A stretch of 64,000 bases of DNA from Stappia indica (GTDB lineage Bacteria; Pseudomonadota; Alphaproteobacteria; Rhizobiales; Stappiaceae), in assembly GCF_009789575.1 (NCBI RefSeq), contig NZ_CP046908.1:2831001-2895000 (forward strand), given 5' to 3'. How positions within the stretch are numbered: the first letter of the stretch is position 1; each line of letters starts with the position of its first letter. This document shows positions 1 to 64,000 of this stretch, in pieces. Below the pieces are notes generated by a model, which worked only from the letters and a program-made list of their open reading frames with translations, was not told the DNA's origin and searched no databases. A program made the position numbers and the translations under genes.

Positions 1-170
1 TCGATATACTGCGCCATCATCGGGGTCATGGCGGAAAGGTCAGGTGCAGGCGCCGTAGCGCCGGCGTTGTCCGGCAAGGGAGCTGTTGCGCCGGCGTTGT
101 CCGGCGCGGGGGCGTCCCCGCCCTCGCGAAGCTGCGCTGTACTGTGGGAGATCTGCATGTCGTCGGCCAT
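1..170 (-). CDS. mutS: DNA mismatch repair protein MutS, N-terminal fragment (cut by window edge)
   Basis: Only the first codons are in the window. Read on the minus strand from ATG at 170 (or ATG at 158, same frame), the protein reaches TPMMAQYIE at positions 30-1, the conserved start of the MutS mismatch-binding domain I. MutS recognises mismatches and recruits MutL. About 45 residues precede this motif, longer than usual, and they contain two copies of a ten-residue Ala/Pro-rich repeat (DNAGATAPxP). The gene is divergent from maeB, a gene order known in Rhizobiales. Identification rests on the TPMMAQY motif and the neighbourhood; start 170 is preferred because it keeps the frame open furthest upstream with an ATG. 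Confidence 0.8.
   Translation of the reverse strand, partial: MADDMQISHSTAQLREGGDAPAPDNAGATAPLPDNAGATAPAPDLSAMTPMMAQYI
42..101. repeat. 30-bp tandem repeat (2 copies) inside mutS 5' end
   Basis: Two head-to-tail 30-bp units (42-71 and 72-101) share most bases, including an 18-bp identical core. They encode DNAGATAPAP and DNAGATAPLP on the minus strand, a flexible low-complexity leader before the MutS domain I. This explains the repeated GC-rich block seen at the left end. Confidence 0.75.
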
Positions 171-341
171 GCGGCAGACCCTAATGCGGCGGCGTCCGGG
201 ACGGAAGAGCCTGCACGTCCCCCGCCGCAGGTCCTCCCCGCTTTGTTGACCCCGGCCGCCAACTCGGCTTGAGCCTTGAATCCTCCGGGGATATGGTCTG
301 CGTCCGCCGCCGTGACGGCGCAATGATCTGGAGGAAACCGC

Positions 342-2624
<2,283 letters not shown>

Positions 2625-2638
2625 GCGGGGTCGACGCC

Positions 2639-3327
2639 ATGAGCACGCGCGGCCTCGTCAAGATCTGCGGTCTGTCGACCGAAGAGACGCTCGACGCCGC
2701 GCTTGCAGCCGGGGCCGACATGATCGGCCTCGTCTTCTTCGAAAAGAGCCCGCGCAACGTGTCGATGGAAGTCGCATCCGCCCTTGCAGCCCGCGCCCGC
2801 GGGCGGGCGGAGATCGTGGCGCTGACGGTCGATGCGGACGACGCGCTGCTGAACGCCGTCGTTGCGTCCGTGCGGCCCGACTGGCTGCAGCTCCACGGCC
2901 ACGAGAGCCCGGCGCGCTGCGCGGAGCTGAAAGCGCGGCACGGCATCAGGATCATGAAGGCGCTGGGCATCTCGGCGGCTGAAGACATTGCCACTGCTGC
3001 GCCCTATGTCGCCCATGTCGACCGGCTGCTCTTCGATGCCAAGCCCCCGAAGGGCGCGGTGCTGCCGGGCGGCAACGGCGTCAGCTTCGACTGGCGCCTG
3101 CTCAAGGGCCTTGACCTCGGCGTTCCGCTCATGCTTTCCGGTGGGCTGGATGCCGCGACGGTCGGCGAGGCGGTCCGCATCGGTGGGATCCGCGACGTCG
3201 ACGTCTCCTCGGGCGTGGAGCGCGCGCGGGGCGTCAAGGACACGGAACTCATCAGGGCGTTCGTCGCGGCTGCACGCCGGGCGGTGCCGGGAGCGGCGTC
3301 TGACGCCGCCGAACAGGGACGCAGCGC

Positions 3328-3331
<4 letters not shown>
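2639..3331 (+). CDS. trpF: Phosphoribosylanthranilate isomerase TrpF
   Basis: Catalyses the isomerisation of N-(5-phosphoribosyl)anthranilate in tryptophan synthesis. It is a single (beta/alpha)8 barrel of about 230 residues. Visible family motifs are VKICGL near the N-terminus with the catalytic Cys, LQLHG, LLFDAK, the phosphate-binding LSGGL and the DVSSGVE signature. I chose ATG 2639, which puts KICG at the usual distance from the start; a GTG at 2621 overlapping the maeB stop is the alternative. The stop overlaps the trpB start (ATGA at 3328-3331), so the two are translationally coupled. Confidence 0.94.
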
Positions 3332-4542
<1,211 letters not shown>

Positions 4543-4569
4543 GCCGCCTTATTTCGGCTCGACCTTCGA

Positions 4570-4606
4570 AAAAAGGCCCCGGCGAGGAGATCGCCGGGGC
4601 CTTTTG
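4570..4606. terminator. Rho-independent terminator between trpB and the XRE-cupin gene
   Basis: A 13-bp GC-rich stem (AGGCCCCGGCGA type arms at about 4573-4585 and 4591-4603) with a short GGAGA loop is flanked by an A-run on the left and a T-run on the right. It can therefore terminate transcription from both sides. It separates convergent genes, trpB (+) and the regulator ending at 4631 (-). Confidence 0.9.
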
Positions 4607-4630
4607 CATGTTCGCTGCCGGAGGGGCTGC

Positions 4631-5209
4631 TCAGGGGCCGCTGACGGCGATCAGCACGCAGGTGTTTTCCTCCAGCCGCCGCACCTGGTGGCGCAGCGGG
4701 CCGGGAAACTGCACCGAGTCTCCCTTGCCCAGAACGATGTTCTCCTCCGGGAAGGAGATCTCCACCCGCCCCTCGACGACGAACAGCAGCTCCTCGCCCC
4801 GGTGCTCGGCCTCGGGCTCCTCGCGCAGCTCGTCCGGCGGATACATCAGGAACACTTCCAGCCCCGAGCTGCCATGGCCCTGGGTCAGCAGCCGCATGTG
4901 ATAGCTGTCGTCGCGGGCGGTCAGCTCGCCGCGCGCATCGGCGCGGGTGACGAAGACCAGCTTGTGCTCCTCCGCCGCGCCGAACAGCTGGGCGACGGAC
5001 ACTTCCAGCGCTGTCGCGATGCGCAGGATGATGGCGATCGACGGCACCTTGATGCCGCGCTCGACCCGCGACAGGTAGCCCTTGTCGAGCGTCGCATCGA
5101 GCGCCAGCTGCGACAGCGACAGGTTCTTCTCCTGCCGCAATGTCCTGATCGCCCTGCCGAGACCGATCCCGGTCGGCAGGGTCAGCTTTTCCGCCGCATC
5201 GCGTGCCAT
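4631..5209 (-). CDS. XRE-family HTH regulator with C-terminal cupin sensor
   Basis: 192 residues. The N-terminal half holds a lambda-repressor-type helix-turn-helix (LSLSQLALDATLDKGYLSRVERG, then PSIAIILRIATALEV, about residues 28-75). The C-terminal half is a cupin_2 barrel (HRGEELLFVVEGRVEI, GDSVQFPGPLRHQVRR). This architecture is typical of local regulators of amine or organic-acid catabolic operons, such as PuuR-like proteins. It is divergent from the TRAP/RidA/MOSC operon, and the 301-bp gap holds two similar palindromes and a promoter overlapping the nearer one, so autoregulation plus control of the transporter operon is likely. The ligand is unknown; by context it is the TRAP substrate. 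Confidence 0.88.
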   Translation of the reverse strand: MARDAAEKLTLPTGIGLGRAIRTLRQEKNLSLSQLALDATLDKGYLSRVERGIKVPSIAIILRIATALEVSVAQLFGAAEEHKLVFVTRADARGELTARDDSYHMRLLTQGHGSSGLEVFLMYPPDELREEPEAEHRGEELLFVVEGRVEISFPEENIVLGKGDSVQFPGPLRHQVRRLEENTCVLIAVSGP

Positions 5210-5343
5210 CTAAAGCGTCATCCTCTCCTGCCGGGCGGCGCCGCCTCCTCGCGGGGGCTGTCCCGGCCCGGCCAATATACCGGCGCCCGGCCGGAAAAAC
5301 AGACGCTGCGGTTTTCGCGGCAGGCCGGGCAAAATCACGAGCC

Positions 5344-5359
5344 TTGTCCTATAGGCAAC
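5344..5359. promoter_or_regulatory. Operator 1 (TTGTCCTATAGGCAAC), likely XRE-cupin site
   Basis: Imperfect palindrome built from the half-site TTGCCTA, matching a second copy at 5461. It covers the -10 region of a plausible minus-strand promoter, which suggests autorepression of the regulator gene. Seen directly as two matching sites in one divergent intergenic gap; binding is inferred. Confidence 0.6.
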
Positions 5360-5376
5360 GATGTTCGGGGCGTCCA
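5348..5376 (-). promoter_or_regulatory. Putative promoter of the XRE-cupin gene
   Basis: On the minus strand a TGGACG -35 box (5376-5371) is separated by exactly 17 bp from a TATAGG -10 box (5353-5348). The -10 lies inside operator 1. An 8-bp-stem hairpin (5368-5387) overlaps the -35 region. Moderate matches to sigma-70 consensus only. Confidence 0.4.
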
Positions 5377-5460
5377 GAGGGACGCCCTCGGTAAATCTGG
5401 CATAACCCTTGCTCATATTGCCGCACAGGCCGCGAAAACGCCCGGCGGCCGATTTTCTGG

Positions 5461-5475
5461 TTGCCTATTAGGCAA
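5461..5475. promoter_or_regulatory. Operator 2 (TTGCCTATTAGGCAA), likely XRE-cupin site
   Basis: Near-perfect 15-bp palindrome, TTGCCTA-T-TAGGCAA, 36 bp upstream of the TRAP dctP start. Its centre lies about 117 bp from operator 1, close to 11 helical turns, so DNA looping between the two sites is possible. It overlaps a candidate -35 (TTGCCT, 5461-5466) that is 16 bp from TACAAA (5483-5488). Confidence 0.65.
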
Positions 5476-5510
5476 CGTTGTCTACAAATCGGGCATGCAG
5501 GGGACGACAC

Positions 5511-6563
5511 ATGAAGATCACTGGACTTCTGCGTGGAGCCGCGATCGCGCTTTTGGCGACGACCGCATTCGGGACCGTGGCAAAGGCCGAGGACGCCAAG
5601 GTCAAATGGAAGATGGCAGGCACCTTCTCCAGTTCGCTGCCGCAGCTCGGCACGCTCGGCAAGCGGCTGGAAGCACAGATCGCCAAGGTCTCCGGCGGCA
5701 GCATCGAGATCCGCTTCTTCGAACCCAGCGCCCTGGTGCCGCCGCTCGAGACCTTCGATGCCGTCTCCGTCGGCGCCATCGACGCGGCCTTCTCCACCCC
5801 CGGCTTCTGGGGCGGCAAGGTGCCCGCGCTCCAGGTCTTCGCGGCCCTGCCCTTCGGCCCGTCCTCGCCCGAATACATGGCCTGGTTCTATTTCGGCGGC
5901 GGCAAGGAGATCTTCGACGAGATCTACGCCAAGCACGGCATCAAGTCGGTGATGTGCGGCATGCTGGCGCCCGAGGGTTCCGGCTGGTTCCGCAACGAGA
6001 TCAAGAGCGTGGACGAACTCGCCGGCCTCAAGCTGCGCTTCTTCGGCCTCGGCGCCAAGGCGCTGGAGAAGTTCGGCGTCTCGGCCCAGCTGCTGGCGGC
6101 GCCCGACGTCTATCCGGCGCTGGAGCGCGGCGTCATCGACGGCCTGGAATTCGTGCAGCCGGCCATCGACCTCAACATGGGCTTCTGGCAGATCGCCAAG
6201 CACTACTACTTCCCCGGCTGGCACCAGCAGTCGACCTTCTTCGACCTGATGATCAACAAGGACCGCTGGGACGCCTTGAGCGAGACCCAGCAGGCCCAGA
6301 TCGAGGCCGTCTGCGGCGACAACGTGCGCTACGGCATCGCCGAGGGCGAGGCGATCCAGCTGCCGGCGCTCAAGGAGCTGCAGGAAAAGGGCGTGCAGCT
6401 GCACCGCTGGTCGGACGAGGACCTGGCCAAGCTCAAGGCGGCGGCCGACGAGGTCATCGCCGAGCAGGTCGCGGCCGATCCGGACTTCAAGCGGGCTTAC
6501 GAGAGCTTTGCCGGCTTCCGGGCGGACTACGCCACCTGGAAGGACCTGGGATACCTCAAGTAA
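5511..6563 (+). CDS. TRAP transporter solute-binding protein (DctP family)
   Basis: Periplasmic binding protein of a tripartite ATP-independent transporter. 350 residues with a Sec signal peptide (MKITGLLRGAAIALLAT... cleaved near VAKAED). The body matches DctP/TakP-like proteins: WKMAGTFSSSLPQLG at the start, a conserved Arg-containing KLRFFGLG segment around residue 165, and ALERGVIDGLEFVQP. The TakP-like features suggest a keto- or hydroxy-acid substrate, but the true ligand cannot be read from sequence. Start ATG 5511 is preferred because it gives the signal peptide and follows a GGGGA site; an upstream TTG would only add a charged tail. First gene of the operon dctPQM-ridA-MOSC-reductase. 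Confidence 0.9.
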   Translation: MKITGLLRGAAIALLATTAFGTVAKAEDAKVKWKMAGTFSSSLPQLGTLGKRLEAQIAKVSGGSIEIRFFEPSALVPPLETFDAVSVGAIDAAFSTPGFWGGKVPALQVFAALPFGPSSPEYMAWFYFGGGKEIFDEIYAKHGIKSVMCGMLAPEGSGWFRNEIKSVDELAGLKLRFFGLGAKALEKFGVSAQLLAAPDVYPALERGVIDGLEFVQPAIDLNMGFWQIAKHYYFPGWHQQSTFFDLMINKDRWDALSETQQAQIEAVCGDNVRYGIAEGEAIQLPALKELQEKGVQLHRWSDEDLAKLKAAADEVIAEQVAADPDFKRAYESFAGFRADYATWKDLGYLK

Positions 6564-6566
6564 GCC

Positions 6567-7118
6567 ATGACCCTCCTTCTGGCTTCGGCCCAAATCCTGA
6601 AGGCGTTCGCGCGGCGGTTGGGACAGGCGGCGGCGTGGTTCGTCGTCCTCCTGATCCTGACCGTCGTCGTGGATGTGATCACGCGCCGCTTCGTGGTGCT
6701 CGGCTCGACCAAGCTGCAAGACCTGGAGTGGCATTTCCATGCCGCTCTGTTCCTCTTCTCCCTCGGCTATGCCTATGTCGAGGGAGAGCATGTGCGCATC
6801 GACGTGCTGCAGACCCGCTTCGGCGAGACGACCGTCGCGGTGGTCGAGCTGCTCGGCGCGCTGCTCTTCGTCGTGCCGTTCTGCGTGATCGTCCTCCATT
6901 ACGGCTGGACTTTCGTGGAGCGCTCCTACCTGCTCGGCGAAGCCTCGGCCTCGCAGACGGGCCTTTCCCATCGCTGGATCATCAAGTCGGCCCTGCTCGT
7001 CGGGTTCGCCGCGCTGCTGTCGGCAGCGCTTGGCGTCATCGTAGAGCAGATCGCCCGGCTGATGGGGGCCGCGCCCCCGCCGGCACCTTCCTCCCGGCAC
7101 GAGGAGGTGGGCCTGTGA
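6567..7118 (+). CDS. TRAP transporter small permease (DctQ)
   Basis: 183-residue inner-membrane subunit with four predicted hydrophobic segments (around 20-42, 55-70, 95-115 and 140-165). It shows the family's weak signature around LQDLEWHFHAALFLFSLGYAYVEGEHVRIDVL. It bridges the binding protein and the large permease. It starts 3 bp after dctP stops and its stop overlaps the dctM start, so it is part of one transcript. Confidence 0.9.
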   Translation: MTLLLASAQILKAFARRLGQAAAWFVVLLILTVVVDVITRRFVVLGSTKLQDLEWHFHAALFLFSLGYAYVEGEHVRIDVLQTRFGETTVAVVELLGALLFVVPFCVIVLHYGWTFVERSYLLGEASASQTGLSHRWIIKSALLVGFAALLSAALGVIVEQIARLMGAAPPPAPSSRHEEVGL

Positions 7119-8479
7119 GCACGTTCGAAGTCGTGTTGCCGCTGACCATGCTCGGCGGCCTGGTGCTGATCCTGTTCTCCGGCTTTCCGGTCGCCTTCTG
7201 CCTTGCCGGCGTCGGTCTTGCCTTCGCCGCCCTCGGCGGTGCGCTCGACATGTTCTACCCCATGCAGCTGTTCCTCATCGTCAGCCGCATCTGGGGGTCG
7301 ATCGCGGAGAACCTCGTCCTCGTCGCCATCCCCATGTTCATCTTCATGGGGATCATGCTGGAAAAGAGCGGCGTCGCCCGCCACCTGCTGGAGATCCTCT
7401 CGGTGCTGATGCGCCGGGTGCCCGGCGGGCTGGCGCTCGCGGTCGTGCTGATGGGCACCATCATGGCGGCGACGACCGGCATCGTCGGCGCCTCGGTGGT
7501 GATGCTGGCCATGCTCGCCCTGCCGGTGATGGTCGACCGGGGCTACGACAAGGGCATGACCTCCGGCGTCATCGCCGCCTCCGGCACGCTCGGCATCCTC
7601 ATCCCGCCCTCGATCATGCTGGTGGTGATGGGCGACATGCTGGCGATCCCGGTCGGCGATCTCTTCGCCGGCGCGGTCGTTCCCGGCCTGCTGTTGTCCG
7701 GCCTCTACCTGGTCTTCATCGTCGTCATGGCGCTGATCCGGCCGGACCGCATGCCGCGGATGGCAAAGCCGGGGGACGAGGCCGCCGGCGACATCTGGAT
7801 GCTGGTGCTCAAGGGCTTCGTGCCGCCCACCCTGCTGGTGGTCTTCGTGCTCGGCTCCATCGTCGGCGGTCTTGCCACCCCGACGGAGGCCGCCGGCATC
7901 GGCGCCTTCGGGGCAACGCTGCTTGCCCTGTTCAACGGCCGGCTGAGCCTCGCCCTCCTGCGCGAGGTGGCGCGGGGCACGGCGCTCACCAATGCGATGA
8001 TCTTCGGCATCTTCTGCGGTGCGACGCTGTTTTCCTACGTCTTCCGCGAGCTCGGCGGCGACGACGCCATCATCCATGTGATCGACCTGCTCGACCTGCA
8101 TGACTGGACGCTCGTCGTCCTGCTGATGGCGATCATCTTCCTGCTCGGCTTCTTCTTCGACTGGCTGGAGATCACTCTGATCATCCTGCCCGTCTTCCGG
8201 CCCATCGTCATGTCGCTCGACCTCGGCGACACGGTGCCCTCCGACCAGCTGCTGCTGTGGTTCGCGGTCGTCGTCGCGGTCAACCTGCAGACCTCCTACC
8301 TCACCCCTCCCTTCGGGCCGGCGCTGTTCTACTTGCGGCAGGCAGGCCACGCCCATCTCACCCTGGGAGACATCTACAAGGGGGTGATCCCCTTCACGCT
8401 GCTCCAGCTCACCGGCCTCGGGCTTTGCCTGCTGTTCCCGGCGCTGGTTCTCTGGCTGCCCGGCGCCCTCGGTTACTGA
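7115..8479 (+). CDS. TRAP transporter large permease (DctM)
   Basis: 454-residue permease with about 11-12 membrane segments; it forms the Na+-driven elevator-type transport domain of the DctM family. Recognisable blocks are LVLVAIPMFIFMGIMLEKSG, the TTGIVGASVVMLAMLALP helix-loop-helix, and the C-terminal TSYLTPPFGPALFY motif. It starts with GTG 7115 overlapping the dctQ stop (GTGA) after a GAGGAGG site. A much longer open frame upstream in the same phase is antisense shadow of the regulator and frame-shifted dctPQ, not part of the protein. Confidence 0.93.
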   Translation: MSTFEVVLPLTMLGGLVLILFSGFPVAFCLAGVGLAFAALGGALDMFYPMQLFLIVSRIWGSIAENLVLVAIPMFIFMGIMLEKSGVARHLLEILSVLMRRVPGGLALAVVLMGTIMAATTGIVGASVVMLAMLALPVMVDRGYDKGMTSGVIAASGTLGILIPPSIMLVVMGDMLAIPVGDLFAGAVVPGLLLSGLYLVFIVVMALIRPDRMPRMAKPGDEAAGDIWMLVLKGFVPPTLLVVFVLGSIVGGLATPTEAAGIGAFGATLLALFNGRLSLALLREVARGTALTNAMIFGIFCGATLFSYVFRELGGDDAIIHVIDLLDLHDWTLVVLLMAIIFLLGFFFDWLEITLIILPVFRPIVMSLDLGDTVPSDQLLLWFAVVVAVNLQTSYLTPPFGPALFYLRQAGHAHLTLGDIYKGVIPFTLLQLTGLGLCLLFPALVLWLPGALGY

Positions 8480-8517
8480 AGCAAGCGCCGGGCCCCGTCC
8501 AACCCGAAAGGAAACGC

Positions 8518-8901
8518 ATGTCCCGTACTGTCATCGCCCCGCCCTCCGTCACCGTTCCCGGCGTGCCGCTGTCGCCGGCCGTCGCCTATGGCGATCTCGT
8601 CTTCGTCTCCGGCCAGCTGCCCATCGACCCGGCGACCGGCCAGCTGGTGGAGGGCGTCGAGGCGCAGACGCAGGCCTCGCTCGACAACCTCAAGACCGTG
8701 CTGGAAGCCGCCGGCGCCTCGCTCGCCTCGGTGCTCAAGACGACGGTGTTCCTGAAGAACATGGACGATTTCGCCGCCATGAACGGCGTCTACGCCAAGG
8801 CCTTCCCGAGCGAGCCGCCCGCCCGTTCGGCGATCGAGGTCGCGCGCCTGCCCAAGGATGCGCTGGTCGAGATCGAAGCCGTCGCCGTCCGGGTGAAGTG
8901 A
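8518..8901 (+). CDS. RidA/YjgF/YER057c family enamine/imine deaminase
   Basis: 127 residues, the usual RidA length. Family motifs are PLSPAVAYGDLVFVSGQLPIDPATG, QASLDNLKTVLEAAG, TTVFLKNMDDFAAMN and the C-terminal PARSAIEVARLPKDALVEIEAVA with the conserved Arg that binds the carboxylate. RidA proteins hydrolyse reactive enamine/imine intermediates made by PLP or amino-acid-oxidising enzymes. Its place in a transporter operon suggests that the imported compound is nitrogenous or gives an imine during breakdown. ATG at 8518 has an AAAGGAAA site. Confidence 0.92.
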   Translation: MSRTVIAPPSVTVPGVPLSPAVAYGDLVFVSGQLPIDPATGQLVEGVEAQTQASLDNLKTVLEAAGASLASVLKTTVFLKNMDDFAAMNGVYAKAFPSEPPARSAIEVARLPKDALVEIEAVAVRVK

Positions 8902-8909
8902 GGTCCGTC

Positions 8910-9476
8910 ATGGCAAGCGAAGCACCCGAAATGATGGAAGCCTTCAGCCACCCGGCCGCGATCGATGCGCTGGGCCGGCAGGGCGGCGTCACCGGCTGGA
9001 CCGGCGAGCTGCTGCACATCCACATCGCGCCGGAAGCCAGCTTCGAGATGGAGGAGCTGGACGAGGCGGTCTGCGTTGCCGGCCGCGGCATCGAGGGCGA
9101 CCGCTACTTCCTCGGCACCGGCACCTATTCCGCCCGTCCCGACGTGCGCGAGGTGACCTTGATCGAGCAGGAGGCGCTGGACGCGCTCGCCCGCAACGAT
9201 CCCCCGCTCCAGTCCGGCCCCGTGGTGCTGGAGCCGGTCGATCACCGGCGCAATCTCACGGTGCGCGGCGTGCCGCTCAACCATCTGGTCGGCCGGCGCT
9301 TTCGCGTCGGCGAGGTGATCCTGCGCGGCGGCCGGCTCAACTTCCCGTGCAAGTATCTGGAGACGCTGCTGGGCATGGAGGTCTTCCTGCCGCTCTACAA
9401 CCGCTCCGGCCTCAATTGCGGCATCGAGAAGGGCGGCACCATCCGCCCCGGCGACACCATCGAGATGCTGGACTGA
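8910..9476 (+). CDS. MOSC domain-containing protein
   Basis: 188 residues. The single MOSC domain is seen in GRGIEGDRYF (about 57-66), VTLIEQEALD, HRRNLTVRGVPLNHLVG and the conserved Cys in SGLNCGIEKGG (about 171), the residue that ligands or receives molybdenum/sulfur in MOSC proteins. It lacks the beta-barrel MOSC_N domain and the 2Fe-2S domain found in YcbX. Four bases after its stop comes a flavin/2Fe-2S reductase, suggesting that the two work as a split electron-transfer pair. Exact substrate unknown. Confidence 0.85.
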   Translation: MASEAPEMMEAFSHPAAIDALGRQGGVTGWTGELLHIHIAPEASFEMEELDEAVCVAGRGIEGDRYFLGTGTYSARPDVREVTLIEQEALDALARNDPPLQSGPVVLEPVDHRRNLTVRGVPLNHLVGRRFRVGEVILRGGRLNFPCKYLETLLGMEVFLPLYNRSGLNCGIEKGGTIRPGDTIEMLD

Positions 9477-9479
9477 GCC

Positions 9480-10442
9480 ATGGTCGCGAGGCTCGTCATG
9501 AAGCTCAAGGTCGCGGAGCTGCGCCGGGAAGCGGGCGATGTCCTCGCGATCCGCCTGGAACATCCGCGCCGGCCGCAATTGCCGGCGTGGACCGCCGGGG
9601 CGCATGTCGATGTGCATGTGCCCGGGCTCGGCGTGCGGCACTATTCGCTCTGGGGCGACCCGGACGACCGCAGCCACTACCTCATCGCCGTGCGGCGGGA
9701 GGAGGCCGGGCGCGGCGGCTCCGCCTGGCTGCACGCGGCGCTGGCGCCGGACGCGCTGCTGACGGTCGCCGCCCCGCGCAACCATTTCGAGCTGCCGGAG
9801 GCGCCCCGCCGCACGCTGCTCGTTGCCGGCGGCATCGGCGTCACGCCGCTCTTGGCGATGGCGCGCCGGCTTGCCCACCAAACCGCCCATCAGAACGCCG
9901 ACTTCGCCTTCCATTATTGCGCAAGGTCGCGCGCCGCCGCCCCGCTGCTGGACGAGGTCGCGGCCGTTTGCGGTTCCCGTCTCGTCACCTGGTTCCCGGA
10001 GGAGGGGCGCCGGTTCGATGCGTCCACTGTGCTCGCGGCCGAGCCTGCCGAGGCCGACGTCCTCGTCTGCGGGCCGCCGCGCCTTGCCGAGGCCGTCGAG
10101 GCGGCGGTGGCGGCGCGCGGCTGGCCGACCGAGTGTTTCCATACCGAGCGGTTCGCGGCGCTCGATCCCGGTGATTTCGTGCCCGAGCCCTTCGAGGCGG
10201 TGATCGCCTCCACCGGCGCGGTCCTTTCCGTCCCGGCGGAGCGCAGCCTCGTTGCCGTGCTGGCGGAAGGCGGCATCGCGCTGCCGACCTCGTGCGAATC
10301 CGGCGTCTGCGGCTCGTGCGAATGCGGCTATCTGCAAGGCGAGGTCGTCCACCGCGACGTGGTGCTGGACCCCAGGCGCCAGAAGACACGGCTGATGCCC
10401 TGCGTTTCCCGCGGCCGCGGCCGCATCGTCCTCGATCTGTAG
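9480..10442 (+). CDS. Ferredoxin reductase-type oxidoreductase with C-terminal 2Fe-2S domain (PDR/VanB family)
   Basis: 320 residues with three domains in order. A flavin-binding barrel (HYSLWGDP, about 57-64) comes first. An NAD(P)H-binding domain follows (VAGGIGVTPLLAMARRL about 117-133, LVCGPPRLAEAV about 195). A plant-type ferredoxin ends the protein, with Cys spaced C-x4-C-x2-C (CESGVCGSC, about 270) and a final MPC. Such proteins pass electrons from NAD(P)H to a Rieske oxygenase, but no oxygenase gene lies nearby; the MOSC gene directly upstream is the likelier partner. Start ATG 9480 or the in-frame ATG 9498. Confidence 0.88.
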   Translation: MVARLVMKLKVAELRREAGDVLAIRLEHPRRPQLPAWTAGAHVDVHVPGLGVRHYSLWGDPDDRSHYLIAVRREEAGRGGSAWLHAALAPDALLTVAAPRNHFELPEAPRRTLLVAGGIGVTPLLAMARRLAHQTAHQNADFAFHYCARSRAAAPLLDEVAAVCGSRLVTWFPEEGRRFDASTVLAAEPAEADVLVCGPPRLAEAVEAAVAARGWPTECFHTERFAALDPGDFVPEPFEAVIASTGAVLSVPAERSLVAVLAEGGIALPTSCESGVCGSCECGYLQGEVVHRDVVLDPRRQKTRLMPCVSRGRGRIVLDL

Positions 10443-10881
10443 GAGGGCGGCCCGCGCGGAACAATGAGGAGCTTGCGGTCTGTTTCGACGCATCGGCCAG
10501 CGGCGCTGAGCTGGCTGGTCTGTCTCCTGCCAGCGATGGCTGGGCGAAGCAGATGGCAGCAGCAAATTTGCGGCCTCCTTGCGGTCCCTGCGGGTCTCTG
10601 CCGGCCTTCCGTCTGCGGGCAACCGGAGCCGATGGACGGCGGCAGACCGACAGCCTGCCGGCTCACGGCCTCTTTGGGCCTCAGCCGGCCGTTCAGCCCG
10701 GCCGCGGGAGCCCGCCTGCCGGCCTTGCCGCTGCCTGCGCGCCGTGGCGGCGTGCCGCCGGTTATCCCGTGCGGCGGGAGGGGCCAATTCGCTGGTTGAT
10801 GCGGCTGGCGCGATCCTGTAAGAACGCTTCGCATCCCCGGTGTCGAACAGGCACCGCGTCCGCGGGCCCACCCCGCCGGAA
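10443..10881. other. Non-coding gap between the reductase gene and tRNA-Arg
   Basis: About 440 bp of GC-rich sequence with no convincing gene: the open frames on both strands are rich in Arg, Ala and Pro and show no family motifs or ribosome sites. It is dense in short GC palindromes. The only functional signal I see is a weak promoter for the tRNA near its right end. Confidence 0.5.
10796..10824 (+). promoter_or_regulatory. Putative tRNA-Arg promoter
   Basis: TTGATG (10796-10801) and TAAGAA (10819-10824) are separated by exactly 17 bp, ending about 57 bp before the mature tRNA 5' end. Spacing is ideal; the -10 match is weak. Confidence 0.35.
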
Positions 10882-10958
<77 letters not shown>

Positions 10959-11021
10959 AATTCCTCTTAAATTTCATACGATTGCACGGGGAGAAGTAGC
11001 GAGCCGCGCAGGTTTGACCGA

Positions 11022-12932
11022 CTAGGGCGTGTTGGTGGTCTGTGCGGCGACGAGAAACCATGCGGCGCGATCCGGACGCAGCAGGGAAGCGAGAACACTG
11101 GAGATGCGGACTGCGGGAGACGCCAGTATCGTGTCGGCGCTTAGATGCTCTTCGATCTTCGACCATTCGGCCACGAGATCACTGACGCTGAACACGGTGT
11201 GGCCAATGTTCAGCGAGAAGTTGGTCCCGTCCTCGATAAGGACTGCTCCGAATGTGGTAAAGTCTTTGGGGACGAAAATGTTTATGTTTACGTGGTCGAA
11301 GCCCTTCATCGCGCCGTCGGCGATATCAGCCAGCCCGCTCCGGTCCATGACCAAAAGCACCGCCGGCAAGAGGCTGGTCGGATTGGCCAGGATGGTCCGG
11401 AAGTCATTATAACGTTCCTCGGTCACGGCAGTCAGAAACTGCATCGCCTCCTTGCCGCTCAGCCCTGGATCGGCGATCCACCCGCCCCGTTGATGAAGAA
11501 ATGTGAGCAGAAGGCCAGAAATCGTTTCCAGCTCCTCCTCGCAACCCAGGACATTGGCTGCCGCCGCGAAAGACACGTAGAACGGAGTCATCTCGTCAGA
11601 CACTGGCACGATCGAATTACTGTAATGCGCCATTATCAGGCGCACGAGGTCGGCAGCCTTTGGAGCGGTTGCCGCTGTGCTCCCACCGGTGATGGTCTGT
11701 ATGTGGGCCGCGGCACCGAGCCAACCCAAGATGCTCATCAACCGCAGTGGCAGGAAGTAGAAGTCGGCGATGCCGCTGTCCTTCGAGAGCAACGCATAAG
11801 TGTCTTCGGTCAAGTCAGCCAAAAGTTGATCGGTCCCCTCGTCGATCGACTCTACGACCCCTTTCGATAGTTGCATGATTGCATCGGTGCAGTGCGTGCT
11901 GGACGCCGCCATCGGCAGAAGTGCGACCGCGCAAGCTGACTGGAGCCTAGCAACGTCGAAATGATCGCCCGTTGCGGCAATGCGGGCGCCGAAGGTCGTG
12001 GCCAGTCCCATTATAAAAGCGGCAGCGACTGCGGGCTCCCCCTCCAGTTTCGCGCAGACTGGCTGGATGACATCTAGAAACTGCTCGGCGTCGAACTCTC
12101 TGGTGAGCGATAGATACTGCTCCCAGATTGCGTCCGAAGCCGCGCGGATATGCTCGTTGCCTGCGCCGTCCGACGCCAAACCCGGGAACGTCTCGCTGAT
12201 GTGTGCGCTACCTCCGGAGAAGCGCGGATTCTTCGCGAGTTGGGAAATGCCGAAGAGATTGATCCCCCAGCAGACCGGGGACTGCTTTGTTCCCTGCATC
12301 GTCCTTGACACGACTTGTCCGACCTCAACTAGGTCAAGCGACGGCCGGGTTGTCTGAACGGGTGTTTCTCCTTTCAGGCACGACATAAGTGCGCTCGTGC
12401 AGTGCCCGTTTCCATCCGACTCTCCTGCATATTGGTCGGAACCCGCCGCTGCCAGGATCGAAATAGCCAATGATCCGGCCTTTCCAATGACATTGGGGTT
12501 GAGGAGGACGCCGATGTCATGGACGACGCCGCCTGCGTGGCAGGCGTCGACAATCAGGTTGGTGTGACGAATCTTCGCCTCGGTTATCCAGCCGAAGAGC
12601 TGTGGCATCGACAGGGCGTTCAGAGACATCCGGCCGACGTCGGTATCCTTCAGGCAAAGAAAGTAGCTGTTGTCCTTCACGCCGCCGTGTCCGGCAAAGA
12701 AGAACGTCAGTTCCTCGATGGGCGGGCCGGAGAAGAGCGCGACTTCGATGGTCGATCTCAACGCCGCCATCGTCGGCGACAGCAGCAGCTTCGACTGCGC
12801 CTGATCGTACTCACCCCAGTTCTTTGCCACGAGGTGCTCGAAGATTGTCGCTGCGTCGTTCTCCGCGCCCGCAAGGGGCTGGAGGGGCGAGTTGTCGTAG
12901 GCGTCGCAACCGATGGCGATCAGAACTCTCAG
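11022..12932 (-). CDS. Caspase-like (peptidase C14/metacaspase-type) protein with large uncharacterised C-terminal region
   Basis: Starting at a CTG at 12932 the protein is 636 residues and opens with [13 protein letters not shown], the usual first strand of bacterial caspase domains. The catalytic pair is clear: His82 in FFFAGHGG and Cys131 in IVDACHAGG. An Asp two residues before the Cys is the metacaspase-type feature linked to cleavage after Arg/Lys. The caspase fold ends near residue 230; the remaining ~400 residues look mainly helical and I recognise no domain. No signal peptide. The CTG overlaps the upstream gene's stop (CTGA, 12932-12929) with AGGAG seven bases before it; alternatives are TTG 12950 or ATG 13004, both within the upstream gene. 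GC content is visibly lower than in the flanks. Protease family is secure; a role in phage defence or regulated cell death is inference. Confidence 0.82.
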
Positions 12933-13540
12933 AGCGCGTCTCCTTCCCAAGCCGGAGGGAATTTCGCAAGTCGCTCGCTTTCCCGCTGTCTGGCGATTTT
13001 GCACTTCTTGGCCTTCACCTGTTCGACTCGCTCGGTGAACTCCGGTCCCTGTGCTTCGAGGTCGGCGATGGCCTTTCGTCCCATGTGAAATTGCGGCAGA
13101 CTGACCTCGCCATTCTCGTCAATGCCAAATTCGATCATCTCAAGAGCGGCCAAGAAGGCCTCGGCAGGAGACTGCCCTGGGCCGACGACAATTGTATTTC
13201 CCGATTTCTCGGTGGACTGGCTGATCGTCTGGTAGAGGGAAGCTTGGAACTGCGTCATCAGCCCCGCGACCAAACGGTTTCTCGCCTCAACGAACTTGGC
13301 CAGGTCGTGGTTGACGACATCGTCGAAGCGGGACAAGAATTCGACCGAAATCGCCTGCATTTCGCCGGCATCGTCGCCGTACCCCGTAGCCTTCGTCTTC
13401 CACATTCGGCCATGCGAGAATTTCTGTGAATTCCGGGGGGAGATGAGTTCGTCGCGCCGCTTCTGCAGCTCGGCCGCGACTTGTTTGGTGAACGCCTCGC
13501 TGAATTCATTGATGCGGCTGCGGTATCTGAATGGCGTCAC
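12929..13540 (-). CDS. Uncharacterised charged protein, partner of the caspase-like protease
   Basis: 203 residues, GTG start at 13540 (an in-frame TGA lies four codons upstream, so the start cannot be earlier). Highly charged and largely helical, with no signal peptide, membrane span or motif that I recognise. The middle has a small Gly/Pro turn (NTIVVGPGQSPAEAF), and the C-terminus is rich in Lys/Arg (VKAKKCKIARQRESERLAKF). It is the first gene of a two-gene operon with the caspase-like gene, whose start overlaps its stop. By analogy with other protease-partner modules it could be a sensor, inhibitor or substrate; the basic C-terminus would suit a protease that cuts after Arg/Lys. Function unknown. 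Confidence 0.75.
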   Translation of the reverse strand: MTPFRYRSRINEFSEAFTKQVAAELQKRRDELISPRNSQKFSHGRMWKTKATGYGDDAGEMQAISVEFLSRFDDVVNHDLAKFVEARNRLVAGLMTQFQASLYQTISQSTEKSGNTIVVGPGQSPAEAFLAALEMIEFGIDENGEVSLPQFHMGRKAIADLEAQGPEFTERVEQVKAKKCKIARQRESERLAKFPPAWEGDAL

Positions 13541-13574
13541 TTGGCCGACTCATAGTTGCAGTTATATTCAAACG

Positions 13575-13603
13575 ATTATAATCGTGAATCTATCTCCGAA
13601 CAA
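13575..13603 (-). promoter_or_regulatory. Promoter of the caspase operon with palindromic -10
   Basis: On the minus strand, TTGTTC (13603-13598) lies 17 bp from a perfect TATAAT (13580-13575). The -10 box is embedded in a 12-bp perfect palindrome CGATTATAATCG (13573-13584), a possible repressor site. Transcription would start about 30 nt before the GTG of the 203-residue gene. Confidence 0.65.
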
Positions 13604-13750
13604 CGTTTCGGACTTGACGATCCCAAGATTATCGACACGCTCACCGTCGGCGATGTTGTTTATCGGAATAGCTGTTCGGGAGTGGATAGAAAGAATTTGT
13701 CCACGATCTCTCTCATGATACATTAGAATCAAAGCTCAGTCCCCTCCCCC

Positions 13751-15604
13751 TCACTCCGGCCGGATGCGCAGCGCCCGCAGGGCGTTGAGGATCACGGCGA
13801 CGTCGATCACCTCTTGCAGCAGGGCGCCCTGCACCGGCGTCAGGTAGCCGAAGGCGGCGGCGAACATTCCCAGCACCGACAGGCCGATGCCGGCGACGAC
13901 GCTTTCCAGCGCGATCCGCCGCGCGGCGCGGGCGATCGTCATGCCGGCGCCGAGTTGCCCGATCCGGTCGACCAGGAGCACCACGTCCGCCGCCTCGGCC
14001 GAGGCCGCCGCCCCGCGCGCGCCCATGGCAACGCCCACATCGGCCGCCGCCAGCGCCGGCGCATCGTTGACGCCGTCGCCCACCATCATCACCGGGCCGT
14101 TCTTGCGTTCGGTGAGGACCAGCAGCACCTTCTGGTCGGGCGTCAGCCCGGCGCGCAGCCCGTCGAGGCCGAGCCCCTGCGTCACCCGCTCGGCCACGTC
14201 CGCCCGGTCGCCGGTCGCCAGCAGGATCCGCTTGATGCCGCCGCGCCGCAGCCCGGCCAGCATGGCGCCGACGCCCTCGCGCAAGGGGTCCGACATCACC
14301 AGATGCCCGGCCAGCCGCCCGTCCACCGCCACCGCGACGACCACCGCCCCGGCGGCGATCTCCGGCAGCGGGCCCGGTGTCTTCTCGCCGACAAGCCGCG
14401 CGACGAAGCCCGTGACGAAGCCGTGGCCGCCGACGACGACCGCGCGCCCCTCGACCTCGCCGCTCACCCCTTCGCCGGCGGCCTCGCTCACCGCCAGCGG
14501 CACGGCGAGCGCCAGGCCCTGCTCGCGCGCGGCGGCGACGATGGCCTGGGCGACCGGGTGTTTCGAGGCCTGGTCCAGCGAGGCGGCAAGGCGCAGCAGC
14601 TCCGCCTCGCCCAGGCCGTCCGCGGCCTCGATGGCGACGATCTGCGGCCGCCCGTCGGTCAGCGTGCCGGTCTTGTCGAGGATCAGCGTGCGGATGCGCG
14701 CCATGGCCTCCAGCGGCCCGGCGCCCTTGATCAGCACGCCGAAATGCGCCGCCCGCGACAGGCCGGCGACCAGCGCCACCGGCACGGCCAGGATCAGCGG
14801 GCAGGGCGTTGCCACCACCAGCACGGCGACGGCGCGGATCGGGTCGCCCGTCGCCCACCAGGCACCGAGCGCAATGGCCAGCGTCACCGCGAGAAAGCCC
14901 AGCGACCAGCGGTCGGCGAGCCGCGACATCGGCGCCTTGGAACGCTGCGCCGCCTCCACCAGCCGGACGATGCCGGCATAGGTGCTTTCCGCCGCGCGGC
15001 GGGTGGCGGTCATGTCGAATGCCTCGCCCGCATTGGTCGACCCGCTCATCGCCTCATTGCCCTGCGCCAGGCGCTGCGGCAGGGATTCCCCGGTCAGCGC
15101 TGAGGTGTCGAGGAAGGCGGTAGCGGAGGTCAGCGTGCCGTCGACCGGCACCACGTCGCCCTGCCGGATCAGCAGCCGGTCGCCGGGCTGGATCTCGCTG
15201 AGCGGCACATCCTCCAGCGCGCCGCCGCGATAGCGCGTCGCCGTGCGCGGCACCCGCGACAGCAGGTCGTGCATCTCGCGCCGCGCCCGCCCTTCGGCAA
15301 AGCTCTCCAGGAAGGTGCCGCCCGAATACATCACCGCGACCACGGCCGCCGCCAGCGTTTCGCCGAAGGCGAGCGCCGCGCTCATCGACAGCGCCGCGAC
15401 GATGTCGAGGCCGACCTCGCCGCGCCCGATGCTGCGGATGATCTCCACGACCAGCGCGACGAGCGCCGGCACCACGCCGGCGAACCAGACGAGGCGTGCG
15501 GTCTCGCCCTGGCCGGCCAGATAAAGGACGAGACCGCCGACCAGTCCGCCAACGGCAAGGATCAGGATCGCCGTCTTGAAACGGTCGGTCGCGCTGCGCT
15601 CCAT
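13751..15604 (-). CDS. Heavy-metal translocating P1B-type ATPase
   Basis: 617 residues, an inner-membrane metal exporter. Ordered features are N-terminal membrane helices without a cytosolic HMA domain, the actuator TGES loop (ALTGESLPQ about residue 172), the transmembrane metal motif TPCPLILAVP (about 266), the phosphorylation site DKTGTLTDG (about 313) and the hinge GDGVNDAPALAAADVGVAMG (about 516). The TPC motif differs from the CPC of Cu/Zn pumps and the SPC of CoaT-type pumps. The C-terminus lacks the HEGGT motif of the Co group (LLQEVIDVAVILN instead), so the metal is uncertain. It sits head-to-head with nikR beside nikABCDE, making nickel or cobalt efflux plausible. Confidence 0.88.
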   Translation of the reverse strand: MERSATDRFKTAILILAVGGLVGGLVLYLAGQGETARLVWFAGVVPALVALVVEIIRSIGRGEVGLDIVAALSMSAALAFGETLAAAVVAVMYSGGTFLESFAEGRARREMHDLLSRVPRTATRYRGGALEDVPLSEIQPGDRLLIRQGDVVPVDGTLTSATAFLDTSALTGESLPQRLAQGNEAMSGSTNAGEAFDMTATRRAAESTYAGIVRLVEAAQRSKAPMSRLADRWSLGFLAVTLAIALGAWWATGDPIRAVAVLVVATPCPLILAVPVALVAGLSRAAHFGVLIKGAGPLEAMARIRTLILDKTGTLTDGRPQIVAIEAADGLGEAELLRLAASLDQASKHPVAQAIVAAAREQGLALAVPLAVSEAAGEGVSGEVEGRAVVVGGHGFVTGFVARLVGEKTPGPLPEIAAGAVVVAVAVDGRLAGHLVMSDPLREGVGAMLAGLRRGGIKRILLATGDRADVAERVTQGLGLDGLRAGLTPDQKVLLVLTERKNGPVMMVGDGVNDAPALAAADVGVAMGARGAAASAEAADVVLLVDRIGQLGAGMTIARAARRIALESVVAGIGLSVLGMFAAAFGYLTPVQGALLQEVIDVAVILNALRALRIRPE

Positions 15605-15823
15605 GCGGCAATTCCCTTTGGCTGGCGCGCGGCCCGCCGGGGCCTCTCGCGCGTGGCTGGCGGCATCATCGCGCGCGGCGGCGGGCCCGTCGAGCCTGTC
15701 CGGCGTCGCATGCCTGTCGCAGGCGTGTTTCTCGCTGTCGCCCCCCCTCTGTCACCCGGATGGGGCAGCATCGCCCGTCCGCTTCTGCTATGGTCCCGCC
15801 GCACGGCGGAACGGAAAGGTGTC

Positions 15824-16339
15824 ATGGAACGTATCACGATCACGGTCGACGAGGATTTGTTGCGGGAGATCGACGCCCTCAGCGAGAAGCGCGGCTATGC
15901 CAGCCGCTCCGAGATCTTCCGCGACATGGCCCGCGAGGCGCTGGCGCGCGAGGCGATCGGCCCGGACGGCGAGCTCGACAACGACCGCCCCTGCTACGGC
16001 GCGCTCACCTATGTCTACGACCACGGCATCCGCGACCTGCCCAACCGCCTGACCGACAACCATCACGCCCATCACGCCCTGTCGGTCGCCACCACCCATG
16101 TCCATGTCAGCGCCGAGAACTGCCTGGAAGTGTCGATCCTGGCCGGCACCGCCGGCGAGCTGCGCCGCTTCGCCGACAGCGTGACCAGCCAGCGCGGCGT
16201 GCGCCACGGCAGCCTGCATGTCTTTCCCGCCGCGCCCGGCGAGACGCTGCTGCTGCGCGGCCAGCCCCATGCCCACCATCACACCCACGGGCACACCCAC
16301 GGGCACGACCAGGACAACGAGCCCGGCCGCGACCGCTGA
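15824..16339 (+). CDS. nikR: Nickel-responsive regulator NikR
   Basis: 171 residues. N-terminal ribbon-helix-helix (MERITITVDEDLLREID, YASRSEIFRDMAREAL) and C-terminal ACT-like metal domain. The high-affinity nickel ligands are present: an upstream His, then THVHVSAENCLEV supplying His-x-His and Cys. Ni-bound NikR represses nickel uptake. It lies directly upstream of nikABCDE, and a fitting operator is present in the gap. The protein carries an unusual His-rich tail (HAHHHTHGHTHGHD) beyond the normal C-terminus, which may buffer metal. Start ATG 15824 follows an AAAGGTG site. Confidence 0.94.
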   Translation: MERITITVDEDLLREIDALSEKRGYASRSEIFRDMAREALAREAIGPDGELDNDRPCYGALTYVYDHGIRDLPNRLTDNHHAHHALSVATTHVHVSAENCLEVSILAGTAGELRRFADSVTSQRGVRHGSLHVFPAAPGETLLLRGQPHAHHHTHGHTHGHDQDNEPGRDR

Positions 16340-16387
16340 CCTTCCAATCGCGCCTTGACCGGTAGGGGAGCTTGACCGGATGGGGCG

Positions 16388-16415
16388 GTATGATGTTATT
16401 GAAATAACTCACACC
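16388..16415. promoter_or_regulatory. NikR operator upstream of nikA
   Basis: The site reads GGTATGAT-GTTATT-GA-AATAAC-TCACACC, an extended inverted repeat whose ends fit the classical NikR half-site GTATGA. The inner arms GTTATT/AATAAC are perfect. The spacer between GTATGA and TCACAC is 15 bp, not the 16 bp of the E. coli site, because the left arm has one extra T. It lies 25 bp before the nikA start. Confidence 0.75.
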
Positions 16416-16440
16416 GTCTCTCCTGCCCTGAAAGCGACCG

Positions 16441-18078
16441 ATGTTCGAGGTTTTTCGCGGCGCAGCGCGCGCTCTTGCCCGTTCCGCCCTTCTTGCCGGC
16501 CTGATTCTCCCCTCGACCCTGGTGTCCCTTCCGGTCCCCCTCTCGTCGGCGCCTGCCGCCGCGGACGGGCCGGATCTCGCCTTTTCCTGGCCGCTCAATG
16601 TCGGCCCGCTCAACCCGCATCTCTATTCGCCGAACCAGATGTTCGCGCAGGCCATGGTCTACGAGCCGCTGGTGCGCTACCGCGCGGACGGCACGGTCGT
16701 GCCCTGGCTCGCCGCCTCCTGGGACGTGTCGGAGGACGGGCGCGTCTACACCTTCGCCCTGCGCGAGGATGTGACCTTTTCCAACGGCGAGCCCTTCGAT
16801 GCCGCCGCCGCCAAGGCGAATTTCGACGCGATCCTCGCCAACCGGTCCCGCCATGCCTGGCTGGAGCTCGCCAACCAGATCGTCTCGGCTAAGGTCGCCG
16901 GCCCGCATCTGTTGCGGCTGACGCTCAAGGACGCCTATTACCCGGTGCTGCAGGAACTGGCGCTGCCCCGCCCCTTCCGCTTCATCGCGCCCTCGCAATT
17001 CGTCGACGGCGGCACCAAGGACGGCATCGCCGCTCCCGTCGGCACCGGCCCCTGGCTGCTCACCGAGACCTCGCTCGGCGAGCGCGACGTCTTTGCGCGC
17101 AACGAGGCCTATTGGGGCGACAGGCCGGCCTATGCCTCGGTCACCGTCAAGGTCATCCCGGATCCCAACACCCGCGCCATCGCCTTCGAGACCGGCGAGA
17201 TCGACCTGATCTACGGCACCGACGGGCCGATCTCGCCCGACACGTTCGAGCGTTTTCGTTCCATGGGCGAGCGGGCGGGCATCACCGCCGCCCTGTCGGA
17301 GCCGCTGGAAAGCCGGGTCCTGGCGCTCAACAGCAATCGCGGCGCCACGCGCGATCTTGCCGTGCGCCGGGCGATCAGCCACGCGGTCGACAAGGACACG
17401 ATGATCGCGACCGTGCTCTACGGCACCCAGCGCCGTGCCGACACGCTGTTCGCGCCCAACGTGCCGTATGCCGATATCGGCCTTGCGCCCTATCCTTACG
17501 ACCTCGACGAGGCGCGGCGCCTGCTGGAGGCGGCCGGCTGGACCGCACCCGACGACGGCGGCATCCGCGAGAAGGACGGCGCGCGGCTGAGCATCGAGCT
17601 CTGCTTCGTCGGCACGGATGCGGTCGCCAAGTCGATGGCCGAGATCGTCCAGGCGGACCTGCGCCGCGTCGGCATCGAGGTCCTGCTCACCGGCGAGGAG
17701 GAGAGCAGCATCTATGCCCGCCAGCGCGACGGCCGCTTCGGCATGATCTTCAACCGCACCTGGGGCGCGCCCTACGATCCGCATGCCTTCGTCAGCTCCA
17801 TGCGCCTGCCCTCCCATGCCGATTACCAGGCCCAGCTCGGCCTCGCCGACAAGGCCGAGATCGATGCGATGATCGGCAAGGTGCTGGTCACCACCGACGA
17901 GGCGGCGCGGCAGCAGATCTACCGCGATCTCCTCACCCGCCTGCACGACCAGGCGGTCTACCTGCCGCTCACCTATGTCACCGCCGTCGCCGCCGCGCGC
18001 CGGTCGGTGGGAGAGGTGCCCTTCGGCGCCATGTCGAGCGAGATCCCCTTCGACCGCCTGACCCCGGCGGCGGACTGA
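16441..18078 (+). CDS. nikA: Nickel ABC transporter substrate-binding protein NikA
   Basis: 545-residue periplasmic protein of the SBP_bac_5 family with a signal peptide (cleavage near SAPAAADG, about residue 40). Mature protein starts [35 protein letters not shown], characteristic of NikA rather than oligopeptide-binding proteins. Further blocks are [31 protein letters not shown] and [15 protein letters not shown]. It captures nickel, probably as a small-ligand complex, and delivers it to NikBCDE. First gene of a tightly packed operon under the NikR site. Confidence 0.92.
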
Positions 18079-18082
18079 GCCG

Positions 18083-19027
18083 ATGGCCGGGTTCATCCTC
18101 CGCCGCGTCCTTCTGCTGGTGCCGATGCTGCTCGGCGCCTCGCTGGTCGTCTTCCTGATGCTGCGGCTGGGGCCGAGCGACCCGGCGATGGACTATCTGC
18201 GCCTGTCCAAGGTGCCGCCGACGCCGCAGGCGCTGGAGGACGCGCGCATGATGCTCGGGCTCGACCGGCCGATCCTGACCCAGTATCTCGACTGGCTCGG
18301 CAAGGCGGTGCGGCTCGATTTCGGTGTCTCCTATGCCACCCAGCGCCCGGTGCTGCCGGACCTGCTGCACTTCCTGCCGGCAACGCTGCAGCTCGCCGGT
18401 GTCGCGCTGGCGCTGACCATCGGCCTTTCGGTGCCGCTCGGCATCTGGGCGGCGCGCCACCGCGAGCGCTGGCCGGACCACCTGGTGCGGCTGATCGCCT
18501 TCATCGGCGTCTCGATGCCGAATTTCTGGCTCGGCTTTCTGCTCGTGTTGCTGTTCTCGGTCCATCTCGGCTGGCTGCCGGCGATGGGGCGTGGCGGGCT
18601 TGCCCATCTGGTGATGCCGGCGCTCGCCATCTCGTTCATGTCGCTCGCCATCAACGCCCGGCTGCTGCGCGCCAGCATGCTGGAGGCTGCCGGCCAGCCG
18701 CATGTGCGCTATGCGCGGCTGCGCGGCCTGCCCGAGCGGCGGGTCGAGCGCGCCCATGTGCTGCGCAATGCCTGGCTGCCCGTCATCACTGCCATGGGCA
18801 TGCATGTCGGCGAGATGATCGGCGGCACCCTGATCATCGAAAGCATCTTCGGCTGGCCCGGCGTCGGCCGCTACGCCGTCTCGGCCATCCTCAACCGCGA
18901 CTATCCGGTCATCCAGTGCTTCACCCTGGCGATGGTCGCCATCTTCATGCTGTGCAATCTCGTGGTCGACATCGTCTATGCGCTGGCCGACCCGCGCATC
19001 CGCCTGTCGGCGGAGGGGGTGGAATGA
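18083..19027 (+). CDS. nikB: Nickel ABC transporter permease NikB
   Basis: 314-residue inner-membrane permease, BPD_transp_1 family with six helices and an N-terminal [29 protein letters not shown] typical of DppB/NikB. The EAA-type loop is near [24 protein letters not shown]. It begins four bases after nikA stops and overlaps nikC by ATGA. Confidence 0.92.
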
Positions 19028-19929
19028 CCGACCTGCCGCTCTCTGGCCCTGCTGGGGGTCCTTCCGCCCGTCCCTCCCGCCGTCTCCTTTCCCGGCTGGC
19101 CGCGCCCTTCTCCGGCCGCTGGCCGGTGCGCATCGCCCTTGCCGTCGTCGCCCTGCTGCTGGTCGCCGCGCTCGCCGGTCCCTGGATCTCGCCGCACGAT
19201 CCGGACGCGATCGACCTGACCCAGCGCCTGCAGGGCGCCGATGCCGTCCACTGGCTCGGCACCGATCATCTCGGCCGCGACATCCTTTCCCGGCTGATTG
19301 CCGGCGTGCGGGTCTCGCTCGGCGTCGTCGCGCTGACGCTGGCGCTCATTCTCGTGCTCGGCATCGTGGTCGGCGGCGCCTCCGGCTTCATCGGCGGCCG
19401 CACCGACCAGCTGATCATGCGCGTCACCGACGTGTTCCTCACCTTCCCCACCCTGGTGCTGGCCCTGTTCATGATCGGCATGCTCGGCACCGGCCTCGTC
19501 AACGTGGTCATCGCCATCGCCCTGTCGCACTGGGCCTGGTATGCGCGCATCGTCCGCGGCATCGTCCTGTCGCTGCGCCATCGCGACTACCTGCTCGCCG
19601 CCCGCCTTGCCGGGGCGAGCCGGCTGCGCATCTTCGCCGCCCACCTGCTGCCCGCCACCCTGTCGCAGCTGCTGGTGCTCGCCACGCTCGATATCGGCCA
19701 CATGATGCTGCATGTCTCCGGTCTCTCCTTCCTCGGCCTCGGCGTCGCCCCGCCGACTGCCGAATGGGGCGTGATGATCGGCGATGCGCGCCAGTTCGTC
19801 TGGACCGCGCCCATGCTGATCTTCTGGCCGGGCCTGGCGCTCTTCGTCTCGGTGATGGCGTTCAACATCCTGGGCGACGCGCTGCGCGACCGTCTCGACC
19901 CGCATCTGAGGGCGGACCATTGTCACTGA
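19024..19929 (+). CDS. nikC: Nickel ABC transporter permease NikC
   Basis: 301-residue second permease, DppC/NikC type: a cytoplasmic N-terminal tail of about 35 residues, then six helices. Key segments are [24 protein letters not shown] (the conserved GTDxxGRD motif) and [19 protein letters not shown] (EAA loop). ATG overlaps the nikB stop. Confidence 0.92.
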
Positions 19930-19940
19930 GCCCCGCGTCC

Positions 19941-20759
19941 ATGAGCCTTTCGCCCGCCACTGCCCCCACCCCTGCCTCCGGCCTCCTCACCATCGAGGGG
20001 CTGACGGTCGCCGCCGGCCGTGACGGCACCGGTCCCGTCCTGGTCCGCGACCTGACGCTGGAGGTCCGGCGCGGCCGCGTGCTGGCGCTGGTCGGGGCCA
20101 GCGGCTCGGGCAAGTCGATGACCTGCATGGCCGCGCTCGGTACCCTGCCGCCCGGCACCAGGGCGCTCTCCGGCCGCGTCCGTCTCGATGGTGCCGAGTG
20201 TCCGCCCGCGAGCCTGCGCGGCCGGCAGGTCGCAACGATCCTGCAGAACCCGCGCAGCGCCTTCAATCCGGTGCGCACCATGCGCGACCACGCGGTCGAG
20301 ACGCTCGCCGCGCTGGGCCTCGCCGGCTCCGACAGCGAAGCCCGCATCATCTCGGCAATGGCCGAGGCCGGGCTCGACGAGCCCGCCCGCATCCTGCCGC
20401 TGCATGCCTTCGAGATGAGCGGCGGCATGCTGCAGCGGATGATGATCGCGCTGGCGCTCCTCGCCGAGGCGCCGTTCCTCTTCGCCGACGAGCCGACCAC
20501 CGATCTCGATCTGGTGGTGCAGGCGCGCATCCTCGATCTTCTGGAGCGTCTCGTCGCCGCGCGCGGCCTCGGCGTCCTGCTCGTCACCCACGACATGGGC
20601 GTCGTCGCCCGCCTTGCCGACGATGTCGCGGTGCTCGATCACGGCCGCCTGGTCGAATGCGCGTCGGTCGAAGAGGTGTTCCATGCGCCGCGCCATCCGG
20701 TCACCCGAATGCTGGTTGCGGCGCACCTTGCCCTTTACGGACTGGAGCTTGCCCCATGA
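19941..20759 (+). CDS. nikD: Nickel ABC transporter ATP-binding protein NikD
   Basis: 272-residue ATPase. Walker A is GASGSGKSM (about 53-61), the Q-loop is [13 protein letters not shown], the signature is a variant [13 protein letters not shown], Walker B is [12 protein letters not shown] and the switch His is in VTHDMGVV. The signature SGGMLQRM is characteristic of NikD. ATG 19941 is preferred; a TTG at 19920 overlapping the nikC stop is possible. Confidence 0.9.
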
Positions 20760-21583
20760 CGCTGATCCGCGCCGACGGCGTGTCCCGGACCTATCGCAGC
20801 ACCTCGCTGGTCGGGACGGGCGCCGCCCGCACCGCGCTGAATGGCGTCTCGCTCTCGGTCGCGGCCGGCGAGACCGTCGCCCTGCTCGGCCGCAGCGGCT
20901 GCGGCAAGAGCACGCTGGCGCGCCTGCTCTGCGGGCTGGAGCGGCCCGACGGCGGCACCGTCTTCTTTCGCGGCACGCCGCTCGGCCGCCTCGACCGGGC
21001 CGGCCTGCGCCGCTTCCGCCGCGAGGTCCAGATGGTGTTCCAGGACGCACCCGGCGCCGTCGATCCCCGCTTCGACATCCGCTCGATCATCGCCGAGCCG
21101 CTGCGCCACCTGACCTCGCTCGATGCTCCGGCTCGCGCCCGCCGGGTCGACGAGCTGCTCGAGATGGTCGAGCTGCCGGCTTCGCTCGCCCCCATGCTGC
21201 CGTCGCAGGTCAGCGGCGGCCAGCTGCAGCGCGTGTGCATCGCCCGCGCCCTGGCGCCCTCGCCCGCCCTCGTCATTCTCGACGAGGCGGTCTCCAATCT
21301 CGACCTGCATCTTCAGGCGGCGACGCTGGCGTTGCTCAAGCGGCTGCAACAGGCCTCCGGCATCGCCTGCCTCTTCGTCACCCACGATTTGCGGCTGGTC
21401 GAGCGCTTCGCCGACCGCACCGTCGTCATGCAGCGGGGACAAGTCGTCGAGGAGACGGGGACAAGTGCCCCGGCAAGTGCTTTGGCCGAGCTGCGCCACC
21501 CCGCCTCGCTGGAGCTCAAGGCGGCGATCCTGCCGCCCCTGCCGGCGCGCGTGCGTACCGCGAAGGTCGCCGCTGCCGGCTGA
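20756..21583 (+). CDS. nikE: Nickel ABC transporter ATP-binding protein NikE
   Basis: 275-residue ATPase, partner of NikD. Walker [11 protein letters not shown]-loop [14 protein letters not shown], signature [15 protein letters not shown], Walker [13 protein letters not shown] and switch VTHDLRLV are all intact. The DEAVSNLD Walker B is the NikE form. ATGA overlap with nikD. Last gene of the operon; a large hairpin follows. Confidence 0.91.
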
Positions 21584-21613
21584 TCGGCGAGTTTGAGACG
21601 GCGCTCGCAAAAT

Positions 21614-21664
21614 TTCGGGAAATTGAGACGGAATTTCGCAAAATCCGTCTCGAAAATTTCCGAA
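21614..21664. terminator. Large AT-containing hairpin downstream of nikE
   Basis: An inner stem GAGACGGA/TCCGTCTC (21625-21632 with 21644-21651) is extended by a nearly complementary outer stem (TTCGGGAAATT, 21614-21624, with AATTTCCGAA, 21655-21664). A related GAGACGG...CGCAAAATTT block occurs just upstream at 21595-21615. It separates the convergent nikE and lipase genes. Likely a bidirectional terminator, though the T-run is poor. Confidence 0.55.
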
Positions 21665-21670
21665 ACTGTT

Positions 21671-22897
21671 TTACCTTTGAGAACAGGTACTTGACGCTGG
21701 TTTACCGGCGAAACGGTCCTCGGTCCAGGCCAGCAGCTGCGGCGTCATCGCCGAGCCCGGGCCGACCAGGCTGACATGGGTGAGGCCAGGATATTCCCGG
21801 TAGTCGATCGGCTGGCCGGCGGCGCAGCGCCGCGCGACGAAGCCCTCCTGCAGCTTCGGATCGATCACCTCGTCGGCCAGCCCCTGCGCCAGCAGCAGCG
21901 GCGCGTCGATGGCCCCGGTCGGGTCGTTCTGCGCCAGTCTGTCCCCGAACGGGCCGTCCGAAATCGGCTGCAGGAACAGCCCCTGATCGGGCAGCAGCCG
22001 GGTCAGGGCGAGCGACCAGGCCGCGCGCCAGTCCAGGATGCAGCGGCGGGATATGTCCTTGGCCACCATCGCGTGGAAGCGGCTGATATACGCATCCCCG
22101 ACATCCGGGTAGAGCCGGTGATAGGCGGTGTAGAGATAGGCCGAGATGATCTCGCCGAACGCGCTGCTGGCGCCCTTGCCGAGCATCGCCGCGAGCTCGG
22201 TCACCGGCGCCATCGCGGCCACCCCGGCGATCTCCAGCTCCGGTGCGTCGGCGCCGGCCCGGATGCCGGTCCACAACGCCGCATGGCCGCCCTGCGAATG
22301 GCCCCAGACGACGACGCGATCGCCGAGCTGCCAGTCCGCCATCTGTCTGGCGGCATTGACGGAATCGAGCACCGAATAGGCGGCCACCTGCCCGACCAGA
22401 TAGGCGTGATGGCCCGGCGCGCCCATGCCCGCATAGTCGGTTGCCACCATCGCCCAGCCGCGCTCGACCACCTCGTCCATGCCCGGCGTTCCGCCGAAGG
22501 GCGCCGGCGAGGTGGAGGGCGCGCAGCCCGGCGCGATGCCGGTGGTGCCATGCGCCCAGGCGATCACCGGCCGCGGGCCTTGCGCGGGGATATCCGGCAG
22601 AACGACGATTGCGCTGGCGACGGTCGGCGAGCCGTCTTCCAGGCGGCTGGTATAGAGGATACGCCAACCCTTCGCCCCGGCCGGAATGTCCGTGTCGTAG
22701 GCTTCGCTGCGCAGCAGGATGCCGGGCTCGGCCGGAGGTGTCGGCGGCGGCGTGTAGAAGGCGCCCGGCTCGTCCGGCAGGGTCGCCCACCAGGCTGCGG
22801 CCAGCGCCACGACGAGCAGCAGGCCAAGCCCGCCCAGCCATTTTCCGGCCGTGCGGCCTCGCCCGCCCTTGCGGGCGCCGGTCTTTTCGTCCTGCAT
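21671..22897 (-). CDS. Secretory lipase/alpha-beta hydrolase (LIP family)
   Basis: 408 residues. A basic N-terminus is followed by a hydrophobic anchor (WLGGLGLLLVVALAAAWWA), so the enzyme is exported or membrane-tethered. The alpha/beta-hydrolase core shows the oxyanion block VIAWAHGTTGIAPGCAPS and the nucleophile elbow GHSQGG (Ser about residue 207). The acid is in the LADEVIDPKLQEGF block and the His in the PGLTHVSLV block near the C-terminus. The pattern fits the LIP secretory lipase family (PF03583-like). Substrate unknown; probably an esterase/lipase scavenging ester-linked carbon. Confidence 0.82.
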   Translation of the reverse strand: MQDEKTGARKGGRGRTAGKWLGGLGLLLVVALAAAWWATLPDEPGAFYTPPPTPPAEPGILLRSEAYDTDIPAGAKGWRILYTSRLEDGSPTVASAIVVLPDIPAQGPRPVIAWAHGTTGIAPGCAPSTSPAPFGGTPGMDEVVERGWAMVATDYAGMGAPGHHAYLVGQVAAYSVLDSVNAARQMADWQLGDRVVVWGHSQGGHAALWTGIRAGADAPELEIAGVAAMAPVTELAAMLGKGASSAFGEIISAYLYTAYHRLYPDVGDAYISRFHAMVAKDISRRCILDWRAAWSLALTRLLPDQGLFLQPISDGPFGDRLAQNDPTGAIDAPLLLAQGLADEVIDPKLQEGFVARRCAAGQPIDYREYPGLTHVSLVGPGSAMTPQLLAWTEDRFAGKPASSTCSQR

Positions 22898-23028
22898 CTG
22901 TCCCCCTGCCCCAATCCGGTGCAATGCACCATCCTTGTCACGACCGCAGGGTTCAAGGCAACTGTCAGTTGAAGCGCCGCGTCGCGGCGGCGGGGATTTC
23001 TCGGACCGGTCGCCTCGGGGCCGGCCGG

Positions 23029-23529
23029 TCAATCCCCGGTGAAGGCGAGCATCCGCCCGCAGACCAGCGCGGCGGTCCAGATGGTCAGCGACAGCGCTCC
23101 GGCAAGCCGCAGCCGGGCCGGCGGAAGGCGCGCCAGACGGTCGGCCATGTCGCCCTCCGGCGCGTCCCTTGCGGCCGCCCTGTGGGTGACGAGGGCCGAG
23201 CCCGCTCCCAGCAGGACGAGGCCGATCTTGGCGAGAAACAGCGTCGCGCTGGCGTAGTCGGCCGGTGCCGACAGGAACAGCAACGCGCCGGAGACGAGCG
23301 CGAGCGCCAGCCCGCCGGCAGCGACCGGCACCAGTGCCCGGGCGAGCGCGGCCAGCGGAACACGGCCGCGCCAAAGGCCGAGCAGCCGCAGATCGAGCGG
23401 CACGATGGCGCCGAAAAGCAGCGACAGGCCAATCACATGCAGCGTGTTGACGCCGGCATAGCCCCAGCGCGAGACCCGCATCCACTCGGCCAGCGGCAGC
23501 CCCGCAAGCAGGTCCACAAGCGCCTGCAT
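23029..23529 (-). CDS. Integral membrane protein (DUF6644-like)
   Basis: 166 residues with four to five hydrophobic helices (about 20-40, 48-62, 66-88, 93-113 and 140-160). It resembles the small membrane proteins annotated as DUF6644 by length and by the MRVSRWGYAGVNTLHVIGLSLLFGAIVPLDLRLLG region. It lies 10 bp downstream of the DUF6152-type secreted protein, with which such proteins commonly pair. Function unknown; the conserved His near the first helix could bind a metal or heme. Confidence 0.65.
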   Translation of the reverse strand: MQALVDLLAGLPLAEWMRVSRWGYAGVNTLHVIGLSLLFGAIVPLDLRLLGLWRGRVPLAALARALVPVAAGGLALALVSGALLFLSAPADYASATLFLAKIGLVLLGAGSALVTHRAAARDAPEGDMADRLARLPPARLRLAGALSLTIWTAALVCGRMLAFTGD

Positions 23530-23539
23530 CGCGGCCGGC

Positions 23540-23926
23540 CTAGTCGCGGCCGGGATAGAGGTCGTAGCTGCGTCCGGAAATGACGATCCGCTCCGCCTTC
23601 ATCAAGCGGTCCTCGATATTGGCCGAGGGCTCGCCGATGAAGGTCGCCTCGACGCCGGGCGCAAGGTCCCCGTCCTTCAGGCCGGCACGTTCGTTGCGCC
23701 AGGGTTGGCCGACCTCGACCTGCCAGTTCTCGCCCTCCGCATCGACCGTCAGCACGCCGTGCGGGTTGCCGAGCCGCGCCTCGCTGATCACGCCGGTCAG
23801 CTCGATGTTCTTCCCCGTCGTCCAGCGCCAGCCGTGATGGGCGAGCGCGGGGATAGCAAGGGTTGCGGCAACGCCGAGGCAAAGGGCGGCGGTGAGGGCG
23901 CGCCGGGTCGTGCTGCTCGAGCTCAT
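23540..23926 (-). CDS. DUF6152 family periplasmic protein
   Basis: 128 residues with a Sec signal peptide ending in IPALAHHGW. The mature protein begins with the HHGW motif typical of the DUF6152 family, followed by a small beta domain (IELTGVISEARLGNPHGVLTV, WQVEVGQPWRNERAGL). Function not established; the His pair at the mature N-terminus suggests metal binding. Forms a two-gene unit with the downstream membrane protein. Confidence 0.75.
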   Translation of the reverse strand: MSSSSTTRRALTAALCLGVAATLAIPALAHHGWRWTTGKNIELTGVISEARLGNPHGVLTVDAEGENWQVEVGQPWRNERAGLKDGDLAPGVEATFIGEPSANIEDRLMKAERIVISGRSYDLYPGRD

Positions 23927-23939
23927 GGACTTCTCCTCG

Positions 23940-24578
23940 TCATGATCCGCCCCGCGGGGCGGGAAGGGAAATGCGGCCGATCACCGTGAACATCTCGCCC
24001 TCCGGCCTGCCGACGATGATCTCGCCGGACGAGGGATAAACGCCGGTCAGGGCCGTGATGTTGACCTGGTGGGTCACGAGGACAGCGACCGTTCCTTGCG
24101 GGAGCGCACGGATCGCGGCCGCAAGGCGCTGCGTCTGGCTTTCTGCTTGGCGCCTGTCGGCGAAGAAGGAGTTGAGGTCGGGCAGTTCCTGCGGCTCGCC
24201 GAGGCCGAGAAGCGCGGCCGTCTGCCGCGCGCGGCACCACTGCGAGGTCAGCACCTGGTCGACCGCGATGCCGCGCTCGCGGAAGGCGGCGCCGATCGCC
24301 CGGGCCTGGGCGCGGCCGCGCTCGTCGAGATTGCGCTGGGTGCTGCAGTCGCCGAGCCGGAAGCCGGCGGGATCGCCGGTGCCGGGGGCGAGCGCGTGCC
24401 GCATCACGGCAATGGCACCGCGGTTCGAGGACAGTGCGGCCCAGGCCTCCGCCTCGCCGCTTGCCCGCGCCGCCCCGGCGGCAAGGCCGGGCATCGCCAG
24501 AAGGGCAAGGAGCGCGAGGACAAGCCGGCGGAGCCGGCCTTTCGCGTGGCCTGTCGCAAACGGGAACAGATCGATCAT
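23940..24578 (-). CDS. Secreted histidine phosphatase family protein
   Basis: 212 residues. A signal peptide (LRRLVLALLALLAMPGLAAG) is followed by the phosphatase fold: AVMRHALAPG carries the catalytic His (the usual RHG is RHA here), LTSQWCRARQTA the second Arg, and VLVTHQVNITALTG the second His. SixA/histidine-acid branch; substrate unknown. The start ATG 24578 fits the signal peptide. Sits 13 bp before the DUF6152 gene on the same strand. Confidence 0.82.
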   Translation of the reverse strand: MIDLFPFATGHAKGRLRRLVLALLALLAMPGLAAGAARASGEAEAWAALSSNRGAIAVMRHALAPGTGDPAGFRLGDCSTQRNLDERGRAQARAIGAAFRERGIAVDQVLTSQWCRARQTAALLGLGEPQELPDLNSFFADRRQAESQTQRLAAAIRALPQGTVAVLVTHQVNITALTGVYPSSGEIIVGRPEGEMFTVIGRISLPAPRGGS

Positions 24579-24709
24579 CTTCCGGTCCGCTGTCGGTCCG
24601 GCGAAAGGGGGATACCTTGCGCCAGACCCAGCAGTTAGGGCGGCCGGTGCGCCCGTCAAACCGGACCGCCGCGCGGAGCGGCGATCCGAAGGCGAGGCAT
24701 GAGTTATCC

Positions 24710-25270
24710 TCAGGCCTTGCCGAGTTCCTTGGCATGCAGCCAGGCGGCATGCTGGGGCGCCCGCTTGGTCTTCGACCACTCCTCGAGCATCTCCCACTTC
24801 ACCGCGTCGAGTTTCCTCAGCATCTCTTCCTCGGCCGGATCCGGGCAGGCCAGCTCGATGCGGTGGCCGTTCGGATCGAAGAAATAGATCGAATGGAAGA
24901 TCGAATGATCGGTAACGCCGAGCACCTTGATGCCGTTCTTCTCCAGCCGCTCCTTGTAGGCGACCAGCGTGTCGCGGTCCTTCACCTTGAAGGCGATGTG
25001 CTGCACCCAGACCGGGGTGTTCGGATCCCGGCCCATCTCCGGCTTGGTGGGAAGCTCGAAGAAGGCGAGAACGTTGCCCGCGCCCGCGTCGAGGAAGACA
25101 TGCATGTAGGGGTCCGGCTCGTGGGTCGAGGGCACCTTGTCCTCGGCGATGGCCAGCACGAAACCCATGTTCAGGTTGTCGACATACCAGTTCACGGTCT
25201 CCTTCGCGTCCTTGCAGCGATAGGCGACGTGGTGGATCCGTTCGATCTTCTGGTCCGGTTGGACAGTCAT
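24710..25270 (-). CDS. VOC (glyoxalase/extradiol dioxygenase) family protein
   Basis: 186 residues with two beta-alpha-beta-beta-beta motifs. Likely metal ligands sit in IERIHHVAYRC (His), WVQHIAFKVKD (His) and NGHRIELACPD (Glu). VOC enzymes use the metal for isomerisation or ring cleavage. It is encoded in the aromatic cluster with an FAD monooxygenase, MBL hydrolase, FAH hydrolase and homogentisate dioxygenase, so a role in aromatic breakdown is likely; the precise reaction is open. Start ATG 25270 has a GGGAG site. Confidence 0.8.
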   Translation of the reverse strand: MTVQPDQKIERIHHVAYRCKDAKETVNWYVDNLNMGFVLAIAEDKVPSTHEPDPYMHVFLDAGAGNVLAFFELPTKPEMGRDPNTPVWVQHIAFKVKDRDTLVAYKERLEKNGIKVLGVTDHSIFHSIYFFDPNGHRIELACPDPAEEEMLRKLDAVKWEMLEEWSKTKRAPQHAAWLHAKELGKA

Positions 25271-25373
25271 TGCGGGCACTCCCGTTTTCATCGTTGAAAC
25301 GGAACGCCCCGTCCGCGTTCGGCAGGTTCGCGCCAGCCTCGGGCCCCTCAGCCGCAGGCCGCCGCGAAAAGAC

Positions 25374-25598
25374 TCAAGCGCTTGATGTGCCTTGCAGTCT
25401 GGCGGCGGCAAAGGCGGCGCGCAGCACGTCCCGGTCGCCGATATGGTTGGCCAGCACCAGCACCAGCCGGGCGTTCAGCGCCTCGCTGTCCTCGCGGGGC
25501 AGCCCCTCGTGCAGCGCGATCAGCTCGGCATAGAAGCCGTCGGGATCGGGAAGGTTGGGGGCCAGTTGCAGGCCCGTCTCCTTGGTGGTTTCGCTCAT
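25374..25598 (-). CDS. DUF2783 small protein
   Basis: 74 residues: LAPNLPDPDGFYAELIALHEGLPREDSEALNARLVLVLANHIGD is the DUF2783 pattern. No signal or membrane segment. The family is found beside FAD-dependent aromatic hydroxylases, as here (35 bp after the monooxygenase gene stops), so it may be an accessory subunit. Function unknown. Confidence 0.8.
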   Translation of the reverse strand: MSETTKETGLQLAPNLPDPDGFYAELIALHEGLPREDSEALNARLVLVLANHIGDRDVLRAAFAAARLQGTSSA

Positions 25599-25632
25599 TT
25601 CGGGTTTCCTTGCGTTCCGGTCGGTTCGGACC

Positions 25633-27261
25633 TTATCCCCGCCCGTGGGTCTCGCCTCGGGCGGTGGCGGTCCGCAGCGCCCGCGTCACCTCGCCGGCGT
25701 CGAACGTCTCCCAGCGCGCCGCGACATGCTGGTCGGGGCGCATCAGATAGACGGCGCTCTTCGCCTCGCCGAGATAGCGCGCGGCCAGCGCGCCGGTCGG
25801 ATCGTCGGCGGCCGACAGCGCCACCCGCTCGACCGGAATGCCGTCGACCGTGAGCGTGCCAGGTACCTCAACGTCGATGGTCACCAGCTGGAAGCGGTCG
25901 CCGAGCCGGTCGATCAGCCAGCCGCCGGCCACCGGCGCATCGCTCGCCGGTGCGCCCGGCCGGGTGCGGGCCGGCATCGCCGCGCAGTCCGGGCCGTTGA
26001 GCGGCGAGCCGTCATAGGTCGCCGGCAGCGACAGGCGGCCGGAATTGACCAGCGGCCGCGCGAAGGCGTGATGCTCGGCCAGCTCCAGCACCGCGTCGCG
26101 GAACACCCGGCTGGCATGGCTTTTCGGCGTGATGAAGTCGGTCGAGCGCGACGAGTTGAGGATGTTCTCGTCCGCGGCGAAGACGCGCTCGGCGTCGTAG
26201 CTGTCGAGCAGGGATTCGGACGCGGTGCCGTCGACCACGAGTTTCAGCTTCCAGGCCAGGTTGTCCGTGTCCTGCAGGCCGGAATTGGCTCCGCGCGCAC
26301 CGAAAGGCGAGACCTGGTGGGCGCTGTCGCCGGCGAAGATCACCCGCCCGTGGCGGAACTTCTCCATCCGCCGGCACTGGAACGTGTAGATCGACACCCA
26401 TTCCAGCTCGTACTCGATATCCTCGCCGAGCATCGCCTTCAGCTTCGGCGCGATGCGCGCCGGGTCTTTCTCCGCCTCCCGGTCGATATCCCAGCCAAGC
26501 TGCAGGTCGATGCGCCAGACGTCGTCCGGCTGGCGGTGCAGCAGGGCCGACTGGCCGCGGTTGAACGGCGGGTCGAACCAGAACCAGCGCTCGGTCGGGA
26601 AGTCCGCCTTCATGACGACGTCGGCGATCAGGAAGTTGTCCTCGAACACCCGGCCGCGGAAGTCGAGGCCGAGCATGGCCCGCGTCGGCGAGCCGGCACC
26701 GTCGCAGGCGACCAGCCAGTCGGCATGGAGGCGGTACGGCCCCTCGGGCGTCTCCACCGTCAGCTCGACGCCATCGGCATGCGGCGTCACCGCGCCAACC
26801 TTGTTGCCGCCGCGCAGCTCCAGCAGCCCGGTGTCGCGGCCGATCTCCAGCGCCCGCTCGACCAGATACTGTTCCAGATAATACTGCTGGAGGTTGATGA
26901 AGGCCGGCCGCTTGTGCCCGCCCTCGGGCAGCAAGTTGAAGTCGTAGACCTTGCGCTCGTCGAAGAAGACCTTGCCGAGGTTCCAGACGACGCCCTTGTC
27001 GACCATCTTCTGGCCGCAGCCGAGCCGGTCGAGGATCTCCAGCGGCCGCTTGGCGAAGCAGATCGCCCGCGAGCCCCAGCTCACCTTGTCGTTCTCGTCG
27101 AGCACGGTGACGGCAACGCCCTGCTGGGCAAGGTCGATGGCCAGCGCCAGGCCGACCGGTCCCGCACCGATCACCACCACCGGATGGCGGGCCGGCTCGG
27201 CGGCGTCCTGGTCGGCGCTGCGGACATAAGGATAGAGCGGCGTTTCGAAGATCTTCGTCAT
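25633..27261 (-). CDS. FAD-dependent aromatic monooxygenase (MhpA/PheA-TfdB type)
   Basis: 542 residues. Group A flavoprotein hydroxylase: dinucleotide motif VVVIGAGPVGLALAIDLA (about 27-44), DG motif VACDGAGSPTRA (about 170) and GD motif VIFAGDSAHQVSPFGARGANSGLQD (about 295-320). A C-terminal thioredoxin-like domain of about 120 residues follows. It hydroxylates a phenolic or aromatic acid using NAD(P)H and O2. The neighbouring ring-cleavage and FAH genes suggest it makes a dihydroxylated ring. Start ATG 27261. Substrate not decided by sequence. Confidence 0.87.
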   Translation of the reverse strand: MTKIFETPLYPYVRSADQDAAEPARHPVVVIGAGPVGLALAIDLAQQGVAVTVLDENDKVSWGSRAICFAKRPLEILDRLGCGQKMVDKGVVWNLGKVFFDERKVYDFNLLPEGGHKRPAFINLQQYYLEQYLVERALEIGRDTGLLELRGGNKVGAVTPHADGVELTVETPEGPYRLHADWLVACDGAGSPTRAMLGLDFRGRVFEDNFLIADVVMKADFPTERWFWFDPPFNRGQSALLHRQPDDVWRIDLQLGWDIDREAEKDPARIAPKLKAMLGEDIEYELEWVSIYTFQCRRMEKFRHGRVIFAGDSAHQVSPFGARGANSGLQDTDNLAWKLKLVVDGTASESLLDSYDAERVFAADENILNSSRSTDFITPKSHASRVFRDAVLELAEHHAFARPLVNSGRLSLPATYDGSPLNGPDCAAMPARTRPGAPASDAPVAGGWLIDRLGDRFQLVTIDVEVPGTLTVDGIPVERVALSAADDPTGALAARYLGEAKSAVYLMRPDQHVAARWETFDAGEVTRALRTATARGETHGRG

Positions 27262-27348
27262 GTGACCTCCCGGGACGGCCTTGGGCCTGAAAACGGCCGC
27301 TGCAGGCCGCGCCACCTCCTGGCGCGGAACCCGCAGCGGCGGGTATCG

Positions 27349-28308
27349 TCAGCCCTGCAGGGCTTCCCACATGTCCTTGTCGCGCTGCGCCGTCCAGATG
27401 CGCGGGGTATCGATGCCGAGCGCCTCGTCATAGGCGCGCGCCACATTGAACGGCAGGCAGTGCTCGTAGATCGCGTAGGACGAGAACTTCGGGTCGCAGG
27501 AGGCGCGGGCCGCGTCCCAGGCTTCCTTCAGCGAGCCGCCGCGCGTTGCCACCTGCGCCACCGGACGGAAGGTCGAGGTGACGAAATCGGCGGTGGCGTC
27601 GAGCGCCGCGTTGACCATCTCCTTGCCGACCAGCGCATCGCCCCGGCCCGGCGCGATGGCATCGACGTCGAAGGCGCGGATGCGCTCGAGCGTGCCCGGC
27701 CAGTCGCGGAAATGGCCGTCGCCGCAATAGCAGGCGGAGTGGTACTCGACGATATCCCCGGTGAACATGACGTTCTGGTCCGGCACATGGATGACGATAT
27801 CCCCGGCCGTATGGGCGCGGCCGAGGAAGCTGAGGTCGATCCGGCGCTTGCCGAGGAAGACGCTCATCTTGTCGGTGAAGGTGGTCGTCGGCCAGGTCAG
27901 CGGCGGAATGTCGGCGACATTGTCGTAGCCCTGGAACAGGCGCGGGAAGCGCATGAACTCGGACTCCCGGTCCTCCGCACCGCGCTCGGCGACCATCGAG
28001 CGGGCCTTGTCGCTCATGATAATCGTCGGCGCCTGATAGGCGGCCGCGCCCAGCACGCGCACGGCGTGGTAGTGGGTCAGCACCAGATGGCTGATCGGCT
28101 TGTCGGTGACTTCGCGGACCTTCTCGATCACCTTGCCGGCAAGGCGCGGGGTCGCCTGCGCCTCGACGATCATGACGCTGTCGTCGCCGATGATGACGCC
28201 GGTGTTCGGGTCGCCCTCGGCGGTGAAGGCCCAAAGCCCGTCGCCGATTTCGGTGAAGGAGATCTTCTTCTCGGCCATGTCGCCCTGGGAGGCGAATTGC
28301 TTGCTCAC
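27349..28308 (-). CDS. MBL-fold hydrolase with altered metal motif
   Basis: 319 residues, metallo-beta-lactamase fold. The canonical HxHxDH becomes THYHAVRVLGA (about residue 80), so the Asp-His that bind the second metal are missing. Later ligands are present: FLGRAHTAGDIVIHVPDQNVMFTGDIVEY. I recall this HYHAVR form as common in homologues of this aromatic cluster, suggesting a defined mononuclear subfamily rather than decay. The GTG at 28308 is chosen as start (ATG 28278 is an alternative). Lies between the FAD monooxygenase and a small secreted protein. Reaction unknown; ester or lactone hydrolysis is plausible. Confidence 0.8.
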   Translation of the reverse strand: MSKQFASQGDMAEKKISFTEIGDGLWAFTAEGDPNTGVIIGDDSVMIVEAQATPRLAGKVIEKVREVTDKPISHLVLTHYHAVRVLGAAAYQAPTIIMSDKARSMVAERGAEDRESEFMRFPRLFQGYDNVADIPPLTWPTTTFTDKMSVFLGKRRIDLSFLGRAHTAGDIVIHVPDQNVMFTGDIVEYHSACYCGDGHFRDWPGTLERIRAFDVDAIAPGRGDALVGKEMVNAALDATADFVTSTFRPVAQVATRGGSLKEAWDAARASCDPKFSSYAIYEHCLPFNVARAYDEALGIDTPRIWTAQRDKDMWEALQG

Positions 28309-28376
28309 GGGGGATATCCTCTTGTTCTGCAGTTCGGGTCGGCGGAAGCGCTGCGGCTCCCGCCAAGGGTTCGGAT

Positions 28377-28925
28377 CTATTGGCCGTCGGCGGCGATGGC
28401 GTCGAGCTGCGCCTTCAGCGACTGCGCCTCGCCGTCGAGCGGCGTGACGATGTCGTCGATGACCGGCCGGCCGCCTTCCTCGACGACGAGGAAATGTGCC
28501 TCCTGGAAGCCCTGGTACTCGGCGTCGGTGCCGAAGCAGGTCAGGGCGCGGAAGCTGGCGACGACGCGCGTCGCCGCACCTTCCTGTCCGGCCTGCGCGA
28601 CGGTGACGTCCTTCAGCGGGCAGCCGTCCTGCGCGTTGACGACGACATCCCAGTCGAGCGGCGTGCCCATCTCTCTGGCAAAGGGCGTGTCCGCCGCCTT
28701 GCGGTAGCGGGCCGCGAGATCGGCGCTGTAGAGGCTCGCAAGGCGCTCCTCGGAAAAGTAGTCCTGGAAGTCCTGAGGCGGATCGGCCCAGTTGGCCTCC
28801 GCCGCCGCGATCACCGCACGCACCGGCGCGGCCATGTCGGCGGCCAGCACCGGCGTTGCTGCCGTGCCTGCTGCCGTGCCAAGGGCCAGCGCGGCGATCG
28901 CCGCAAGCATCCGCACAGTCTTCAT
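28377..28925 (-). CDS. Secreted protein of unknown function in the aromatic cluster
   Basis: 182 residues with a Sec signal peptide (MKTVRMLAAIAALALGTAAG..., cleaved after PVLAAD or nearby). The mature domain is a small alpha/beta fold (SLYSADLAARYRKAADTPFAREMGTPLDWDVVVNAQDG...), similar in style to DUF3828-type NTF2-like domains. Two Cys (in DGCPLKD and ALTCFGT) could form a disulfide. It is transcribed with catabolic enzymes although it is exported. No function assigned. Confidence 0.65.
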   Translation of the reverse strand: MKTVRMLAAIAALALGTAAGTAATPVLAADMAAPVRAVIAAAEANWADPPQDFQDYFSEERLASLYSADLAARYRKAADTPFAREMGTPLDWDVVVNAQDGCPLKDVTVAQAGQEGAATRVVASFRALTCFGTDAEYQGFQEAHFLVVEEGGRPVIDDIVTPLDGEAQSLKAQLDAIAADGQ

Positions 28926-28963
28926 CACGAACTCCCTCCCTCGATCGGCGCCCGCGAGGGGCC

Positions 28964-29980
28964 TCAGGCCTTCTCGTATTTCTCGACCGTCTGCTCGATG
29001 GCGCCGAAGACCGAATGGCCGTCCGCATCCTGCATCTCGATCCGCACCGTGTCGCCGAAGCGCATGAACGGCGTCTTCGCCGCGCCGGTCTCGATGGTCT
29101 CGATCATCCGGATCTCGGCGATGCAGGAATATCCAACGCCGCCTTCGGCCACCGGCTTGCCGGGGCCGCCGTCCATCTTGTTCGACACCGTGCCCGAGCC
29201 GACGATGGCGCCGGCCGACAGCGGCCGGGTCTTCGCCGCATGGGCGATAAGGGTCGGGAAGTCGAAAGTCATGTCGACGCCGGCGTTGGCCCGGCCGAAG
29301 GGCTGGCCGTTCAGGTCGACGCGCAGCGGCAGGTGCACCTTGCCGCCGTCCCAGGCCTCGCCCAGCTCGTCCGGCGTCACCGCGACCGGCGAGAAGGCGG
29401 AGGAGGGCTTGGACTGGAAGAAGCCGAAGCCCTTGCCGAGCTCGGCCGGGATCAGGCCGCGCAGCGACACGTCGTTGACCAGCATGACCAGGCGGATGGC
29501 CGCGCGCGCCTCCTCAAGGGTGGCGCCCATCGGCACGTCGCCGGTGATCACGGCGACCTCGCCCTCCATGTCGATACCGAAGGCCTCGTCGGCCATGCGG
29601 ATCGGCTCGCGCGGGGCGAGGAAGGCGTCGGAGCCGCCCTGATACATCAGCGGGTCGGTCCAGAAGCTCGCCGGCATCTCGGCATTGCGCGCCTTGCGGA
29701 CCAGCTCCACGTGATTGACGTAGGCCGAGCCGTCCGCCCACTGGTAGGCGCGCGGCAGCGGCGACAATGCGTCGTGCTCGTGGAAGCGCAGGCTCGGCAC
29801 CGCGTCGTGCTCGAGGCTCTCGGCGAGCGTCGCCAGCTTCGGCGCGACCTCGTCCCAGTTGTCGAGGGCGGCCTGCAGCGTCGGTGCGATGTGGCCGGCC
29901 TCGGTGCAGCGCGTCAGCGATGTGTTGACGAGGACGAGCTTGCCGTCGCGGCTGCCGTCGCGAAGTGTAGCGAGTTTCAT
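28964..29980 (-). CDS. Fumarylacetoacetate hydrolase family protein
   Basis: 338 residues, FAH fold. Characteristic blocks are MEGEVAVITGDVP, LVMLVNDVSLRGL, FFQSKPSSAFSPVAVTPDELGEAW and FPTLIAHAAKTRPLSAGAIVGSGTVSNK, including the acidic metal ligands. It cleaves carbon-carbon bonds in 1,3-diketo acids. Next to homogentisate dioxygenase, it most probably hydrolyses fumarylacetoacetate or maleylacetoacetate. It starts 3 bp after hmgA stops. No maleylacetoacetate isomerase is seen in the window. Confidence 0.88.
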   Translation of the reverse strand: MKLATLRDGSRDGKLVLVNTSLTRCTEAGHIAPTLQAALDNWDEVAPKLATLAESLEHDAVPSLRFHEHDALSPLPRAYQWADGSAYVNHVELVRKARNAEMPASFWTDPLMYQGGSDAFLAPREPIRMADEAFGIDMEGEVAVITGDVPMGATLEEARAAIRLVMLVNDVSLRGLIPAELGKGFGFFQSKPSSAFSPVAVTPDELGEAWDGGKVHLPLRVDLNGQPFGRANAGVDMTFDFPTLIAHAAKTRPLSAGAIVGSGTVSNKMDGGPGKPVAEGGVGYSCIAEIRMIETIETGAAKTPFMRFGDTVRIEMQDADGHSVFGAIEQTVEKYEKA

Positions 29981-29983
29981 GGC

Positions 29984-31309
29984 TTAGTCCCAGTTGCCCT
30001 CGAGGGTGCCGTCGAAGCGCTTCTTCAGCTGCGACCAGCAGTCGAGGTAGTTGTCCTGCAGGGTGTCGAGTTCCGCCGCGAAGCGCGTGAGGTGCTGCGG
30101 GAAGCGGGTCTCGAACATGAACGCCATGGTGCCCGTCAGCTTCTGCGGCTTCAACTCGGCGCGGCTCGCCTTCTCGAAGCCGTCGGCATCGGGTCCGTGC
30201 GGCAGCATCATGTTGTGAAGGCTCATGCCGCCGGGCAAGAAACCTTCCTCCTTGGCGTCGTAGCGGCCGTAGATCAGCCCCATGAACTCCGACATGATGT
30301 TGCGATGGTACCACGGCGGGCGGAAGGAGTGCTCCGCGACCATCCAGCGCTCGGGGAAGATGACGAAGTCGATATTCGCCGTGCCTTCCTCGCCGGACGG
30401 GGCCGTCAGCACCGTGAAGATTGACGGATCGGGGTGATCGAACAGGATCGCGCCGACCGGCGAATACGTGGTGAGGTCGTACTTGTAGGGCGCGTAGTTG
30501 CCGTGCCAGGCGACCACGTCGAGCGGCGAGGCGTCGAGCTTGGTCTCGTGGAAGCGGCCGCACCACTTCACGACCAGCCGGCACGGGCCTTCCTTGTCCT
30601 CGAACCAGGCGACCGGGGTCTTGAAGTCGCGCGGGTTGGCAAGGCAGTTGGCGCCGATCGGGCCGCGGTCGGGCAGGGTGAACTTGGCGCCGTAATTCTC
30701 GCAGGCATAGCCGCGCGCCTTGCCGTCCAGCAATTCGACGCGGAACACCATGCCGCGCGGGATCACGCAGATCTCCTTGGGCACCACATCCATCACGCCG
30801 AGCTCGGTGGCGATGCGCAGGCCGCCTTCCTGCGGCACGATCAGCAGCTCGCCGTCGGCGTTGAAGAAATACTCGTCCACCATGTCGGTATTGGCGACAT
30901 AGACATGGCTCGCCATGCCGGCCTGGCCGTTGACGTCGCCGGCCGTGGTCATGGTGCGCATGCCGGTCAGGAACGTCACCGGCGTCTGCGGGATCGGCAC
31001 CGGGTCCCAGCGCAGCTGGCCGAGCGCCAGCGAATGGTCGTCGACCGCCGGCGCGCTCTTCCACTCGGGCAGGGAGACGGGCGAGAAGCGTCCGGAATGC
31101 TTGACCGACGGGCGGATGCGATAGAGCCAGGACCGCTCGTTGGTGCCGCGCGGGGCGGTGAACGGCGAGCCGGAAAGCTGTTCGGCATAAAGGCCGTAGG
31201 GCGCGCGCTGGGGCGAGTTCTGCCCCTGTGGCAGGGCGCCGGGCAGGGCTTCGGTCTCGAAATCGTTGCCGAAGCCCGACATGTAGGCCGGGGTATTCGA
31301 AAGCGTCAT
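29984..31309 (-). CDS. hmgA: Homogentisate 1,2-dioxygenase
   Basis: 441 residues. Opens the homogentisate ring to maleylacetoacetate with non-heme Fe(II). Family start [19 protein letters not shown], central RGMVFRV block, and the iron site [15 protein letters not shown] (His and Glu) with [14 protein letters not shown] (His). Start ATG 31309; an upstream ATG at 31375 would include the operator region and is unlikely. First gene of the minus-strand cluster, divergent from a MarR regulator. Confidence 0.95.
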
Positions 31310-31333
31310 GTCCGATCCCTCCTGATCCAGACA

Positions 31334-31376
31334 GTTGATAGTTGCGTGTGTAACTGTTTTGTCCGAAACTATCAAC
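31334..31376. promoter_or_regulatory. Operator/promoter between hmgA and the MarR gene
   Basis: A perfect 10-bp inverted repeat, GTTGATAGTT (31334-31343) and AACTATCAAC (31367-31376), with centres 33 bp apart. AGTT-N8-AACT occurs between them (31340-31355). A hmgA promoter fits the minus strand: TTGATA (31375-31370), 17 bp, TACACA (31352-31347), so both boxes lie within the repeat. The divergent MarR protein is the likely ligand-responsive repressor. Confidence 0.7.
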
Positions 31377-31421
31377 GTGCGAAGATACCGCCGGCCGATT
31401 TTGTCGAAACAAGGGACGCAA

Positions 31422-31865
31422 ATGACCGGACGCCTGCCGCTTGACGAGTTTCTGCCCTACCGCCTGGTCAGGGCGTCCGAACTGGTCAGCCGGCGTTTCG
31501 CCGCCCGTTACCGGGCCGCCTACGGCATCAGCCGGCCGGAATGGCGCACCTTCGCGATCCTCGGCCAGCTCGGCGGCACCACGGCGACGGAGATTGGCCG
31601 CCGCTCGACCATGCACAAGACCAAGGTGAGCCGCGCGGTCGCGGCGCTGGAAAAGCGCGGCTGGCTGTCGCGCACCACCGACGAGGCGGACCGCCGAGCC
31701 GAGCAGCTGGAGCTTACGGCGGAAGGCGCCAAGGTCTATGGCGAGCTGGTGGCGCTCGCCCGCTCGTTCCAGGCAGAACTGCTACGCGACCTCGGCTTCG
31801 AGGCCGCCGACCGGCTCGACGCCGGGCTTTCGGCGGTGGAGAAGCGCTTCCTCCGCGAGGAGTGA
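31422..31865 (+). CDS. MarR family regulator of the homogentisate cluster
   Basis: 147 residues, one winged helix: [53 protein letters not shown] is the classical MarR recognition helix and DxRxxxL wing. Start ATG 31422 after AAGGGACG. Divergent from hmgA with a perfect inverted repeat between them, so it probably represses the cluster and releases DNA on binding an aromatic intermediate such as homogentisate. Confidence 0.88.
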
Positions 31866-31866
31866 T

Positions 31867-31891
31867 CCTGCGCCCCTCCGGTGGGCGCAGG
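31867..31891. terminator. Hairpin between the MarR gene and polA (convergent)
   Basis: Nine-base-pair stem, CCTGCGCCC with GGGCGCAGG, seven-base loop. No T-run follows, so termination would be Rho-assisted or the element serves as a 3' stabiliser. It lies just after the MarR stop and before the polA stop at 31906. Confidence 0.5.
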
Positions 31892-31905
31892 CAGGGCAAG
31901 GGGCG

Positions 31906-34900
31906 TCAGTGCGCCTCGTCCCAGTTGTCGGCGGCGCGGGCATCCACATGCAGCGGCACGGAGAGCGTCACGGCCGGTTCGGCCGCCGTTTCCATGACCT
32001 CGCGCACCAGGGCGATGGTTGTGCCCACCTCCGCTTCCGGCACCTCGAAGATCAGCTCGTCATGCACCTGCAGCAGCATGCGGGCGGTAAGCCTTGAGGC
32101 CGACAGCCGGTCCTCCATGCGGATCATCGCCCGGCGCAGGATGTCGGCGGCCGAGCCCTGGATCGGCGCGTTGATCGCCGCGCGCTCGTAGAAGGCGCGG
32201 TGGTTCGGGTTGGAGGTGTTCACCTCCGGATAATGCGCCCGGCGGCCGAAGATCGTCGTCACGTAGCCATTGGCATGAACGAACTTCTTCGTCTCCTCCA
32301 TGTAGTCGCGAATGCCCGGGAAGCGCTTGAAATAGGTCGAGATGTACTCCGCCGCCTCGCCCCGCGGGATGCCGAGCTGGGCGGCGAGACCGAAGGCCGA
32401 GATGCCGTAGATGATGCCGAAATTGATCGCCTTGGCCCGGCGGCGGACCATCGGGTCCATGCCCTCGATGGGCACGCCGAACATTTCCGAAGCGGTCATG
32501 GCATGGATGTCGAGCCCTTCGGAGAAGGCCTGCTTGAGCTGGCCGATGTCGGCCATGTGGGCAAGCACGCGCAGCTCGATCTGGCTGTAGTCGGCCGAGA
32601 CCAGCTTCATGCCCTTCTCGGCGACGAAGGCCTTGCGGATCTTGCGGCCGGCTTCCGTGCGAACCGGAATGTTCTGCAGGTTCGGCTCGGACGAGGACAG
32701 GCGGCCGGTCGTCGTCGCTGCCAGCGCGTAGGACGTGTGCACGCGCCCGGTCTGCGGATTGACGAAGCCGGGCAGCGCGTCCGAATAGGTGGACTTGAGC
32801 TTGGAGAGCTGCCGCCATTCGACGATGCGCGAAGGCAGCTCGTGCCCTTCGGCGGCCAGGTCGTCGAGCACGGAGACCGAGGTCGACCAGGCGCCGGTCT
32901 TGGTCTTCTTGCCGCCGGGCAGGCCCATCTTGCCGAACAGGATGTCGCCGAGCTGCTTCGGGCTGCCTATGTTGAAGCTCTCGCCGGCGAGCTCGTGGAT
33001 CTCGGATTCCAGTGCCGCCATGCCTTGCGCGAAATCGCCGGACAGGCGCGACAGCATCTGCCGGTCGATGGAGATGCCGCGCTCCTCCATGCGGGCGAGC
33101 ACCGGCACCATCGGCCGCTCCAGCCGCTCGTAGACGCCGGCCATGTGCTCCGCCGCAAGCCGCGGCTTGAGCACCTGCCACAGGCGCAGGGTGACGTCGG
33201 CATCCTCCGCCGCATAGGCGGAGGCCTTGTCGAGCGGCACCTTGTCGAAGGTGATCATCGACTTGCCGGAGCCGGCGACTTCCTTGAACGGGATCGGCGT
33301 GTGGCCGAGCCAGCGCTCGGAAAGCGCGTCCATGCCGTTGCCGCCCTTGCCGGCATCCAGCGCATAGGACAGCAGCATCGTATCGTCGAAGGGGGCGATC
33401 TCGATGCCGTAGCGCTTCAGCACCAGCCAGTCGTACTTGAGGTTCTGCGCGATCTTGAGGACGCCAGGGTCCTCCAGCAGCGGCTTGAGCACGGCAAGCG
33501 CCTCGCCCATGGCGATCTGGCCGGGGATCAGGCCGCCGCCGCCGAGCAGGTCGCCCTCGCCGTCCACATGACCGAGCGGGATGTAGCAGGCGCGTCCCGG
33601 CTGCGTTGCCAGCGACACGCCGACGAGTTCGGCCTGCATGGCATCGAGCGAGGTCGTTTCCGTGTCGACCGCCACATGGCCGAGCTCGGTCGCCTCCGCG
33701 ACCCAGGCCTTCAGCCGGTCGAGATCCATCACCGTCTCGTAGCCGGACGGGTCGACCTTCTGCGCGGCGGCCTGTGCGGCGGCGGCCTCGGCAACCGCCT
33801 GCGGGCGCCACAATCCGCCCTCGCCGGCTGCAGCGGATGCGGAGGCCGATGGTGTCGATCCGCTTGCCGGGGTGTCCGAGCTGGCGGCAGTACCTTCCGG
33901 CTGGGTCCCGGGGCCGCCCTCCATCATCCGACCCTTGCCGTCGGGCTCGTGCCAGCCGCGCACGACGAGGGTGGCCGGCTCGACGCCGGCAATGTCGAGG
34001 CCGGTGACCTCGGCGACCCGGCGGGTCAGGGTGGTGAACTCCATCGCCTTGAGGAAGGCGATGGCGCGGGTGCCGTCGAGCCCGTTGACGGTGAGCGTCT
34101 CCACCGGCTGCTCGACCGGCACGTCCTCCTTCAGCGTCACCAGCTGCTTGGAGATGCGCGCCTGGTCGGCAAAGGCGATGAGGTTCTCGCGGCGCTTGGC
34201 CTGCTTGATCGTGTCGGCCTTGGACAGCAGCGTCTCCAGGTCGCCGAACTCGCTGACCAGGAGGGCGGCGGTCTTCAGGCCGATGCCCGGTACGCCCGGC
34301 ACGTTGTCGACGCTGTCGCCGGCCAGCGCCTGGACCTCGATCACCTTGTCCGGACCGACGCCGAATTTCTCGAACACCTCGGCCTCGCCGAAGATCTTGT
34401 TCTTCATGGTGTCGATCATGCCGATGCGCGGACCGATCAGCTGCATCAGGTCCTTGTCGCCGGAGGCGATGGTGACCCGCGCGCCCGCCGCCGCCGCCGC
34501 GCGGGCATAGGTGGCGATCAGGTCGTCGGCCTCGAAGCCTTCCTGCTCGATGCAATGGACCGAAAAGGCGCGTGTGGCCTCGCGGATCAGGCCGAACTGG
34601 GGGATCAGGTCCTCCGGCGGCTCCGGGCGCTGGGCCTTGTACTGGGGATAGATCTCGTTGCGGAACGTCTTCGCCGAATGGTCGAAGATCACCGCCATAT
34701 GGGTCGGCTCGTCGCCTTCCTCCGGGGTCAGCCCTTCCTGCAGCAGCTTCCACAGCATGTTGCAGAAGCCGGAGACCGCACCGACCGGCAGGCCGTCGGA
34801 CTTGCGCGTCAAGGGCGGCAGCGCGTGATAGGCGCGGAAGATGAACGTGGAGCCGTCGACCAGGATCAGGTGGTCGTCGGCGGTGAGGGCGGAGGCGGCT

Positions 34901-34911
34901 TCGTTCGACAT
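31906..34911 (-). CDS. polA: DNA polymerase I
   Basis: About 1001 residues. Three domains in order: 5'-3' exonuclease (from LILVDGSTFIFRAYHALPPL; IASGDKDLMQLI), 3'-5' proofreading exonuclease with DTETTSLD intact, and family A polymerase (ADYSQIELRVLAHM, RRAKAINFGIIYGISAFGL, and the final QVHDELIFE). Roles are Okazaki fragment maturation and repair. A low-complexity Ser/Ala/Gly/Thr-rich linker of about 50 residues separates the first two domains. ATG 34911 (MSNEAAS) is chosen; ATGs at 34923 and 34935 are possible. Confidence 0.95.
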   Translation of the reverse strand: MSNEAASALTADDHLILVDGSTFIFRAYHALPPLTRKSDGLPVGAVSGFCNMLWKLLQEGLTPEEGDEPTHMAVIFDHSAKTFRNEIYPQYKAQRPEPPEDLIPQFGLIREATRAFSVHCIEQEGFEADDLIATYARAAAAAGARVTIASGDKDLMQLIGPRIGMIDTMKNKIFGEAEVFEKFGVGPDKVIEVQALAGDSVDNVPGVPGIGLKTAALLVSEFGDLETLLSKADTIKQAKRRENLIAFADQARISKQLVTLKEDVPVEQPVETLTVNGLDGTRAIAFLKAMEFTTLTRRVAEVTGLDIAGVEPATLVVRGWHEPDGKGRMMEGGPGTQPEGTAASSDTPASGSTPSASASAAAGEGGLWRPQAVAEAAAAQAAAQKVDPSGYETVMDLDRLKAWVAEATELGHVAVDTETTSLDAMQAELVGVSLATQPGRACYIPLGHVDGEGDLLGGGGLIPGQIAMGEALAVLKPLLEDPGVLKIAQNLKYDWLVLKRYGIEIAPFDDTMLLSYALDAGKGGNGMDALSERWLGHTPIPFKEVAGSGKSMITFDKVPLDKASAYAAEDADVTLRLWQVLKPRLAAEHMAGVYERLERPMVPVLARMEERGISIDRQMLSRLSGDFAQGMAALESEIHELAGESFNIGSPKQLGDILFGKMGLPGGKKTKTGAWSTSVSVLDDLAAEGHELPSRIVEWRQLSKLKSTYSDALPGFVNPQTGRVHTSYALAATTTGRLSSSEPNLQNIPVRTEAGRKIRKAFVAEKGMKLVSADYSQIELRVLAHMADIGQLKQAFSEGLDIHAMTASEMFGVPIEGMDPMVRRRAKAINFGIIYGISAFGLAAQLGIPRGEAAEYISTYFKRFPGIRDYMEETKKFVHANGYVTTIFGRRAHYPEVNTSNPNHRAFYERAAINAPIQGSAADILRRAMIRMEDRLSASRLTARMLLQVHDELIFEVPEAEVGTTIALVREVMETAAEPAVTLSVPLHVDARAADNWDEAH

Positions 34912-35013
34912 GGCGCGGATCATGCCCGCAGGCACCAGATTTTGGAAGAGCCGCCGCCCTTCTTTGCTACCTGAAGATCGCTAGATCAACAGGCAAAAGC
35001 ATATGTATTTGTT

Positions 35014-35029
35014 CTGGCCTTCGGGCCAG
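35014..35029. terminator. CTGGCC-TTCG-GGCCAG hairpin at the 3' end of the small AT-rich gene
   Basis: Perfect 6-bp stem closed by a UUCG-type tetraloop on the plus strand, two bases past the stop of the small minus-strand gene. No U-run follows on the minus strand, so the role may be RNA stability rather than termination. Confidence 0.4.
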
Positions 35030-35031
35030 GC

Positions 35032-35232
35032 TCAATGGTTGTTTTGTGAATAGACGGTCTGTCGGTTGTCGTATATTTCGATTTCCATGTATCCGAAGAA
35101 ATATTTGAACTGCCAGTATACGAGGTATGGTAGAAAAATACCCAATGTTATGATCGAAAGAACAATAAGCCCAATAGATGTGAAAAAGAATTCCCAGAAG
35201 CTTCCTGTGAATATGATCTTGCCTTTTATCAT
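35032..35232 (-). CDS. Small AT-rich inner-membrane protein (DUF898-like fragment)
   Basis: 66 residues if started at ATG 35232, which has an AAGGAG site nine bases upstream; a TTG at 35295 directly after the acyltransferase stop would give 87. One long hydrophobic stretch, FFFTSIGLIVLSIITLGIFLPYLVYW, then FKYFFGYMEIEIYDN. The TLGIFLPYLVY pattern recalls DUF898/DUF6693-type membrane proteins, but only part of such a domain is present. Base composition is strikingly AT-rich compared with every neighbour, suggesting recent acquisition. Function unknown. Confidence 0.6.
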   Translation of the reverse strand: MIKGKIIFTGSFWEFFFTSIGLIVLSIITLGIFLPYLVYWQFKYFFGYMEIEIYDNRQTVYSQNNH

Positions 35233-35295
35233 CTTGAGCATCTCCTTGAAGCGGATGTTCAAGACGTTAAAGATTGTATTTCCGTACGTAAACAA

Positions 35296-36357
35296 CTATT
35301 CCGCCGCCTGCGCGACCGGGCGGCGCGGCGTGTCGCGCTCCAGCCGTGCCCAGCCGGGGCGGCGGAACAGGAACCAGCCATAGCCGGTGCGTTCGATCAG
35401 CCACAGCAGCACCAGCGGGGCGATGACGCCGGCGGCGGTGACGATCACCGAGATCGTGCCGATGTCGGGAATGATGCCGGTCTTCAGCAGCACGACGCGG
35501 GTAACCGCCATGGGGAAGAAGAAGGCGAGATAGATGACGATTGAGTTGCGCCCGCAATAGGCGAGCGGCGCGGCCGCGCCCGCCTGCGTCAGCAGCGCCG
35601 AGGTGACGATCACCGCCAGCGCGCCGGCCGTGCCGAGCGCCAGGCTGACCAGGGGCAGGTCGGCAAACCCGTTGAACACCAGGAGGCCGTTGACGACGCC
35701 CCAGGCGAGCAGGCCGGCAATGCCCACGGTCATGTTGCGGCGGGCCCAGTCGGCCAGTGCGAAGGCCCGGGTGGCGAAGATGTAGCCGGCGTAGAAATAG
35801 ACGTAGCGCGAGCTGAATTCGTCGATCAGCACCGATCCGGTCGAGATCGGGGCGGTCTGCAGCACGGCGGCTGCGGCGAGCACCAGCTGCCACGGCACGC
35901 CGCGGTCGTGCAGAACCTTGGTGATCACGAACATCACCGGCAGCATGTAGATGAACCACAGCGTGCCGAAAGGCTGGACATAGGCGAGAAGATACTCGCC
36001 CAGCACGCTGCCCCATCCGGTTTCGGCCGCGATGGACGGCGCCTTGACCGCGAACTGGATCGTCAGCCAGAGCACGTAGAAATAGGCGAAGTGGACCACC
36101 TTGCGGTCGAGATAGCGGCGCCAGGGCCGGTCGATGACCAGCGCCAGGAACAGGCCCGAGATCATGAAGAAGTCCGGCATGCGGAACGGACGGGCGAACT
36201 CCACCACCAGTCCCATCCAGCCTTCCAGGCCGGCGGCTTTCTCGACGCCCAGCGTCGAATGCATCATCACCACGAAGACGATGCAAAGCCCCTTGGCCGT
36301 GTCGACCCAGTCGACGCGTCCGGTGGCGCCGGCGATGTCCCTCTCCCGACCGGTCAT
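35296..36357 (-). CDS. Acyltransferase 3 family membrane protein
   Basis: 353 residues with about ten membrane helices. Starts RVDWVDTAKGLCIVFVVMMHSTLG, the family N-terminal signature with the catalytic His of helix 1, followed by ARPFRMPDFFMISGLFLALVIDRPWRRYLDRKVV. Such enzymes O-acylate extracytoplasmic sugars such as peptidoglycan, glucans or lipopolysaccharide; Rhizobiales homologues modify surface glycans. No glycan-synthesis gene adjoins it, so the substrate is open. Confidence 0.85.
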   Translation of the reverse strand: MTGRERDIAGATGRVDWVDTAKGLCIVFVVMMHSTLGVEKAAGLEGWMGLVVEFARPFRMPDFFMISGLFLALVIDRPWRRYLDRKVVHFAYFYVLWLTIQFAVKAPSIAAETGWGSVLGEYLLAYVQPFGTLWFIYMLPVMFVITKVLHDRGVPWQLVLAAAAVLQTAPISTGSVLIDEFSSRYVYFYAGYIFATRAFALADWARRNMTVGIAGLLAWGVVNGLLVFNGFADLPLVSLALGTAGALAVIVTSALLTQAGAAAPLAYCGRNSIVIYLAFFFPMAVTRVVLLKTGIIPDIGTISVIVTAAGVIAPLVLLWLIERTGYGWFLFRRPGWARLERDTPRRPVAQAAE

Positions 36358-36417
36358 GTCGTCCAGGCTCCCGCTTGTCTTTCCCGAACGGGCACCTTGC
36401 AGAAGACGGGTGTATCG

Positions 36418-36429
36418 CGGGTTAACCCG
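36418..36429. promoter_or_regulatory. 12-bp perfect palindrome upstream of the acyltransferase gene
   Basis: CGGGTTAACCCG lies 61-72 bp upstream of the acyltransferase start. A perfect palindrome in a promoter-sized gap is a reasonable operator candidate, but no regulator gene is adjacent. Confidence 0.3.
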
Positions 36430-36460
36430 ATTTCACGATTTGGTGAGACGCGGCAAGCGG

Positions 36461-36988
36461 TCAGGGGCGGTCGCTCCGTCCGTCGCCGATCTGTCCCCGC
36501 CATGGGGAGGAGCCGTCCGGCCCGCGTCCGCCCTTGCCGTCGCCATCGATGTCGGCCCAGTCGTCCCGGTCGAGGTCGACCACGCCTTCGCCCTGGCCTT
36601 TCCGCCGGGCGCCGGCCCGCACCACGGTCACCTTCGCGTTGCGGACCATGATCCGTGCGATGGCGGCCCGCAGCGGCGGCACGAAGAGAAGCAGGCCGAG
36701 GGCGTCGGTGACGAAGCCGGGGATCAGCAGCAGCACGCTGGCGACGACGATCAGCGCGCCTTGCATGATGTCCTCGCCGGGCACCTGGCCGCGATCCATC
36801 TCGGCGCGCACGCGCCGCAGCAGCGACAGGCCCTGCAATCGCAGCATCAAGCTGCCGGCGACCGCCGTTGCGATGGTCAGCAGCACCGTCGGTACCGCGC
36901 CGATTTCCGAGCCGACCTCGACGAAGACGAGGATCTCGAGGAGGGGGAGGCCGATGATGGCGAGAAGGATGAACAGTCCGATGGGCAT
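36461..36988 (-). CDS. fxsA: FxsA family membrane protein
   Basis: 175 residues. The FxsA core is MPIGLFILLAIIGLPLLEILVFVEVGSEIGAVPTVLLTI, then GQVPGEDIMQGALIVVASVLLLIPGFVTDALGLLLFVPPLR, with three to four helices. A charged Asp/Gly/Arg-rich cytoplasmic tail ends the protein. In E. coli FxsA overproduction suppresses phage T7 exclusion by the F plasmid, but its normal role is unclear. Neighbour of the Tim44-like gene, a conserved Rhizobiales arrangement. Confidence 0.88.
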   Translation of the reverse strand: MPIGLFILLAIIGLPLLEILVFVEVGSEIGAVPTVLLTIATAVAGSLMLRLQGLSLLRRVRAEMDRGQVPGEDIMQGALIVVASVLLLIPGFVTDALGLLLFVPPLRAAIARIMVRNAKVTVVRAGARRKGQGEGVVDLDRDDWADIDGDGKGGRGPDGSSPWRGQIGDGRSDRP

Positions 36989-37320
36989 GGCGTGCGCGAC
37001 AGGGTCCCGTGATGATGTGTGCTCAGGTCTCGGCTCCCTCCCGGCACAGGGTGCCGTTGGGAGATATTCGCCTCTCAGTTAGGGACCAAGTGACGCAAAT
37101 GCGAGCTTTATGTGTTTTCGAATGACGAAAACAGCGTCCGACACTTGTCTTGGAGGCTGGATGTTGGTTCAAGGGGGCTTACATAAGCTAGGATGGGCGA
37201 TGCTGCGGCTTGCCCCGCGGGGCGCCGGTGCCGGCCCGCTGCACAGGCTGCAACGAACCCGACGGGCGGAATGCCGTGACGGCGTCTGCGACGCAATCGG
37301 CCGGATGTGAAACGGATCAT
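36989..37320. other. Divergent intergenic region fxsA / Tim44-like gene
   Basis: About 330 bp without a supportable gene. It holds a clear inverted repeat at 37113-37133 and presumably both divergent promoters. I see no confident -35/-10 pair. Confidence 0.5.
37113..37133. promoter_or_regulatory. Inverted repeat TGTTTTCG-AATGA-CGAAAACA
   Basis: Eight-base perfect arms around a five-base spacer, in the divergent gap between fxsA and the Tim44-like gene. The form suits a dimeric repressor/activator site or a short RNA hairpin. No nearby regulator except the XRE gene at 39780. Confidence 0.45.
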
Positions 37321-38034
37321 ATGTTCAACGACATCACCACTATCATCTTCCTGGTCCTGGCGGTCGTGATCTTCTTCAGGCTGCGCAGCGTTCTGGGGCG
37401 GCGCACCGGCAACGAGCGCCCGCCCTTCGATCCCTATTCCGCACCCGAGCGCGACAATGGTGCCGGCGGTCCCGCCCAGGACGACAACGTCATCCCGCTG
37501 CCCGGACAGGCGGCCCCGCAGGGCGGACCGTCGCCGGCTCCGGCCTCGGCGACGCTCGACAAGGTGGCGCCGGAGGGAAGCGCGCTCAACCAGGCCCTCC
37601 GCCAGATCCTGTCCGTCGACCGCTCCTTCGAGCCCCAGGGCTTCCTGCAGGGCGCCCGCGCGGCCTATGAGATGATCGTCACCGCCTTCGCCAACGGCGA
37701 CCGCAAGACGCTGAAGAACTTGCTCTCGAAGGAAGTCTACGATGGCTTCGTCGCGGCGATTTCCGACCGCGAGTCGCGCGGCGAGACCATCGAGTCCACC
37801 TTCGTCGGCATCGACAAGGCGGACATCGTCGAAGCCGCGCTGAAGGGCTCCACCGCGCAGGTGACCGTAAAGTTCCGCTCCGAGCTGATCTCTGCCACCC
37901 GCGACCGCGACGGCGCCATCGTCGACGGCGATCCGAACGCGGTCAGCGACGTCACCGACATCTGGACCTTTGCCCGCGATACCACCTCGCGGGATCCCAA
38001 CTGGCGTCTGGTGGCGACCGAATCGGTCGAGTGA
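37321..38034 (+). CDS. Tim44-like domain protein (TimA)
   Basis: 237 residues: an N-terminal membrane anchor (MFNDITTIIFLVLAVVIFFRLRSVLG), a Pro/Ala-rich linker and a C-terminal Tim44/MBA1-like NTF2-fold domain (SFEPQGFLQGARAAYEMIVTAFANGDRKTLKNLLSKEVYDGF...). Alphaproteobacterial TimA proteins are membrane-anchored relatives of mitochondrial Tim44, with a proposed role in membrane protein handling. Upstream of mltA, the usual order in Rhizobiales. Confidence 0.9.
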   Translation: MFNDITTIIFLVLAVVIFFRLRSVLGRRTGNERPPFDPYSAPERDNGAGGPAQDDNVIPLPGQAAPQGGPSPAPASATLDKVAPEGSALNQALRQILSVDRSFEPQGFLQGARAAYEMIVTAFANGDRKTLKNLLSKEVYDGFVAAISDRESRGETIESTFVGIDKADIVEAALKGSTAQVTVKFRSELISATRDRDGAIVDGDPNAVSDVTDIWTFARDTTSRDPNWRLVATESVE

Positions 38035-38053
38035 CTTGCGTGCTGCCGGCCGG

Positions 38054-39199
38054 ATGGCCCTTGCTGCCAGCCTGGCGGCGGCACTGCTTGCCGGCACCGT
38101 TGCGACGGTCCCGGCTCTGGCGCGCGGAAAACCCCTCATGCTGTCTGCGCCCCTGAGTTTCGCGGAGCTGCCCGGCTGGGCCGGCGACGACCACGGTGCC
38201 GCCCTTGCTGCCTTCCTGCGCCATTGCCGGGACCGGCGGGCGGAACTGCCCGCCGAGCTGTCGCGGCTTTGCGCGCCGGCCCAGGCCGCCGCCGACAGCG
38301 GCGAGCCGCTGGCCGCCCGCACCTTCCTGGAACGTCATTTCGAGCCGCGCCGCATCCTCTCCGACGGGTTCGTCACCGGCTACTTCGAGCCCGAATACGA
38401 CGGTTCGCGCCGGCCGGGCGACGGCTACGACACGCCGCTTCTGGCCCGCCCGCCGGAGCTTGTGCCCCTTGCCGGCCGGCCGGCGCCGGACGGATTGCCC
38501 AAGGATGCGCCATTTGCCTTTTCGAGCGCCAATGGCGGCCTTGTCGCGCCGCCGGACCGGGGGGCGATCATGGATGGGGCGCTCGCCGGCCGGGGCCTCG
38601 AGCTCGTCTGGATGGCCGATCCGGTCGACGCGTTCTACGTCCATGTGCAGGGCTCTGCCCGCATTCGCCTGCGCGAAGGCGGCAGCCTGCGCGTCGGCTA
38701 TGCCGGCAAGACCGGCCATCCCTACAGCGCCATCGGCCGGGTGATGATCGAGCGCGGCCTTGCCGAGCCAGGCACCGTCACCATGCAGGTGCTGCGCAAG
38801 TGGCTGGCGGAAAACCCGCATGAGATCGACGGCGTCCTGCGCCGCAACCGGTCCTACATCTTCTTTCGCGAGGTGACCGAGGCAGGCGAGCACGAAGGTC
38901 CGGTCGGGGCCGCCGGACTGCCGCTGCTGCCCGGCCGCAGCCTTGCGGTCGATGCCGCGCACCACGCCTATGGCGCGCTGGTTTTCGTCTCCGCCGATCT
39001 CCCCTTGGGGCCGGACGGCGAGCAGGAGAAGTTTCATCGCCTGATGATCGCCGAGGACACGGGGTCGGCCATTATCGGCCCGGCGCGCGGCGACATCTTC
39101 TTCGGCTCGGGCGAGGAAGCTGGCGAAAAGGCCGGCCGCATTCAGCACCGGGCGGACATGGTGCTGCTGGTGCCGCGCAGGCCGGAGGCCAGGCCGTGA
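38054..39199 (+). CDS. mltA: Membrane-bound lytic murein transglycosylase A (MltA)
   Basis: 381 residues with a signal peptide (RMALAASLAAALLAGTVATVPALARG). MltA domain FVTGYFEPEYDGSRR and VGYAGKTGHPYSAIGRVMIERG; the C-terminal 3D domain IAEDTGSAIIGPARGDIFFGSG carries the catalytic Asp. It cleaves peptidoglycan with formation of 1,6-anhydromuropeptides. I do not see a clear lipobox Cys after the signal peptide. ATG 38054 or TTG 38036 as start. Stop overlaps the smr gene start. Confidence 0.92.
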   Translation: MALAASLAAALLAGTVATVPALARGKPLMLSAPLSFAELPGWAGDDHGAALAAFLRHCRDRRAELPAELSRLCAPAQAAADSGEPLAARTFLERHFEPRRILSDGFVTGYFEPEYDGSRRPGDGYDTPLLARPPELVPLAGRPAPDGLPKDAPFAFSSANGGLVAPPDRGAIMDGALAGRGLELVWMADPVDAFYVHVQGSARIRLREGGSLRVGYAGKTGHPYSAIGRVMIERGLAEPGTVTMQVLRKWLAENPHEIDGVLRRNRSYIFFREVTEAGEHEGPVGAAGLPLLPGRSLAVDAAHHAYGALVFVSADLPLGPDGEQEKFHRLMIAEDTGSAIIGPARGDIFFGSGEEAGEKAGRIQHRADMVLLVPRRPEARP

Positions 39200-39783
39200 G
39201 CCGGCGTCGTGGCCGCCAGCCCTCGCCCGAGGAGCGCCGCCTGTGGGAGCAGGTGACGGCGGATGTGGATCCGCTGGCTCCGCGCGGGCGTGCCCGTGCC
39301 GAGGCGCCGACGCCGGAACCGGAAGAGGCGCCGGCCCCGGTGCCCGCCGCTGCCCGGCCGGCCGGTCCTGCGGCCTCCGGCGCGTCTGCGCTGCGTTCGC
39401 CCGCCCAGCCGTCTCCCCCGCCCCTGTCGCCGCTCGAGCCGCGCCAGCGCCGCCGCGTCGCGCGCGGCACCCGCGCCATCGACATGCGCATCGACCTGCA
39501 TGGGTTGACCCAGGCGGAGGCGCATGTGCGGTTGCGCGGGTTCCTGTCCCATGCCCAGTCGAGCGGTGCCGGCCTGGTGCTGGTGATCACCGGCAAGGGC
39601 GCAACCGGCGGCAGCCCGGTGGCCGGCGAGCGCGGCATCCTGCGCCGCGTCGTGCCGCAATGGCTGTCCTTCCCCGAGTTTCGCCCGTTGGTGGTGGGCT
39701 TCGAGGAGGCCCACGCCGCACATGGCGGCGGCGGCGCGCTCTATGTCAGGATCCGCAAGAGCGGAAAGTGGGGGGGACGATGA
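39196..39783 (+). CDS. Smr (MutS2 C-terminal type) domain endonuclease-like protein
   Basis: 195 residues. An N-terminal charged part (SRRRGRQPSPEERRLWEQVTADVDPL) and a long Ala/Pro-rich linker lead to a Smr domain: IDMRIDLHGLTQAEAHVRL (the LDxHG-type motif), LVLVITGKG and the final ALYVRIRKSGK. Smr domains nick branched DNA or RNA. Coupled to mltA and to the XRE gene by ATGA overlaps. Confidence 0.9.
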   Translation: MSRRRGRQPSPEERRLWEQVTADVDPLAPRGRARAEAPTPEPEEAPAPVPAAARPAGPAASGASALRSPAQPSPPPLSPLEPRQRRRVARGTRAIDMRIDLHGLTQAEAHVRLRGFLSHAQSSGAGLVLVITGKGATGGSPVAGERGILRRVVPQWLSFPEFRPLVVGFEEAHAAHGGGGALYVRIRKSGKWGGR

Positions 39784-40151
39784 CGCCGTTCGGCGCCAAG
39801 CTGCGCGAGCTGCGCAAGAAGCGCGGCATCACCCTGTCGGAAATGGCCGGGGCGCTCGGCGTTTCCGCAGCCTATCTGTCGGCGCTGGAGCACGGCAAGC
39901 GCGGCCGCCCCACCTGGTACACGGTGCAGCGGATCATCGCCTTCTTCAACGTCATCTGGGACGAGGCGGAGGAGTTGCAGCGCCTCGCCGAAATCTCGGA
40001 CCCGAAGGTCTCCATCGACACGGCCGGCCTCCAGCCGGAGGCGACGGAACTGGCCAATCTGCTGGCGGCGAAGATTTCCGGCCTGTCGCGCGACAGTCTG
40101 GCCCATCTGTTGCATCAGTTGCGCGTCGCGGCGGCGCGGGACCGGATCTAG
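39780..40151 (+). CDS. XRE family transcriptional regulator
   Basis: 123 residues. The helix-turn-helix is FGAKLRELRKKRGITLSEMAGALGVSAAYLSALEHGKRGRPTW (residues 4-46); the tail is helical (NLLAAKISGLSRDSLAHLLHQL). The gene is tied to smr by an ATGA overlap and the arrangement mltA-smr-XRE is widespread in Rhizobiales, implying a housekeeping regulator. Target unknown. Confidence 0.87.
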   Translation: MTPFGAKLRELRKKRGITLSEMAGALGVSAAYLSALEHGKRGRPTWYTVQRIIAFFNVIWDEAEELQRLAEISDPKVSIDTAGLQPEATELANLLAAKISGLSRDSLAHLLHQLRVAAARDRI

Positions 40152-40315
40152 GGTCCCGGCCTCAAGGGGTACGGCACGGACTTTCGTTCTCTTGCTGCGC
40201 CTCTTGAGCGGCGCGGGCGGCAAGCGTAGGGTCCCGCAATTGCTGCCGCCGGCAAAGCCTTGAGCAGGCATGGTGCCTGCGCGACGCTGCGGCAAGAAGG
40301 ACTGCGCTGCAAGTG

Positions 40316-43144
40316 ATGACGTCGAAGACCCCCGCCCGTAGCGCCGATCCCTTCGCCGGGCTGATCGATGCCGACGCCCTGCGTCACCGGCTGACGGCGC
40401 TGACCGCGGCGACCGACGGCGACGGCTCGGATCTTGCCGTGCGCGGCCACGTTCTCAACGAGCTGAAGACGGCGATGCGCGATGCGCGCACCCGCGTCGA
40501 GGAGCTGCTCTTTGCCGATGGCGGCGGCACGCTCTGTGCCCAGCGGCTGAGCCATGTCCAGGACGAGATCCTGCGGGTGATCTTCGATTTCGCCATCCAT
40601 CACGTCTACCGGGTCAAGAACCCGTCTGCGGCCGAGCGCATGTCCATCGTCGCGGTCGGCGGCTATGGCCGCGGCACGCTGGCGCCGGGCTCGGATGTCG
40701 ACCTGCTGTTCCTGCTGCCCTACAAGCAGACGCCCTGGGGCGAGCAGATCGTCGAATACATCCTCTACATGCTGTGGGATCTCGGCCTGAAGGTCGGCCA
40801 CGCGACCCGCAGCATCGACGAATGCCTGCGCCTTGCCCGCACCGACATGACGATCCGCACCGCGCTGCTGGAGGCGCGCCACGTGTGGGGCGAGGAGCCG
40901 CTGACCGACGAGTTGATCGAGCGGTTCGACAAGAATGTCGTCGCCGGCACCGGCCCGGAATTCATCGCCGCCAAGCTGGCCGAGCGCGACGCCCGCCACA
41001 CCCGTCAGGGCACCTCGCGCTATCTGGTCGAGCCGAACGTGAAGGAAGGCAAGGGCGGTCTGCGCGATCTCAACACGCTGTTCTGGATCTCCAAATACTT
41101 CTACCGCGTGCGCTCCGGCTCGGGACTGGTGAAGGCCGGCGTCTTCACCCGCTCCGACTTCCAGCGCTTCAAGAAGGGCGAGGATTTCCTCTGGGCGGTG
41201 CGCTGCCACCTGCATTTCCTCACCGGCCGGGCCGAGGAGCGCCTGTCCTTCGACGTCCAGCGCGAGATCGCCGTCCGCCTCGGCTACACCCAGCATCCGG
41301 GCATGAAGGACGTCGAGCGCTTCATGAAGCACTACTTCCTGGTCGCCAAGGATGTCGGCGACCTGACCCGGATCTTCTGCGCCGCACTGGAGGAGCAGCA
41401 CGCCAAGGCGCCGCAGCCGCTGTCGAAGCTGATCGACCGCATCGCCTCGCGCGCCCGCCGCCAGGTCCAGACCGGCTCGCCGGATTTCGCGATCGACAAG
41501 GGGCGCCTCAACGTGGTCTCGGACACGGTGTTCGAGAAGGACCCGGTCAACCTGATTCGTCTCTTCGCCATTGCCGACCGTCACGCGGTCATGCTGCATC
41601 CGGAAATGCTGAAACTGGTGCGCCGGTCGCTGAAGCTGATCACCGCACAGGTGCGCGAGGACCCGGAGGCGAACCGCCTGTTCCTGCAGGTGCTGACCTC
41701 GCGCAACGATCCCGAGACCGTGTTGCGCAAGATGAACGAGACCGGCGTGCTCGGCCGCTTCGTGCCCGACTTCGGCAAGGTCGTGGCGATGATGCAGTTC
41801 TCCATGTACCACCACTACACGGTGGACGAGCATCTGATCCGCTCCATCGGCGTGCTGGGCGAAATCGAGCGCGGCGAGGCCGGCGAGGACCATCCGCTCT
41901 CCACCGACATCATCAAGACGATCCAGAACCGCAAGGTGCTGTTCGTCGCCATGTTCCTTCACGACATCGCCAAGGGCCGGCCGGAGGACCATTCCATTGC
42001 GGGTGCGCGCATCGCCCGCCGCCTGTGCCCGCGCCTCGGCCTGACGCCGCCGGAGACGGAAACCGTCGCCTGGCTGGTCGAGCATCACCTGGACATGAGC
42101 ACGATCGCCCAGTCGCGGGACCTTGCCGACCGGAAGACCATCGAGGATTTCGCCCGCGAGGTGCAGAGCGTCGAGCGGCTGAAGCTGCTGCTGATCCTCA
42201 CCGTTGCCGACATCCGTGCCGTCGGGCCGAATGTCTTCAACGGCTGGAAGGGCCAGCTGCTGCGCACGCTCTACTACGAATGCGAGCCGGTGCTGACCGG
42301 CGGTCACAGCCTGTTGCCGCACGACATGCGGGTCGAGGCGGCCAAGCGCGAACTGGCCGAGATGCTGAGCGCCTGGAACAGGGACGAGCTTGCCGCCTAT
42401 CTGGAGCGCCACTATCCGGCCTACTGGCTGCGCGTGCCGCTTGAGCGCAAGATCGCCGACGCCGAGATGATCCGTGCCGCCGACCGGGCCAGAACCGGCT
42501 TTTCCTCGCGTGTCGTCACCCATGCCTTCGAGGGGGTGACCGAGATCACCGTGCTGGCGGCCGACCATCCGCGGCTGCTGTCGACCATTGCCGGGGCCTG
42601 TTTCGTCGCCGGGGCCAACATCGTCGATGCGCAGATCGACACGACGACGGACGGTTTCGCGCTCGATACGATCTACATTTCCCGCGAGCTGCCGGGCGAC
42701 GACGACGAGATCCGCCGCGGCGAGCGCGTCTGCCGGCTGATCGAGAAGGCGCTGCGCGGCGAGGAGCGGCTGCCGGACAGCGTCGCCCGCAAGGCGGCCT
42801 CGCGCAGCCGCGTGAAGGCCTTCCGCGTTGAGACGGAGGTGCTGGTCAACAATTCCTGGTCGAACCGCTACACGGTGCTGGAAATCTCCTGCCTCGACCG
42901 GCCCGGTCTGCTCTACGATCTCACGCGCGCGATCTCCGGCCTCAATCTCAACATCAATTCCGCTCATATCGCGACTTTCGGCGAGCGGGCCGTCGATGTT
43001 TTCTATGTCACCGACCTCACCGGCCAGAAGATCGGCAATATCGGCCGGCAGAATGCGATCCGCGAACGCCTGCGCGAAGCGGTCGAGGGGGAGGCGGCGG
43101 AAGAGCCGGCCCGCCGCCGGCCGCGCCGCGCCGGGGTGGCCTGA
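40316..43144 (+). CDS. glnD: Bifunctional uridylyltransferase/uridylyl-removing enzyme GlnD
   Basis: 942 residues, the main nitrogen sensor. It uridylylates PII proteins under nitrogen limitation and removes UMP when glutamine is high. Nucleotidyltransferase domain GGYGRGTLAPGSDVDLLFL (about 115-133), HD domain VAMFLHDIAKGRPEDHS (about 543-559) and two C-terminal ACT domains (EITVLAADHPRLLSTIAGACF and LEISCLDRPGLLYDLTRAI). ATG 40316 is preferred over the GTG three bases upstream. Followed by murJ, the usual Rhizobiales neighbour. Confidence 0.96.
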   Translation: MTSKTPARSADPFAGLIDADALRHRLTALTAATDGDGSDLAVRGHVLNELKTAMRDARTRVEELLFADGGGTLCAQRLSHVQDEILRVIFDFAIHHVYRVKNPSAAERMSIVAVGGYGRGTLAPGSDVDLLFLLPYKQTPWGEQIVEYILYMLWDLGLKVGHATRSIDECLRLARTDMTIRTALLEARHVWGEEPLTDELIERFDKNVVAGTGPEFIAAKLAERDARHTRQGTSRYLVEPNVKEGKGGLRDLNTLFWISKYFYRVRSGSGLVKAGVFTRSDFQRFKKGEDFLWAVRCHLHFLTGRAEERLSFDVQREIAVRLGYTQHPGMKDVERFMKHYFLVAKDVGDLTRIFCAALEEQHAKAPQPLSKLIDRIASRARRQVQTGSPDFAIDKGRLNVVSDTVFEKDPVNLIRLFAIADRHAVMLHPEMLKLVRRSLKLITAQVREDPEANRLFLQVLTSRNDPETVLRKMNETGVLGRFVPDFGKVVAMMQFSMYHHYTVDEHLIRSIGVLGEIERGEAGEDHPLSTDIIKTIQNRKVLFVAMFLHDIAKGRPEDHSIAGARIARRLCPRLGLTPPETETVAWLVEHHLDMSTIAQSRDLADRKTIEDFAREVQSVERLKLLLILTVADIRAVGPNVFNGWKGQLLRTLYYECEPVLTGGHSLLPHDMRVEAAKRELAEMLSAWNRDELAAYLERHYPAYWLRVPLERKIADAEMIRAADRARTGFSSRVVTHAFEGVTEITVLAADHPRLLSTIAGACFVAGANIVDAQIDTTTDGFALDTIYISRELPGDDDEIRRGERVCRLIEKALRGEERLPDSVARKAASRSRVKAFRVETEVLVNNSWSNRYTVLEISCLDRPGLLYDLTRAISGLNLNINSAHIATFGERAVDVFYVTDLTGQKIGNIGRQNAIRERLREAVEGEAAEEPARRRPRRAGVA

Positions 43145-43210
43145 CGAAACGCCTGCCCACCTGTGATCGTCGATGCGATTTCCTGCCACTCCTGAACGGA
43201 ACCTCCGCCC

Positions 43211-44833
43211 ATGGCCGGCTCTATGAGTCTCTTGCGCAACTTCGCCACCGTCGGCGGCGCCACCATGGCGAGCCGCGTCCTCGGCTTCGTGCGCGACGTG
43301 ATGATCGCCGCCTTTGCCGGGGCAGGTCCGGTGGCGGACGCCTTCTTCGTCGCCTTCCGCCTGCCCAACCTGTTCCGCCGGCTGTTCGCGGAAGGCGCGT
43401 TCAACTCCGCTTTCGTGCCGCTGTTCGCAAGGGCGCTGGAAGAGGAGGGCGATGCGGGCGCGCGCCGCTTTGCCGGCGAGATCATGGCGGCGCTGCTGTG
43501 GACGCTGCTGGCGCTCACCGCCATTGCCTTCGTCGCCATGCAGGGCCTCGTCTTCCTGCTTGCCCCGGGCTTTACCGAGGATCCGTCGAAGTTCGACCTG
43601 GCGGTGCTGCTGTCGCGCATCACCTTCCCGTATCTGCTGTGCATGTCGCTGGTCGCCTTCCTGTCCGGCATCCTCAACACCTATCGGCGTTTCGCGGCCG
43701 CCGCCTTCGCGCCCGTCGTCCTCAACCTGGTGATGATCTCGGTGCTTGCCGGCATCTGGTATGCGGGGCTGGAGCCGGGCACGACCCTCGGCGTTGTGCT
43801 GGCCAGCGGTGTTGCGGTGGCCGGTTTCGCCCAGCTGGCGCTGCTGGTCGTCGCCGTGCGCCACATGGGCTTTTCGGTGCCGTTCCGCCGCCCGCGACTG
43901 ACCGCCGGCGTCCGGCGGCTGTGCAAGCTCGGCGTTCCGGGCGTGCTCGCCGGGGGCATCACCCAGATCAACATCGTCGTCGGCACGGTGATCGCCTCGG
44001 CCCAGGCCGGTGCGGTTTCCTATCTCTACTATGCCGACCGCATCTACCAGCTGCCGCTTGGCGTCGTCGGCATCGCCATCGGCGTGGTGCTCCTGCCGGA
44101 CCTGTCGCGCTCGCTGCGCGCCGGCGAAGACGGGCAGGCCAACGGCACGCTGAACCGGGCGATGGAATTCGCCCTCGCCCTGACCCTGCCGGCGACCATC
44201 GCGCTGATCGCGGTGCCCGAGCCCATCGTCTCGGTGCTCTACCAGCGCGGCGAATTCGGCGCGGAGGCGGCGAGCGCCACGACCACGGCCCTGATCGCCT
44301 TCGCCCTCGGCCTGCCGGCCTTCGTGCTCAACAAGGTGTTCTCGCCCGGCTTCTTCGCCCGCGAGGACACGGTGACGCCGATGTGGTTCGCGGGCATCGG
44401 CATGGCGGTCAACGTGATCGGCGCGCTGGCCCTGGCGCCGGTGCTCGGCCATGTCGGCATCGCGCTCGCCACATCGCTGGCCGGCTGGGTGAATGCCGGC
44501 CTGCTCGGCGCAGCCCTGTGGCGGCGCGGTCATTTCCGCGTGGACCACGGCGCGCGGCGCCGGCTGCCGCTGCTGGCGCTCGCCAGCCTTGCCATGGGCG
44601 CCGGCCTGCTGCTCGGCGACTGGGTGCTGGCGCCGTTGCTCGGCGCGCCCTCGGTGCTGGTGCGCTTTGCTGCCCTCGGCGTGCTGGTGCTGGCCGGCAT
44701 GGTCCTGTTCGCCGGCTTCGTCCAGCTGACCGGTGCGGTCGACCTGAAGGGCTATGTCGCCCGTGCAAGGGCGGCGAGGGCCCGTCGCCGGACCGCCCCG
44801 CCGCCGCAGGCGCCGGAAGATCCGCTCGGATAG
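43211..44833 (+). CDS. murJ: Lipid II flippase MurJ (MviN)
   Basis: 540 residues, about 14 membrane helices, MOP superfamily. N-terminal SLLRNFATVGGATMASRVLGFVRDVMIAAFAGAGPVADAFFVAFRLPNLFRRLFAEGAF is the MurJ hallmark with the charged cavity Arg residues. Translocates lipid II to the periplasmic side for cell-wall synthesis. 66 bp after glnD. Confidence 0.96.
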   Translation: MAGSMSLLRNFATVGGATMASRVLGFVRDVMIAAFAGAGPVADAFFVAFRLPNLFRRLFAEGAFNSAFVPLFARALEEEGDAGARRFAGEIMAALLWTLLALTAIAFVAMQGLVFLLAPGFTEDPSKFDLAVLLSRITFPYLLCMSLVAFLSGILNTYRRFAAAAFAPVVLNLVMISVLAGIWYAGLEPGTTLGVVLASGVAVAGFAQLALLVVAVRHMGFSVPFRRPRLTAGVRRLCKLGVPGVLAGGITQINIVVGTVIASAQAGAVSYLYYADRIYQLPLGVVGIAIGVVLLPDLSRSLRAGEDGQANGTLNRAMEFALALTLPATIALIAVPEPIVSVLYQRGEFGAEAASATTTALIAFALGLPAFVLNKVFSPGFFAREDTVTPMWFAGIGMAVNVIGALALAPVLGHVGIALATSLAGWVNAGLLGAALWRRGHFRVDHGARRRLPLLALASLAMGAGLLLGDWVLAPLLGAPSVLVRFAALGVLVLAGMVLFAGFVQLTGAVDLKGYVARARAARARRRTAPPPQAPEDPLG

Positions 44834-44906
44834 GCTGCAGGGGCGTCGGCACGGCAAGCGGAAGCAGAGCGCGCCTGCCGCGTGAAAAAGCTGCGCCGGC
44901 TCAATT

Positions 44907-44924
44907 TTTGACCAAACGATCAAA
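44907..44924. promoter_or_regulatory. Inverted repeat TTTGA-N8-TCAAA upstream of the BMP operon
   Basis: TTTGACCAAACGATCAAA lies in the 269-bp gap before the binding-protein gene, in a locally AT-rich stretch. A likely site for a purine- or sugar-responsive repressor; it also contains TTGACC, which could serve as a -35 box, but I see no matching -10. The regulator is not adjacent. Confidence 0.45.
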
Positions 44925-45102
44925 CTTTGTCCATTTGTTCAAGAAAGCGCGGCGGCCGGCATCTGCCTCCATTGTGAGCGTGCCTGGAATGTGGTCCAAT
45001 TTGCCTCGCCGCGCGAAGAGCCGCCCATGCGCCTTTGCCGGCCGACGAACATCGGCCCGTGCCAGTTGCGCATGAGCGCCGCATCCTGCGAGGGGGAGTC
45101 AG

Positions 45103-46107
45103 ATGGCAATCAACGATCATTTCGCCTGGACGCGCCGGGCCGTCCTCGGACTTGTCGCATCGCTCGCCGTCATGGCGGGCGGCGTGCCGGCAATCGCCAA
45201 GGACAAGCCGCTGAAGGTGGCCGCGATCTACACCGTGCCGGTCGAGCAGCAGTGGGTCGGGCGCATCCACAAGGCGCTGCAGGCGGCGCAGGCGCGCGGA
45301 GACGTGACCTACACCTACTCCGAGAACGTCGCCAACACCGACTATGAGCGCGTCATGCGCGAATATGCCGAGGGCGGCATGGACCTGATCATCGGCGAGG
45401 CGTTCGCCGTGGAGCGTGCGGCGCGCAGCGTTGCGGCCGAGTATCCGGACATCGCCTTCCTGATGGGCTCGTCCTTCGGGCCGGCCCAGCCGAACTTCGC
45501 CGTCTTCGACAACTGGATCCACGAGCCGAGCTACCTGACCGGCATGATCGCCGGCAAGGCGACCAAGTCGAACGTCATCGGCATGGTCGGCGGCTACGCC
45601 ATCCCCGAGGTCAACCGCCTGATGAACGCCTTCATGGAAGGCGCGCTGGCGGTCAACCCGGACGTCAAGTTCCTCGTGACCTTCATCAACTCCTGGTACG
45701 ACCCGCCGAAGGCCAAGGAGTCGGCCTTCGCGATGGTCGACAAGGGCGCGGACATTCTCTACGCCGAACGCTTCGGCGTCTCCGACGCGGCCAAGGAGAA
45801 GGGCATCCTCGCCATCGGCAACGTCATCGACACGGCCGGCGACTATCCCGGCACGATCCTCGCCAGCGCCCTGTGGCACATGGAGCCGACCATCGACCGG
45901 GTGATTGAGGCGGTGGCCTCCGACAGCTTCGAGCCTTCGGATTACGGCCAGTATTCCTTCATGTCCTATGGCGGCGGCAGCTTCGTCGTCGACGAGAGCC
46001 TTGCCGATGCGGAGGCCGTCAAGGCGTCCCGCGAGAAGGAGAAGGAAATTCTCGACGGGCTGTTCCGCGTCAACGTCAACGACGCCGAGCCCAAGTCGAC
46101 GATGTGA
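45103..46107 (+). CDS. BMP family ABC transporter substrate-binding protein
   Basis: 334 residues, PnrA-like/Bmp family (PF02608). N-terminus WTRRAVLGLVASLAVMAGG is a twin-arginine-like signal. Mature protein begins KVAAIYTVPVEQQWVGRIHKAL, with NTDYERVMREYAEGGMDLIIGEAF and GMVGGYAIPEVNRLMNAFMEGAL typical of the fold. BMP proteins bind purine nucleosides or related ligands. First gene of a four-gene ABC operon with a GGGGGAG ribosome site; a hairpin follows it. Confidence 0.9.
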   Translation: MAINDHFAWTRRAVLGLVASLAVMAGGVPAIAKDKPLKVAAIYTVPVEQQWVGRIHKALQAAQARGDVTYTYSENVANTDYERVMREYAEGGMDLIIGEAFAVERAARSVAAEYPDIAFLMGSSFGPAQPNFAVFDNWIHEPSYLTGMIAGKATKSNVIGMVGGYAIPEVNRLMNAFMEGALAVNPDVKFLVTFINSWYDPPKAKESAFAMVDKGADILYAERFGVSDAAKEKGILAIGNVIDTAGDYPGTILASALWHMEPTIDRVIEAVASDSFEPSDYGQYSFMSYGGGSFVVDESLADAEAVKASREKEKEILDGLFRVNVNDAEPKSTM

Positions 46108-46118
46108 TCGTCTGATCG

Positions 46119-46166
46119 CGGCCCGCCTCCTGGTCTCGGCCCGAGATCGGGGGCGGGCCGTCCTTT
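46119..46166 (+). terminator. Attenuator-like hairpin between the BMP and ATPase genes
   Basis: Nine-base stem CGGCCCGCC (46119-46127) with GGCGGGCCG (46152-46160), containing an inner CTCGG/CCGAG stem, followed by TCCTTTT. Placed between a binding-protein gene and its ATPase, it would lower downstream transcription or stabilise the upstream message. Confidence 0.7.
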
Positions 46167-46191
46167 TGTCCTGCCCTGCCCCGGAGTGGAG

Positions 46192-47748
46192 ATGAGCGAC
46201 CCGCTGCACGGACGGCCGCACGAGCGCAAGGTCGTGCTGTCGCTTGCCGGCATCACCAAGCGCTTCGGCGCGATGACCGCCAACGAGGCGGTCGATCTCG
46301 ATCTGCATGCCGGCGAGATCGTCGCCCTGCTGGGCGAGAACGGCGCCGGCAAGACCACGCTCATGAACATCCTGTTCGGCCACTATGTCGCCGACGAGGG
46401 AGAGGTGCGCATCGCCGGCCCCGAGGGGCAGCTCGTGCTGCTGGAGCCCGGCTCGCCCCATGCGGCGCTCAACGCCGGCATCGGCATGGTGCACCAGCAT
46501 TTCGCGCTGGCCGAGAACCTGACCGCCTTCGAGAACATCGTGCTCGGCACCCGGCCGCTGCTGTCCCCCTCCACCTCCTCGCGCGCCGACCGGCAGCGGC
46601 TGGAGGCGTTGATGCGCGACAGCGGGCTGACGGTGGACCTGGACCTTCGCGTCTCGCGCCTTTCGGTCGGCGAGCAGCAGCGCGTGGAAATCCTCAAGGC
46701 GCTGTATCGCGATGCCCGCGTGCTGGTTCTGGACGAGCCGACCGCCGTGTTGACGCCGCAGGAATCCGAGGGGCTTTTTGCCACCCTGCGCCAGCTGGCC
46801 GGCAAGGGCCTTGCCATCGTCTTCATCTCGCACAAGCTCGCCGAGGTGCTCAGCGCGTCCGACCGGGTGGCCGTGCTGCGCATGGGCCGCAAGGTCGCCG
46901 ACCTGCCGACCGCCGAGTGCGACCGCCAGAAGCTCGCCGAGCTGATGGTCGGCCATTCCCTCTCCCAGAGCCGGCGCGAACCGCGCACGCCCGGCGATGT
47001 GCTGCTGGCGCTCGAGGGCGTCTCCGCCGGCACCGGCCGTGAGGCGGTCAGGGACCTGTCGCTGGCCCTGCGCTCGGGAGAAATCCTCGGTGTCGCCGGC
47101 GTCTCCGGCAATGGACAGGCGATGTTCGCCCGTCTCGTCTCCGGTCTGGAGCGGGCAACCTCCGGGCGCATCCTGCTTTCGGGGCGCGACGTCACGGCGG
47201 GGGATGCGCGCGCGATGATCGCCGCCGGCATTGCCCGGATTCCGGAGGATCGCCACCGCGACGGCATCGTCGGGGCGATGAGCGTCGCCGAGAACCTGGT
47301 GATCGAGGAGATCCGTTCCGCCCGCTACCAGCGCCTCGGCTTCCTCGATTTCGGCGCCATTGCCGCCCGTGCCCGCGAGGCGATCGCAGCCCACGACATC
47401 CGCTGCCGGGGCGGTTCCGCTATCTCGCGGCTGCTGTCTGGCGGCAACATCCAGAAGATCGTGCTGGCCCGCACCCTCGACGCCGAGCCGGCAGTGGTGC
47501 TGGCCGCGCAGCCCTCGCGCGGGCTCGACATCGGCGCCACCGGCGAGGTGCATCGCCGCCTGCTCGCCGCGCGGGCGCGCGGGGCCGGCGTCATCCTGAT
47601 CTCCGAAGATCTCGACGAGCTCTTCGCCCTGTCCGACCGCATCGCGGTGATCCATCGCGGCCAGCTGAGCGCGGCGCGCGATGCCGACGAGCTCGACCGC
47701 GCCACTGTCGGCCTGATGATGGCCGGCCACGCGGAGGAGGCTGCATGA
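46192..47748 (+). CDS. Nucleoside/sugar-type ABC transporter ATP-binding protein (two ATPase domains)
   Basis: 518 residues, two fused ABC domains. Domain 1 is complete: Walker A GENGAGKTT (about 50), LSVGEQQRVEILKALYR signature, LVLDEPTAVLTPQE Walker B. Domain 2 has a degenerate Walker A (GVAGVSGNGQAMFARL) but a good signature LSGGNIQKIVLAR and AAQPSRGLDIGA, as usual in RbsA/NupA-like proteins. Energises import with the BMP protein and two permeases. ATG 46192 (GTG 46186 possible). Confidence 0.91.
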   Translation: MSDPLHGRPHERKVVLSLAGITKRFGAMTANEAVDLDLHAGEIVALLGENGAGKTTLMNILFGHYVADEGEVRIAGPEGQLVLLEPGSPHAALNAGIGMVHQHFALAENLTAFENIVLGTRPLLSPSTSSRADRQRLEALMRDSGLTVDLDLRVSRLSVGEQQRVEILKALYRDARVLVLDEPTAVLTPQESEGLFATLRQLAGKGLAIVFISHKLAEVLSASDRVAVLRMGRKVADLPTAECDRQKLAELMVGHSLSQSRREPRTPGDVLLALEGVSAGTGREAVRDLSLALRSGEILGVAGVSGNGQAMFARLVSGLERATSGRILLSGRDVTAGDARAMIAAGIARIPEDRHRDGIVGAMSVAENLVIEEIRSARYQRLGFLDFGAIAARAREAIAAHDIRCRGGSAISRLLSGGNIQKIVLARTLDAEPAVVLAAQPSRGLDIGATGEVHRRLLAARARGAGVILISEDLDELFALSDRIAVIHRGQLSAARDADELDRATVGLMMAGHAEEAA

Positions 47749-48839
47749 TCCGTTTCGAGCCGCGCGAGAGCGTCTCGCCCGTCCTGCGCGCCGGCGTTCC
47801 GGTCGCCGCCGCGCTGGCCGCCCTGGCGCTGGCCGCGCTGCCGATCATGGCGGCGGGTGCGCCGGTGCTTCAGGCCTATGCGCTGATGGCGAAAGGCGCC
47901 TTCGGCTCCTTCTTCGCCGTTTCCGAGCTGCTGTCGCGGGCGACGCCGCTGATCCTGACCGGCCTGGCCGCCGCCCTCGCCTTCCGCGCGAGGCTGTGGA
48001 ACATCGGCGGCGAAGGCCAGCTCTATGCTGGCGCGCTTGCCGCTGTCGCCGTCGGCTCCGGCGCGATCTCCGCCCCTCCGGCGGTGATGATCCCGCTCGT
48101 GCTGCTCGCCGGTGCGATGGCGGGGGCAATGATGATGCTGGTCCCGGCCCTCTTGAAGCTGCGGCTCGGTGCCGACGAGGTGGTCACTACCCTCTTGCTC
48201 AACTTCGTTGTGGTGCTCTTCGTGCAGATGATGCTGGAAGGGCCGATGAAGGACCCGATGGGCATGGGCTGGCCGCAATCCGAGCCGATGGCGGATGCGG
48301 CGATGCTGCCCAAGCTGTTCGACCGCATGCGCGTCCATGCCGGGCTGATCGTCGCGCTCGTCGCCGCGTTGCTCGCCCATATCCTGCTGGCGCGCACGGT
48401 CTGGGGCTTCGAGATCCGCGCCGTCGGCGAGAACCGGGAAGCGGCCCGCCATGCCGGCATTCCCGTGACTGCGACCTTCGTCCGCGTCGCTCTCCTCAGC
48501 GGTGCGCTGGCGGGGCTTGCCGGCGTCGGCGAGGTGGCCGGGCTCAAGGGCTATCTCACCGCCGACCTGTCGCCCGGCTTCGGCTATGCCGGCATCGTCG
48601 TTGCCATGCTGGCCGGCCTGTCGCCGCTCGGCGTCGTGGTCGCGGCCCTGTTCATCGCCGGCGTCTTCGTCGGCGCCGACAGCATGAGCCGGGCCATCGG
48701 CGTTTCCAACTATCTGGCCGACCTGGTGGTCGCCACGTCGCTGATCGCGGTGCTCGTCTCCGGCCTCTTCGTGCGCTTCCGCGTGCGGCTGGTCGGAACG
48801 GGGCGCAAGGCTTCCGCCGGCAAGGATGGCGGCGCATGA
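47745..48839 (+). CDS. ABC transporter permease (BPD_transp_2 family), first subunit
   Basis: 364 residues, about ten helices. GLAAALAFRARLWNIGGEGQLYAGALAAV is the family hallmark (WNIGxEGQ), followed by LKLRLGADEVVTTLLLNFV. Type of NupB/YufP, the larger permease of BMP-linked nucleoside importers. ATG overlaps the ATPase stop and the gene overlaps the next permease by ATGA. Confidence 0.91.
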   Translation: MIRFEPRESVSPVLRAGVPVAAALAALALAALPIMAAGAPVLQAYALMAKGAFGSFFAVSELLSRATPLILTGLAAALAFRARLWNIGGEGQLYAGALAAVAVGSGAISAPPAVMIPLVLLAGAMAGAMMMLVPALLKLRLGADEVVTTLLLNFVVVLFVQMMLEGPMKDPMGMGWPQSEPMADAAMLPKLFDRMRVHAGLIVALVAALLAHILLARTVWGFEIRAVGENREAARHAGIPVTATFVRVALLSGALAGLAGVGEVAGLKGYLTADLSPGFGYAGIVVAMLAGLSPLGVVVAALFIAGVFVGADSMSRAIGVSNYLADLVVATSLIAVLVSGLFVRFRVRLVGTGRKASAGKDGGA

Positions 48840-49780
48840 TGGAAATCCTCGACATTCTCGTCTCGGCGAATTTCTGGGCGGCAGCCCTGCGGATCGCCAC
48901 GCCGCTGATCTTCGGCGTGCTCGGCGCGCTCCTGTGCGAGCGGGCCGGCGTCCTCAATCTCGGCATCGAGGGCATCTTCACTGCCGGTGCCATGGCCGGC
49001 TGGATGGCCGCCTGGCTCGGCGCCGGCCTGTGGGGCGGCGTGCTGGTCGCGGCGCTCGCCGGTGCCAGCTTCGGCCTGTTGCACGCGGTGCTCACGGTGC
49101 CGCTGGGCCTGTCCCAGCACGTCTCGGGCATCGGCGTGACGCTGTTCGCCACCAGTCTCAGCTATTACGCCTACCGCACGGCCCTGCCCGACGTCACCTC
49201 GCCGCCGCGCATCACCGCCTTCCAGCCGCTCGACATCCCGGTCCTGTCCGACCTGCCCTTCCTCGGCACCGTGCTGTTCCAGCAGACGGCGCTGACCATG
49301 CTGGCGCTGGCGATGGTCGTGGTGGTCGGCTTCGTGCTTTACCGCACGCCGCTCGGCCTTGCGATCCGCGCCGTCGGCGACAATCCGGCGGCGGTGGAGG
49401 CACAGGGCCTGTCGGTCGTGGTGCTGCGCATGGGCACGGTGGTCGCCGGCTCCGCGCTGATGGCGCTGGGCGGGGCCTTCCTGACCATGTCCGCCTTCGA
49501 CGCCTTCTTCTTCGGCATGGTCAACGGCCGCGGCTGGATCTGCATCGCGCTCACCGTCTTCGCCTCCTGGCGTCCCGGCAAGGCGCTGGTCGGCGCGCTG
49601 CTGTTCGGTGCGTTCGACGCCTTCCAGGTGCGGTTGCAGACCGAGGTCGGCGCCTTCGTGCCCGGTCAGGTGTTCCTGATGCTGCCCTACCTGCTGTCGA
49701 TCCTGGCGCTGGTCATGGTCGCCCGCAAGGCGGACTATCCGCGCGCAATGCTGAAGCCCTATTTCAAGGGCCAGCGATAG
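48836..49780 (+). CDS. ABC transporter permease (BPD_transp_2 family), second subunit
   Basis: 314 residues, about eight to nine helices; NupC/YufQ-like. CERAGVLNLGIEGIFTAGAMAGW is the signature (NLGxEG) and IRAVGDNPAAVEAQGLSVVVLRMGTVVAGSALMALGGAFL follows. Last gene of the importer, convergent with pcaB only 10 bp away. Confidence 0.91.
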   Translation: MMEILDILVSANFWAAALRIATPLIFGVLGALLCERAGVLNLGIEGIFTAGAMAGWMAAWLGAGLWGGVLVAALAGASFGLLHAVLTVPLGLSQHVSGIGVTLFATSLSYYAYRTALPDVTSPPRITAFQPLDIPVLSDLPFLGTVLFQQTALTMLALAMVVVVGFVLYRTPLGLAIRAVGDNPAAVEAQGLSVVVLRMGTVVAGSALMALGGAFLTMSAFDAFFFGMVNGRGWICIALTVFASWRPGKALVGALLFGAFDAFQVRLQTEVGAFVPGQVFLMLPYLLSILALVMVARKADYPRAMLKPYFKGQR

Positions 49781-49790
49781 GGAGACAAGG

Positions 49791-51134
49791 TTACTCCTCG
49801 CGCATGAGTGCGGCGATCTCGGCCAGCATTTCGTCGGTCATCGCCGCGGCCGCGCCCGAGATCGACGCGGGATCGGCGAGTGCCTGCCAGTCGAGCGGCG
49901 CATCGCTCAGCTTCGACAGTGCCTCGGCCAGCGTGCTGCCCTCGGTGCGCACCAGGCCGGCAGCCTTTTTCACCTGGTCCTGCGCCGCAGCGCGGCCGAC
50001 ATGCGGCAGCAGGGCGAAGGAAAAGCGCTCGGCAAGCGACAGTCCGCCGCCGCCGGTTGCGGTCGCCGCCATCCTTGTCGCATCGGCCTCCATGCCGGGG
50101 GCAAGCGCCTGCGCATGGCGCAGGGCCGCGCCGGTCGCCAGCATCACCTGTGGCAGCACCAGCCATTCGCCCATCCAGGCGGCGCCGTCCCGCTCCTCGC
50201 GGTGCAGGGCATCGGCGGACAGAGCCGCCACCTGCGCGGCAGCGAAACGGGCGAGCGCCACCAGCGCCTCGGCCCGCACCGGGTTCTGCTTCTGCGGCAT
50301 GGTGGAGGAGCCGCCCGCCTCGGCAAGCCGGATCTCGCCGACTTCCGAGCGGGCGAGCAGGATCACGTCCTCGCCGATCTTGCCGAGCGCCAGCGCGATC
50401 TCGCTCGCTTCGCGGGCGATCCGACGCAGCGGCTCCCGATCGGTCATCCAGGGCAAGGAAGGTTCAAGGCCGAGTTCGCGGGCAAGGGTACCGGCCAGTT
50501 CCGCCGCGCGTCCCGGCACGTCCATGGCTCCGAGATCGCCGGAGGCACCGCCAAGCTGCACGACCAGTGCCTCGCTGCGCAGCCGGGCAAGACGCTTCCG
50601 CGCGCGGGCCAGCGGCAGGGTCCAGGTCGCCACGCGCAGGCCGAAGCTGATCGGCGTTGCGATCTGGCCGCGCGTGCGGCCGGCCATCGGCGTTGCCCGG
50701 TGCCGGGCGGCGAGCGCGGAAAGCTGGCCCACGATGTCCGCAAGCCGCGCCTCGAACAGCTCCAGCGTGCGGGCGAGGCGCAGCATCAGGCCGGTGTCGA
50801 CGATGTCCTGCGAGGTGGCGCCGAAATGCAGGTAGTCGGCTGCCGGCCGCGACAGCTTCTGCCGCAGCGCCGCCACCAGCGCGGGCACCGGCACACCGGC
50901 CGCGGCCGTTCCGGCGGCAAGCTCGGCAGGTGTCGGCAGAATGCCGGGCAGCTCCCGGTCGAGGGCCGCCGCGGCATCCGCCGGGATCAGTCCGACGCGT
51001 CCCTGCAGGCGGGCGAGCGCCCGCTCCACCTCCACCATAGCGGCGATCTCCGCTTCGGCGGAGAACAGGGCGGCGGTTTCGTCGTCGCCGAACAGGCCGG
51101 CAAAGAGCGGCGAAACGAGGGGGATGTCGGCCAT
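49791..51134 (-). CDS. pcaB: 3-carboxy-cis,cis-muconate cycloisomerase PcaB
   Basis: 447 residues of the fumarase/aspartase superfamily. Signature GGSSTMPQKQNPVRAE, plus HFGATSQDIVDTGLMLR and ATPMAGRTRGQIATPISFGL, as in PcaB. Converts 3-carboxymuconate to 4-carboxymuconolactone in the protocatechuate branch of the beta-ketoadipate pathway. Last gene of the pcaDCHGB operon, 37 bp after pcaG. Confidence 0.94.
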   Translation of the reverse strand: MADIPLVSPLFAGLFGDDETAALFSAEAEIAAMVEVERALARLQGRVGLIPADAAAALDRELPGILPTPAELAAGTAAAGVPVPALVAALRQKLSRPAADYLHFGATSQDIVDTGLMLRLARTLELFEARLADIVGQLSALAARHRATPMAGRTRGQIATPISFGLRVATWTLPLARARKRLARLRSEALVVQLGGASGDLGAMDVPGRAAELAGTLARELGLEPSLPWMTDREPLRRIAREASEIALALGKIGEDVILLARSEVGEIRLAEAGGSSTMPQKQNPVRAEALVALARFAAAQVAALSADALHREERDGAAWMGEWLVLPQVMLATGAALRHAQALAPGMEADATRMAATATGGGGLSLAERFSFALLPHVGRAAAQDQVKKAAGLVRTEGSTLAEALSKLSDAPLDWQALADPASISGAAAAMTDEMLAEIAALMREE

Positions 51135-51171
51135 GATGCGCCTGTCCTGTCGCCCGGAGGGCTTGCGGGGC

Positions 51172-51738
51172 TCAGATGTCGAAGAACACCGTCTCGTTCT
51201 CGCCCTGCAGGCGGATGTCGAAGCGGTAGAGCGGCAGCCCGTCCTCGGTCTTGCCGTCCTCGGCGGCGACCAGCGTTGCCACCGCCTCCGGCTCGAGACG
51301 GCGCATGTCGGGATCCCTGGCCAGCGCCTCGCGATCTTCCGGAAAATACATGCGCGTGTGCAGGTGGATGTTGATGCCGCGAGCGAAGATGAGCACGGCC
51401 ACATGCGGCGGATGGCCCTCCGCATGCTGGCCCGGTCGCACGGTCTGGAAGCGGAAGATACCGGTATCGAAATCCGTGGTGGCGCGGGCGAAGAGGCCGT
51501 ATTCACCGACCCGGCCCATGCCGTCCGCCTGCCAGATCTCCAGCATGGCATCGCGCACCGGGGCGCCGGCGCCGTCCCGCACCAGTCCCTCGATGACGAT
51601 GGCCTCGCCGGTGTTGCTTTCGATCACCGGGCCGGGCTGGTTCGGCAGCGCCGGGCGGCCGATCGCCTGCGGCGCGGTGCCGATATGGACGTAAGGCCCG
51701 GCAGTCTGGGAGGGGGTTTCCTTCAGGCGGTCGTTCAT
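51172..51738 (-). CDS. pcaG: Protocatechuate 3,4-dioxygenase alpha subunit
   Basis: 188 residues. TPSQTAGPYVHIG, DAMLEIWQADGMGRVG and HPPHVAVLIFARGINIHLHTRMYF are PcaG blocks. The alpha subunit lacks the full iron-ligand set and forms the active site with PcaH. ATG 51738 overlaps the pcaH stop (TGATG). Confidence 0.95.
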   Translation of the reverse strand: MNDRLKETPSQTAGPYVHIGTAPQAIGRPALPNQPGPVIESNTGEAIVIEGLVRDGAGAPVRDAMLEIWQADGMGRVGEYGLFARATTDFDTGIFRFQTVRPGQHAEGHPPHVAVLIFARGINIHLHTRMYFPEDREALARDPDMRRLEPEAVATLVAAEDGKTEDGLPLYRFDIRLQGENETVFFDI

Positions 51739-52457
51739 CACAGGCCCTCCGTCCGGTTCTCGAAATGAGTTTGCCGCCGGCCTCGCAGCACGATGTCGAA
51801 CCGGTAGGCGAGGCAGTCGAACGGCTCCTGGTTGCGCAGGTCGAGCCGCGCCACCAGCCGGTCGATGGCGTCCTTGTCCGGGATCGTGTTGACGATGGGG
51901 CAGAGCGGGATCAGCGGGTCGCCCTCGAAATAGAGCTGGGTGATCAGCCGCTGGCTGAAGGCCTCGCCGAACACCGACAGGTGAATATGGGCCGGACGCC
52001 AGTCGGAGCCGTTGTTCGGCCAGGGATAGGGGCCGGGCTTGATGGTGCGGAACAGGTAGCGCCCGTCGGCATCGCTGAGGCAGCGTCCGCAGCCGGAAAA
52101 ATTCGGGTCGAGCGGCGCGAGATAGCCGTCGCGCACATGGGCGTAGCGCCCGGCGGCATTGGCCTGCCAGACTTCGATCAGTGCGTTGGGTACCGGCCGG
52201 GCGTTCTCGTCGAGCACCCGTCCGAAGACGTAGATGCGTTCGCCGAGCGCATCGCCCGTGGTTGCCGCGTTGCGGATCAGGTCATGGTCGAGCGGTCCGA
52301 GCGGCGTGTGGCCGAGCGCCGGGCCGGTCTGCTCCAGGGCGGTCTGCTCCAGCGCATGCAGCGGGCGGACCGGTGCGCGCAGGACGGTGCTCTTGTAGCC
52401 CGGCGACAGCGGCAGCGGCTGCTGCGAGCGGTCGCGCCGGTAGAAGGCGGTGGTCAC
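51738..52457 (-). CDS. pcaH: Protocatechuate 3,4-dioxygenase beta subunit
   Basis: 239 residues. Intradiol dioxygenase with the Fe(III) ligands visible: Tyr in NAAGRYAHVRDGY, Tyr in GPYPWPNNGSDW and two His in RPAHIHLSVFG. Cleaves protocatechuate to 3-carboxy-cis,cis-muconate. GTG start at 52457 after GGAGGAGA; it overlaps the pcaC stop. Confidence 0.95.
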   Translation of the reverse strand: MTTAFYRRDRSQQPLPLSPGYKSTVLRAPVRPLHALEQTALEQTGPALGHTPLGPLDHDLIRNAATTGDALGERIYVFGRVLDENARPVPNALIEVWQANAAGRYAHVRDGYLAPLDPNFSGCGRCLSDADGRYLFRTIKPGPYPWPNNGSDWRPAHIHLSVFGEAFSQRLITQLYFEGDPLIPLCPIVNTIPDKDAIDRLVARLDLRNQEPFDCLAYRFDIVLRGRRQTHFENRTEGL

Positions 52458-52864
52458 GGCTTGTCTCCTCCCGGCCCGTCTTGGGGCGTCTCGATGTCTG
52501 CGAAGGCGGCACGGGCGATGCGGATCGCCCGGTTCGCGGCCGGCACGCCGGCATAGATTGCCACATGCAGCAAGGCCTCGCAGACATCCTCGCGGCTTGC
52601 GCCGGTGCGTGCGGTGGCCCGGCAATGCATCGCCAGCTCCTCGTCGTGGCCGAGCGCGGCGAGCAGCGCGATGGTGATCATCGACCGTTCCCGCCGGCTG
52701 ATCGTATCACGCGCCCAGACCCCGCCCCAGGCGCCCCGGGTGATCAGGTCCTGGAACGGCCCGTCGAACGCGTCGCGGGCGGCCTCCGCGCGCGCCACAT
52801 GCGCCTCGCCGAGGACAGCCTTGCGGGTCGCCATGCCCGCGTCGAAGGGATCTTGTCCGCTCAT
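52454..52864 (-). CDS. pcaC: 4-carboxymuconolactone decarboxylase PcaC
   Basis: 136 residues, carboxymuconolactone decarboxylase fold: DLITRGAWGGVWARDTISRRERSMITIALLAALGHDEELAMHCRATARTGA. Produces beta-ketoadipate enol-lactone. Separate from PcaD, not fused as in some actinobacteria. ATG 52864 overlaps the pcaD stop. Confidence 0.94.
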   Translation of the reverse strand: MSGQDPFDAGMATRKAVLGEAHVARAEAARDAFDGPFQDLITRGAWGGVWARDTISRRERSMITIALLAALGHDEELAMHCRATARTGASREDVCEALLHVAIYAGVPAANRAIRIARAAFADIETPQDGPGGDKP

Positions 52865-53652
52865 GTCGTCACGCGCTCCACCAGAGAGGCGACAATCTCT
52901 GCCACCTTGTCCGGCACCTCGATGCAGGGCAGGTGGCCGACGCCGGCGATCTCCTCGCATGTCGCACCGGGTATGGCGGCGGCAAGCGCACGCAGCGTCT
53001 CCGGTGGGGTCGCGCTGTCCTCGCTGCCGGCGATGCACAGGACCGGCACCGAGATAGCGCCCGCGCGGTCGCGGTAGTCGGCATCGCGAATGGCGCTGCC
53101 GAGCGCGATGTAGCTGTCGGCCGGCGTGTGCACCAGCATCGTCCGCCAGCGCAGCAGCTCGGCCGGGCGCCCCTCGCGGAAGGCGCGGGAGAACCAGCGC
53201 TCCATCGTCGCATCGCCGATGGCATCCATACCGCCGGTGCGGATCGCCTCGGCGCGGCCGTTCCAGATCTCCGGTGTGCCGATCTTCATGCCGGTGTTCG
53301 ACAGGACCAGCCCGGCGACCCGTGCGCCGTGGCGGATCGCCACCGATTGCGCGATCAAGCCGCCGACCGACAGTCCGACGATCACCGCCCGTTCGATGCC
53401 GAACGCGTCGAACAGCGCGACGAGATCGTCGCCATGGTCGTCGATGCTCATGCCGAGGCCGCCCGGCGACAGGCCGTGCCCGGCCGTGTCGTAGCGCAGC
53501 AGCCCCCAGTCGCCCGGCAGGCGCGTGACGAGGTCGTCCCAGATGCGGAAGTCGGTCCCGAGCGAGTTGGAGAAAGCGAGAACCGGGGCCGAGCCCCGTG
53601 CAGGCCGGAAGGCGGCATTGAGAATGCGCCCGTTTCGAGAGACTGCCAGCAC
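52861..53652 (-). CDS. pcaD: 3-oxoadipate enol-lactonase PcaD
   Basis: 263 residues, alpha/beta hydrolase. FSNSLGTDFRIWDDL oxyanion region, VGLSVGGLIAQ nucleophile elbow, VGHLPCIEVPD with the catalytic His. Hydrolyses the enol-lactone to beta-ketoadipate. GTG 53652 with GGAGG upstream gives the expected length. First gene of the operon, facing pcaQ; pcaIJ and pcaF are not in the window. Confidence 0.93.
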   Translation of the reverse strand: MLAVSRNGRILNAAFRPARGSAPVLAFSNSLGTDFRIWDDLVTRLPGDWGLLRYDTAGHGLSPGGLGMSIDDHGDDLVALFDAFGIERAVIVGLSVGGLIAQSVAIRHGARVAGLVLSNTGMKIGTPEIWNGRAEAIRTGGMDAIGDATMERWFSRAFREGRPAELLRWRTMLVHTPADSYIALGSAIRDADYRDRAGAISVPVLCIAGSEDSATPPETLRALAAAIPGATCEEIAGVGHLPCIEVPDKVAEIVASLVERVTT

Positions 53653-53749
53653 GTTCCATCCTCCCTGACCGTGTTTCGCTTCAGGATGGACGCGGCAATT
53701 GGTAATGTAAAATGAGAATTTCGCCGTTTTGTATAACTGGAGAGACGAA

Positions 53750-54676
53750 ATGCCCGTCGGAGCAGGGATCAAGCTGCGTCATTTGCAGGCGTTCCTGGAG
53801 GTGGCGCGGCTGCGCAGTCTGACGGAGGCGGCGAGCGCTCTCAACATCACCCAGCCGGCCGTTTCCAAGACGCTGAAGGAACTGGAGGCGCTGGTCGGCG
53901 TCAGCCTGATGGAGCGGGGCCGCTCGGGGGTGACGCTGACCGCCGAGGGCGAGATCTTCCGCCACTATGCCGGCCTGTCGGTCGCCGCGCTGGGCGAGGG
54001 GCTCGACGGGATCGACCAGGTGCGCATGGGTTCGGAGCGGCAGCTGCGCATCGGCGCTCTGCCGAGCGTTGCCGCCAGCATCGTGCCGCTGGCCGCCGGG
54101 CGCTATCTGGAGCGTGGCCGCGGTGCGACGCTCGATATCGTCACCGGGCCGAACGGCCATCTCCTCGACCAGCTGCGGACCGGAGCGCTGGATGTGGTGA
54201 TCGGCCGGCTCGGCCAGCCGGATGCCATGCAGGGGCTCGCCTTCCAGCAGCTCTACAGCGAGCAGGTGGTGCTCGCCGTGCGTCCAGGCCATCCGCTGAT
54301 CGGCAATCCGGACCTTGCCCGCCTGCCGGAATATCCGGTGCTTTACCCGAACCGCAGCGCGGCGATCCGCCCGCTGGTCGAGCGGCTGATGGTGGCCAAC
54401 GGCATCGGTCGCCTGCCCCGGCGGATCGAAACGGTGTCGAACGCCTTCGGGCGAACCTTCACCCGCTCCACCGATGCGGTGTGGATCATCTCCAACGGCG
54501 TCGTCGCCAACGACCTCGCCGAGGGGCAGCTTGCGGCCCTTGCCGTCGATACACGGATCACGCTGGGGCCGGTCGGCATCTCGACACGCGCCGCCGAGGC
54601 GCACACGCCCGACCTGCTGCTGTTCATGGCGGTGATGCGCGAGGCGGTCGAGCAGCGCGGCCTCGGGCGGGGCTGA
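53750..54676 (+). CDS. pcaQ: LysR-type activator PcaQ
   Basis: 308 residues. HTH at LRHLQAFLEVARLRSLTEAASALNITQPAVSKTLKELEALVG; effector domain with QLRIGALPSVAASIVPLA. Divergent from pcaDCHGB in the arrangement known from Agrobacterium and Sinorhizobium, where PcaQ activates the operon with beta-carboxy-muconate or carboxymuconolactone as co-inducer. ATG 53750 after CTGGAGAG. I did not find the published ATAACC-N4-GGTTA box in the 97-bp gap. Confidence 0.92.
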   Translation: MPVGAGIKLRHLQAFLEVARLRSLTEAASALNITQPAVSKTLKELEALVGVSLMERGRSGVTLTAEGEIFRHYAGLSVAALGEGLDGIDQVRMGSERQLRIGALPSVAASIVPLAAGRYLERGRGATLDIVTGPNGHLLDQLRTGALDVVIGRLGQPDAMQGLAFQQLYSEQVVLAVRPGHPLIGNPDLARLPEYPVLYPNRSAAIRPLVERLMVANGIGRLPRRIETVSNAFGRTFTRSTDAVWIISNGVVANDLAEGQLAALAVDTRITLGPVGISTRAAEAHTPDLLLFMAVMREAVEQRGLGRG

Positions 54677-54688
54677 GGCGCGGTTGCC

Positions 54689-55588
54689 TCAACCGGTTGC
54701 GGGAGGCTCGCCCGGCGGCGGCGCGGCGCGCTTGGGGTCTTCCTCGTCGCGATAGGCCTCCAGCGCCGACATGCGCCGTTCGCTGCGCTCGGGATCGCGG
54801 GCGGTGACACCGGCGACCAGCGTCTCGGCGATCACCATCAGGGCTGCGGAGGAATCCCAGGGCGAGGGCACGGAGATGCGTGCCGGCAGCACATGGGCCG
54901 CGACGCTGGCGATGGGGGACAGCCAGCTGTCGGTGATCAGCACCACCGTTGCCCCCCGCTTCGCCGCGGCCGTGGCCATGCGGACGAGATCGGCCTGATA
55001 GCGGCGGATGTCGAAGACCACCAGCACGTCGCGCCGCCCGATATCCAGCAAGGCGTCGCGCCAGTTGCCCTCCTGCCCGGCCATGTGCATGACGCCGCAG
55101 CGCAGGATGCGCAGATGCGCGGCCATGTAACGGGCGAGCGCGTCGGTGAAGCGGCCGCCGAGCAGGTAGAGCGTGCGGCGCTCGTCGGACAGCAGCGACA
55201 CGACGGCCTCCAGCTCCGCTGCCGGCAGATGGCGGAAGGTCTCGCCGATATTGGCGCGTACGGCCTCGGCGACGGCACCAAGGCCGGCTGCGGTGGCCGC
55301 GCCGCCCGCCTTGGTGCCGTCCTTGGCCTTGGCCAGCGGCGATTTCAGCTGGTCCTCCAGCTCTCTGCGCAGCCGTGTCTGCAGCGCTGCATAGGTGCCG
55401 CAGCCCATGCGCGCGGCAAAGCGCAGGATCGTCGGCGAGCTGACGCCGGCAGCGCTGGCGAACTGCGCGACGGTGCCCAGACCCAGCACCGGATAGTTGG
55501 CGAGCAGGGCGAGCGCCGCGCGGCGCTCCGTCGCAGTGCATTCGCCAAGCCTCTCGCGGATTTCTTCGGCAAGGGATGTCATGGTCAT
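54689..55588 (-). CDS. RpiR/MurR family transcriptional regulator
   Basis: 299 residues. N-terminal HTH_6 (TATERRAALALLANYPVLGLGTVAQFASAAGVSSPTILRFAARMG) and C-terminal SIS domain (LYLLGGRFTDALARYMAAHL, DVLVVFDIRRYQADLVRMATAAAKRGATVVLITD). SIS domains usually sense phosphosugars, but some RpiR proteins serve amine and amino-acid operons. It is divergent from the amidohydrolase/TRAP/glutamine-synthetase-like operon and likely controls it. Confidence 0.88.
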   Translation of the reverse strand: MTMTSLAEEIRERLGECTATERRAALALLANYPVLGLGTVAQFASAAGVSSPTILRFAARMGCGTYAALQTRLRRELEDQLKSPLAKAKDGTKAGGAATAAGLGAVAEAVRANIGETFRHLPAAELEAVVSLLSDERRTLYLLGGRFTDALARYMAAHLRILRCGVMHMAGQEGNWRDALLDIGRRDVLVVFDIRRYQADLVRMATAAAKRGATVVLITDSWLSPIASVAAHVLPARISVPSPWDSSAALMVIAETLVAGVTARDPERSERRMSALEAYRDEEDPKRAAPPPGEPPATG

Positions 55589-55646
55589 GAGGCCGCCTCC
55601 CCGGCCGGGGTGCCGCGCCGCCGGGCGGTCGTTGTCGGAAACCCGA

Positions 55647-55680
55647 TTGACATCGGTCGCGGGTATGTATCAAATCATAC
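55647..55680. promoter_or_regulatory. Promoter/operator between the RpiR gene and the amidohydrolase operon
   Basis: A consensus -35 box TTGACA (55647-55652) precedes an inverted repeat GTATGTATCAAATCATAC (55663-55680, arms GTATG/CATAC). TATCAA inside it could be the -10, though the 15-bp spacer is short. Probable RpiR site overlapping the plus-strand promoter. AT-rich sequence continues to 55735. Confidence 0.5.
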
Positions 55681-55762
55681 AGAAAGCGGAATTCAACGCA
55701 ATTTTGTAACAAATAAAACAGCGGTTGCGTTTTTCGCGAGGAAATCCGGCTGGGGGACAGGG

Positions 55763-56575
55763 ATGGAGCCGACAGCGGCACGTGACGGCGAGCTATTGCC
55801 CGGCGACATGACGCAGGCGGAAACGGTCGTGGTCGCGGAAAACGCCGGCGGCCGCGGCAAGATCGTCCTGCTGTGCGACCATGCCTCGCGCCGGCTGCCG
55901 CCGGAATACGGCAATCTCGGCCTGGACGAGGCAGCGCGCAGCGCTCATATCGCATGGGATCCCGGCGCACTCGGCGTCTCGCGCCACCTGTCGCACCGGT
56001 TCGACGCGCCGCTCGTCTATCCCGACCTGTCGCGGCTCGTCCTCGACTGCAATCGCGACATCGCCGCACACGATCTGATCCCGGCGATCAGCGAGACGAC
56101 CGAGATCCCCGGCAATCGCGATCTGGGCGCCGCCGAGCGGGCCCGCCGCATCGCCCTTGCCCACACGCCCTTCCATTCCCGCATCGAAACGCTGCTCGAC
56201 GCGCGCGCGGCCGCCGGCCTCGACAGCGTGGTCGTCTCGGTGCACAGCTTCACGCCGCTCTACAAGGGGTTCCAGCGCCCCTGGCCGGTCGGCATCCTGT
56301 CCAACCGCGACCGCAGGGTCGCCGAGGCGATGCTCGCCGATCTTGCCAGACAGGGCATCGCCGATCTCGGCGACAACGAACCCTATGCGCCGGGCGACGG
56401 GGTCTATTACACGGTCGGCCGCCATGGCGAGGCGCGCACCCTGCCTTGCGTGATGATCGAGGTGCGCAACGACGAGATCGCGGACGCTGCCGGCGAGAGC
56501 CTGTGGGCCGACCGCCTCGGCCAGGCGCTCGAGGCCGCGCTGAAAAAGCTCGAGGCGAAAGGGAGGCCCGGATGA
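55763..56575 (+). CDS. N-formylglutamate amidohydrolase family protein
   Basis: 270 residues, FGase fold (PF05013). LLCDHASRRLPPEYGNLGLDE (metal His), DLSRLVLDCNRD (Arg/Asn), VVVSVHSFTPLYKG (His) and CVMIEVRNDEI (Glu). Family members hydrolyse N-formylglutamate or related N-acyl amides using Zn. There are no hut genes here; with the glutamine-synthetase-like gene in the same operon it might act on a gamma-glutamyl or N-acyl intermediate. Start ATG 55763 after GGGGACAGGG. Stop overlaps dctQ start. Confidence 0.87.
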   Translation: MEPTAARDGELLPGDMTQAETVVVAENAGGRGKIVLLCDHASRRLPPEYGNLGLDEAARSAHIAWDPGALGVSRHLSHRFDAPLVYPDLSRLVLDCNRDIAAHDLIPAISETTEIPGNRDLGAAERARRIALAHTPFHSRIETLLDARAAAGLDSVVVSVHSFTPLYKGFQRPWPVGILSNRDRRVAEAMLADLARQGIADLGDNEPYAPGDGVYYTVGRHGEARTLPCVMIEVRNDEIADAAGESLWADRLGQALEAALKKLEAKGRPG

Positions 56576-57171
56576 TGCTCTCCCTGATGCGCGGCTATGT
56601 GAGGGTCGTCGACGCGGTCAACTACCGCCTCGGGCGGATCGTCATGTACGGCCTGTTCGTCATGGTCGCCGTGCTTCTGTGGTCGTCGATCTCCAAGACC
56701 TTCTTCCTGCCGTCCCTGTGGACGCTGGAGGTCGCCCAGTTCGCCATGGTCGCCTATTACATCCTCGGCGGGCCCTATTCGGTTCAGCTTGGCTCGAACG
56801 TCCGCATGGACCTGTTCTATGCCGGCTGGTCTGTGAAGAAGAAGGCCTGGTTCGATGCTTTCACGGTGCTGGTGCTGATCTTCTATCTCGGCGTCCTGCT
56901 GTATGGCGGCGTCGGCTCCACCGCCTATTCGCTCGGCCATTTCGGCACCGAGCCCTTCGTCTTCCTGAAGGATCTGGCGGTTGCCTTCGTCACCGGCGGT
57001 CCCGACGCCGCATCCGAGGTGATCGGCCATGTCGAGCGCAGCCCGACCGCCTGGCGTCCTGTCATCTGGCCGATCAAGGCGATCATGTGCCTCGGCTTCC
57101 TGCTGATGCTGCTGCAGGCCGTCTCCGAGCTCATCAAGGACATCGCGCGCATCCGCGGAGAGGAAATCTGA
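56572..57171 (+). CDS. TRAP transporter small permease (DctQ), second system
   Basis: 199 residues, four helices with the conserved LEVAQFAMVAYYILGGPYSVQLGSNVRMDLFY block. Extended periplasmic loop (GHFGTEPFVFLKD...VIGHVERSPTAWRPVIWPIK) typical of the larger DctQ class associated with mannitol/C4-acid-like systems. ATG overlaps the previous stop (ATGA). Confidence 0.9.
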   Translation: MMLSLMRGYVRVVDAVNYRLGRIVMYGLFVMVAVLLWSSISKTFFLPSLWTLEVAQFAMVAYYILGGPYSVQLGSNVRMDLFYAGWSVKKKAWFDAFTVLVLIFYLGVLLYGGVGSTAYSLGHFGTEPFVFLKDLAVAFVTGGPDAASEVIGHVERSPTAWRPVIWPIKAIMCLGFLLMLLQAVSELIKDIARIRGEEI

Positions 57172-58493
57172 TGTCCTACGAGATGATTGCGCTGCTGATG
57201 TTCTCGTCGATGATGCTGATGCTGCTGACCGGTCAGCGCGTCTTCGGCGCCATCGGCGGCGTGGCGGCGGTGGCGGCGCTGGCGCTGTGGGGCACCGGCG
57301 GGTCGGACATCCCCTTCGCCTCGGCCATGAAGCTGATGAAGTGGTATCCGCTTCTCACCCTGCCGATGTTCATCTTCATGGGCTATGTCCTGTCGGAATC
57401 GAAGATCGCCGACGACCTCTACAAGATGTTCCACGTGTGGATGGGTCCGGTTTCGGGCGGGCTCGCCATCGGCACGATCGGCCTGATGGTGCTGGTCTCG
57501 GCGATGAACGGCCTGTCCGTCGCCGGCATGGCGATCGGCGCCACCATCGCCCTGCCCGAGCTGCTGCGCCGCGGCTACGACAAGCGCATGGTCACCGGCG
57601 TCATCCAGGCCGGGTCCTCGCTCGGCATTCTGGTGCCTCCCTCGGTGGTGCTGGTGCTCTACGCGATGATCGCGCGCCAGCCGGTCGGCCAGCTCTGGCT
57701 CGCCGGCGTGGTGCCGGGGCTGATGATGGCGACGATGTTCGTCGTCTACATCTATGTCCGCTGCCGCATCACGCCCTCGCTCGGCCCGGTCCTGCCGGCG
57801 GACGAGCGCAACGTCTCGCGGGCCGAGAAGATGCGCCTGCTCGGCGCCGGCATCCTGCCGCTGGTGATCTTCGCCACGATGATGGTGCCCTTCGTCAACG
57901 GCTGGACCTCGCTGGTCGAGAGTTCCGCCATCGGCGCCATGACCGCGTTCCTCGCCGCCCTGCTCAAGCGGCGGATGACCTGGACGGTGTTCGAGACCTG
58001 TCTGCGGCAGACGCTGGCGATCTCCTGCATGTTCATGTGGATCATCCTCGCCGCGCTCGGTTTCGGCGCCGTGTTCGACGGTCTGGGCGCGGTCAAGGCG
58101 ATCGAGACGCTCTTCACCGAGCGACTCGGCCTGTCGCCCTGGATGATCCTGATCCTGATGCAGGTCTCGTTCCTGGTGATGGGTACGTTCCTCGACGACA
58201 CGGCGATGCTGGTCATCGTCGCGCCGCTCTACGTGCCCTTGGTCGCAGCGCTCGGCTTCGATCTCGTGTGGTACGGCGTGCTCTACACGGTCACCACCCA
58301 GATTGCCTACATGACCCCGCCCTTCGGCTACAACCTGTTCCTGATGCGGGCGATGGCGCCGCCGGAGATCTCCATGCGGGACATCTACGGCTCGATCGGG
58401 CCCTTTGTTCTGGTCATGATCCTGGCATTGGCATTGATAATGATCTTTCCGCAGATCGCCCTGTGGCTGCCCGACTACATCTACGGCCGCTGA
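57171..58493 (+). CDS. TRAP transporter large permease (DctM), second system
   Basis: 440 residues, about 11-12 helices. LPMFIFMGYVLSESKIADDLYKMF, MNGLSVAGMAIGATIALPELL, AGSSLGILVPPSVVLVLYAMI and the C-terminal IAYMTPPFGYNLFLMRAM are DctM motifs. Shares the A of the dctQ stop codon (TGATG). Confidence 0.93.
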   Translation: MSYEMIALLMFSSMMLMLLTGQRVFGAIGGVAAVAALALWGTGGSDIPFASAMKLMKWYPLLTLPMFIFMGYVLSESKIADDLYKMFHVWMGPVSGGLAIGTIGLMVLVSAMNGLSVAGMAIGATIALPELLRRGYDKRMVTGVIQAGSSLGILVPPSVVLVLYAMIARQPVGQLWLAGVVPGLMMATMFVVYIYVRCRITPSLGPVLPADERNVSRAEKMRLLGAGILPLVIFATMMVPFVNGWTSLVESSAIGAMTAFLAALLKRRMTWTVFETCLRQTLAISCMFMWIILAALGFGAVFDGLGAVKAIETLFTERLGLSPWMILILMQVSFLVMGTFLDDTAMLVIVAPLYVPLVAALGFDLVWYGVLYTVTTQIAYMTPPFGYNLFLMRAMAPPEISMRDIYGSIGPFVLVMILALALIMIFPQIALWLPDYIYGR

Positions 58494-58626
58494 CAGAGGA
58501 GATCCGAACGAGACGCATCACCGCAGCAGAAGGAGCCTGGCCACCGGATACCGATCGCCGCGCCATCACAACAACCAGAAAGGGCGCGCTCTTGCATCTC
58601 TTCAACGAAACCAAGGGGAATGAGAC

Positions 58627-59676
58627 ATGACCAACAGACGCGACTTTCTGAAGAAGGCGGGCCTTGGCACCGTCGCCGCCGCCGGCGCCTCGACGCTGGC
58701 CGCCCCTGCCGTGCTCGGCCAGGCGCCGATCAAGTGGCGGTTGCAGACCTATGCGGGCGCCGCGCTCGCCGAGCATGTGATCAAGCCGCATATCGACGCC
58801 TTCAACAAGGCGGCCAACGGCCAGATGGAGATCGAGCTGTTCTTCGCCGACCAACTGGTGCCGACCGGCGAGCTGTTCCGCGCCATGCAGCGCGGCACCA
58901 TCGATGCCGTGCAGTCGGATGACGATTCCATGGCCTCGCCGACGGAAGTGACCGTGTTCGGCGGCTACTTCCCCTTCGCCAGCCGCTATTCGCTGGATGT
59001 GCCGGTGCTGTTCAACCAGTACGGCCTGAAGGAGATCTGGGAAGAGGAATACGCCAAGGTCGGCGTCAAGCACATCTCCGCCGGCGCCTGGGATCCGTGC
59101 CACTTCGCCACCAAGGATCCGATCCGCAGCCTTGCCGACCTCAAGGGCAAGCGCGTCTTCACCTTCCCGACCGCCGGCCGTTTCCTGGCCCAGTTCGGCG
59201 TGGTGCCGGTGACGCTGCCCTGGGAGGACATCGAGGTCGCGGTGCAGACCGGCGAACTCGATGGCGTCGCCTGGTCGGGCATCACCGAGGACTACACGGT
59301 CGGCTGGGCCGACGTGACCAACTACTTCCTGACCAACAACATCTCCGGCGCCTGGGCCGGTTCGTTCTTCGCCAACATGGACCGCTGGAACGAACTGCCC
59401 GACCATCTCAAGACGATGCTGCAGCTGGCCATGGATGCGTCGCACTACTATCGCCAGTGGTGGTACTGGGGCGGCGAGGCGAGCCTTCGCGTCAACGGCA
59501 CCAAGATGCAGCTGACCTCGATTCCGGACGCCGAGTGGGCCACCGTCGAGGAGGCCGCCGTCAAGTTCTGGGACGAGATTGCGGCCGAGTCCGAGATCAA
59601 GGCGAAGGTCGTCGAGATCTTCAAGAAGTACAATTCCGACATGCAGAAGGCCGGGCGGCCCTACCGCTACACCTGA
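58627..59676 (+). CDS. TRAP transporter solute-binding protein (DctP), second system
   Basis: 349 residues with a twin-arginine type signal NRRDFLKKAGLGTVAAAGASTLAAPAVLG. The mature part KWRLQTYAGAALAEHVIKPHIDAFNKAANGQ and the Arg-containing LKGKRVFTFPTAGRFLAQFG are DctP features; ELDGVAWSGITEDYTVGW lines the ligand site. Unusual order, after the permeases. By context the ligand is an amine or amino-acid derivative, unproven. Confidence 0.9.
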   Translation: MTNRRDFLKKAGLGTVAAAGASTLAAPAVLGQAPIKWRLQTYAGAALAEHVIKPHIDAFNKAANGQMEIELFFADQLVPTGELFRAMQRGTIDAVQSDDDSMASPTEVTVFGGYFPFASRYSLDVPVLFNQYGLKEIWEEEYAKVGVKHISAGAWDPCHFATKDPIRSLADLKGKRVFTFPTAGRFLAQFGVVPVTLPWEDIEVAVQTGELDGVAWSGITEDYTVGWADVTNYFLTNNISGAWAGSFFANMDRWNELPDHLKTMLQLAMDASHYYRQWWYWGGEASLRVNGTKMQLTSIPDAEWATVEEAAVKFWDEIAAESEIKAKVVEIFKKYNSDMQKAGRPYRYT

Positions 59677-59683
59677 TGCCGGC

Positions 59684-59716
59684 GGGCCGGGGCGGCGTTC
59701 GTCGCCCCGGCCCTTC
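59684..59716 (+). terminator. Hairpin after the TRAP binding-protein gene
   Basis: Eleven-base perfect stem GGGCCGGGGCG (59684-59694) with CGCCCCGGCCC (59703-59713), eight-base loop, then TTCT. Likely a partial terminator/stabiliser giving more binding protein than downstream enzymes. Confidence 0.65.
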
Positions 59717-59758
59717 TGGTGCCGACCGCGCCCGCGCTTTCGCCCCGCTTAACCGACA

Positions 59759-61138
59759 ATGATGGTTCCAATGGCTGGCAATCTTTCTTTCGACGCTCTC
59801 AAGGCCGCCGTCGCCGACGGCACCATCGATACGGTGCTGGTCTGCGCCGTCGACATGCAGGGCCGCCTGATGGGCAAGCGCTTTCATGCGCGCAACTTCA
59901 TCGACCACTCCTTCGAGGAGACCCATTGCTGCAACTACCTGCTGGCGACGGACATCGAGATGTATACGGTCGAAGGCTATGCCGCGACCAGCTGGGCCGG
60001 CGGCTACGGCGACTATGTGATGAAGCCCGATCTTTCGACCCTGCGACCCGTGCCCTGGCTGGACGGCACGGCGATGGTGCTGTGCGACGTGCTCGACCAT
60101 CACCACCACGAGGCGGTGCCGCATTCGCCGCGTGCGCTGCTCAAGGGCCAGATCGCCCGTCTCGATGCCATGGGCCTCGAGGCCAAGATGGCGACCGAGC
60201 TGGAATTCTTCCTGTTCGAGAAGAGCTTCGACGACATCCGTCGCTCGGGCTTCCGCGATCTGGAACCGATCTCGGCCTATAACGAGGACTACCACATCCT
60301 CCAGACCACCAAGGAAGAGGAGGTGATGCGCCCGATCCGCAATCACCTCTACGCCGCGGGCATTCCGGTGGAGAATTCCAAGGGCGAGGCCGAGGCCGGC
60401 CAGGAGGAGCTGAACATCCGCTATGCGGATCCGCTCGCCTGCGCCGATCACCACACCATCGCCAAGCATGCCACCAAGGAAATCGCCTGGCAGCACGGCC
60501 GCGCGGTGACCTTCATGCCGAAATGGCATCATGCCCGCGTCGGTTCCTCGTCCCACGTCCACCAGTCGCTGTGGAACAAGGACGGCTCCAGCGCCTTCTT
60601 CGATGCGGATGCGCAGCACGGCATGTCCCAGCTGATGCACCACTACATGGCCGGCCTGATCCGCTACGCTCCGGATTACACCTGGTTCCTGGCGCCCTAT
60701 GTGAACAGCTACAAGCGTTTCCAGAAGGGCACCTTCGCGCCGACCAAGACCGCCTGGTCGGTCGACAACCGCACCGCCGGCTTCCGGCTCTGCGGCGAGG
60801 GCACCAAGGGCGTGCGCGTCGAGTGCCGCATCGGCGGTTCGGACCTCAACCCCTATCTGGCGCTGGCCGCGCAGCTTGCGGCCGGCATCCGGGGGATCGA
60901 GGAGAAGCTGGAGCTCGAGGCACCCGTTACCGGCGATCTCTACCAGTCGCGGAGGCTGAAGGAGATCCCGCGCACCCTGCGCGCGGCGACGGAGACCCTG
61001 CGCAAGTCGAAGATGCTGCGCCAGGCCTTCGGCGATGCGGTGATCGACCATTACGTCCGTGCGGCGGAATGGGAGCAGGAGGAGTTCGACCGCGTGGTGA
61101 CCGATTACGAGCTCGCCCGCGGTTTCGAGCGGGGGTAG
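59759..61138 (+). CDS. Glutamine synthetase family protein (gamma-glutamyl-amine ligase type)
   Basis: 459 residues. N-terminal beta-grasp domain (VCAVDMQGRLMGKRF) and GS catalytic domain with ELEFFLFE, SSHVHQSLWNKDGSSAFF, NRTAGFRLCGEGTKGVRVECRIGGSDLNPYLALAA. The shortened form and sequence style match the GlnA3/PuuA-like group that couples glutamate to amines. In an operon with a TRAP importer and aldehyde/alcohol dehydrogenases it probably activates an imported amine as a gamma-glutamyl amide. Start ATG 59759 or 59771; no strong ribosome site seen. Confidence 0.85.
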   Translation: MMVPMAGNLSFDALKAAVADGTIDTVLVCAVDMQGRLMGKRFHARNFIDHSFEETHCCNYLLATDIEMYTVEGYAATSWAGGYGDYVMKPDLSTLRPVPWLDGTAMVLCDVLDHHHHEAVPHSPRALLKGQIARLDAMGLEAKMATELEFFLFEKSFDDIRRSGFRDLEPISAYNEDYHILQTTKEEEVMRPIRNHLYAAGIPVENSKGEAEAGQEELNIRYADPLACADHHTIAKHATKEIAWQHGRAVTFMPKWHHARVGSSSHVHQSLWNKDGSSAFFDADAQHGMSQLMHHYMAGLIRYAPDYTWFLAPYVNSYKRFQKGTFAPTKTAWSVDNRTAGFRLCGEGTKGVRVECRIGGSDLNPYLALAAQLAAGIRGIEEKLELEAPVTGDLYQSRRLKEIPRTLRAATETLRKSKMLRQAFGDAVIDHYVRAAEWEQEEFDRVVTDYELARGFERG

Positions 61139-61157
61139 CCAACAAGAAAGGTACTAT

Positions 61158-61172
61158 TGCAACACTGTTGCA
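61158..61172. promoter_or_regulatory. Inverted repeat TGCAAC-ACT-GTTGCA upstream of the toxin-antitoxin pair
   Basis: Perfect six-base arms around a three-base spacer, 56 bp before the antitoxin start and in a short AT-richer stretch. Typical position for antitoxin autoregulation. Confidence 0.5.
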
Positions 61173-61227
61173 TTTTATCGTAAAGTGGGATTGCCCGGAG
61201 CGCCGGGCGATGGTCACGGAGGTTGCA

Positions 61228-61617
61228 ATGCGCAAGTACGATCCTCTCGGTTCCTACCTCAAGAGCAAGCATCTTGAGCAGGTTCCCATGACGTTTGCAG
61301 AGATCGAAAAGCTCATCGACGACCGGCTTCCCGCCTCCGCGCGTCGGCATCGTGCCTGGTGGAGCAACAATCCGAGCAACAGTGTTATAACTAAAGTGTG
61401 GTTGGAAGCTGGTTATGTTACCGCCAATGTCGATCTGGCGACGGAGCGACTTACCTTCCGCCGGAACCGGCCCCCCGTACTGCCGGCATCGCCCCGGCCT
61501 CCACGCCGCGCGGGACGGCTCTATGGTTGCATGAAAGGGACGCTGACCGTTGTCGAGGGAGCCGATCTCACCATGCCGGCCGACCCGGACTGGGCGGAGG
61601 TCTATGCCGATGGCTGA
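61228..61617 (+). CDS. Putative antitoxin with N-terminal DUF7662-like domain
   Basis: 129 residues. The N-terminal ~75 residues (KYDPLGSYLKSKHLEQVPMTFAEIEKLIDDRLPASARRHRAWWSNN, then AWLEAGYVTANVDLATERLTF style) match the DUF7662 pattern. After an Arg/Pro linker comes GCMKGTLTVVEGADLTMPADPDWAEVYADG, closely resembling the C-terminal toxin-binding tail of Phd/VapB antitoxins. ATG 61228 follows GGAGG by five bases. Overlaps the PIN gene by 8 bp. The domain call is from memory of the family pattern. Confidence 0.7.
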   Translation: MRKYDPLGSYLKSKHLEQVPMTFAEIEKLIDDRLPASARRHRAWWSNNPSNSVITKVWLEAGYVTANVDLATERLTFRRNRPPVLPASPRPPRRAGRLYGCMKGTLTVVEGADLTMPADPDWAEVYADG

Positions 61618-62014
61618 GCGCTTCCTGCTCGACACCTGCGCAATGATCTGGATCTCACAGGGGGATCCGATCACGGAGGACGCTCTGGCGGTGCTGGAGA
61701 CTGGGTCGCCGGTCAGTCTGTCCGCCATGTCGGCCTGGGAACTCGGAGTGCTCGTCGCCAAGGGGAGGCTGGCATCCGTCAAGCCGCCATTGCGGTGGTT
61801 CAACGACTTCGTCGAGGCCGCCGATCTCGAGGTCGAGGCGGTGACCCCCGACATTCTGGTCGCCTCTTCCTTTTTGCCAGGGCCGGTCCACAACGATCCC
61901 ATGGACCGGATCCTCATTGCCACAGCGCGCGAACACGACCTGACCATCGTCACCCGCGACCGCGCAATCCTCGCCTATGGCGAGGCGGGACACGTAAAGA
62001 CTCTAGCGTGCTAA
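61610..62014 (+). CDS. PIN domain toxin (VapC-like ribonuclease)
   Basis: 134 residues. PIN acidic residues are present: Asp in FLLDTCAMIW, Glu in MSAWELGVLVAKGRL, Asp pair in HNDPMDRILIATAREHDLTIVTRDRAI. VapC toxins cleave tRNA or rRNA when free of antitoxin. ATG 61610 overlaps the antitoxin stop by 8 bp. The stop is 15 bp before the aldehyde dehydrogenase start, so the pair lies inside a catabolic operon. Confidence 0.88.
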   Translation: MAERFLLDTCAMIWISQGDPITEDALAVLETGSPVSLSAMSAWELGVLVAKGRLASVKPPLRWFNDFVEAADLEVEAVTPDILVASSFLPGPVHNDPMDRILIATAREHDLTIVTRDRAILAYGEAGHVKTLAC

Positions 62015-62029
62015 ATGAAAGCCGAGATC

Positions 62030-63418
62030 ATGTCTGAAACAGTGAAGCTGATTTCCCCGGTCGACGGTTCCGTCTATGCGGAGCGTCCCGTGGCGAGTGC
62101 TGCCGAGATCGACCAGGCCGTGGCCGAGGCCCGCGCCGCACAGGCCGCCTGGGCGGCCACTCCGCTCTCCGAGCGCTGCTCGGCGGTGCTGGCCGCCGTC
62201 GCTGCGCTGGAGGCGATGAACGACGAGATCGTGCCCGAGCTGGCCTGGCAGATGGGCCGGCCGGTGCGCTATGGCGGCGAGAAGGGCGGCACGCGCGAGC
62301 GCACCGATTACATGGTCAAGATCGCCGAGGAGTCGCTCCGGGCCCGCCACCACACGGACCGTCCGGGCTTTACCCGCTACGTGCGGCCCGAGCCGCTCGG
62401 CATCGTCATGGTCATCGCGCCGTGGAACTATCCGTTCATGACGGCGATCAACACCATCGTCCCGGCGCTGATCGCCGGCAACGTGGTGATCCTCAAGCAC
62501 GCCGCGCAGACGCTGCTGGTCGGCGAGCGGCTCGACAAGGCGTTCAAGGCGGCGGGCCTGCCCAAGGGCGTCTTCCGCAACATCGTGCTGAACCACGGCC
62601 AGACCGAGGCGCTGCTCGGCTCGGGCCACATCGACCACATCAACTTCACCGGCTCGGTCGCCGGCGGCCGCGCCATCGAGAAGGCGGCGGCAGGCACCTT
62701 CGCGACGCTCGGCCTGGAGCTCGGCGGCAAGGACCCGGCCTATGTCCGCGAGGACGCCGATGTCGCCTTCGCGGTCGAGAACCTGGCCGATGGCGCCTTC
62801 TACAATTCCGGCCAGTGCTGCTGCGGCATCGAGCGCGTCTATGTGCACGAGAAGCACTACGACGCGGTGGTCGAGGGCCTGGCGGCGGCAGCCTCCGCCT
62901 ACACGCTCGGCAATCCGCTCGACGAGGCGACGACGCTCGGACCGATGGCGCAGGCGCGCTTTGCCGCCCATGTGCGCGAGCAGACCGCCGAGGCCCTGCG
63001 CAAGGGCGCGAAGGCCCTGGTCGACCGCGCGCGCTTCCCGCAGGACAAGGACGGCACGCCCTACCTGATGCCGCAGGTGCTGGTCGACGTCGATCACCAG
63101 ATGTCGGTGATGCGCGAGGAGAGCTTCGGCCCGGTCGTCGGCGTGATGAAGGTGCGCTCCGACGAGGAGGCGATCGCCCTGATGAACGACAGCCCCTACG
63201 GCCTGACCGCCTCGATCTGGACCGCCGACGAGGAGGCCGCCATCGCCATCGGCGACCGCGTGGAGACCGGTACGATCTTCATGAACCGCTGCGATTATCT
63301 CGACCCGGCGCTGGTATGGACCGGCGTCAAGGACACCGGCAAGGGCGCCGCCCTGTCGGAAATCGGCTACCTGTCGCTGACGCGGCCGAAGTCGTTCCAC
63401 CTGCGCGCCCGCTCGTAA
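62030..63418 (+). CDS. Aldehyde dehydrogenase family protein
   Basis: 462 residues. Cofactor region VMVIAPWNYPFMTAINTIVPALIAGNVVILKHA, catalytic Glu in LGLELGGKDP, catalytic Cys in FYNSGQCCCGIERVYVHEK, and EESFGPVVGVMKV. Oxidises an aldehyde with NAD(P)+. In this operon the natural substrate may be a gamma-glutamylated aminoaldehyde or the aldehyde made by the downstream alcohol dehydrogenase. Starts at ATG 62030 (ATG 62015 possible). Confidence 0.9.
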   Translation: MSETVKLISPVDGSVYAERPVASAAEIDQAVAEARAAQAAWAATPLSERCSAVLAAVAALEAMNDEIVPELAWQMGRPVRYGGEKGGTRERTDYMVKIAEESLRARHHTDRPGFTRYVRPEPLGIVMVIAPWNYPFMTAINTIVPALIAGNVVILKHAAQTLLVGERLDKAFKAAGLPKGVFRNIVLNHGQTEALLGSGHIDHINFTGSVAGGRAIEKAAAGTFATLGLELGGKDPAYVREDADVAFAVENLADGAFYNSGQCCCGIERVYVHEKHYDAVVEGLAAAASAYTLGNPLDEATTLGPMAQARFAAHVREQTAEALRKGAKALVDRARFPQDKDGTPYLMPQVLVDVDHQMSVMREESFGPVVGVMKVRSDEEAIALMNDSPYGLTASIWTADEEAAIAIGDRVETGTIFMNRCDYLDPALVWTGVKDTGKGAALSEIGYLSLTRPKSFHLRARS

Positions 63419-63469
63419 CGGCGCGCAGACCTCCCCGCTTCGCTTTCCTTCCTTTCAGGATCTCAGGAC

Positions 63470-64000
63470 ATGACCACCCTTCCGTCCGCCAACTGGAACT
63501 ACCCGACCTCCGTGCGCTTCGGCGCCGGGCGCATCAAGGAGCTCGGCAAGTGCGCCGCCCTGCTCGGCATGAAGCGCCCGCTGCTGGTCACCGACCCGGG
63601 TCTTGCGCGCCTGCCGATGACCGCGAACGCGCTGGAGCTGCTGCGCCAGGCGGGCCTGGAGCCGGACATCTTCAGCGACATCAAGCCGAACCCGACCGCA
63701 TCCAACGTGGAGGCGGGCGTTGCCGCCTATCGCGCCGGCGGTCATGACGGCGTCATCGCCTTCGGCGGCGGCTCCGGTCTCGATGCGGGCAAGGTCATCG
63801 CCTTCATGGCCGGCCAGACCCGGCCGATGTGGGACTTCGAGGACATCGGCGACTGGTGGACCCGCGCCGATCCGGACGGCATCGCGCCGATCCTCGCCGT
63901 ACCGACCACGGCCGGAACCGGCTCGGAGGTCGGCCGCGCCGGCGTCATCACCAACGAGGAAACCCACACCAAGAAGGTCATCTTCCATCCGAAGATGCTG
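63470..64000 (+). CDS. Iron-containing alcohol dehydrogenase (cut by window end)
   Basis: First 177 residues only. Fe-ADH family: VRFGAGRIKELGKCAALLGMKRPLLVTDPGL, the NAD-binding VIAFGGGSGLDAGKVIAFM and PTTAGTGSEVGRAGVITN. The His/Asp iron ligands lie beyond the window. Follows the aldehyde dehydrogenase by 51 bp with a CAGGA site; the two probably carry out consecutive alcohol-aldehyde-acid oxidation. Confidence 0.88.
   Translation, partial: MTTLPSANWNYPTSVRFGAGRIKELGKCAALLGMKRPLLVTDPGLARLPMTANALELLRQAGLEPDIFSDIKPNPTASNVEAGVAAYRAGGHDGVIAFGGGSGLDAGKVIAFMAGQTRPMWDFEDIGDWWTRADPDGIAPILAVPTTAGTGSEVGRAGVITNEETHTKKVIFHPKML

Follow-up and report, generated by a model that had tools for sequence, protein, structure and literature searches.

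What is a caspase-like protease doing beside a tRNA gene in the company of a small protein of no recognisable family? Bacterial caspase systems are known, and their switch is often unclear. This question was raised by a 64,000-nucleotide stretch of Stappia indica DNA (hereafter the window), for which a first-pass annotation had proposed a two-gene regulated-proteolysis module with the small protein as sensor, inhibitor or substrate. Our analysis places the main interest of the locus in the exchange of effectors behind one partner family and in the two-module build of the partner, rather than in the caspase alone.

The gene pair and its insertion site

Both open reading frames were present on the minus strand: one of 203 aa with a GTG start (12929-13540), hereafter the partner, and one of 660 aa (11022-13004) read from a GTG at 13004. 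The likely start of the caspase-like gene is a CTG at 12932 (codon 12930-12932) with AAGGAG 7 nt upstream, which gives an effector of 636 aa (11022-12932) whose start overlaps the partner stop by 4 nt, in line with the earlier description of a 203-residue protein preceding the caspase in the same operon. TTG replaces CTG at this start codon in four close relatives, and the CTG of the window may be an uncommon start codon or may have arisen recently, possibly lowering expression. The pair follows tRNA-Arg(CCG) (10882-10958, plus strand; located with ARAGORN), which borders a variable segment (10963-13740) extending to a P-type-ATPase-like gene. The lower-GC block that had been noticed after the tRNA gene was confirmed: GC content is 0.586-0.597 in 1-kb windows whose starts lie at 11001-13001 and 0.636-0.759 in all others across the first 30 kb. 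The right flank (13751-18078), as judged by eye, holds ORFs resembling a P-type ATPase (minus strand), NikR and a nickel/peptide-binding protein.

Close copies of the pair, with identities of 78-86% in the partner and 86-91% in the caspase, occur in Mesorhizobium B4-1-3, Mesorhizobium BR1-1-16, Rhodopseudomonas pentothenatexigens and Ancylobacter sonchi. The DNA that the window has in common with L002, L004 and L005 starts 84-94 nt ahead of the partner gene and ends no more than 7 nt from the caspase stop; since this common DNA ends at the gene borders, the two genes are the unit, a mobile two-gene cassette. Against four relatives, the common DNA begins at 13622-13634 on the upstream side, and the stretch 13541-13634 (minus strand) common to them in the DNA alignment is a probable promoter or leader. 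Longer DNA is in common with L003, because that copy likewise adjoins tRNA-Arg(CCG); this tRNA gene also flanks the pair in Rhodopseudomonas. At 2.6 kb, the cassette would be close to the lower size limit of a regulated protease defence.

The tRNA-side probe was matched in 14 of 14 genomes of the genus (own genome included), and the longer flank of this probe was matched in 3 of the other 13. In these three genomes (L030, L031 and L032), the other flank was also common, with 91-95% DNA identity, and different cargo of 1.1-2.2 kb with 47-54% GC was located between the flanks. One cargo matched the PADLOC models beta (157.6 bits) and cll (113.3 bits), and the two proteins tested from a second matched nothing in PADLOC or Pfam. 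The site beside tRNA-Arg(CCG) is a hotspot for small cargo, one such cargo containing 412-aa and 217-aa ORFs of no known family. At L029, a locus from the window's own family, a tyrosine-integrase-like gene matching the HP1 integrase (E=2.5e-7) starts about 80 nt after tRNA-Arg(CCG), on an island that also bears a pair of the second type described below. An att site formed by duplication of the tRNA was rejected, as no repeat of the tRNA 3′ end was detected (best, 4 mismatches in 15).

One partner family, two effector types

Relatives of the partner were rare in whole genomes (2 of 151 in the near sample, 3 of 385 in the class, 2 of 398 in the phylum and 3 of 397 in the order, in overlapping samples that each count the own genome), and searches of plasmids, phages and IMG/VR contributed the further loci L006, L008, L040 and L052. 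With near-copies excluded, the family comprises 14 distinct loci; left out were L053 and L069 (partner identical to that of L052, caspase cut by the contig end), L051 and L068 (on the same contigs as L040 and L052), L061 and G1065 (in the same place as L004), and a second identical copy on CP144550. The two partner copies on CP144550.1 (L006), at 11769-12374 and 342949-343554, have identical scores and lie near both ends of a record called circular, probably representing an assembly overlap.

In all 14 loci, the partner gene is directly upstream of one large effector gene. Homologues of the partner found mostly without a caspase had been named as grounds for refuting the module, and by that rule the idea survives: a caspase lies downstream in 9 of the 14 loci (type A: the window, L002-L006, L008, L040 and L052) and a nuclease-like protein in the other five (type B: L029, L048, L049, L050 and L064). 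A 4-nt overlap joins the type A genes in seven of nine loci; of the other two, one has a 13-nt overlap and one a 2-nt gap. In type B, the overlap of the frames is 35 nt or more in 5/5. On a tree of the C-terminal module of the partner, defined below, the effector types are separated by one branch (support, 98/96), and therefore a single exchange of effectors suffices.

Among five close copies (10 pairs per gene), the caspase has a dN/dS of 0.16-0.20 and the partner one of 0.28-0.43, values indicative of purifying selection on both genes and of faster evolution of the partner, and the two genes still occur side by side in relatives with identities as low as 26-33%. This recurrence and the low dN/dS of both genes argue that the pairing is not fortuitous. 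It is highly improbable that the partner is an ordinary helper of unrelated function travelling with whatever gene lies downstream: although the sample is small (14 loci of a rare family, five of the nine caspase loci being close copies), every locus has one of just two effector families, always next to the partner and in a constant order, and the effector type follows the partner tree. The profile of the caspase C-terminal region was found in 1 of 289 class genomes (the own genome, with the partner) and the nuclease-type profile in two, both with the partner, so that neither effector family was seen without the partner among these 289 genomes. Viral contigs yielded no relative when searched with the window partner, with the nuclease-type profile or with the L049 and L008 partners, and the same outcome was obtained for plasmids and phages searched with the nuclease-type effector and for E. 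coli searched with the DNA of the L008 pair.

These data refine the proposal of a two-gene regulated-proteolysis module, which holds in that the genes are always linked and form a mobile two-gene unit and falls short in that the partner is not specific to the caspase, five of the 14 loci having a different predicted enzyme in its place. The module is broader, and regulated proteolysis is one of its outputs. Because the directly linked enzyme in the five nuclease-type loci is not a protease, a role of the partner as a caspase substrate is unlikely; the partner may be a sensor or an inhibitor.

The effector of the window carries the caspase motifs FFFAGHGG and IVDACHAGG, with the predicted catalytic residues His82 and Cys131 (codons 12687-12689 and 12540-12542, minus strand, computed from the start at 12932). 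The same numbering had been given in the first-pass annotation, which described a caspase-fold protein with both residues intact, and both are kept in 9/9 caspases of the family. The caspase assignment of the window protein follows from its match to the PADLOC model 'caspase' (PDLC02987; 41.4 bits), from a match of 63.3 bits to NCBIfam NF047832 (caspase_w_EACC1) that lies below the cut-off of 140, and from the matches of its relatives. PF00656 was matched by 4 of 8 family members (best, 2.7e-9), the window protein not being among them and having no Pfam match at E≤1, and the family profile weakly matched metacaspase-1 in the PDB (E=0.0076). In the AlphaFold2 model (mean pLDDT, 60.4), the caspase domain is poor, with pLDDT mostly below 50, and blocks between residues 281 and 480 mostly reach 72-94. 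The C-terminal region (residues 240-636; 11025-12215, minus strand) is mostly helical in this model, its first Foldseek rows being mostly TPR domains with none at E≤0.001, and it is predicted to be a helical scaffold.

The type B effectors (541-569 aa) carry an E...GKD...QLKG motif, of which E, GKD and QLKG are present in 5/5. Read by eye, this motif predicts a PD-(D/E)XK, Mrr-like nuclease. Pfam and PADLOC searches gave no match to a nuclease model, with two unrelated weak matches alone in Pfam at E≤10, and PDB profiles gave no nuclease match, the matches obtained lying outside the motif region. The C-terminal regions of the two effector types looked alike by eye, and a common C-terminal domain found no support in pairwise comparison and hhalign (E, 0.05-0.19); no homology between these regions was detectable, and a common dock is thus not supported.

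A two-module partner and its candidate role

The partner had been described as a protein with no recognisable domain, and our searches led to the same result. The window partner matched no model in Pfam, PADLOC (run on this protein alone) or NCBIfam, and its structure model, weak and helical (pLDDT, 68.1; pTM, 0.44), had no fold match in Foldseek. Membership in a known family was rejected at the level of the family as well, with best values of 0.0015 in Pfam (E; one of 12 members), 0.0077 in NCBIfam (one of 12 members), 0.013 in PHROGs (13 members), 0.2 for the PDB profile and 3.7 in Foldseek.

The full partners of types A and B are homologous (hhalign probability, 99.1; E=1.8e-18). When they are divided at residue 75, a boundary that we picked after this full-length comparison, the C-modules (residues 76-203; 12932-13315, minus strand) match between the types (probability, 99.1; E=6.7e-19), and the N-modules (residues 1-75; 13316-13540, minus strand) have no detectable match between the types (E=0.25) and yet are conserved among type A partners (E=4.8e-14 and 1.2e-12) and among type B partners (E=9.9e-10), all of these E-values being rough figures from single comparisons. 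The modules were distinguishable from shuffled sequence by profile comparison only, not by raw pairwise identity, which was rejected as evidence for the N-modules since the shuffle control gave as much identity as the real pairs. Judged by these profiles, the partner is built of two modules, a C-terminal one common to the caspase and nuclease-like types and an N-terminal one matched to the effector type. This build speaks against a substrate and in favour of a regulator common to both types, with a docking part that fits each of them. In the aligned part, the window partner is without four residues of a C-module loop that four close relatives hold (203 versus 207 aa).

We favour, with moderate confidence, a two-gene conflict cassette that spreads horizontally and most likely acts against phages by abortive infection, in which a constant regulator is combined with an exchangeable effector, and we infer complex formation, docking, sensing, killing and defence along the following lines. 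The partner would be the constant regulatory component. The constancy of the C-module under changing effectors suggests a shared input, and it is probably through this module that the infection signal is received or the on/off state is set; the N-module, matched to the effector type, looks like a docking part and probably binds the corresponding effector. The 3′ gene would supply the effector, a caspase-like protease with a helical C-terminal scaffold in the window and a predicted PD-(D/E)XK nuclease in the sister type. Partner and effector would probably be made together by translational coupling and kept as an inactive complex until infection activates the enzyme, which would cut proteins (type A) or nucleic acid (type B) and halt phage growth, the cell itself probably being sacrificed. 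An infection-triggered stop switch is the simplest reading because the two outputs are different and both are harmful when unleashed.

More tentatively, the partner may be a plug-in immune adaptor in which a conserved sensing module (residues 76-203) is carried on exchangeable docking modules (residues 1-75), so that one infection alarm is wired to a caspase-like protease in one lineage and to a DNA-cutting enzyme in another, all within a minimal mobile cassette of two genes. A regulator homologous across protease and nuclease-like systems lets one ask which half senses and which half docks, and it suggests that one bacterial alarm module can be connected to different killing enzymes.

The arrangement of a small 5′ gene before a larger 3′ enzyme gene, with the 4-nt overlap in seven of nine caspase-type loci, the mobile and scattered distribution, and the faster evolution of the partner are also what a toxin-antitoxin system would present, in which the partner would be a plain inhibitor translated first from the common message, the effector would be freed on loss of the partner, and the cassette would maintain itself with phage protection as a by-product. 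We regard this explanation as rather unlikely, since a protein that merely inhibits two different enzymes would have no need to retain a strongly conserved common module while its other half varies with the type, and effectors of 542-636 aa with long C-terminal regions are large for toxins.

Relation to known caspase systems and genomic context

The systems closest to the pair are described ones in which a caspase is combined with a second component. According to Kaur et al. 2020 (PMC7159879), EACC1-caspase systems have two genes, a small constant 5′ gene and a 3′ gene with a caspase-superfamily N-terminal domain; EACC1 is defined by a conserved transmembrane helix, and the caspase is sometimes replaced by another enzyme, a cNMP cyclase. 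The pair in the window likewise has a small constant 5′ gene followed by a caspase gene, and its caspase weakly matches the NCBIfam EACC1-caspase model, although the 63.3 bits obtained fall short of the NF047832 cut-off of 140. Unlike EACC1, the partners here have no transmembrane helix, as no hydrophobic stretch was found in 13 of the 14 partner sequences (top 19-residue Kyte-Doolittle mean, 0.22-1.23), and the whole effector, including its C-terminal region, is swapped for a nuclease-like protein.

Type IV Thoeris is a TIR protein with a caspase-like protease (Rousset et al. 2025, as cited in PMC12847820), and it shares with our pair the caspase-like effector and the two-gene order with the caspase second. 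The nearest plasmid-borne caspases have 27-33% identity to the window caspase over 134-188 aa, and a TIR gene was directly upstream of the plasmid caspase in 8 of the 10 regions inspected, out of 29 non-Sulfitobacter records with a match. In contrast, no TIR match was obtained in 12 partner members (Pfam, E≤0.1), no TIR gene lies beside the window pair, whose neighbours are the tRNA gene and the P-type-ATPase-like ORF, and the effector here has about 400 extra C-terminal residues beyond the caspase domain. TIR and caspase pairs resembling type IV Thoeris (L054-L060, L070) were observed on plasmids of Enterobacterales, Rhizobium, Sinorhizobium, Rhodococcus and Methylobacterium.

In Canu, as described in PMC12799240, a caspase with an Ig-like domain (CanA), CanB and a pro-nuclease (CanC) are encoded in one locus, and CanA and CanB co-elute as a soluble complex. 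Both systems, going by that description, have a caspase with an accompanying protein of unclear role, a nuclease theme and a connection with defence islands. Whereas Canu has caspase and nuclease together, the caspase and the nuclease-like protein are alternatives here, and no pro-nuclease gene is present in the cassette, whose border lies no more than 7 nt from the caspase stop in comparison with three relatives. The C-terminus of CanA, by the same account, is Ig-like, and that of our effector is predicted to be mostly helical, with the TPR-like Foldseek rows that stay above the E-value of 0.001. The co-elution of CanA and CanB (PMC12799240) would suit a partner that, instead of being itself a sensor, acts as an activating subunit or signal receptor in the manner of CanB, with the trigger made or sensed by something encoded elsewhere, and the shared C-module could read a common signal. 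This arrangement is, in our view, quite unlikely, as no other gene is regularly linked to the pair and the shared DNA holds the two genes alone.

The EACC2/TRADD-N systems, in which EACC2 is fused to the caspase protein (PMC8195603), also combine a constant component with a caspase of variable C-terminus; compared by description, they differ in that the constant component here is a separate 5′ gene. Assignment of the pair to EACC1, type IV Thoeris or Canu was rejected, since a tested defining feature failed for each, in agreement with the earlier remark that the pair was not recognisable as a named system. The pair was not found described in the open-licence literature. The partner-caspase pair resembles EACC1-caspase, type IV Thoeris and Canu, and it would add an unnamed two-gene system to them.

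We infer the defence role of the cassette from the Gabija system near one copy, from the occurrence of other copies on IMG/VR contigs (L040 and L052) and from the cargo hotspot. The earlier suggestion to look for defence genes near homologues gave a mixed picture: at L008 (MT835554), GajB and GajA are matched over their full length (913 and 1140 bits) at a distance of 2.4 kb from the pair, but L002 and L004, as judged by eye, are among housekeeping-looking genes, which counts against the defence reading. The GajA/GajB genes of L008 are at 14902-19070 on a fecal scaffold deposited as 'Bacteriophage sp.'. L050 adjoins HEPN/nucleotidyltransferase and DUF4365 genes, and L005 adjoins a DUF4238 gene. 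L052 is near a gene matching PDB 2r2a (E=7.4e-17), which we take to be a Zot-like inovirus protein. On the IMG/VR contigs of L052 and L053, which carry an identical partner, the type A pair was located near this 2r2a-matching gene and a recombinase-like ORF.
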